Below are positions 1 to 30,398 of a DNA stretch of 30,398 nucleotides, in pieces. Position 1 is the stretch's first letter. Every line of letters begins with the position of its first letter. This DNA is from an uncultured Chitinophagaceae bacterium. GTDB taxonomy: Bacteria; Bacteroidota; Bacteroidia; Chitinophagales; Chitinophagaceae. The notes beneath the pieces are model-generated. The model saw nothing but the letters and a program-made list of their open reading frames with translations. It was not told where the DNA came from and searched no databases. The translations under genes were made by a program, and so were the position numbers. Location of the stretch: assembly GCA_946885665.1 (NCBI GenBank), contig CAMPGT010000014.1, positions 1 to 30,398 of the forward strand, read 5' to 3'.

Positions 1-131
1 GCCAAGGCAAAGAGCCCGGCGTATCCCCCGCTGGCGGGGGCGACGTAACAGGAATTTCCGGCACCGGCCAAGGCAAAGAGCCCGGCGTATCCCCCGCTGG
101 CGGGGGTGGCGCGGAGCGCCGGGGGTGGACC
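1..131 (+). repeat. In-frame repeat insertion: 66-bp tandem repeat plus a full 45-nt double-hairpin element
   Basis: Bases 1-40 recur exactly at 67-106, a 66-bp (22-codon) period. The second copy continues into a complete 45-nt element at 87-131. The element has a first hairpin CCCCCGCTGGCGGGGG and a second hairpin with GGCGC/GCGCC arms (here loop GGA), then a G-rich tail ending in GGACC. In the helicase frame the shared part reads VSPAGGG and the full element reads VSPAGGGGAERRGWT, without stops. The same element occurs in non-coding DNA at 2888-2932 and 13575-13619, so it is a dispersed repeat rather than native helicase sequence. Its left end lies outside the window. Confidence 0.9.
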
Positions 132-2042
132 CTAAGCATCTGGGGCATCAGCGCCACCATCGGCAACCTCGACGAGGCGCGCCGCGTGCTGCTCGCACCA
201 CTAAGCAACCAACCCTCCTTCCTCGTAAAAGCGAACATCCCAAAACCCATCGAAGTCATTTCTGTCTTTCCCGAAGAAATAGAAAAATATCCCTGGGCCG
301 GTCACATGGGACTGAAATTGGTGCACCATGTCATCAACATCATCAACAACAGCCGCACCACGCTCATCTTCATCAACACGCGCGGCATGAGCGAAACCTG
401 GTATCAAACGCTCCTAAGAGAATGCCCCGACCTGGCCGGGGCCATCGCACTGCATCACGGCTCGATCGATATGGAAATGCGCACGTGGGTAGAAGAATCA
501 CTGCACAGCGGACTCCTAAAAGCGGTGGTATGCACCGCGAGCCTCGACCTGGGCGTTGACTTCAGGCCCGTAGAAACCGTGATACAGGTAGGATCCCCGA
601 AAGGTGTGGCGCGCTTCCTGCAACGGGCGGGACGAAGCGGCCACCAACCCGGCCAGGTGAGCCGCATCTATTTTCTTCCCACACATTCCCTGGAACTCGT
701 GGAAGCGGCGGCGCTGAAAGCGGCGAAAGACATCAACTTCATCGAGAGCCGCGATCCACGCATGCTTTGCTTCGACGTGCTCATCCAATACCTGTGCACG
801 CTCGCCGTTTCTGATGGCTTCAGGCCCGAAGATATATTACCGGAGATACGCTCAACACATTGCTTCAGCGACATCACCGACGATGAATTCAATGAAATAT
901 TGTATTTCATCACCTCGGGAGGCTCGGCACTGCAACAGTATGATGAATTTAAAAAAGTCGAAATCATCGACGGCCTTTACAAGATCACCAGCCGAAGAAT
1001 CGCCATGCGCCACCGCATGCACATCGGTACGATCGTGAGCGATCCGATGCTGAAAGTAAAATTTTTCAGCGGAGGTTATGTGGGCATGATAGAAGAATGG
1101 TTCATTTCCCGCCTGCAAGCGGGTGATGTTTTTACCCTGGCAGGACGTGTGCTCGAATTCATGATGATCAAGGACATGACGGTGCTCGTGAAAAAATCGT
1201 CCGCTAAGAAGTCAATGGTACCGAGCTGGCAGGGAGGCAGAATGCCGTTGTCGGCAAACCTCGGTATTATGCTGCGAAAAAAATTCAGCGAGGCACACGC
1301 CGTTGTCGAAAACGATCTCGATACCGACATTGAAATAAAAGTGCTCAAGCCGCTGTTCACCCTTCAGCAAAAGTTGTCGCATGTTCCTAACGAAAATGAA
1401 TTGCTGATCGAACACATCGAAACAAAAGACGGCTATCATTTATTTGTCTATCCATTCGAAGGCAGGCTCGTTCATGAGGCGCTGGGTGGCCTGCTCTCCT
1501 ATCGCATCAGCCGCATCACTCCCATCACCTTTTCATTTGCCATGAATGACTATGGTTTCGAATTGCTGAGCGATCAACCCATACCTGTTGATGATACCAA
1601 CGTTGATGAACTTTTTTCTGCGGAAAATCTTATTGAAGATATTCAGCGAAGCGTGAACGCCGCAGAAATGGCAAAAAGAAAATTCAGGGACATTTCCGTC
1701 ATCGGCGGACTTATCTTCCAGGGATATCCGGGCGAATATAAAAAGGCCCGGCACCTGCAATCATCAGCGTCGCTGCTGTTCCAGGTTTTTAACGAATATG
1801 ACAAAGACAATCTGTTGCTGAGGCAAGCTTACAATGAAGTGCTGGAACAGCAGATGGAAGAAATGCGGCTCCGCGACACGCTGTCGCGCATTCATCAGTC
1901 GAAAATTGTCATCAAATTTCCTGAGCGGTTAACGCCTTTTTGTTTTCCATTGAAAGTGGACAGCATGCGCGAAAATCTTTCTTCCGAAAAACTCGAGGAT
2001 CGCGTTAAACGAATGCAGCAGCAATTGAACAGGCAGGCATAA
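1..2042 (+). CDS. Ligase-associated DNA-damage-response DEXH-box helicase (Lhr-like), 5'-truncated by the window edge
   Basis: The reading frame is open from base 3 to the stop at 2040-2042, so the gene begins before the window; a GTG at 186 is internal. Visible superfamily 2 helicase parts are motif III (SAT, about 150-158, in the context IWGISATIGNLDEAR), motif IV (TTLIFINTRG), motif V (ASLDLGVDF) and motif VI (QRAGRSGH, 621-644). A long C-terminal region typical of the Lhr-like, ligase-associated family follows. Walker A and DEXH lie upstream, outside the window. The family works as an ATP-dependent 3'-5' DNA translocase and is usually encoded with PdeM, a beta-CASP nuclease and an ATP-dependent ligase; PdeM is the next gene here, convergent with an 8-nt gap. 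The odd feature is bases 1-131, a repeat element read in frame as low-complexity Gly/Pro-rich peptide. It ends about three residues before the conserved motif III block. Whether the protein still works cannot be told from sequence. Confidence 0.9.
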   Translation, partial: QGKEPGVSPAGGGDVTGISGTGQGKEPGVSPAGGGGAERRGWTLSIWGISATIGNLDEARRVLLAPLSNQPSFLVKANIPKPIEVISVFPEEIEKYPWAGHMGLKLVHHVINIINNSRTTLIFINTRGMSETWYQTLLRECPDLAGAIALHHGSIDMEMRTWVEESLHSGLLKAVVCTASLDLGVDFRPVETVIQVGSPKGVARFLQRAGRSGHQPGQVSRIYFLPTHSLELVEAAALKAAKDINFIESRDPRMLCFDVLIQYLCTLAVSDGFRPEDILPEIRSTHCFSDITDDEFNEILYFITSGGSALQQYDEFKKVEIIDGLYKITSRRIAMRHRMHIGTIVSDPMLKVKFFSGGYVGMIEEWFISRLQAGDVFTLAGRVLEFMMIKDMTVLVKKSSAKKSMVPSWQGGRMPLSANLGIMLRKKFSEAHAVVENDLDTDIEIKVLKPLFTLQQKLSHVPNENELLIEHIETKDGYHLFVYPFEGRLVHEALGGLLSYRISRITPITFSFAMNDYGFELLSDQPIPVDDTNVDELFSAENLIEDIQRSVNAAEMAKRKFRDISVIGGLIFQGYPGEYKKARHLQSSASLLFQVFNEYDKDNLLLRQAYNEVLEQQMEEMRLRDTLSRIHQSKIVIKFPERLTPFCFPLKVDSMRENLSSEKLEDRVKRMQQQLNRQA

Positions 2043-2050
2043 ACACTTTA

Positions 2051-2707
2051 TCAAACCCGCACCAGCGAATTGTTGACTATCGCAAACACCACGTCGTCAT
2101 CTTTGAAATCGACGCTTACCGTACCGGTAAAACGGCTGAATGCGGGAAGCACACAATAGGATTCTGTAAAATAGAAACATGGAAACCTCAGCGTTTGCCT
2201 TCCTGCTCCATTGAGCGTAATGCCGGGGTGGATGTGCCCGGAAAAAACATAATGATCCGCTTCATCATCGGTGCCGCAGGCGCCGGGATCATGCTGAAAG
2301 CAAAAGCCGGAAACAGTTAGCGTGGGCTCGTATACTTCTATACCGGCGCGCCGGTACCAATTTTTGTTCAGCACATCATGGTTTCCCTTCACCAAATGAA
2401 TATTGAGGCCAGGAAAGTCATCCCGCCATCTTGAAAAAAGATCCAGTTCTTTATTTGCACTGCTGTGAAACATGTCGCCAACAACGATCAGCGTGTTGGG
2501 TTTGAAATATTGTATCTGCGCCACGAGGCGCTGAATGTCTTCCTTAAAAACAGATTGCGGCACGGCAATGCCCGCTTTTCTGAAGTGACCGGTTTTCCCG
2601 AAATGAAGATCAGATACGATCAGTGATTTTTCCGTTTCCCAAAAGATACTCCTCTCCGAACACAGGCACAGCGACTGGCCCTTCACCGTAAATTCATGGA
2701 ACGTCAT
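2051..2707 (-). CDS. pdeM: Ligase-associated DNA-damage-response endonuclease PdeM (metallophosphoesterase)
   Basis: This 218-aa protein carries the calcineurin-like metallophosphoesterase motifs in order: DLHFGK (D33, H35), VGDMFH (D78), KGNHD (N109, H110, D111), FQHD (H139) and SGHIHP (H158, H160). Length and motif spacing fit the PdeM family, which is encoded with the ligase-associated helicase and is thought to cut or trim DNA in a bacterial repair pathway. The family assignment is strengthened by the helicase next door. The usual co-directional arrangement is replaced here by a tail-to-tail one with only 8 nt between stops. The ATG at 2707 is the natural start; no Shine-Dalgarno sequence is obvious, as is common in Bacteroidota. 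Its upstream region (2708-2785) is a degenerate 7-nt repeat array, so its promoter must lie in or across repeats. Confidence 0.9.
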   Translation of the reverse strand: MTFHEFTVKGQSLCLCSERSIFWETEKSLIVSDLHFGKTGHFRKAGIAVPQSVFKEDIQRLVAQIQYFKPNTLIVVGDMFHSSANKELDLFSRWRDDFPGLNIHLVKGNHDVLNKNWYRRAGIEVYEPTLTVSGFCFQHDPGACGTDDEADHYVFSGHIHPGITLNGAGRQTLRFPCFYFTESYCVLPAFSRFTGTVSVDFKDDDVVFAIVNNSLVRV

Positions 2708-2720
2708 AGAGGCGCGAAGA

Positions 2721-2785
2721 TAGGCAATAGGCAGAGGGGAAAGGGAAGACGGGAGACGGAAGACGGGAGACGGGAGACGAGCGAG
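2721..2785. repeat. Degenerate 7-nt tandem repeat array
   Basis: The best part, 2744-2778, consists of five consecutive heptamers: GGAAGAC, GGGAGAC, GGAAGAC, GGGAGAC, GGGAGAC. A weaker 7-nt rhythm extends back to about 2721 and forward to 2785. It directly abuts the first truncated copy of the hairpin element at 2786. An equivalent array sits beside the element copy at 13575-13619. Confidence 0.8.
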
Positions 2786-2887
2786 GTATCCCCCGCTGGC
2801 GGGGTTTCACGCAAAGACGCAAGGAAATTGCAAAATGTATCCCCCGCTGGCGGGGTTTCACGCAAAGACGCAAGGAAACTGCAAAAT
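2786..2887 (+). repeat. Two 51-bp tandem units carrying the left arm of the hairpin element
   Basis: Units 2786-2836 and 2837-2887 are identical except for one base. Each starts with the first 19 nt of the hairpin element (first hairpin) and continues with a 32-nt segment containing CGCAAAGACGCAAGG. The period is 17 codons and one frame is stop-free through both units. The full 45-nt element follows directly at 2888. Confidence 0.9.
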
Positions 2888-2932
2888 GTATCCCCCGCTG
2901 GCGGGGGTGGCGCGAAGCGCCGGGGGTGGACC
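2888..2932 (+). repeat. Full 45-nt double-hairpin repeat element
   Basis: The copy contains the first hairpin (CCCCCGCTGGCGGGGG) and second hairpin (GGCGCGAAGCGCC), then a G-rich tail ending GGACC. It differs from the copy in the helicase gene (87-131) by one base, in the second loop. It lies 12 nt past the stop of the minus-strand DUF5916 gene, where its folded transcript could also affect 3' ends. Confidence 0.88.
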
Positions 2933-2944
2933 GACAGTCAACGA

Positions 2945-5440
2945 CTACCTCTTCCGTAGCTTCTGATAATCTAAGAAATAAATAAACCTTATGGTGAATT
3001 CATTCGCATGCGGAACCTCGAGAATGCGCCGCGCATTCTGCAGGTAAGAATGATAAAGGCTGCCGTTGATGTACCCCTCGTAGTCGGGACCAAGGGAATT
3101 TTTCCATGCAAAAATGATCCGGCTCCCCAGTTTAAAATCCCAGGTATAAAACACATCAGTATTGAACACGTTATAATTCACGTTCACATCCGAAGCAATA
3201 ATATTGAACCTTTCGTACCAGTTTCCATCATCCGTTACCTGGTACAGGTTTGTATTCAGGATGCGGTTCCAGAAATGCCGTACCCGGAACGTGAGATTCA
3301 TCCTGGGCGTGAAATTGTAGATGCCGCTGACCACACTGGTTACGTCAGTATACTGCCTTCTCGCAAGGATAGGCTCGCCGGTTCCCGATTCACGCATGAA
3401 AGAATATCCAAATTGTCCATGGTCGTGTTGCCTGTAGTATGCCGCCGTGAGCGTGAACCTGTCGCTGAACCGGTATCTCGCTTCGACCGAGGCTTTGTAA
3501 AAGGGATTGTCTGGCAACGGCCCTTCCGCGCCACCGAGGGTCCAGGTCACCAGCAGTCGTTTGCGGTTATCGGTGGTACCGTTGAGAAAAAGATAGTAAT
3601 AGGGCGCCCTTCTGAGTTTTTTTCTTGGTGTCAGTAGCTGGTCGGAGGGCGTTTGCAATTCAAAAAAATCATTGTACCACGTAGGAAAAGCACCGGCTTC
3701 CATCTCAAAGGTCCAGAAGTTTTTAAACGTCCATGCCGAGGTGGCGATCAGCTCCGTTCGCTGGTATTCAAATGGCTTGTACAAATACGACTGCGTAGCA
3801 ACCAAGGTGTATTGCTGATTGAGAAACGACTTGTTGGCCTGGAAAATATTGTAACTCAATTTTAGGCTGGTACTGAATTCATTTGGCGACAGCAAAAAAC
3901 CGAGGTCATTCGGATCGTACTGCGCAGTTTTGAGGTCGTTGCTGATGGAGTATTGAAATTTCCCACTCACTTTTCCGAACTCCAGGTAATTTTTAAACCC
4001 GTCATACCCGCCCGTCGAATCAAAGATTTTACTGTACCGCGGCTTGAGCAACAACCCGAACCGGTTTCTTTTGTCGTACAGCGCAAGATCGACACCCGTC
4101 ACGTTCGCATCGGGCGCCGCACCGTTCCTCAGCACATTCGTATTCGTTAAAGTGATGTACGACCGGTTCTTCAGGGCCTGGTCAAGAACAAAAACATTAT
4201 AGTTGGTCAACTCTTCCGTGGTGATCAACGAATCCTTGCCACTGAACCTGTTTCTCAGCTTTGCCTGTTCCGATTGGGCCACCGCATTAAACAACCCGAT
4301 GCCGAGATTGCCGTTGGTTCTTCCCGAAAATTTCATTGCATTATACAGCCGCGTAATGCCTGGATTTCGAAGAATGTCAAAATTGTCCAGCGAACCGGCC
4401 TGCGCCGAATCGATAATTCCCTGGTAGCCCCCGGGCTCGCGTCCCACGCGACGCGAGTAAAAGATGTCGGCTTTGTTGAACAGTTCCGTTCCTTCGGTAA
4501 AGAATGGCCGGTTCTCCCTGAACTGGATTTCGAAAGGTGAAATATTATTGATGACGTTGTCGGATATCACCTGCCCAAAATCGGGGATCAGCGTGGCATC
4601 GAGTGTAAAGCTTTCGCTGATGCCGTATTTAACGTCCATCCCTCCGCTTTTCAGCCACTCGTTCTTGATATTGGCATTGGGCGAAGGGGTTTCGCGGTAT
4701 CCGCCGCTCACATAGGGCGAAAAGCTGAGCCGCAGCGGAGGTAATAAGTTTTCGAGCCCATCCATCATCCCAAACTGGTTCACAAAGCCACTGACATTCG
4801 GATCCTCGGGATTCCAGAAAGATGTTTCGTTCGCGCGCCGGCTGAAGCGCATGAACTGGATGCCCCAGTCCCTGATCTTTTCTTTTGAAAAGCGAAGCGA
4901 GAACAGCGGTATCATTAATTCCACCGTCCATCCGTCGGGCCTCATGCTCACCTTGCTTTCCCACACTGCATCCCAGCTAAGCTCGCCGTAAACGCCTTCG
5001 GCGGGTATTACGTTCGGCGAGATTCGGGCGTCGCTTTGCACGTTTCGGGAGGTAACGAGGAATTGAAATGCATTTTGCCGGTCGTGATAGGGATCGATGA
5101 ATACCGCAAAGTGATCCACGTCGGCCTGCCGCTCCTGGTCGCGGGGAGTGAATTGCTTCCGGATCCGGGCAGGGTCGGCATAAAGGTAGGCACCTATGTA
5201 GATGGCCGTGTTATCGTACACAATTCTAACGGCGGTACTATCTGATGCCGGTAGTCCAAAATTAGGCTTGTTGGTAATAAAGTCTCTTGCAGGAGCAACC
5301 GTGAGCCAGGCTGCATCGTCAAGAACGCCATCGATGCGTGGTGGGTGCGTGACTTTTTCTGCATGTATCTTTTTCGCCTGTCCAAACGACACAAGGCAAA
5401 TACATAGGAAAATAGGTATGAGTACTGTCTCTCTCAGCAT
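2945..5440 (-). CDS. DUF5916 outer-membrane protein with N-terminal CBM9-like domain
   Basis: The ATG at 5440 is preferred over a TTG at 5458 because it puts a clean signal peptide at the N-terminus (MLRETVLIPIFLCICLVSFGQ). This gives 831 aa. Residues about 30-220 resemble the carbohydrate-binding family 9-like sandwich found in DUF5916 proteins (IDGVLDDAAW, AIYIGAYLYAD, FAVFIDPYHDRQNAFQF, SWDAVWESK). The rest is rich in alternating aromatic/polar strands and ends in an aromatic-rich strand, consistent with an outer-membrane beta-barrel. The family's biochemical role is not settled; membership is inferred from N-terminal motifs and size. The regulator gene lies 144 nt upstream on the same strand, so co-transcription is possible but not shown. 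Confidence 0.85.
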   Translation of the reverse strand: MLRETVLIPIFLCICLVSFGQAKKIHAEKVTHPPRIDGVLDDAAWLTVAPARDFITNKPNFGLPASDSTAVRIVYDNTAIYIGAYLYADPARIRKQFTPRDQERQADVDHFAVFIDPYHDRQNAFQFLVTSRNVQSDARISPNVIPAEGVYGELSWDAVWESKVSMRPDGWTVELMIPLFSLRFSKEKIRDWGIQFMRFSRRANETSFWNPEDPNVSGFVNQFGMMDGLENLLPPLRLSFSPYVSGGYRETPSPNANIKNEWLKSGGMDVKYGISESFTLDATLIPDFGQVISDNVINNISPFEIQFRENRPFFTEGTELFNKADIFYSRRVGREPGGYQGIIDSAQAGSLDNFDILRNPGITRLYNAMKFSGRTNGNLGIGLFNAVAQSEQAKLRNRFSGKDSLITTEELTNYNVFVLDQALKNRSYITLTNTNVLRNGAAPDANVTGVDLALYDKRNRFGLLLKPRYSKIFDSTGGYDGFKNYLEFGKVSGKFQYSISNDLKTAQYDPNDLGFLLSPNEFSTSLKLSYNIFQANKSFLNQQYTLVATQSYLYKPFEYQRTELIATSAWTFKNFWTFEMEAGAFPTWYNDFFELQTPSDQLLTPRKKLRRAPYYYLFLNGTTDNRKRLLVTWTLGGAEGPLPDNPFYKASVEARYRFSDRFTLTAAYYRQHDHGQFGYSFMRESGTGEPILARRQYTDVTSVVSGIYNFTPRMNLTFRVRHFWNRILNTNLYQVTDDGNWYERFNIIASDVNVNYNVFNTDVFYTWDFKLGSRIIFAWKNSLGPDYEGYINGSLYHSYLQNARRILEVPHANEFTIRFIYFLDYQKLRKR

Positions 5441-5584
5441 GTATTTTGGCGGTGTCAAAAATAGCCGAAAATCCCCTCACGTCTGGCATTAAACTTAATA
5501 CTTAAACCTTAAAAGTTAAAACTTTAGGAACAAAAATGCGATTAAAAGGTGTTCTCCAAACCTGCCGGTTACCACGAATGGCGC

Positions 5585-6334
5585 TTAGCTTATCCGATTC
5601 TTGAGGTTGGCCACCTGGTCCTGCAGGGTGCTCACCATATTGGCAAGCTGGTTCACGTCCCAGCGGGGCTGCACATTTACCTTGCTGATGACCATATTCG
5701 CTTTCCAGATTTCCATGATGTCGCTGGCATTCACGGAATAAGGCTGGTAAGACGTATTATCGCTCACGAGGGTGAGCTTTCCTTTCGATTTGGGATTTTT
5801 CAGCACCCTTTTATAAACGATCCCTTCGTTACGGGACACGATGATGTACGTTTGATTGCTTTTTACATCGTCGATGGTGGGTGTGTTTTCACCGATAATG
5901 ATGGAGCCGCTGGGCGTGGGCAGCATGGAATCGCCCACTATTTCGAAGGCCCTGTAGTTCCCGCCGGCCAGCATCGGGAGTGTAAACGTGTTTAACTCGT
6001 CTATATATTCCGGATCGGAGTGACCGGCCAGGTAGCCGGCTGCGGCCTTGACTGGAACGAAGCTTATTTCGTTGGTGCCCGCCAAAAGTTTCTGTGCGCG
6101 CCTTTTTGCGAGGTAGTTGCCCTTGTTGTCGCCCAGTTCGGTTAATAACAACTCGTCGAGAGAGAGTTTGAACATCTCCCCTACCATTTCGAGGACTTCT
6201 ATCCTGGGTTCTGCCCTTTCTTCTTCATAGGCTCCCAGCAATGAGCGTTTAATTTTCAACCTGGCCGCAAACTCTTCCTGGGTCCAGCCCCTGAGCTTGC
6301 GAAGATATTTCAGATTTTTACCGGCTTCAGACAT
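5585..6334 (-). CDS. HTH XRE / S24 (LexA-like) transcriptional regulator
   Basis: This 249-aa protein has an N-terminal helix-turn-helix of the XRE/C1 type (residues about 8-62, with GWTQEEFAARL) and a C-terminal S24 signal-peptidase-like domain. The catalytic pair is visible: Ser136 in GDSMLP and Lys175 in GIVYKRV. A likely self-cleavage bond is Ala99-Gly100 in KAAAGYL. The last 25 residues (WDVNQLANMVSTLQDQVANL) look like a short coiled coil. Such proteins act as repressors, and in LexA/CI relatives autocleavage follows RecA activation; whether this one cleaves is unknown. A 26-bp palindrome lies 9 nt upstream of the start and suggests autoregulation. The ATG at 6334 is the only good start. 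Confidence 0.92.
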   Translation of the reverse strand: MSEAGKNLKYLRKLRGWTQEEFAARLKIKRSLLGAYEEERAEPRIEVLEMVGEMFKLSLDELLLTELGDNKGNYLAKRRAQKLLAGTNEISFVPVKAAAGYLAGHSDPEYIDELNTFTLPMLAGGNYRAFEIVGDSMLPTPSGSIIIGENTPTIDDVKSNQTYIIVSRNEGIVYKRVLKNPKSKGKLTLVSDNTSYQPYSVNASDIMEIWKANMVISKVNVQPRWDVNQLANMVSTLQDQVANLKNRIS

Positions 6335-6342
6335 GGCCTAAT

Positions 6343-6368
6343 AAATTTAGTGCTAAAATACTAAATTT
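6343..6368. promoter_or_regulatory. Palindromic putative operator of the S24 regulator
   Basis: Perfect 9-bp arms AAATTTAGT and ACTAAATTT are separated by 8 nt. The site sits 9-34 nt upstream of the regulator start codon, where a bound repressor would block its own transcription. The size and spacing fit a dimeric XRE/CI-like binding site. It could also affect the divergent secA promoter about 80 nt away. Binding is inferred. Confidence 0.6.
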
Positions 6369-6419
6369 TTTAACAGGGCAAAAAATTGCTATAATGTTTT
6401 CCGCATTATTTTAGGCCTC

Positions 6420-6447
6420 CCGTTTGCCGTTTGCCGTCTGCCGATTT
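6420..6447 (+). repeat. 7-nt repeat array overlapping the secA promoter
   Basis: CCGTTTG occurs twice in succession, followed by CCGTCTG and the decayed unit CCGATTT. The unit differs from the GGGAGAC-type arrays elsewhere in the window but has the same 7-nt period. The TTTG within the second unit is placed as a possible -33 element for secA. Confidence 0.7.
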
Positions 6448-6458
6448 CCGTACCTTTG
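6430..6458 (+). promoter_or_regulatory. secA operon promoter (Bacteroidota type)
   Basis: TACCTTTG at 6451-6458 matches the Bacteroidota -7 consensus TAnnTTTG exactly. TTTG at 6430-6433, 17 nt upstream, can serve as the -33 element; the usual spacing is about 19-21, so the spacer is slightly short. The secA start is 32 nt downstream. Confidence 0.6.
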
Positions 6459-6490
6459 CGTCCCTACTAAAAATAACAGACTAAACATAT

Positions 6491-9400
6491 ATGCTAGGTT
6501 TTCTATCCAAAATATTCGGCGGCAGTAAATCAGAAAAGGACATCAAGGTGCTGGAACCGCTCGTTACCGCCGTCAATCAGCATTTCGAGGCGTGCCAGTC
6601 GCTGTCAAATGATGAACTGAGGGCAAAGACCACCGACTTCAGGCAACGTATCACCGCTTACCTGAAAGACATTGATACGCAAATCGCTGAAATATCCACC
6701 AGGGCAGAAGAATTACCTGCCGAAGATATCTCCGAAAAAGACACGATGTACCAGGAAGTGGACAAGCTGAAAAAGGACCGCGACACCAGGATCGAGGAAG
6801 TGCTGAATGAACTGCTGCCCGAGGCCTTCGCCGTTGTGAAAGAAACTGCCAGGCGCTTTAGGGAAAATACCGAACTGGTGTCAACAGCCACGGAGCTCGA
6901 CCGCGACCTCAGCGTTAAAAAAGAACATGTGCGCATCGAGGGCGACAAGTCAATTTATAAGAACAGTTGGACCGCCGGCGGCAACGTCATCACCTGGAAC
7001 ATGGTGCATTATGATGTGCAGCTTATCGGTGGTACGGTGCTTCATCATGGTAAAATTGCGGAAATGGCCACCGGTGAAGGTAAAACGCTGGTGTCGACAC
7101 TGGCCGCCTACCTGAATGCCCTAACCGGCGAAGGGGTCCACATCGTTACCGTGAACGACTACCTAGCCCGCCGCGACTCAGAATGGAACGGGCCCATTTA
7201 CGAATGGCTCGGGCTCACCGTCGACTGTATCGACAGGCACCAGCCCAATAGTAACGAAAGGAGAAAGGCATACGCCGCCGACATCACCTACGGAACCAAT
7301 AATGAATTCGGCTTCGACTATCTCAGGGATAACATGGTACACAATCCCGAAGAGATGGTGCAGCGCAAACACCACTACGCCATGGTGGATGAGGTGGACA
7401 GCGTTTTGATCGACGATGCCCGTACGCCGTTGATCATCTCGGGCCCCGTGCCGCGAGGCGACGAACAGCAATACCATATTCTGAAACCAAGGGTCGAGAG
7501 GCTCGTTGACATGCAAAGGCAGGTGATCAACCATAACCTCAACGAGGCAAAAAAAGCCTTTGCTGAAGGCGATGATGATCCAAAAAATGGGGGGCTCGCG
7601 TTAATGCGCGCCTATCGCGGTCTTCCCAAAAACAGCGCCCTGATTAAATTCTTAAGTGAACCCGGAGTACGCGTAAAACTGCAGAAGGCGGAAAACTTTT
7701 ATCTCGCCGACCAGCAAAAGGAAATGCACAAAGTGGATGAAGAACTCTTCTTCCACATAGACGAAAAAAATAATTCGGTAGAACTTACAGATAAAGGAAT
7801 TCAGGCCATCACCAAATCGGGAGAGGACACCGAATTCTTCATTCTTCCCGACATCGGCGTTCAGCTTGCTGAAATTGATAAGGCCGAAATTCCCGCAGAC
7901 GACAAATTACAGCAAAAAGAGGCCCTGCTGAACGACTATTCCGTGAAGGCCGACCGCATTCATACCGTTCAGCAATTGCTGAAGGCATACACCCTTTTCG
8001 ATAAGGATATTGAATATGTGGTACTGGACGGTTCAGTGAAAATTGTTGATGAACAAACGGGCCGCATACTGGAGGGAAGGCGGTACAGCGACGGTTTACA
8101 CCAGGCCATTGAGGCGAAGGAAAATGTAAAGATTGAAGCGGCCACGCAAACGTACGCTACCGTTACGCTTCAGAATTACTTCCGCATGTACCACAAACTT
8201 TCGGGTATGACGGGTACGGCTGAAACTGAAGCCGGTGAATTGTGGGACATCTACAAACTTGATGTGGTAACCGTTCCTACCAACGTCCCCGTGATCAGAA
8301 AAGATCATCAGGATCTGGTTTATAAAACAAAGAGAGAAAAATACAGGGCGGCAATTGATGAGATAGAGCAGTTGCGCAATGCCGGGCGCCCGGTGCTGGT
8401 GGGTACTACGTCGGTAGAGGTGAGTGAACTGCTGAGCAAAATGCTGGCGGGTAAAAAGATACCGCATAACGTTCTCAACGCCAAGCAACACGCCCGTGAG
8501 GCGCAGGTAGTGGCCGAAGCCGGGTTTGCCGGCGCGATCACCATCGCCACCAACATGGCGGGCCGCGGTACGGATATCAAGCTGGGCCCGGGAGTGAAAG
8601 AAGCCGGCGGCCTGGCTATCATCGGCACCGAAAGGCATGAAAGCCGGAGGGTAGACAGGCAGTTGCGTGGCCGTGCCGGCCGCCAGGGCGACCCGGGCAC
8701 AACGCAATTTTACGTGTCGCTCGAAGATGATTTGATGCGTTTGTTCGGCAGTGAGAGGATCGCATCGATAATGGACCGTTTTGGTTACAAGGAAGGAGAA
8801 GTGATCCAGCACAGCATGGTTACAAAAAGCATCGAGCGGGCACAGAAAAAAGTGGAAGAAAATAACTTCGGCATCAGGAAGCGTTTGCTGGAATACGACG
8901 ACGTGATGAACAAACAACGTAACGTGGTTTACAGAAAAAGAAGTCACGCGTTGTTTGGTGAAAGACTTGCACTCGACCTCGACAATGCGTTTTACGGCGT
9001 GGCAGAGGGACTTATCACATCGTTCCAGGAGCAGCAGGATTTCGAAGGATTCAAAATGGCAGCGATCGTTAATTTTGGATTGGATACGGCAATAGCAGAA
9101 GATGAATTTTCGAAGGGCCACCTGCAAACTCTCGCCGATAAACTATACAACGAAGCGATTTCACGATACCAGCGTAAAAAAGTGGACCTTGAAAAGCAGG
9201 CCGTTCCGGTATTTGCGAACATTCGCAAACAGCAGGGCGCACATATCGAAAACGTAGTGGTGCCCTTCACAGACGGGAAAAAGGGATTGCAGGTATTGGC
9301 CAACCTCAACAAAACCATTGAAAGCAACGGCCGCGAATTAAGCAACGCACTGGAAAGGCAGATTACTTTGTCGATCATCGACGAGTCGTGGAAGGAACAC

Positions 9401-9814
9401 CTGCGTGCCATGGACGACCTGAAGCAAAGCGTGCAAACCGCTTACCTCGAACAAAAAGATCCGCTGATCATTTACAAGATCACCGCATTCGACCTGTTCA
9501 AAAGGATGGATGGAGAAGTGAACAGGGAGATCGTAAGTTTCCTCAGCCACAGCAGCATACCCATTGAACAACAGAGCTCACAGATCAGGGAAGGAAGGGA
9601 ACAGAAAACCGACATGAGCCGCATGCATGCCAATAAAGAAGCTGTGGATGCGCGTGGCGACGATTACGGCGCAAATGAAAATGATTATTATGATCCGTCA
9701 GCCAATGTTAAGCAGGCGCCCGTAAAAGTAGGTCCTAAGGTGGGTAGAAATGACCCATGCCCGTGCGGCAGCGGCAAAAAATACAAGAACTGTCACGGTA
9801 AAGATGCGGCATAG
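6491..9814 (+). CDS. secA: Preprotein translocase ATPase SecA
   Basis: SecA is the ATPase motor that drives unfolded preproteins through the SecYEG channel at the inner membrane. The 1107-aa product shows the Walker A loop ATGEGKT (193-199), the Walker B region MVDEVDSVLIDDART (about 298-312), TNMAGRGTDI (687-696) and RGRAGRQGD (726-734). It ends with a zinc-binding SEC-C motif, with ligands C1090, C1092, C1101 and H1102. It is about 200 residues longer than E. coli SecA, as is usual in Bacteroidota, owing to inserted segments between the conserved blocks. The gene has a good promoter upstream and is followed after 3 nt by deoC, so it heads an operon. Confidence 0.98.
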   Translation: MLGFLSKIFGGSKSEKDIKVLEPLVTAVNQHFEACQSLSNDELRAKTTDFRQRITAYLKDIDTQIAEISTRAEELPAEDISEKDTMYQEVDKLKKDRDTRIEEVLNELLPEAFAVVKETARRFRENTELVSTATELDRDLSVKKEHVRIEGDKSIYKNSWTAGGNVITWNMVHYDVQLIGGTVLHHGKIAEMATGEGKTLVSTLAAYLNALTGEGVHIVTVNDYLARRDSEWNGPIYEWLGLTVDCIDRHQPNSNERRKAYAADITYGTNNEFGFDYLRDNMVHNPEEMVQRKHHYAMVDEVDSVLIDDARTPLIISGPVPRGDEQQYHILKPRVERLVDMQRQVINHNLNEAKKAFAEGDDDPKNGGLALMRAYRGLPKNSALIKFLSEPGVRVKLQKAENFYLADQQKEMHKVDEELFFHIDEKNNSVELTDKGIQAITKSGEDTEFFILPDIGVQLAEIDKAEIPADDKLQQKEALLNDYSVKADRIHTVQQLLKAYTLFDKDIEYVVLDGSVKIVDEQTGRILEGRRYSDGLHQAIEAKENVKIEAATQTYATVTLQNYFRMYHKLSGMTGTAETEAGELWDIYKLDVVTVPTNVPVIRKDHQDLVYKTKREKYRAAIDEIEQLRNAGRPVLVGTTSVEVSELLSKMLAGKKIPHNVLNAKQHAREAQVVAEAGFAGAITIATNMAGRGTDIKLGPGVKEAGGLAIIGTERHESRRVDRQLRGRAGRQGDPGTTQFYVSLEDDLMRLFGSERIASIMDRFGYKEGEVIQHSMVTKSIERAQKKVEENNFGIRKRLLEYDDVMNKQRNVVYRKRSHALFGERLALDLDNAFYGVAEGLITSFQEQQDFEGFKMAAIVNFGLDTAIAEDEFSKGHLQTLADKLYNEAISRYQRKKVDLEKQAVPVFANIRKQQGAHIENVVVPFTDGKKGLQVLANLNKTIESNGRELSNALERQITLSIIDESWKEHLRAMDDLKQSVQTAYLEQKDPLIIYKITAFDLFKRMDGEVNREIVSFLSHSSIPIEQQSSQIREGREQKTDMSRMHANKEAVDARGDDYGANENDYYDPSANVKQAPVKVGPKVGRNDPCPCGSGKKYKNCHGKDAA

Positions 9815-9817
9815 TTG

Positions 9818-10480
9818 ATGAACATTGCCAGTTATATAGACCACACCATCCTGAAACCTGCCACGGTCATCGATGATGTCAGAAATCTGTGCAGCGAAGC
9901 GAAGGAATACGGCTTTGCCGCGGTTTGCGTGCCTCCGCCGTTTGTAAAAAGCTCTAAAAATCTGTTGAAGGATAGCAGCGCAAAAGTGGCAACCGTAATA
10001 GGATTTCCATTCGGGTATTCTGTTGCAAGGGCTAAGCTGGCCGAAGTGCAGCAGGCATTGGCCGATGGAGCAGATGAGCTGGATATCGTGATCAATTTAA
10101 CGGCACTGAAAAGTGGTTCATGGAATTACCTTTCGTCGGAAATGGAACTGCTGATGGAACCCGTTCATGAACATAAGAAACTGGTGAAGGTGATCATCGA
10201 ATCCGGCATTCTTTCTGATGAGGAGATAGTGCGGTGTTGTGAAATTTATGCTAAACCTGGTGTCGATTTTCTGAAAACATCCACCGGTTATGCGGCAATC
10301 GGCGCAACGCTGCATGCGGTGCAACTGATGAGGCAGAATTTACCGTCTACTGTGAAAATAAAGGCCTCCGGAGGAATACGCACTTACGAAGCGGCAAAGA
10401 CGTTTATTGATGCAGGAGCCGAAAGAATCGGGTGCAGTGCGGGAGTGGCCATTGTTCAACAACAATTATCGGCACGATGA
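9818..10480 (+). CDS. deoC: Deoxyribose-phosphate aldolase
   Basis: DeoC cleaves 2-deoxyribose 5-phosphate to glyceraldehyde 3-phosphate and acetaldehyde during deoxynucleoside breakdown in the cytoplasm. The 220-aa TIM-barrel protein carries the Schiff-base lysine K153 in FLKTSTGY, the second active-site lysine K182 in KIKASGGIR and the acidic residue D89 in DELDIVIN. The ATG at 9818 is chosen over the TTG directly before it. The gap to secA is 3 nt, and its stop overlaps the start of the next gene (ATGA), so the three genes are probably translated from one mRNA. The link to secA appears to be positional rather than functional. Confidence 0.96.
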   Translation: MNIASYIDHTILKPATVIDDVRNLCSEAKEYGFAAVCVPPPFVKSSKNLLKDSSAKVATVIGFPFGYSVARAKLAEVQQALADGADELDIVINLTALKSGSWNYLSSEMELLMEPVHEHKKLVKVIIESGILSDEEIVRCCEIYAKPGVDFLKTSTGYAAIGATLHAVQLMRQNLPSTVKIKASGGIRTYEAAKTFIDAGAERIGCSAGVAIVQQQLSAR

Positions 10481-10899
10481 ATAAAATATTTGCAGTGTTT
10501 GTTTTGCTGCTTGCATCAGGCGCGCTTACTGCGCAGGAACAGGCGCACAGCGTAGTGGTCAATAAGGATCCACGTGTTGATCTGCTGGTCGATAAGCAGA
10601 TCCAAATCAATGAAGCAACAACAAGGGATTCGCGCCGCTTTGCTCCCGGCTTCCGGATACTGGTCATCAGTTCAAGCAACCGCAACGATGTGACAGACGC
10701 AAAAACAACGATGTACCGCGAGTTCCCGGAACTGAAGGCGTACCTCATGTACCAGGCGCCTTTCTTCCGTTTAAAAGTGGGCAATTTCAAGGGCCGGTCA
10801 GATGCAGAAGCTTACATTTCGCTCGTTCAGAAATTATTCAGGAAAGGCGTGTATGTTGTACCCGATACGATTGAAGTAAGGCCAGAGCTCGACAATTAA
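10477..10899 (+). CDS. Secreted SPOR-domain protein
   Basis: The ATG at 10477 overlaps the deoC stop as ATGA, suggesting translational coupling. The 140-aa product begins with a signal peptide (MNKIFAVFVLLLASGALTAQ, likely cleaved after LTA). It ends in a SPOR-like domain at about 58-130 (FRILVISSS... FFRLKVGNFKGRSDAEAY). SPOR domains bind peptidoglycan stripped of stem peptides, often at the division site, so a periplasmic cell-wall role is inferred. There is no cysteine lipobox. Its stop overlaps that of the convergent M20 gene by 3-4 bases. Confidence 0.82.
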   Translation: MNKIFAVFVLLLASGALTAQEQAHSVVVNKDPRVDLLVDKQIQINEATTRDSRRFAPGFRILVISSSNRNDVTDAKTTMYREFPELKAYLMYQAPFFRLKVGNFKGRSDAEAYISLVQKLFRKGVYVVPDTIEVRPELDN

Positions 10900-12083
10900 A
10901 ACGCAGCCTTCGCTCCCAGCCAGGCCATCATCTGCATCCCTTCTTTAATGGCACCCTCGTCAATATTGAAAACAGGCGTGTGCACCGTGGCAGTAATTCC
11001 CTTTTCAACATTTCCTACGCCGAGGCGGTAAAAGCATCCCGGTATAACCTGCGAATAATAACCAAAGTCTTCGGCACCCATGCGCATTTCGGTGGTTTCA
11101 ACATGCTCATTCCCTGCGAGTTCCTGTGCGAGTTTTTTGGCTTGTTGCGACAACTGTTCATTATTGATGACCGCAGGATAACCAATGTCGATTTCGAGAT
11201 CGATCTTTGCTCCCATGGATTCGGCTGTAGCTGTGGCGATTTTGCGGATCAGTTCATGCGCGCGGAACCGCCACGTTTCATCCAATGCGCGGAGCGTGCC
11301 CATCATCTTCACCTCGCTGGGTATCACGTTGGTGGTATACCCGCCCTGGATCGAAGAAATGGTGAGCACCGAAGGCGAGAGCGGGTCGTTGTTCCTGCTG
11401 ATCACCTGCTGCAGCGCTACCACAATATGCGATGCCACCAGTACCGTATCCGTAGTGAGATGTGGCGCAGCCGCATGTCCTCCCTTGCCCTTCACCGTAA
11501 TAAAGATTTCATCGGCGCTGGCCATCACCTTACCGCCGCGAAAACTGAAAGTTACCACCGGAAGTCCGGGATGCACATGCAAACCGAAAATGGCGGATGG
11601 CTCCGGGTTTTTCAGCACGCCTTCTTTTATCAGGATACTTGCTCCGCCTGGATTTCTTTCTTCGCCCGGTTGAAAGATCAGTTTCACGGTTCCTTCCCAC
11701 TCGTCTTTCAACTCGTTTAAAATCCTGGACGCACCGAGCAGCACCGTGGTATGCACATCATGACCGCATGCATGCATCACACCTTTATTTTTGGATATGT
11801 AGGGAACATCGTTTTCTTCCTGGATAGGGAGTGCGTCTATATCGGCACGCAGCGCCACGATGCGGCTATCCGGGTTTTTCCCTTTTATCAATCCTATTAC
11901 ACCCGTTTCTGCCATTATCTGAAAAGGGATGCCGTATTCTTTCAGCCGGTCCTGAATGTATTTCGAGGTTTGGAATTCCTTGTAGCTCAGCTCGGGATTT
12001 GCGTGAAGATGATGCCTTATGGTTATGGAATCAGGAGAATAGGTTGCAGCGAGATCTTTGATCTTTTTCTTAAGGTCTGACAT
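10896..12083 (-). CDS. M20 family metallo-amidohydrolase (N-acyl amino acid hydrolase type)
   Basis: The 395-aa protein belongs to the M20D amidohydrolase group (hippurate / N-acyl-L-amino acid / IAA-amino acid hydrolases). Metal-site motifs are visible: HACGHDVH (C106, H108), PGEER (E141, E142), LHVHPG (H169) and the C-terminal VHTPVFN histidine. It probably removes an acyl group from an N-acylated amino acid in the cytoplasm; the substrate cannot be read from sequence. The dimerisation (lid) domain lies at about 185-300. It is the last gene of a minus-strand run with radC and the DUF3467 gene, with a 22-nt spacer. No terminator hairpin separates it from the convergent SPOR gene. Confidence 0.93.
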   Translation of the reverse strand: MSDLKKKIKDLAATYSPDSITIRHHLHANPELSYKEFQTSKYIQDRLKEYGIPFQIMAETGVIGLIKGKNPDSRIVALRADIDALPIQEENDVPYISKNKGVMHACGHDVHTTVLLGASRILNELKDEWEGTVKLIFQPGEERNPGGASILIKEGVLKNPEPSAIFGLHVHPGLPVVTFSFRGGKVMASADEIFITVKGKGGHAAAPHLTTDTVLVASHIVVALQQVISRNNDPLSPSVLTISSIQGGYTTNVIPSEVKMMGTLRALDETWRFRAHELIRKIATATAESMGAKIDLEIDIGYPAVINNEQLSQQAKKLAQELAGNEHVETTEMRMGAEDFGYYSQVIPGCFYRLGVGNVEKGITATVHTPVFNIDEGAIKEGMQMMAWLGAKAAF

Positions 12084-12105
12084 TACAGAATATGTATTGA
12101 ATGAA

Positions 12106-12420
12106 TTAAGCCTGTGCGGTTGGACCGAAATTCAACGGCAACTGCACTTCTTCAATATCCTGTATCTTACCATTAAGCTGCTCGAAGCGGTTGACATATT
12201 CGGTAAGCGCCTTCATAAAACGTTTTGCGTGCTGGGGGGTAAGGATTACGCGCGACTTCACTTTACTTTTTGGCGTTCCCGGCATCACGTTTACAAAATC
12301 TATTACAAATTCGGCGTGTGAATGAGTGATGATTGCAAGATTCGAATAATGACCTTCCGCCACTTCCTCAGAAATCTCTATATTCAACTGGTTTGGCTGT
12401 TGTGGATTTTGTTCATTCAT
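12106..12420 (-). CDS. DUF3467 domain-containing protein
   Basis: The ATG at 12420 is preferred to an upstream TTG at 12429 and gives 104 aa. The sequence matches the DUF3467 pattern common in Bacteroidota: a polar Gln/Asn-rich N-terminus, then EISEEVAEGHYSNLAIITHS and FVIDFVNVMPG, followed by RVILTPQHAKRFMKALTEYV. The family's function is unknown; it is a small soluble protein without signal peptide. It lies 21 nt after radC and 22 nt before the amidohydrolase on the same strand, so an operon is likely. Confidence 0.88.
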   Translation of the reverse strand: MNEQNPQQPNQLNIEISEEVAEGHYSNLAIITHSHAEFVIDFVNVMPGTPKSKVKSRVILTPQHAKRFMKALTEYVNRFEQLNGKIQDIEEVQLPLNFGPTAQA

Positions 12421-12441
12421 AAGCAACAAATTTAAGGATTA

Positions 12442-13134
12442 TCAGATCAACCCCTCGTCGGCAAAACTAAAATACCCGTTGTCACTCACGATCAGGTGAT
12501 CGAGTATCCTGATGTCGAAGAGCCTGGCCGCCTGCACAATTTTGCTGGTGAGCTCCTCATCCTGCCTGCTGGGCCTGACGTTTCCCGAAGGATGATTATG
12601 GAACAAGATGATGGCCACGGCATCTTCGGCGAGCGCTTTTCGGAATATGATGCGGGGATCGGCCACGGTCCCGGTGATGCCGCCAATACTTATCACCTCA
12701 TAATGCATGATCTTGTTGGCCTGGTTCAGGAACACCACCCCGAAAGCCTCGTTGGTCATCCCGTGCAGCAGCGACTGGATGTAAACCGCTATTTCAGCGC
12801 TGCTTCGTACCGACATCTTATCCAGGTCGTTCAGCGACCGCCTTCGGCTGCCCAATTCCAGGGCAGCCGAAATAATGATCGCCTTTGCTTCTCCAATTCC
12901 GGGAATTTTCATGAGCTCGGCCACCGAAAGCCTGCCGAGGGTGGCCAGGTCGTTCCTACCCATCGCCAGCAGATCCTTCGCCAGGTCCACCGCGCTCCGC
13001 TTGTGAACGCCGTTCGTGATGAGGATGGCCAGCAGTTCCGAATCCGACAGGTGGCGGGCGCCCTTCGATCGTAGTTTTTCTCTCGGGCGATCGTCTTTTG
13101 CCCAATTTTTTATCGAGTACTTCTTCTCTTGCAC
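12442..13134 (-). CDS. radC: RadC family JAB/MPN metalloprotein (UPF0758)
   Basis: The 230-aa protein has the standard two-part RadC structure. A helix-hairpin-helix region (about 76-88, IPGIGEAKA) sits in the N-terminal half. A JAMM metal site in the C-terminal half reads FHNHPSGN with H179, H181 and D192, plus E129 upstream. Despite the gene name, a repair role is poorly supported for this family; a metal-dependent hydrolase activity is inferred from the JAMM motif. The start is a GTG at 13134 because no ATG lies nearby in frame and the N-terminus then matches the family (SIKNWAKDDRPREKL). It leads the minus-strand trio. Confidence 0.93.
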   Translation of the reverse strand: MQEKKYSIKNWAKDDRPREKLRSKGARHLSDSELLAILITNGVHKRSAVDLAKDLLAMGRNDLATLGRLSVAELMKIPGIGEAKAIIISAALELGSRRRSLNDLDKMSVRSSAEIAVYIQSLLHGMTNEAFGVVFLNQANKIMHYEVISIGGITGTVADPRIIFRKALAEDAVAIILFHNHPSGNVRPSRQDEELTSKIVQAARLFDIRILDHLIVSDNGYFSFADEGLI

Positions 13135-13166
13135 CGCCCAATAATAGAAATTATTTTCGTGTTGTT

Positions 13167-13198
13167 ATTGTACTAAACACCGCTGTTCCGTCGTTTTG
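13167..13198 (+). promoter_or_regulatory. Possible promoter of the small membrane protein gene
   Basis: TCGTTTTG (13191-13198) differs from the TAnnTTTG consensus by one base. ATTG (13167-13170) differs from TTTG by one base and lies exactly 20 nt upstream, the preferred spacing. The start codon at 13242 follows after a short leader. A TTGTACT direct repeat (13168-13174, 13196-13202) overlaps the site. Confidence 0.35.
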
Positions 13199-13241
13199 TA
13201 CTTGTCCATCAACCTGAGAAAAACTACTAAAATCCTGGACC

Positions 13242-13460
13242 ATGAAACGTAAGTCTACTTTTTCTGCCATTGGCGGCTACCAACCCTTTCTTTTTTGTAT
13301 CGGCATGTACCTGGTGGCGCTTTTCTTTTCCATCTTTATCTGTTCCGCAATTTTTTACGCAGTGAATCCGAAAACGGAGATTACTTCGGCAGATAATGGC
13401 GCACAGAAAACAGCCATGATACCAGCCAAGCAGGTAATGCTTACTGTGGCACCCAAATAA
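13242..13460 (+). CDS. Small single-pass membrane protein, unrecognised
   Basis: The 72-aa product has a basic N-terminus (MKRK), a hydrophobic stretch at about residues 14-40 (FLFCIGMYLVALFFSIFICS) and a short polar tail. I do not recognise a family. It is supported as a gene by an ATG start, a candidate promoter upstream and a rho-independent terminator 24 nt past the stop. Orientation by the positive-inside rule suggests an inner-membrane protein with a cytoplasmic N-terminus. It is divergent from radC. Confidence 0.55.
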   Translation: MKRKSTFSAIGGYQPFLFCIGMYLVALFFSIFICSAIFYAVNPKTEITSADNGAQKTAMIPAKQVMLTVAPK

Positions 13461-13484
13461 TTCATCATTAGAGGTGGTGATATT

Positions 13485-13520
13485 TCAACCGGGCTGTGAG
13501 AATGGCCTGGTTGATTTTTT
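13485..13520 (+). terminator. Rho-independent terminator after the small membrane protein gene
   Basis: A 10-bp stem (TCAACCGGGC with GCCTGGTTGA, one G-T wobble) is followed at once by six T residues on the plus strand. Confidence 0.8.
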
Positions 13521-13574
13521 GTGTTTATACAGGGGTTTATGGGGGAATCGGTAATGTATGTTTCTTTAACGCAG

Positions 13575-13619
13575 GGTCCACCCCCGGCGCTTCGCGCCAC
13601 CCCCGCCAGCGGGGGATAT
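13575..13619 (-). repeat. Full 45-nt double-hairpin repeat element, minus orientation
   Basis: The reverse complement matches the copy at 2888-2932 over 44 of 45 bases, with only the first base changed. Both hairpins are intact. It lies between the small-protein terminator and the end of the beta-helix gene and is bordered at 13621 by a 7-nt repeat array. The order (array, then element) is the same as at 2721-2932. Confidence 0.9.
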
Positions 13620-13620
13620 C

Positions 13621-13650
13621 GTCTCCCGTCTTCCGTCTCCCGCCTCCCGC
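13621..13650. repeat. 7-nt tandem repeat array
   Basis: On the plus strand the units are GTCTCCC, GTCTTCC, GTCTCCC, GCCTCCC and a partial unit. They are the complement of the GGGAGAC/GGAAGAC units at 2744-2778. The array begins directly after the stop codon of the beta-helix gene and ends one base from the hairpin element. Confidence 0.8.
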
Positions 13651-15597
13651 CTAATAGCTCAACGCCCTCTTATAAAAAGATATCACGTTCCAGGTGGTTC
13701 CATTGCTCTTCACCGTCATGGCGCCCCTTCCGAGGATAATTTTTTCGTCGCTCGCCGAAATGCCGTTCACCTGCACTCTTTTAACCGTCTGAAGATTTTT
13801 AATGACGATTTCCCTGTCGGGCCACGATGCGGCAGCCGGCAAATTGACTATCGCCGTGGCCACAGAGGCATTCATCAATACCGTTTTAATATCCGCAGGA
13901 ACGGTGTAAGATGATCCGGTCCACTTTTGCGTTTTATATTCCTCGCCTATTTTAGAAACCTTGTACTGGCCGTTCACCCACAGGCACCTGTATGTGCCCG
14001 CCGAGGGGAACCGCGACGCCGGAATCAGTTGCGCAGAATTATCCGAGCGGGTAAAGCTCAGGGGGTACTTAGGACTAAGATATTCGACAAGGAATTCATG
14101 TCCATCGCGCACAAGATCACCCGCATTGATTTTCAAAACCTTGGCCTGGTTGGCCTCTACCCTCACCAATCCGATGTTCGGCGGCAAATTAAGGGTGGTG
14201 CCCGTAGTGCTCGTTTTTACCCAGAAAAATGTCGACTTGTAGGGTACGGATCTTTTCACCCCGTTAATGCGATAGGTCATCGCCTCTATCGTCGGGTATT
14301 GCCCGGTCTGGCTGATAAGATCGTGTTTTTTACTCACCTCGAAGTTGGTATAGGCATACTTGTTTGTGGTGATCAACAGCTTGTTTGGCGTTATCGAATT
14401 GGTGGCCTCGCTACCCATCAGTATTTGATTGGGCTGGTCGCTCCATAGCGGCGACGCGCTGATGATAGTGTTGGAACCAAGGCGGCCGGGAACAAACAGA
14501 CTTTCGATCATCGCAAATGCACCTACGAATTTGTTGCAGATCGCGGTTGCCGGATCGAGGTTGATCCCTTCACGTATCGAAGCCAGTTCAAAACGGCCAC
14601 CAGTAAACGTGTTATAGCGCGCATGCGAAAGCACGATGGCCTTCTCCAAACCTTCAAATCCCACATCGGTAAACATATGACCATTCATTGGGTCGCCGGC
14701 ATTGGAACCCGCTTCTTTCACCATCACCACGCCGTACCAGCCTCCCTTGCCGTACGTACCTGCCGGTCCGCGGCCGAGCTGGCCACCATAAAAGTAGTTG
14801 GAGTTATTCCAGTTTCCATTCAGGTCGCTCACACCGCCAACAGAAATTCTTATCTGAACAAAATTGTGATGAATAGTGTTAAACCGAACGCGGTTGTATT
14901 GGCAGCCGGCAGGGAATCCACCGTTTTTATTTCCGGTGAGATGAATGCCGTATTTAAAATCTTTCACTTCGTTCACTTCTACATCGCACTGCATCGCATT
15001 TTTCAGCAGTACGCCGGTTCCCGCATACGCGGCATAAGTGGATGCCGTTGATCCGCCTTTGTTGCCCCCTGCGATGAGGCCATAACTCTTCAGGCTCTGG
15101 TTCTGCCCCTCGAGGATGAAACCCGATCCCCTGGCGAAATAAATATCACCGTAAATTTCCAGGTAAACTTTTTTCTTGCTGGTAAGCGGCAGGGCAATGG
15201 ACCCTTTTACATAATATCCGCCCTGCGGAACCTGCACCACCTGGTTACGTGAAGCAGCATTGATCGCCGCAAGGAATGCAGCAGTATTGTCGCTGCCCGA
15301 CGACCCGTTCCAGTCGCCCTTCATACCGAACCATCTCACATCGATGGCGCCGGAATACATTCGTTTGAACCGTTTTGTTTTATTGACGATCACCGTTCCG
15401 CCGTTATCTTTCGACAGAAGATCCTTTGCATCATAATAGAACAAACCCTGCCTTCCGGCATCTGTAATAAAATAAGGTGTGGTGGTGGACGGTGTTGCAA
15501 GCGTCCTTAAAGAAGCGATGGTAATTGGTTTTTGCGCGGCCAGGGTGGAGACAGCAAATGTCAGCAGTGCCAGTATGATTGGTTTCCTCATAAGCAT
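13651..15597 (-). CDS. Secreted pectate-lyase-3-like beta-helix protein with tailspike-like modules
   Basis: The 648-aa product starts with a signal peptide (MLMRKPIILALLTFAVSTLAAQ; start at 15597 or at the second ATG, 15591). Residues about 45-130 (GLFYYDAKD, DNGGTVIV, AIDVRWFGMKGDW, DNTAAFLAAINAA, VVQVPQGGYYV) match the entry region of Pectate_lyase_3-type parallel beta-helices as used in phage tailspikes and surface polysaccharide-active enzymes. The centre has beta-helix features (YNRVRFNTIHHN, YNTFTGGRF). The C-terminal region (TVPADIKTVLMNASVATAIV, NLPAAASWPDREIVIKNL, TWNVISF) resembles small beta modules of tail-fibre-like proteins. No T9SS sorting domain is visible. A role in binding or cutting a polysaccharide is inferred; catalytic residues are not identifiable. 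It lies 90 nt downstream of the T9SS hydrolase on the same strand. Confidence 0.75.
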   Translation of the reverse strand: MLMRKPIILALLTFAVSTLAAQKPITIASLRTLATPSTTTPYFITDAGRQGLFYYDAKDLLSKDNGGTVIVNKTKRFKRMYSGAIDVRWFGMKGDWNGSSGSDNTAAFLAAINAASRNQVVQVPQGGYYVKGSIALPLTSKKKVYLEIYGDIYFARGSGFILEGQNQSLKSYGLIAGGNKGGSTASTYAAYAGTGVLLKNAMQCDVEVNEVKDFKYGIHLTGNKNGGFPAGCQYNRVRFNTIHHNFVQIRISVGGVSDLNGNWNNSNYFYGGQLGRGPAGTYGKGGWYGVVMVKEAGSNAGDPMNGHMFTDVGFEGLEKAIVLSHARYNTFTGGRFELASIREGINLDPATAICNKFVGAFAMIESLFVPGRLGSNTIISASPLWSDQPNQILMGSEATNSITPNKLLITTNKYAYTNFEVSKKHDLISQTGQYPTIEAMTYRINGVKRSVPYKSTFFWVKTSTTGTTLNLPPNIGLVRVEANQAKVLKINAGDLVRDGHEFLVEYLSPKYPLSFTRSDNSAQLIPASRFPSAGTYRCLWVNGQYKVSKIGEEYKTQKWTGSSYTVPADIKTVLMNASVATAIVNLPAAASWPDREIVIKNLQTVKRVQVNGISASDEKIILGRGAMTVKSNGTTWNVISFYKRALSY

Positions 15598-15660
15598 GGG
15601 TCTTGGGTTTTAAAATCACACCCCATGCGCAAAAAACGAACCGAAGCAGCCGGATCCAAT

Positions 15661-15680
15661 TAAAATGGCATTAAAATGCC
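15661..15680 (-). terminator. Weak terminator downstream of the T9SS hydrolase
   Basis: On the minus strand a 5-bp GGCAT/ATGCC stem with a 4-nt loop is followed by ATTTTAATT. It starts 7 nt past the stop. The stem is short, so read-through into the beta-helix gene is likely. Confidence 0.4.
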
Positions 15681-15687
15681 CCTTGCA

Positions 15688-18600
15688 TCAATATTTTAAT
15701 AGCTTGATAGTCCTGAATGATTTCTCGTTAACTTTTAGTGTGAGGAAATAGATCCCTTTTGGCAACTTCTCATTACCAATAGAGAAGATAAGGTTGTTGT
15801 GACCAGCGGGCAGGCCATTGTACTGGCGGCCGCCGATCAGCCGTCCGTACACATCGTACAGCTCGGCGCTTACCGTGCTATTGGATGTGGCGTTGCTGAA
15901 GTCTATCGTGATGACGTCGTTAAACGGATTCGGATAAACACTGGCAGTGGTTTGCAGCGCCACTGAATCGGTTAACGGATCCAATACAGCGTTCTGCACC
16001 ACCCCGCCCTGTGAATCTGTATAGTCTTCGATAACGATACCGCCATTGAATCCCCAATCTGCCGCAGCAGTGGTTGAAAAGTCGAGCAGTACCTCACCGG
16101 CCGAGTTTGGCGCCACATCGCCTATGTACACGATCTTGGTGCTGTTCATCCACGAATTCAGGTAAACGGTTCTTCCATTGATGGTGTAGGATGCCGTGTA
16201 GTCGCCCTTGTACCATCCGTTGGAACTGGAACTGCCAAAGAAACCGAAGCGGTACCTGCGCGATTTGTTGAGACCTGTTACCCTGAATTGCGACAACTGC
16301 GTATTGTCGAGCCAGTAATCAGATTTCAACACGTTATCGGGCGCCACGCCCGAATTGTTGCCCGTGCTTACGCCTGCAGTGAATTCACCGTTGAATACTT
16401 TTTCGAGTTTGAGTTTGACCGTTGTGGTTGTTCCCGATTGGTTTTTTAATCCTGCCGTGGTGAAAGGCGACATGGGCGACGCTACAAGGTTGTTCCACGG
16501 CGAAGGACCGTTCGCAACAGTCGTATTGAAGTTTACATAGATGACTGAATACGGAGTGATCGTTACCACTTTATTGCTGTAGGCCGAATAGCTGCTTCCA
16601 TTGCGCGCGCGCACCCTGTACCAATATTTAACGTTGGGCGTCAGGCCGGTATTCTTGTATGCAGTAACATTACCGGCAAGTGATATGGTGACCACCCCCG
16701 ACGAGAAACTCGAATTCGTGGCCCTTTGCAGTTGGTAACCCGATGAAGCGTTTTCGTTGTTTGTTTTATCGGACCACGTCAATTGCACGCTTGTCCTGTC
16801 GACAGGTTCAACATATAAATTTTCGGGTTCCAGCAGTGTTATCGTTGGACTGTATTCCTCGATCACCACCCCGTTCAGGAAACTATAGGGTGTTGAACCG
16901 GTGCGTGTGGCAGTAACGACAATCGTTCCGTTCGATGCCGGTACGAGGCTGTTGAGGTTGGCCGTTTTCTGTGTGTTGTATCGCGCATCAAGTGTGGACG
17001 ATTGCGTACCGATGGCATATCGCGTGGTGGCCACAACGCCTTCGTTCTTGCTGCCGATAAAAACGATATTGTAACGCTTTGCTGTGCTAAGGCCGCCGAA
17101 GCGTATCTGCTTGGCTGCGCCGTTATCGGCAATGCCGCTGGTGAGTACGGCATCGGGAACCACGCCGCTGTTGTTACCGCTGATGTGCCCGAGCGTAGTG
17201 GTGGTTGACCATCCTGATACTGCGGTAACCGAGAACGAGGTGGTTGCACCATTTTCATCTTTCAAATTACTGATGACACTGCCGGTCGTTCTTGTGCCGA
17301 GCCAGTTGTTCCACGGAGTGGGAGCTGTTTTACCGCTGGCCCCGAGGTTAACAAATACCGACCGGGTATTTTTGTTCGTCACAAGCACATTGATGGTTTT
17401 TGTGCTCGACATTCCCCTATTATCGGCCGCAACTATTTTTATATAATTGAAGCCCACGTCATCTGCCGATGGAGAAGCAGTGATCCGGTAACTGGTTGTT
17501 GTAACCTTTGTTAAGGTAACGAAGGCAGGTTTCAACGGAATGGATACCGTCACCACATCGCCGGCGTTATCGGTTACAGAAAATGTTTTGCTTACGGGCG
17601 TGCCTGTTTTGGCGCGCATGTCGGTAAGCGTTCCGATTACGGGCGCGGTGTTGCCGTTGTTCGGACTTACCTCATTGCTTTTCGCTGATGCGCCGGTGTT
17701 GTTGACGGCGCGAACCACGTAATAATAGGTCGTATTTGTGGCGAGCGTATTGTCGGTATAGGTTGTAGCGTTGGCCGCAGTTAGCGCGAGGAACTGGTAT
17801 GGTCCGCCCTTCACCGTTCCGCGATAAACTTCAAATCCTGTTTCGTTGGCGTTCTGTGTCCAGTTGAGCCGTATGGAAGTGGCAGACAGGGAAGTGATCG
17901 TGAGGTTTGTGGCTGCTGCCGGTTTGGGCGATCCATTTGCGTTTACCACGGTGAAGTTCGGCGAATAGCCGGGTCCGCAGCCCGCCCTCACCTGGTATTT
18001 CGCCTTGTAGGTTCCAACGGGCGCATTGTAGGTTTGTGCGGAGCCGACTTTCACATTGTCGCTAACTCTTCTCCATTCATAGTTAATATAACCGGCCGGC
18101 ATTTCCAGCAGTACGGTGGTACTCTTGTCGAGTGCCGGCAGCACCTTGCTTTTTGTTCCGGCTATCATTATCGGGGGAGCTTGTGTTGATGCCCCCTGTT
18201 TGATCACCGCAGGTTTCGGCGACCATTCGGACCATGCGGAATACGAATATCTTTTGAAGCGGACGCGGTACGTACCAAAAGCCTTGATCGTAATTTCGTT
18301 GCCTGTGTAGGAAATGATGGATGCACCGTTGATAATTTTATTCACCCCATTGGTACGCGACGCGATGGGGGCGTTGTCTTTCTGCCATTCGTAGGCGTAA
18401 AAGCCGGATGTGATGCCGAGTTTGGTATTGATGGCCTCGCCGGCGCAATAATCGCTCTTCTGAAAAAATATTAACGGATTGGCTTTGTGCATGTCGTTCA
18501 TCGCGGCAGCAAAACCCGGTTCGCGCCAATGGTTGTACCACATGTTGTGCCCGAGGTCGGGGAAAACGGTGTACCTGATGTCGGCACCAATCTCTTTCAT

Positions 18601-19395
18601 TCTGGTGAGTGCGTATTGGGCCTGTGCGGGGCTCGGGTCGGGATCCTTACCACCGGTGGCGAACCAAATGGGAATGTGCACGAAGGCCGTCCGGTTGCTG
18701 GTGGAACCGGCAGAAGCCGAAGGCATTATCTTGGCAATGCGCTGGGGATAGGAGGAGGCAACGCGCCATGCGCCGTAACCACCGCCTGATAAGCCTGTGA
18801 CCAGTACGCGGTCAATATTGGCGCGCGCATATTTCGCGAGCGAATCGATCATGGCAAAGATGGCCGTGTAAGACGAGGCCGGTGCGCTCAGCCAAACTCC
18901 CCAGCAGTCGGTAGTTTTTACCATTTGGGGATAGATGAGGAAACCGTCGAACTCGTTATTGTCAACGCGCTGCATGAATAGCTGTCCGCCGAGCCAAAGC
19001 TGTTTTTCATTATTGTAGATGCCGCCATTGGTATTGCAGCCCGCTTCGCCTGCGCCGTGCAGGAAGAGCATGGAGGGATATTTTTTGCCGGCGCCCTCCG
19101 GGCGGCTGTAAGAGCGGGGAAATTTGATGCGGAACGCCATCCTGGCGCCGTTTACATTGATGTAATAGGCCTTGAATGAGGAATTGCTCCAGGCTGCCGA
19201 TCCGAGACTTACCCCTGTAGTGGGAGTGCTCACCCATTTCTGAAGACCTGCTTTGGCCGGATTAGGGTTTTGGGCCGATCCCAGCGGTTTGGTTTTATCA
19301 TAACGCACCTGCGGATCGGACGAATTAAATACGTTTTGGGCATGGAGGTACTCACTGGCAAGGCAGACAATGGCAAACAGTAAAATTCTGGTCAT
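15688..19395 (-). CDS. Multidomain T9SS-secreted alpha/beta hydrolase (esterase-like)
   Basis: The 1235-aa product has a signal peptide (residues 1-19). An alpha/beta-hydrolase domain at about 75-310 follows, with nucleophile Ser203 in GLSGGGYG, Asp251 in GGKDPDP and His283 in LGHNMW. Next come Ig-like segments (310-485), fibronectin type III (490-578), a cadherin/Ig-like domain (583-674), a jelly-roll-like domain (678-848), a second FN3 (853-948) and a second jelly-roll-like domain (951-1126). The C-terminus is a type A T9SS sorting domain (1151-1235; VYPNPFNDVITI, LPKGIYFLTL). The hydrolase resembles PHB-depolymerase/feruloyl-esterase-like proteins, so an ester of a plant or polymer substrate is plausible but unproven. 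The protein is predicted to be exported through Sec and then T9SS and attached or released at the surface. Confidence 0.88.
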   Translation of the reverse strand: MTRILLFAIVCLASEYLHAQNVFNSSDPQVRYDKTKPLGSAQNPNPAKAGLQKWVSTPTTGVSLGSAAWSNSSFKAYYINVNGARMAFRIKFPRSYSRPEGAGKKYPSMLFLHGAGEAGCNTNGGIYNNEKQLWLGGQLFMQRVDNNEFDGFLIYPQMVKTTDCWGVWLSAPASSYTAIFAMIDSLAKYARANIDRVLVTGLSGGGYGAWRVASSYPQRIAKIMPSASAGSTSNRTAFVHIPIWFATGGKDPDPSPAQAQYALTRMKEIGADIRYTVFPDLGHNMWYNHWREPGFAAAMNDMHKANPLIFFQKSDYCAGEAINTKLGITSGFYAYEWQKDNAPIASRTNGVNKIINGASIISYTGNEITIKAFGTYRVRFKRYSYSAWSEWSPKPAVIKQGASTQAPPIMIAGTKSKVLPALDKSTTVLLEMPAGYINYEWRRVSDNVKVGSAQTYNAPVGTYKAKYQVRAGCGPGYSPNFTVVNANGSPKPAAATNLTITSLSATSIRLNWTQNANETGFEVYRGTVKGGPYQFLALTAANATTYTDNTLATNTTYYYVVRAVNNTGASAKSNEVSPNNGNTAPVIGTLTDMRAKTGTPVSKTFSVTDNAGDVVTVSIPLKPAFVTLTKVTTTSYRITASPSADDVGFNYIKIVAADNRGMSSTKTINVLVTNKNTRSVFVNLGASGKTAPTPWNNWLGTRTTGSVISNLKDENGATTSFSVTAVSGWSTTTTLGHISGNNSGVVPDAVLTSGIADNGAAKQIRFGGLSTAKRYNIVFIGSKNEGVVATTRYAIGTQSSTLDARYNTQKTANLNSLVPASNGTIVVTATRTGSTPYSFLNGVVIEEYSPTITLLEPENLYVEPVDRTSVQLTWSDKTNNENASSGYQLQRATNSSFSSGVVTISLAGNVTAYKNTGLTPNVKYWYRVRARNGSSYSAYSNKVVTITPYSVIYVNFNTTVANGPSPWNNLVASPMSPFTTAGLKNQSGTTTTVKLKLEKVFNGEFTAGVSTGNNSGVAPDNVLKSDYWLDNTQLSQFRVTGLNKSRRYRFGFFGSSSSNGWYKGDYTASYTINGRTVYLNSWMNSTKIVYIGDVAPNSAGEVLLDFSTTAAADWGFNGGIVIEDYTDSQGGVVQNAVLDPLTDSVALQTTASVYPNPFNDVITIDFSNATSNSTVSAELYDVYGRLIGGRQYNGLPAGHNNLIFSIGNEKLPKGIYFLTLKVNEKSFRTIKLLKY

Positions 19396-19414
19396 AATTA
19401 TACGGTGAGGGTGA

Positions 19415-19448
19415 AATATTCAAATACCTTAATATCAGAATATTCAAA
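19415..19448 (-). promoter_or_regulatory. Direct repeat / possible promoter of the T9SS hydrolase
   Basis: On the minus strand TTTGAATATT occurs twice, starting 24 nt apart (19448-19439 and 19424-19415). The first TTTG and a TATTTG overlapping the second copy are 18 nt apart, close to Bacteroidota promoter spacing. It may be a promoter or a regulator site. The rest of the 291-nt intergenic region (19396-19686) shows only the prs promoter candidate. Confidence 0.35.
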
Positions 19449-19634
19449 GGGTGGCCGGGAGGGCGGATGAAAAGGGTTCGTTAAGAATTGAATTGAAAAA
19501 TGGTATGCAAGAGGAACATTGGAGCTACCTGTGCGGAGTTAACCACATTAAAACTACATGGATTTCCAACAGCACTTACCATGCCATAGAATATTAATCG
19601 GATTTTAATCTGCCTACTTTTTTTAAACAGCGTT

Positions 19635-19665
19635 TTTCCAAAGTTGAGGCATAGGGTTATCTTCG
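19635..19665 (+). promoter_or_regulatory. Probable prs promoter
   Basis: TATCTTCG (19658-19665) has one mismatch to TAnnTTTG. TTTC (19635-19638) has one mismatch to TTTG and lies 19 nt upstream. The prs ATG follows 21 nt later. Confidence 0.4.
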
Positions 19666-19686
19666 CCGCACATCATCCAAAACATA

Positions 19687-20637
19687 ATGCAAAGAGCACC
19701 TAAAATCTTTTCAGGTACCGGTTCCCAATACCTGGCAGAGAGAATAGCGCATAAATTCGGGATCCCACTCGGCAAAATCACGATTTCCAAGTTCAGCGAT
19801 GGCGAAATACAGCCTGTTTTCCAGGAAAGTATACGCGGCGACATGGTTTTTCTCATCCAAAGCACCTGCTCCCCCTCCGACAATATCATGGAGTTGCTGC
19901 TCATGATCGATGCCGCACGGCGGGCAAGCGCCAATAAAGTAGTCGCGGTGATCCCCTATTTCGGATACGCGCGGCAGGACAGGAAAGACAAACCGCGCGT
20001 TGCCATCGGTTCCAAGCTGGTGGCCAACATGCTCGAAGCCGCGGGAGCCGACAGGGTAATTACCATGGACCTTCACGCGCCTCAGATACAGGGATACTTC
20101 GACATACCCGTGGATCACCTCGACAGTTCGGCCATTTTTATCCCTTACATAGAGCAACTTCAGATAGAAAATCTTACCTTCGCCGCCCCCGACGTGGGCA
20201 GCGCCAACAGGATCCGGGAAATTGCCACCTATTTCAATGCGGAAATGGTCATTTGTGACAAGCACAGGAAACGTGCTAACGAGATAGCGAGCATGGTGGT
20301 GATCGGCGATGTTACCGACAGGGACGTAGTTCTTATAGATGATATCTGCGACACGGGCGGAACCCTCGCAAAATCGGCCGGTCTGCTGAAAGAAAAGGGA
20401 GCCAGGAGCGTACGGGCATTCTGCACGCACCCGGTGCTGAGCGGAAACGCCTACAGCAACATCGAAAACAGCGTTCTGCAAGAGCTGGTGGTTTGCGACA
20501 CCATTCCGCTCAAACAGAAGATATCGAAGATAAAAGTGTTAACCGTTGCCGACCTCTTTGCCGTGGCACTGAGGAACGCCTATGAAAATAAGAGCATCAC
20601 CGGGCTGTTCATACACAGCCAGTTGAGGAATAAGTGA
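19687..20637 (+). CDS. prs: Ribose-phosphate pyrophosphokinase (PRPP synthetase)
   Basis: Prs makes PRPP from ribose 5-phosphate and ATP, feeding purine, pyrimidine, histidine, tryptophan and NAD synthesis. The 316-aa length is standard. Motifs seen are the ATP-contacting PYFGYARQDRKD (R97), DLHAPQIQGYFD (H130), the catalytic-loop region CDKHRKRANE (K192, R194) and the PRPP-binding loop LIDDICDTGGTL (218-227). It is followed after 23 nt by rplY, a common pairing in bacteria, with a shared terminator at 21313-21336. A candidate promoter lies directly upstream. Confidence 0.98.
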   Translation: MQRAPKIFSGTGSQYLAERIAHKFGIPLGKITISKFSDGEIQPVFQESIRGDMVFLIQSTCSPSDNIMELLLMIDAARRASANKVVAVIPYFGYARQDRKDKPRVAIGSKLVANMLEAAGADRVITMDLHAPQIQGYFDIPVDHLDSSAIFIPYIEQLQIENLTFAAPDVGSANRIREIATYFNAEMVICDKHRKRANEIASMVVIGDVTDRDVVLIDDICDTGGTLAKSAGLLKEKGARSVRAFCTHPVLSGNAYSNIENSVLQELVVCDTIPLKQKISKIKVLTVADLFAVALRNAYENKSITGLFIHSQLRNK

Positions 20638-20660
20638 GAAATAACAAATAAACAATAATA

Positions 20661-21284
20661 ATGAAAACGATTACAATCGAAGGACAACTGAGGACCGAAA
20701 CGGGCAAAAAGTACACCCGCCAGCTTCGCTCTCAGCAACTCGTGCCTGGTGTAATTTATGGGGGTTCTCAGGAGGTTAATTTTTACGCTCCTGTGCTGTC
20801 ATTTAAAAACCTGGTTTACACTTCCGAGTTCCAATTGGCACAGCTCAACATTGATGGCAAAAGTTACCGCTGCATCCTGAAAGATGTTCAGTTGAACAAG
20901 GTAACCGATGAACTTGCCCACCTCGACTTTCTCGAGCTGGTTGAAGATAGAAAGGTGGTGGCCACCATTCCGATCAAATTCACAGGCTCATCCATCGGTG
21001 TGAAGGAAGGCGGTAAATTGGTCGCCAAGATCAAATCGCTGAAAGTGAAATGCTATCCGAAAGATCTGAGGGAAAATATCGAAGTGGACCTTACCGACCT
21101 GGAAATCAATGGAAACATCAGGGTAGAAGATGTTAAGGACGACAACCTGGAGATCCTCAACTCGCCGCGTATTCCGATCGCTTCGGTGGTGATGACGCGC
21201 CAGCTCAAACAGGAAGAGGCATCTGCCGCTCCCGCTGCCGCCGCTGCGACTACTGCCGCTGCACCCGCCGGCGCGAAAAAATAA
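20661..21284 (+). CDS. rplY: 50S ribosomal protein L25 / general stress protein Ctc
   Basis: The 207-aa protein is of the long (TL5/CTC) L25 type. The N-terminal 5S-rRNA-binding domain covers about residues 4-90 (IEGQLRTETGKKYTRQLR, VPGVIYGG). A C-terminal beta domain covers about 98-180 (VPIASVV-type strand seen as IPIASVVMTRQ). An Ala/Pro-rich tail (EEASAAPAAAAA) closes the protein, typical of Bacteroidota. It binds 5S rRNA in the large ribosomal subunit. It lies between prs and pth, the usual bacterial order. Confidence 0.96.
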   Translation: MKTITIEGQLRTETGKKYTRQLRSQQLVPGVIYGGSQEVNFYAPVLSFKNLVYTSEFQLAQLNIDGKSYRCILKDVQLNKVTDELAHLDFLELVEDRKVVATIPIKFTGSSIGVKEGGKLVAKIKSLKVKCYPKDLRENIEVDLTDLEINGNIRVEDVKDDNLEILNSPRIPIASVVMTRQLKQEEASAAPAAAAATTAAAPAGAKK

Positions 21285-21312
21285 TCGCCCGGATTTCAAA
21301 TAACCTAATAAT

Positions 21313-21336
21313 GCCCGGTTCCCCCGGGCTTTTTTT
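21313..21336 (+). terminator. Rho-independent terminator after rplY
   Basis: A 6-bp GC stem (GCCCGG with CCGGGC, loop TTCCC) is followed directly by seven T residues. It lies 28 nt past the rplY stop and 24 nt before the pth start. Confidence 0.9.
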
Positions 21337-21360
21337 ATCGACTAATAGCTAATTTTAAAG

Positions 21361-21939
21361 ATGTCACGCTTTCTTATTGCAGGCCTGGGGAACATCGGAC
21401 AGGAGTATGCACATACCCGTCACAATATTGGATTCGACATGGCCGATGCCCTGGTTCTTAAACATGGCGGGATCTTTAAAACCGAAAGGCTTGCCGACGT
21501 GGCCTCCTTCCACCTCAAAGGAAGGGAAATCACCGTCATCAAGCCCGCAACGTACATGAACCTGAGCGGACGCGCCGTCCGGTACTGGATGGACAACAAA
21601 AAAGTAGAATTAGGGCAGCTCCTTGTGTTGGTCGACGACATCGCCCTGCCCCTGTCAAAGTTGAGGCTCCGCCCTTCCGGCAGCCCGGCCGGTCACAATG
21701 GCCTCAAAAGCATCCAGGAAATGCTGAACACCGCCGACTACCCCAAACTGAGGTTCGGCGTTGGCAACGATTATCCCAAGGGGATGCAGGTGGACTTTGT
21801 GCTGGGAAGGTGGACCAATGAAGAGCTTCCGCTGGTCCGGCTGAAGGTGGAAAAGGCTGTCGAAGTGATTGAAAACTTTATATTTACAGGCATCGAACGA
21901 ACCATGACGGAGGTCAATAAAAAAGAATTTATAGTATGA
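21361..21939 (+). CDS. pth: Peptidyl-tRNA hydrolase
   Basis: Pth recycles tRNA by cleaving peptidyl-tRNA released from stalled ribosomes. The 192-aa product has the catalytic histidine H21 in the TRHNIGFD block, N67 in KPATYMNLSG, D93 in VDDIALP and the substrate-contact block GSPAGHNGLKS (107-117). The family's usual GLGNPG is GLGNIG here, a known variation. It sits 76 nt after rplY but only 24 nt past a strong terminator, so expression needs read-through or a promoter inside that terminator region. Confidence 0.97.
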   Translation: MSRFLIAGLGNIGQEYAHTRHNIGFDMADALVLKHGGIFKTERLADVASFHLKGREITVIKPATYMNLSGRAVRYWMDNKKVELGQLLVLVDDIALPLSKLRLRPSGSPAGHNGLKSIQEMLNTADYPKLRFGVGNDYPKGMQVDFVLGRWTNEELPLVRLKVEKAVEVIENFIFTGIERTMTEVNKKEFIV

Positions 21940-21966
21940 AGTATTGAATTGAATCTTTATTTTCGC

Positions 21967-21993
21967 AATATTATCGCTGACGTTGATAATATT
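21967..21993. promoter_or_regulatory. Perfect inverted repeat upstream of the FAH/E1 operon
   Basis: Arms AATATTATC and GATAATATT (9 bp each) are separated by 9 nt. The site lies 28 nt past the pth stop and about 90 nt before the FAH start. It is AT-rich without a T-run, so an operator is more likely than a terminator. Confidence 0.5.
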
Positions 21994-22083
21994 TTGATAT
22001 TCAGTAGTCCTATACCTCGATCCCTGCCTTTCCAGCTTATGAAAACCGAAAGCAATTAACTAAGTGTAAACCCCTTATTGAAT

Positions 22084-22695
22084 ATGAAAATATTCTGTGT
22101 TGGCCGGAATTATGTGGCTCACGCCAATGAGCTTGGAAATGCAGTGCCCGACGAGCCTGTGATTTTCATGAAACCAAAAAGTGCTTTGTTACAGGCACAT
22201 ACGCCTTTTTATTATCCAGAGTTTACCAATGAATTGCATCACGAGTGTGAACTGGTACTGCGTATCTCGAAGAACGGTAAGTACATACAGGAAAGATTCG
22301 CCAGCAAATATTACGACGCTATCACGGCGGGAATCGATTTTACGGCTCGCGATATTCAGAATGAATTGAAAGAAAAAGGTTTACCGTGGGAGAAAGCAAA
22401 AGCATGGGACAACTCGGCGGTGATAGGCAAGTGGCTCCCACTGCAAAATATAAAGAATAAAAAAGACATCAATTTCTGCCTTTATAAAAATAAGGAGCTG
22501 GTGCAGCAGGGAAATTCAGGATTGATGATCAACAGCTTCGATAAAGTTGTGGCTTATATCTCAAATTATTTTTCCGTGAACATCGGCGACCTGATTTTCA
22601 CCGGAACCCCCGAAGGTGTTGGCGAATGTGTTGTGGGAGATAGCCTCGAGATCTTTGTCGAAGATGAAAGCGTCGGCAACGTCGAAATAAAATAG
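22084..22695 (+). CDS. Fumarylacetoacetate hydrolase (FAH) family protein, FAHD1-like
   Basis: The ATG at 22084 is chosen over a TTG at 22078; the product is 203 aa. It has the compact FAH fold signature: metal ligands E54 and E56 in HHECELVLRI and D85 in GIDFTARD, then PWEKAKAWD and the GTPEGVG block (174-180). Short FAH proteins of this type include acylpyruvate hydrolases, oxaloacetate decarboxylases (FAHD1) and hydroxyheptadienedioate isomerases; sequence alone does not separate these. It is cytoplasmic, with no signal peptide. The E1 dehydrogenase gene starts 21 nt after its stop, so both are probably co-transcribed and may act on 2-oxoacid metabolism. Confidence 0.92.
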   Translation: MKIFCVGRNYVAHANELGNAVPDEPVIFMKPKSALLQAHTPFYYPEFTNELHHECELVLRISKNGKYIQERFASKYYDAITAGIDFTARDIQNELKEKGLPWEKAKAWDNSAVIGKWLPLQNIKNKKDINFCLYKNKELVQQGNSGLMINSFDKVVAYISNYFSVNIGDLIFTGTPEGVGECVVGDSLEIFVEDESVGNVEIK

Positions 22696-22716
22696 TTTTT
22701 CTGCTTACCTCACATA

Positions 22717-24780
22717 ATGGAAACCTCGATCTTACTCAGCGCATACCGCCTGATGTGCCAGGCGAATGCAATGGCCGCAACCTATGAGGCCAACAAAAAC
22801 ATTTGCAAATACGTTCATTCCACTTCGCGCGGACATGAAGCGATCCAACTGGCAACAGCTTTTCACCTCCTCCCCTGCGATTTCGTGAGCCCTTATTACC
22901 GTGACGAATCCATGTTGCTGGGGCTGGGCTTCACACCGTACCAGTTGATGCTTCAACTGCTTGCTAAAAAAGATGATGCCTTTTCCGGCGGACGCGAATA
23001 CTATTCACATCCCTCTTCAAAAAACAGCCATAAGCCTCGCATCATCCACCAGAGCAGCGCAACCGGAATGCAGGCGATACCGGCCACCGGAATCGCACAG
23101 GGCATCCAGTATCTCGAACGCATCAACTCCCCTCTCCTCAAAAAAGGACCATCCGGAGAATTGCCCGTAGTGGTATGCTCACTTGGCGACGCAAGCGTTA
23201 CCGAAGGCGAAGTGAGCGAGGCATTGCAGTTTGCGGCACTTAAAAAAGTGCCTGTGATCTATCTCGTACAGGATAATGAATGGGGCATCAGCGTAACGTC
23301 AAAAGAATCACGCATCAACGATATATTTTCATTTTCTGAAGGCTTTGCGGGCATCTCACGGTTACGCCTACACGGAGATGATTTTGATAAGAGCTGGACA
23401 ACGATGGGAGAGGTGATCAGGCACGTCAGAAAAAATCGCGCGCCTTACATTGTGCAGGCTCGCGTGCCGCTTCTCGGCCATCACACCAGTGGCGTTAGAA
23501 AAGAATTTTATCGTACAAAACACGAACTTGAATTGGACGCCGCCAGCGATCCATTACCGCAGTTGAAAAAATGTTTACTCGACGCCGGCGTTTCCGAAAA
23601 GGATTTGAAAAAAATTGAAGAAGAAGAATCAGCGAACATCCAATTGGATTTTTCAAGAGCAATGGAAGCCGGTGAACCGGATCCGGCTTCGGTGATGGAA
23701 CACATCTTTGCGCCGACCGCGGTAACCGCGGAAGCCGGGCAAAGATCTCCGGCAGGCAAACAGAAAGTGCTGATGGTGGACGCTGCACTTTATGCCATCC
23801 GCGAAATCATGGAAGATTTTCCGGAAGCAATACTCTTCGGCCAGGACGTTGGCAAAAGACTTGGCGGCGTATTTCGTGAAGCGGCAACACTCGCCGATCA
23901 GTTTGGCGACCATCGCGTTTTCAATACCGCCATACAGGAAGCATATATCATCGGTTCAACAAACGGACTTTCAGCAGCCGGCGTAAAACCCATCGTTGAA
24001 ATACAGTTTGCAGATTATTTGTACCCGGGCATCAACCAGCTCGCAACAGAAATTGCAAAATCATGTTACCTCACCTGCGGCAAATACCCGGTGCAAACAT
24101 TGATAAGAGTGCCGACCGGTGCGTACGGCGGCGGCGGACCTTACCACAGCGCAAGTATAGAAAGCACGTTGCTTAGCATCAAAGGAATTAAAGTGGTGTA
24201 CCCGGGAAATGCTGCCGACATGAAAGGATTGATGAAGGCCGCATTCCTGGATCCGAATCCTGTTGTAATGCTCGAACACAAAGGGCTCTATTGGAGCCGC
24301 GTGCCGGGCACAGAAGATGCCAAGACCATCGAACCGTCGAGAGATTATGCCATACCGCTTGGCAAGGCAAATATCGTTCAGCATACAACCACCGAAATGA
24401 ACAACAACGGTTCCACCTGCGTTGTTGTTACTTACGGCATGGGCATATACTGGGCAAAAGCAGCATCAAAAAAGTTCGAGGGACGCGTCGAGATCATTGA
24501 TCTGCGCACACTGTTTCCTCTCGACGAGGACCTCGTGTTCAGTTCTGTGAAGGAACATGGCAAATGCCTCGTGCTGACCGAAGAGCAACAAAATAATTCT
24601 TTTGCAGAGGCGCTTGCGTGGCGAATTTCAAAATCCTGCTTCAACTGGCTCGAAGTACCCGTCGAAGTACTTGGCGCCGCCAACGTGCCCGCTGTTCCGA
24701 TGAACATCTACCTTGAAAAGGCCGTGCTGCCCGATGAAAATAAAGTTGCCGCTGTTTTAGACCGGCTTCTTTCCGCATAA
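22717..24780 (+). CDS. Fused alpha/beta E1 subunit of a branched-chain-type 2-oxoacid dehydrogenase
   Basis: One 687-aa chain carries both E1 subunits. The alpha half (1 to about 330) has RGHEAIQ, the thiamine-diphosphate motif GDASVTEGE ending in QDN (157-187) and the HHTSGV loop. The beta half (about 348 to the end) has FGQDVGKRLGGVF, the glutamate E408 in NTAIQEAYIIGS that activates the cofactor, EIQFADYLYPGINQL and a C-terminal transketolase-like domain (TYGMGIYWAK, LVLTEEQQNNSF). The enzyme decarboxylates a 2-oxoacid and passes the acyl group to a lipoyl E2; branched-chain 2-oxoacids are the likely substrate. No E2 or E3 gene is in the window. The fusion form is common in Bacteroidota. 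Confidence 0.94.
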   Translation: METSILLSAYRLMCQANAMAATYEANKNICKYVHSTSRGHEAIQLATAFHLLPCDFVSPYYRDESMLLGLGFTPYQLMLQLLAKKDDAFSGGREYYSHPSSKNSHKPRIIHQSSATGMQAIPATGIAQGIQYLERINSPLLKKGPSGELPVVVCSLGDASVTEGEVSEALQFAALKKVPVIYLVQDNEWGISVTSKESRINDIFSFSEGFAGISRLRLHGDDFDKSWTTMGEVIRHVRKNRAPYIVQARVPLLGHHTSGVRKEFYRTKHELELDAASDPLPQLKKCLLDAGVSEKDLKKIEEEESANIQLDFSRAMEAGEPDPASVMEHIFAPTAVTAEAGQRSPAGKQKVLMVDAALYAIREIMEDFPEAILFGQDVGKRLGGVFREAATLADQFGDHRVFNTAIQEAYIIGSTNGLSAAGVKPIVEIQFADYLYPGINQLATEIAKSCYLTCGKYPVQTLIRVPTGAYGGGGPYHSASIESTLLSIKGIKVVYPGNAADMKGLMKAAFLDPNPVVMLEHKGLYWSRVPGTEDAKTIEPSRDYAIPLGKANIVQHTTTEMNNNGSTCVVVTYGMGIYWAKAASKKFEGRVEIIDLRTLFPLDEDLVFSSVKEHGKCLVLTEEQQNNSFAEALAWRISKSCFNWLEVPVEVLGAANVPAVPMNIYLEKAVLPDENKVAAVLDRLLSA

Positions 24781-24784
24781 AAAA

Positions 24785-24816
24785 CAAAAGCCATTTCATT
24801 AGCGAAATGGCTTTTG
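24785..24816. terminator. Bidirectional terminator between E1 and the SusCD operon
   Basis: Perfect 13-bp arms (CAAAAGCCATTTC and GAAATGGCTTTTG) enclose a 6-nt loop. On the minus strand a run of six T follows; on the plus strand the arm itself ends in TTTT. The site lies between two convergent transcription units. Confidence 0.9.
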
Positions 24817-24836
24817 GAAAATTATAAGCAGAATAC

Positions 24837-25694
24837 CTAAAGCTTCTTCAACACAATTGTAGAAACGCCCAGGTCGCCATATGGAGGATCTGCAACATGG
24901 TTCAGCTTCAGCGTGAAGCTCGACGTGCATGGATCGGCTTCTGATCCCTCAACACCGGTGGCAACAACATGAAGCCCGCCGTAGTCGCCATACATGATGG
25001 AAGCCACAGTAATGCTATTGTCCTGCGGATGCACTTCAAAAATAATCGGCTGGGCGTTATCCGCGGCATACTTGAATGAGAATGTGGTGTCGTTAATCTT
25101 TGTTACGGGGATAGCCGTGCCGGCCTCATAGTCTGCCCATTCATCCAGCACAACTTCATAATCACCTTCGGTGTAAAGAGCAGCATCATAAAGACACGGA
25201 GCAGCGAACCTGAGCGAAGTGCTGATACCCGGCAAAGTTGCGATACCGGGTGCGTAGGTTACGCCTCCTGCAGGAAATGCCGGATACCGGGTACCATCTG
25301 CCATGATCATATCGGCGCCCACTTCGAAGGCATCGCCCAGTCCTATCGCCTCACCAAACAGGTCTATCAAATCCTGCCCTGTTACAGAAATGGTGGTAGG
25401 AAACGTCGTCAGATTTGCCTGGAGCGTTTTAGGATTTGATTTGTCGCCGTTCCTGACAACGACAACATCCATCGAAGCCGGCTGCAAGCCGTGTTTAAAA
25501 TAAACATCCACATCAAAGGTAGCGTTGAAAGTACCCGGAGCATCTCCCGGGATCTTCAGTTCACCATCCGTCAGTGTGATGTTGGGAAGCGGCACTTCCA
25601 CGAGGTCGGGCACTTTTGGATTATCGCTTTTACGGCACCCGGCAATTACCAGGGCAGCGACGATAAAAGAATATATTACTGAGTATTTCATCAT
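24837..25694 (-). CDS. Lipoprotein of a SusCD operon, unrecognised family
   Basis: The 285-aa product has a lipoprotein signal with cysteine at residue 20 (LVIAGCRKSDNP). The charged residues just after the cysteine could serve as a surface-export signal. The remainder is beta-rich, with an early segment resembling an Ig-like strand pattern (GTFNATFDVDVYF). I do not recognise the family; it is not an obvious SusE or SusF. It is the third gene after susC and susD with 18 nt spacing, which suggests a surface ligand-binding accessory. The second of two adjacent ATGs (25691) is an alternative start. Confidence 0.75.
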   Translation of the reverse strand: MMKYSVIYSFIVAALVIAGCRKSDNPKVPDLVEVPLPNITLTDGELKIPGDAPGTFNATFDVDVYFKHGLQPASMDVVVVRNGDKSNPKTLQANLTTFPTTISVTGQDLIDLFGEAIGLGDAFEVGADMIMADGTRYPAFPAGGVTYAPGIATLPGISTSLRFAAPCLYDAALYTEGDYEVVLDEWADYEAGTAIPVTKINDTTFSFKYAADNAQPIIFEVHPQDNSITVASIMYGDYGGLHVVATGVEGSEADPCTSSFTLKLNHVADPPYGDLGVSTIVLKKL

Positions 25695-25712
25695 TATTTT
25701 TTTAAATGTTAG

Positions 25713-27473
25713 TTAGGGCAACCAGAACGGCTTGAATGTCTGCGGGTCTTTCTGATCGGGCGCATTAGGATTTGTTTCGAGTTCATCGTCTACCCACGGC
25801 AATGTGTATGGATATGTTCTGCTCAACAATACAGGTACCGCCTTCTGCGTATCCTGGAACGGATCGCCGTTTGCAGGCGGTTGTATAAATCCACCGGGCG
25901 CCATCGACGTGTTAGAAGGATCCCACATAATCGGGTAACCTGTTCTCCTGTAATCCGAATATGCATCCACCGCGCTGCCGAAACTTTGTATCCATTTCTG
26001 CGTCATGATCACCTGCATTTTCTTAGCGGCAGTGCCCCCGTCAAATTCTGCAAGTACCTTGTCGATGTATGTCTGTACTTCCGGAGTGGGCGTTGCACCG
26101 TCAACGAGAGCCGGTACAGTTTGGTTAAGGCTTGCATACCCTACCACTGCATCCACCATTCTGAACGATTCCAGCACGGCTTTCTCAAGCACAGCGCGTG
26201 CGTCACCGGCAACGAGACCCGCCTGGATCAGCTCGGCCTCGAGGTAAAGTCTGTCGGCGTAGGTGATAAACCTGTAAGGTGCCGCACCGGTTCCGCTCTG
26301 ACCGTCTACACCGGTGGTATTAACGGGTCCGCCACCTTCTCCATCATCAAATCGTCCGCCCGCCGGATATACTCCCAGGGTGGTCAGGGTGTTCTGGTTA
26401 TTCCTGTCCCTGTCGGGTCCAACCGAACCAAAATAGATGGTCGCAAACGCCCCGTCTCTGTATTCAGTTTGGTTTTCGGGTGGCTCATCCGCCCGCAACT
26501 GGTTATAGAAATAATAGGGAACTCTTGGATCAGGATTACCGTTATTGATCAGTGTGTTCCGGCCCTTCAATATTTCATAGAACCAGGGGCTGATGTGATT
26601 GCTTCTTTGCGTAGCGAAGTATTCTCCGTAAGCAGGGTTCCTGTCGTCGGTGGCACCGAGGGTACCATAAGGCAGCAGGAAGCTTTCACTTGTTGATGCA
26701 ATCAAATTTTCGGGAGCGCCCAGCAAAGCGTTCACTTCTGTACCCACATTGATCACGAGGCGCGTCTGCGTGTATAATTTCAGCTTGATAGTGTTGGCCG
26801 CCTTCATCCACAGCTCGATGTCGCCGCCATAAATCACATCGTCATCTCCGGGTTGCAGCGGGCCGCCATCTGCACTTCCCAGATCGGCCAATGCTTCGTC
26901 TAGCATAACGAGCAACTGCGGGTAGATTTCAGCGTCGTCGTCGAATTTCGGATAGATGATTGGGTTTTCCGGATCATCCAGTTTATTCGCTTCAGAAAAT
27001 GGAACGTCGCCGAACGCATCAACCAATTGGCTGAATGTGTATGCTTTCAGGACTTTGGCAATTCCCCTGTAGTACAAATTATTGTCTTCTGTCGATTTCT
27101 TAATGATCTCGTCCAGGTTTTGAAGGATACCATGCAGGGGTTCGCTCGCTCCCGGAGGGGGGCTCGACGAATAAAATTTGGGCCATGCAAGGCTCGTGAA
27201 AAATTCATTGCCCTGCGCACCATACTGGTCCGCTTCTTCGCGTGTTGTGATGCGGTGCACATATACTTCGAGGATTTGCGACAAGCCGCCGTTATCGCCA
27301 CTACCCATTGCCAACGCATCGCCAAGCGTTCTCTCAGCAGTTGGCAGCAACAGGTCGATCGGCGCATCAGTCGGATTGTTAGGGTCCGTATTGATATCGA
27401 GAAAGTCCTTTTTGCACGACGACAGTATCACTATCATCGCCAGTGGAATTATATATTTCAGTTTACTAATCAT
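25713..27473 (-). CDS. SusD/RagB-family nutrient-binding outer-membrane lipoprotein
   Basis: The 586-aa product has a lipobox with cysteine 20 (ILSSCKKDFLDINTDPNNPTD), a start typical of the SusD-like_2 group. Next come tetratricopeptide-like helices (YYRGIAKVLKAYTFSQLVDAFGDVPFSEA) and a C-terminal helical part (KMQVIMTQKWIQSFG, DAYSDYRRTGYP). SusD proteins act as lids on the SusC barrel and capture a glycan or peptide substrate at the cell surface. It lies 23 nt after susC and 18 nt before the lipoprotein gene. The substrate is not predictable; no glycoside hydrolase is encoded beside it within the window. Confidence 0.95.
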   Translation of the reverse strand: MISKLKYIIPLAMIVILSSCKKDFLDINTDPNNPTDAPIDLLLPTAERTLGDALAMGSGDNGGLSQILEVYVHRITTREEADQYGAQGNEFFTSLAWPKFYSSSPPPGASEPLHGILQNLDEIIKKSTEDNNLYYRGIAKVLKAYTFSQLVDAFGDVPFSEANKLDDPENPIIYPKFDDDAEIYPQLLVMLDEALADLGSADGGPLQPGDDDVIYGGDIELWMKAANTIKLKLYTQTRLVINVGTEVNALLGAPENLIASTSESFLLPYGTLGATDDRNPAYGEYFATQRSNHISPWFYEILKGRNTLINNGNPDPRVPYYFYNQLRADEPPENQTEYRDGAFATIYFGSVGPDRDRNNQNTLTTLGVYPAGGRFDDGEGGGPVNTTGVDGQSGTGAAPYRFITYADRLYLEAELIQAGLVAGDARAVLEKAVLESFRMVDAVVGYASLNQTVPALVDGATPTPEVQTYIDKVLAEFDGGTAAKKMQVIMTQKWIQSFGSAVDAYSDYRRTGYPIMWDPSNTSMAPGGFIQPPANGDPFQDTQKAVPVLLSRTYPYTLPWVDDELETNPNAPDQKDPQTFKPFWLP

Positions 27474-27496
27474 ATCGATTTGAATTATGTCGTTGC

Positions 27497-30398
27497 TTAA
27501 AATGTTACCGCCAGGTTGATACCATACCTCTTCGTTGTCGGAGCAGCCGAGAGTTCAATACCCTGTGTGGATGTTGAACCGAAGCTGTTCACCTCAGGAT
27601 CGAAATTGGTGTACTTCGGCATATTCGGTGCGAGGTACCACAGGTTGCGGCCTGTGAAGCTCAGCGTAACACTGCCTATGGGTAATTTGCTGAATAAAGA
27701 TTTCGGGAACTCATAACCCAAAGTCACCTCTCTCAGCCTGTATACCGTTGCATCGTACACGCTCCATTCGGCAGGAGTATTGATCGCGAATGTTGCGCCG
27801 ACTGTCGGATTCGGCGAGAACCACGGGTCGTTGCCCGTAATTCTTGTTTGGTTAGGAATCGTTTTGCCACCCACAAGAATCGGTTCGCGTGTATTGGGAT
27901 CTCCGTAAACACCGGGAATGATCACTCCGAATTCGCGGTTTTCGGTATCCCTGGTAACACCTCTTCCTAGCAAACTTTGAACGGTTACGGTATAGATGTC
28001 GCCCCCTCTTGTCATGTCAAACAGGGCGCTTAAAATAAATCCTTTGTAAGTAAACGTATTCGTCACGCCCATTTTGAAGTCAGGATTGGGATCTCCAACT
28101 TCCGACTCAGAAAGAGACTGTATCATTCCACCGGTAGCAGGATTGATCAGCAGGTTACCTTCAGCATCTCTGACAGAAGTAAGTCCCCTTAGGTATCCAA
28201 AAGGCTTTCCGGGTTCGAGATAAGGCGAAATTTCGTCTGTAATATTATCCAGCGGAATTCGGTCGACGCCACTTGTAAGCGATTCAACAGTGTTGATGTT
28301 CTTGGTAAACACGCCGCGAATTTCCCAGCTAAAAGATTGTGTTCTTACCGGCCTTACAGCAAGGTCGATTTCGATACCCTTGTTCAGTATCTCCCCGAAA
28401 TTCAGCACCCTGAAATTATAACCGCTCGACGCAGGTACCGCGATCGCAGCGATCTGGTTGGTGGATTGCCTCCGGTAAACGGTAAGATCCAGTTCAACCA
28501 TTCTTCTAAGGAAGCTTAACTGCGTACCGATTTCAATTTCCTGCGTGAATTCCGGTTTCAGTTCGGGATTGTTGAATGTTTGGTCGCGTGTTACAGTGGA
28601 TACGCCCCTGAAATTCGGGTTCACTGCAAAGATGTTCTGCAACTGGTAAGGTTCAGCATCCCTTCCCACTTTGGCCCAGCCGGCCCTGATCTTTCCAAAG
28701 TCGAACACCCCGCCCTGAAGGCCCAGCGCATCCGAGAATACGAACGATCCCGACACCGAGGGATAAAAGTAACTGCGGTTATCCTGCGGGAGTGTCGACG
28801 ACCAGTCGTTACGTCCGGTGACATTCAGGAACAGGTAATCCCTGAATCCAACCGTAACATCGGCGAACACACCGAGTATCCTTCTCCTTTCATAATAGTC
28901 GAAAGCGAACGATTGAAAGGCCGTATTCTTCAATGTATGAATACCTTTCACGATAAACTTGTTGCCTTCTTCCGTATCGTTGGTAGTTGTTCTCTGGTTG
29001 AAGTTGTGTCCCACTATCGCCTTTAACGAGAAGTTCTCATTGATATCGGGAGTCAGTGTGACCAGGAAGTTCGATTCAATTTCCTGCTTGCGATAGTTGT
29101 CGAGTATCAGGCGGCCCAGGCCTTGCGCGGCCCTTGAGCCCACTTCGGTAATCTCCCTCCTGTTCAGCGAACTCACGTTCGAACCGAGTGAATAATCCAG
29201 CCTGATCCAGTTATTAATGTTATAATCGAAGTGGATGCCCGCAATAAACCTTTCTTCAAAGGTTTTCGCAACATTATACTTCGATGACCACCTGGGATTA
29301 TCGAACTGGTTACCGCCATTGGGCGTCAGGCTCAGTCCGTTTTCATCTTCAAAGGGCAGGTTCAGGTCCCAGTTACGGGCCAGAAACAATGACCTTGCGA
29401 ACTGCGATGCTGCACCGTCAACCTGGTTCTCACCAAAGTAACCGCCTTGCTGCACCGACCGTGCGTAGCTGAAGTTACCTCTTACGGTGAGGCCGTTGTT
29501 GAGTTTGGTTTGTGCTCCCAAACCGATGTTCGATCTCTTGTAAGATGAATTGTCTACATAACCCGTGTGGCTAAGATTTGAAATTGTCGCCGCCACCGAG
29601 CTTTTTGAATCACCACCCTGTACGCCAATGGAATTTTCATATACCATTCCGGTTCTGAACAGATCCTTTACGTTATCGGGATAGGCCCGGTAAGGGATGT
29701 TGTCGCCGGGAAACATATCGGGATACGCGTTCTTATAATCCGGCCACACGGGGATCGAATCAAGGTCCCTGAAAGCAGGTCCCCACGAACCGTTCGAGTT
29801 GGAATAGCTGAACTGTGAGCCGGCACCATAAAGATTTTGAAAGTCAGGAAGGTTTGCGACTTTCTCAAAAGAAACCGAGCTTTTCGCCGTTACCTCGAGA
29901 CCTTTCTTTCCTCTAAGGGCGCTTCCTGATTTTGTTGTTATGATCAGCACGCCATTTGAGCCCCTGGAACCATAAATAGCTGCTGCAGACGAGCCCTTCA
30001 AAACGTTCATCGTGGCGATGTCGTTGGGATCGAGATTGGCAATGCCGCTTGAATATGCGGCACCTCCGGTGGTTTGGTTGCTGGTGGTGATCTGGTCGTT
30101 ACTGTAAGGAATACCGTCCACAATGATCAGTGGCTGGCTGTTTCCATAAAATGAGTTGTTTCCACGGATTTGAATGCGGGTTGCGGCGCCCGGGGTACCC
30201 TGCGATGTCCTGATATCGACCCCCGCCACTTTGCCCTGCAGCCCTTTGAGCATGTCGGGCTCAGATTTCTGCACGAGCACATCCGGATCAACTTTACTGA
30301 CCGAATAGCCAAGGGCCTTTTCGGTTCTGCGAATGCCAAGTGCCGTTACCACCACTTCCTGGAGGTTGGATTCGCCTATGAGGATCACCGGTATCGTG
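27497..30398 (-). CDS. SusC/RagA-family TonB-linked outer-membrane transporter, 5'-truncated by the window edge
   Basis: The frame is open to the window end, so the start, signal peptide and carboxypeptidase-regulatory-like domain lie beyond it. The visible part begins just before the plug-domain signature NLQEVVVTALGI. The plug follows, with GLQGKVAGVDIRTSQG, IRGNNSFYGNSQPLIIVDGIPY and AAAIYGSRGSNGVLIITTKSG. The beta-barrel continues to the terminal YGINLAVTF, whose last residue is the aromatic used by the BAM complex. It transports the ligand caught by SusD across the outer membrane, powered by TonB-ExbBD. It is the first visible gene of the susC-susD-lipoprotein operon. The upstream regulator, if any, is outside the window. 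Confidence 0.96.
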   Translation of the reverse strand, partial: TIPVILIGESNLQEVVVTALGIRRTEKALGYSVSKVDPDVLVQKSEPDMLKGLQGKVAGVDIRTSQGTPGAATRIQIRGNNSFYGNSQPLIIVDGIPYSNDQITTSNQTTGGAAYSSGIANLDPNDIATMNVLKGSSAAAIYGSRGSNGVLIITTKSGSALRGKKGLEVTAKSSVSFEKVANLPDFQNLYGAGSQFSYSNSNGSWGPAFRDLDSIPVWPDYKNAYPDMFPGDNIPYRAYPDNVKDLFRTGMVYENSIGVQGGDSKSSVAATISNLSHTGYVDNSSYKRSNIGLGAQTKLNNGLTVRGNFSYARSVQQGGYFGENQVDGAASQFARSLFLARNWDLNLPFEDENGLSLTPNGGNQFDNPRWSSKYNVAKTFEERFIAGIHFDYNINNWIRLDYSLGSNVSSLNRREITEVGSRAAQGLGRLILDNYRKQEIESNFLVTLTPDINENFSLKAIVGHNFNQRTTTNDTEEGNKFIVKGIHTLKNTAFQSFAFDYYERRRILGVFADVTVGFRDYLFLNVTGRNDWSSTLPQDNRSYFYPSVSGSFVFSDALGLQGGVFDFGKIRAGWAKVGRDAEPYQLQNIFAVNPNFRGVSTVTRDQTFNNPELKPEFTQEIEIGTQLSFLRRMVELDLTVYRRQSTNQIAAIAVPASSGYNFRVLNFGEILNKGIEIDLAVRPVRTQSFSWEIRGVFTKNINTVESLTSGVDRIPLDNITDEISPYLEPGKPFGYLRGLTSVRDAEGNLLINPATGGMIQSLSESEVGDPNPDFKMGVTNTFTYKGFILSALFDMTRGGDIYTVTVQSLLGRGVTRDTENREFGVIIPGVYGDPNTREPILVGGKTIPNQTRITGNDPWFSPNPTVGATFAINTPAEWSVYDATVYRLREVTLGYEFPKSLFSKLPIGSVTLSFTGRNLWYLAPNMPKYTNFDPEVNSFGSTSTQGIELSAAPTTKRYGINLAVTF

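Follow-up and report, generated by a model that had tools for sequence, protein, structure and literature searches.

In-frame palindromic repeats in a ligase-associated helicase from Chitinophagaceae, in the linker ahead of motif III

The helicase gene and the repeat element in the window

The window, as we call the whole stretch of 30,398 nucleotides analyzed here, comes from an uncultured Chitinophagaceae bacterium (contig CAMPGT010000014.1) and begins inside a gene encoding a ligase-associated DEXH box helicase (Table 1). In a profile search, the truncated frame matched TIGR04121 over residues 44-676 with 853.4 bits (curated cut-off 850), the 5' part of the gene being absent, and WH_Lhr, DEAD_assoc, and Helicase_C domains were matched in the same frame. 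Next to the helicase gene, on the opposite strand (2051-2707), lies a gene for the ligase-associated endonuclease PdeM (TIGR04123, 209.8 bits against a cut-off of 150). The part of the helicase gene that follows the linker was compared with that of five relatives, giving pS values of 0.75-0.82 and pN values of 0.09-0.17 (5 comparisons); the gene is under purifying selection.

A reading of this DNA made from the sequence alone (hereafter the sequence-only reading) had described a 66-bp tandem repeat and a complete 45-nt double hairpin inside the helicase frame, ending about three residues before motif III and interrupted by no stop codon. All of these points were confirmed. Positions 1-40 recur at 67-106, with an offset of 66 nt, and the repeat-family call places the starts of the units at 21 and 87. 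The frame runs without a stop across the insert, and the repeat-derived residues 1-43 are followed by LSI-WGISATIGN, so that the insert ends three residues before the motif III block. The presence of the same element at two non-coding sites was likewise borne out, one of the two copies being reverse-complemented, and the 44-nt identity between both intergenic copies is not a matter of chance in 30 kb. The window thus holds three complete copies, two of them intergenic, and dispersal is judged from these 30 kb only; of the earlier label "mobile or spreading repeat", a dispersed palindromic repeat inserted in frame stands, mobility being what the dispersal suggests.
Table 1 Features of the window that bear on the insert.
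Positions	Strand	Feature	Remarks
1..131	+	3' portion of the in-frame insert lying within the window (43 residues)	Linker totals 103 residues in P0001
3..2042	+	Ligase-associated DEXH box helicase (Lhr-like), open frame	TIGR04121; 5' end lost at window edge; holds the insert
21..86	+	Unit of 66 nt (22 codons), composed of the half element GTATCCCCCGCTGGCGGGGG and a spacer particular to the site	Neighbouring units partly at 1-20 and 87-106
87..131	+	Complete 45-nt double-hairpin element, in frame	Encodes VSPAGGGGAERRGWT; open in six frames
132..2039	+	Conserved helicase part, starting with LSIWGISATIGN (motif III)	pS 0.78, dN 0.099 versus L001
2733..2780	+	GAGACGG-type 7-nt array	Adjoins intergenic hairpin copies
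2786..2887	+	Two intergenic 51-nt tandem units	Half element plus site-specific spacer
2888..2932	+	Complete copy between genes	98% identical to 87-131
13575..13618	-	Intergenic copy, reverse orientation	44 nt, exactly equal to 2889-2932
13619..13652	-	Similar 7-nt array	Abuts second intergenic copy; 88% complementary to 2747-2780

Tandem half-element units come before a complete copy both in the gene and at 2786-2887, and at both places the duplicated unit consists of a half element together with sequence particular to that site. In the intergenic 51-nt units, whose length is a multiple of three, the half element is coupled with TTTCACGCAAAGACGCAAGG, which resembles another short repeat. Each intergenic site also has a 7-nt array that, read in the orientation of the element, lies 5' of the hairpin copies, an arrangement that looks like one composite unit of array and hairpin.

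The element at 87-131 folds as two adjacent hairpins with -13 kcal/mol (DNA parameters), which is no better than its composition predicts (z of -1.24; 24 of 200 shuffles equal it). We also considered its openness in six frames as a special property and dropped this idea, as shuffling the window element left all six frames open in 1624 of 3000 cases; the insert is therefore free of stops partly because of its composition. Only 4, 2, and 2 frames are open in the repeats of three related loci (L001, L069, and L009, respectively) described below.

Full-length proteins and the length-variable linker

From a protein search of which the best 120 of 8000 matches were used, we retrieved five full-length proteins bearing the insert: P0001 (926 aa), P0002-P0004 (882 aa each), and P0005 (924 aa). 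Their contigs (4.3, 4.0, 3.1, 6.2, and 9.5 kb, respectively) are all distinct from the window contig, and both junctions of the insert are present in each. Over the 636 residues that follow the insert, P0001 departs from the window at 2 and P0002-P0004 at 1-2. The linker of P0001 measures 103 residues between anchor columns, the median over 114 proteins being 17; the earlier estimate that the insertion adds at least 43 residues thus holds for the visible part, and the full linker is longer. In the TIGR04121/Lhr family, with which the window helicase shares its domains and motifs at a score above the curated cut-off (5v9x, M. smegmatis Lhr, was used for comparison), P0001 differs by this stretched linker before motif III.

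The P0001 linker comprises, in order, VHPRPFGPPPPAGDI, a spacer, and three 22-residue units, the last of which runs out in a complete forward copy (VSPAGGGGAERRGW). Translation of the reverse strand of the 87-131 copy gives VHPRRSAPPPPAGD, which is close to VHPRPFGPPPPAGDI. By our reading, the GAA loop of the 2889-2932 copy turns the S of VHPRRSAPPPPAGD into F, and the leftover differences (R to P, A to G) are what a paired change in the second stem could produce. The insert of P0001 seems to be delimited by two element copies in opposite orientation, because VHPRPFGPPPPAGDI resembles the reverse-strand peptide of the element, a likeness seen at the protein level only.

The number of 22-residue units is three in P0001 and P0005 and one in P0002-P0004, which are shorter than P0001 by exactly 44 residues, the length of two units; this shortening could reflect either collapse by the assembler or a real loss. 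Three further proteins (P0006-P0008), 88-89% identical to P0001 and the closest ones that lack the repeat, have no insert in their linker, an absence that the sequence-only reading had suggested looking for. In a set of 4695 candidates of 509-1620 aa, the insert peptide turned up in P0001-P0005 only; within this length range, and as far as clear matches go, nothing suggests that the window element stands in frame in any other protein. We had taken P0005 for a second species (92% identity) and dropped this assignment, its differences being clustered in the last 126 residues. That region holds 52 differences from P0001, residues 201-300 hold 7 (mostly in the insert), and there are few elsewhere; the divergence of the C-terminus is perhaps the result of a frameshift in that assembly. 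Given that P0005 is otherwise near-identical to P0001, all known carriers of the insert fall into a single species-level cluster.

Restricting the 120 proteins to the 114 with 780 aa or more, we surveyed the lengths of 149 segments between conserved columns. The length of the linker has a standard deviation of 15.5, ranges from 10 to 103 residues, and takes 29 distinct values. The next most variable segment has a standard deviation of 2.3, and only 3 of the 149 segments exceed 1. Another long linker, that of P0076, contains Gly/Ala/Arg-rich near-repeats (RGLGRARGLGSAP) of a different origin.

In the RecA fold, the stretch ahead of the motif III strand lies on the side facing away from the ATP cleft. 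When P0001 is aligned to 5v9x, the first aligned stretch stops at residue 194 of P0001, which is the start of the linker and follows the helix after motif II. Taking this topology together with the sequence alignment, the tolerance of the loop would be due to its facing away from the cleft.

Repeats in the linkers of relatives

The window element was sought widely at several stringencies. It was found at none of 80 genome loci when as many as 7 substitutions in 44 nt were allowed. None of 39 genomes (L001-L040 minus L032) has the complete element (43 nt, up to 3 mismatches), and none of 394 genomes of the family has the fuller element (30 nt, up to 3 mismatches). Viral contigs gave no exact match of 23 nt, plasmids gave no match, and the window had no Rfam match at gathering scores. 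Wider occurrence was seen for the half element only: searched as 22 nt with at most 2 mismatches, it is present in 25 of 396 genomes of the order, with 0 for the reversed control. At one locus (L131 of genome G086, 1375-1771), four half elements are spaced at 123-126 nt; behind each of them comes CGAGGTACGAGCC and, within a few bases, GGGGTGGAA. Because each of these half elements carries both, the two-hairpin plan seems to exist elsewhere in the order with another second stem.

Of the 80 loci, 73 yielded a linker. Dispersal was examined for four linkers picked by eye for their striking content (L001, L069, L074, and L009). The first belongs to the nearest genome found (G001, 85% identical) and contains a 40-nt palindrome with 14 matches in that genome (9 forward and 5 reverse; reversed control 0). 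None was found in three other genomes, and among 117 genomes of the family only G001 itself has the palindrome. The linker carries an exact copy (C85:4272-4311, the helicase match being at C85:4332-6233). By our reading, the copies in G001 show paired changes in the stem (GCGGC-GAA-GCCGC versus GCGCC-GAA-GGCGC). Nine of the 13 other copies lie in a stop-to-stop frame of at least 90 aa and 4 have no spanning frame. A domain scan of ten frames from 7 of the 9 loci (leaving out L086 and L095, as well as one frame each at L088 and L097) gave a Pfam domain above the cut-off at L088 only, where the domain starts at residue 84 and the repeat is near residues 31-44.

A third repeat occupies the linker of L069 (G085). 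It has 11 matches in its genome, two of which are the linker pair, with 0 for the reversed control and none in three other genomes. Outside the linker, 8 of 9 copies were examined; 7 have no spanning 90-aa frame and one lies in a 145-aa frame. The linkers of L001 and L069 thus hold repeats that are unrelated to the window element and dispersed in their own genomes, a point that the sequence-only reading had not raised. The linker of L074 (G414) carries a 7-nt GTCAATN array with 149 partly overlapping matches in that genome, and such arrays occur in all 7 genomes tested at up to 2 mismatches; the reversed control had 4 matches in one of these genomes and none in the other six. Five palindromic units make up the repeat of L009; all 5 genome matches are on one contig within 250 nt, with none elsewhere in its own genome and 0 in seven others. 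As this array is limited to the linker, tandem growth happens without dispersal.

In order to survey repeats in general, we compared the best direct or inverted self-match of each of the 62 linkers of at least 45 nt with those of control segments, no more than 100 per linker, of equal length and taken from its own gene. Linkers whose self-match was reached by at most 2% of their controls numbered 18 for direct repeats (about 2 expected), 8 for inverted repeats (about 2), and 22 for either (about 4); the other 40 have no direct or inverted repeat beyond the controls. RNA folding is weakly unusual, with z below -2 in 9 of the 62 linkers and a mean of -0.69 against -0.09 for controls (p 0.04). 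With so weak a folding signal, the general notion that linkers are hairpins was dropped: the mark of the linker site is repeats, not hairpins as such.

Origin of the inserts and relation to known intragenic repeats

We interpret the locus as follows, with a probability of roughly 0.82: copies of the window element stand in frame in the linker before motif III, and this linker is a tolerant loop that captures unrelated intergenic repeats. A repeat would arrive in the linker in frame and without stops. In its tolerance of foreign sequence the linker would stand alone within the protein, and for this reason in-frame, stop-free repeats that have landed there would survive. Whole 66-nt units, being a multiple of three, could later be gained or lost by slippage or unequal recombination. 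The insert itself is unlikely to have a dedicated function and would form a flexible loop, rich in Gly and Pro, that is remote from the active cleft.

Alternatively, the repeat may be moved by a RAYT/IS200-type transposase that recognizes the hairpin, and may have hit the gene by chance. We consider this possible but doubtful. It would suit the occurrence of hairpin repeats in both orientations and the putative inverted pair in P0001, and Y1_Tnp (PF01797) matches were found in 3 of the 6 genomes tested, including G085. However, G001 has 14 repeat copies and no PF01797 match, so a Y1 transposase is seemingly not needed there, and the window element starts with GTAT rather than GTAG. It is unlikely that the linker is a preferred, possibly useful landing site for dispersed repeats across the Chitinophagaceae, with species-specific repeat families built in and a loop length that alters activity.

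Selection for the inserts, whereby the loop would tune the helicase or an mRNA hairpin would pace the folding of the first RecA domain, seems very unlikely. Many linkers are short (minimum 10 residues between anchors) and the inserts share neither composition nor peptide, even though unrelated repeats do recur at one site. The 9 linkers that fold unusually well might also point to selection, but the difference from controls reaches only p 0.04. Di Nocera et al. 2013 (PMC3733652) speculate that repetitive extragenic palindromes (REPs) have changed the activity of repair genes.

A false assembly join of repeat reads to a helicase fragment at the left edge, which the sequence-only reading had offered as an alternative, is very improbable. 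In its favor are the start of the window within tandem repeats, a common situation at contig ends, the number of units that varies among contigs (three versus one) as assembler collapse could also make it, and samples behind P0001-P0005 that are possibly not independent. Against it, these five full-length proteins come from other contigs with both junctions in each, four of them differ from the window at 1-2 of 636 residues, and L001 has a similar in-frame insert in another genome.

The tolerant loop that we favor makes a compact and testable case of non-coding repeats turning into protein, in which the site, the gene, and the fold are constant and the repeat family varies by lineage. The kind of event is already described. 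Rickettsia palindromic elements (RPEs) are, according to Di Nocera et al. (PMC3733652), palindromes that sit in frame in genes whose protein products are likely functional, and the window helicase resembles them in carrying an in-frame palindromic insertion in a conserved host gene. The RPEs covered there have another sequence, belong to another phylum, and occupy many genes, whereas here several unrelated repeat families are found in one linker of one gene. The sequence-only reading knew of no equivalent beyond Rickettsia; this has to be corrected, since the same source reports intragenic REPs in several species, many of them in DNA repair genes. The genes it names include those for excinuclease, recBCD, DNA polymerase I, and DNA ligase; more than half of the intragenic REPs in repair genes occur as dimers or groups, and recB of two Xanthomonas species has different REPs at about one site. 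Its authors suggested flexible linkers or loops as one reason for REP tolerance and considered repair genes hardly to be REP targets just by chance. For the present helicase gene, the tolerance of one loop could account for this pattern without selection.

The apparent novelty is that repeat families without relation to one another recur, within Chitinophagaceae, in a single linker of a single helicase. In a literature search at title level, with subscription journals thinly covered, no report was found of repeats in the TIGR04121 helicase or in Chitinophaga genes. The window helicase shares REP-like repeats in a DNA repair gene with the intragenic REPs described in PMC3733652, and differs from them in its Bacteroidota host, in the TIGR04121 helicase, in tandem units of 22 residues whose count varies among contigs of one species-level cluster, in the 7-nt arrays found besides hairpins at one site, and in having no consistent GTAG or CGTC tag. 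With regard to these tags, which mark the GTAG and CGTC superfamilies of REPs, the complete copies start with GTATCC or ATATCC and end with GGACC; CGTC is found next to a single one of the three complete copies, at 13620-13623, outside the element and as part of the 7-nt array, and is absent at the other two.
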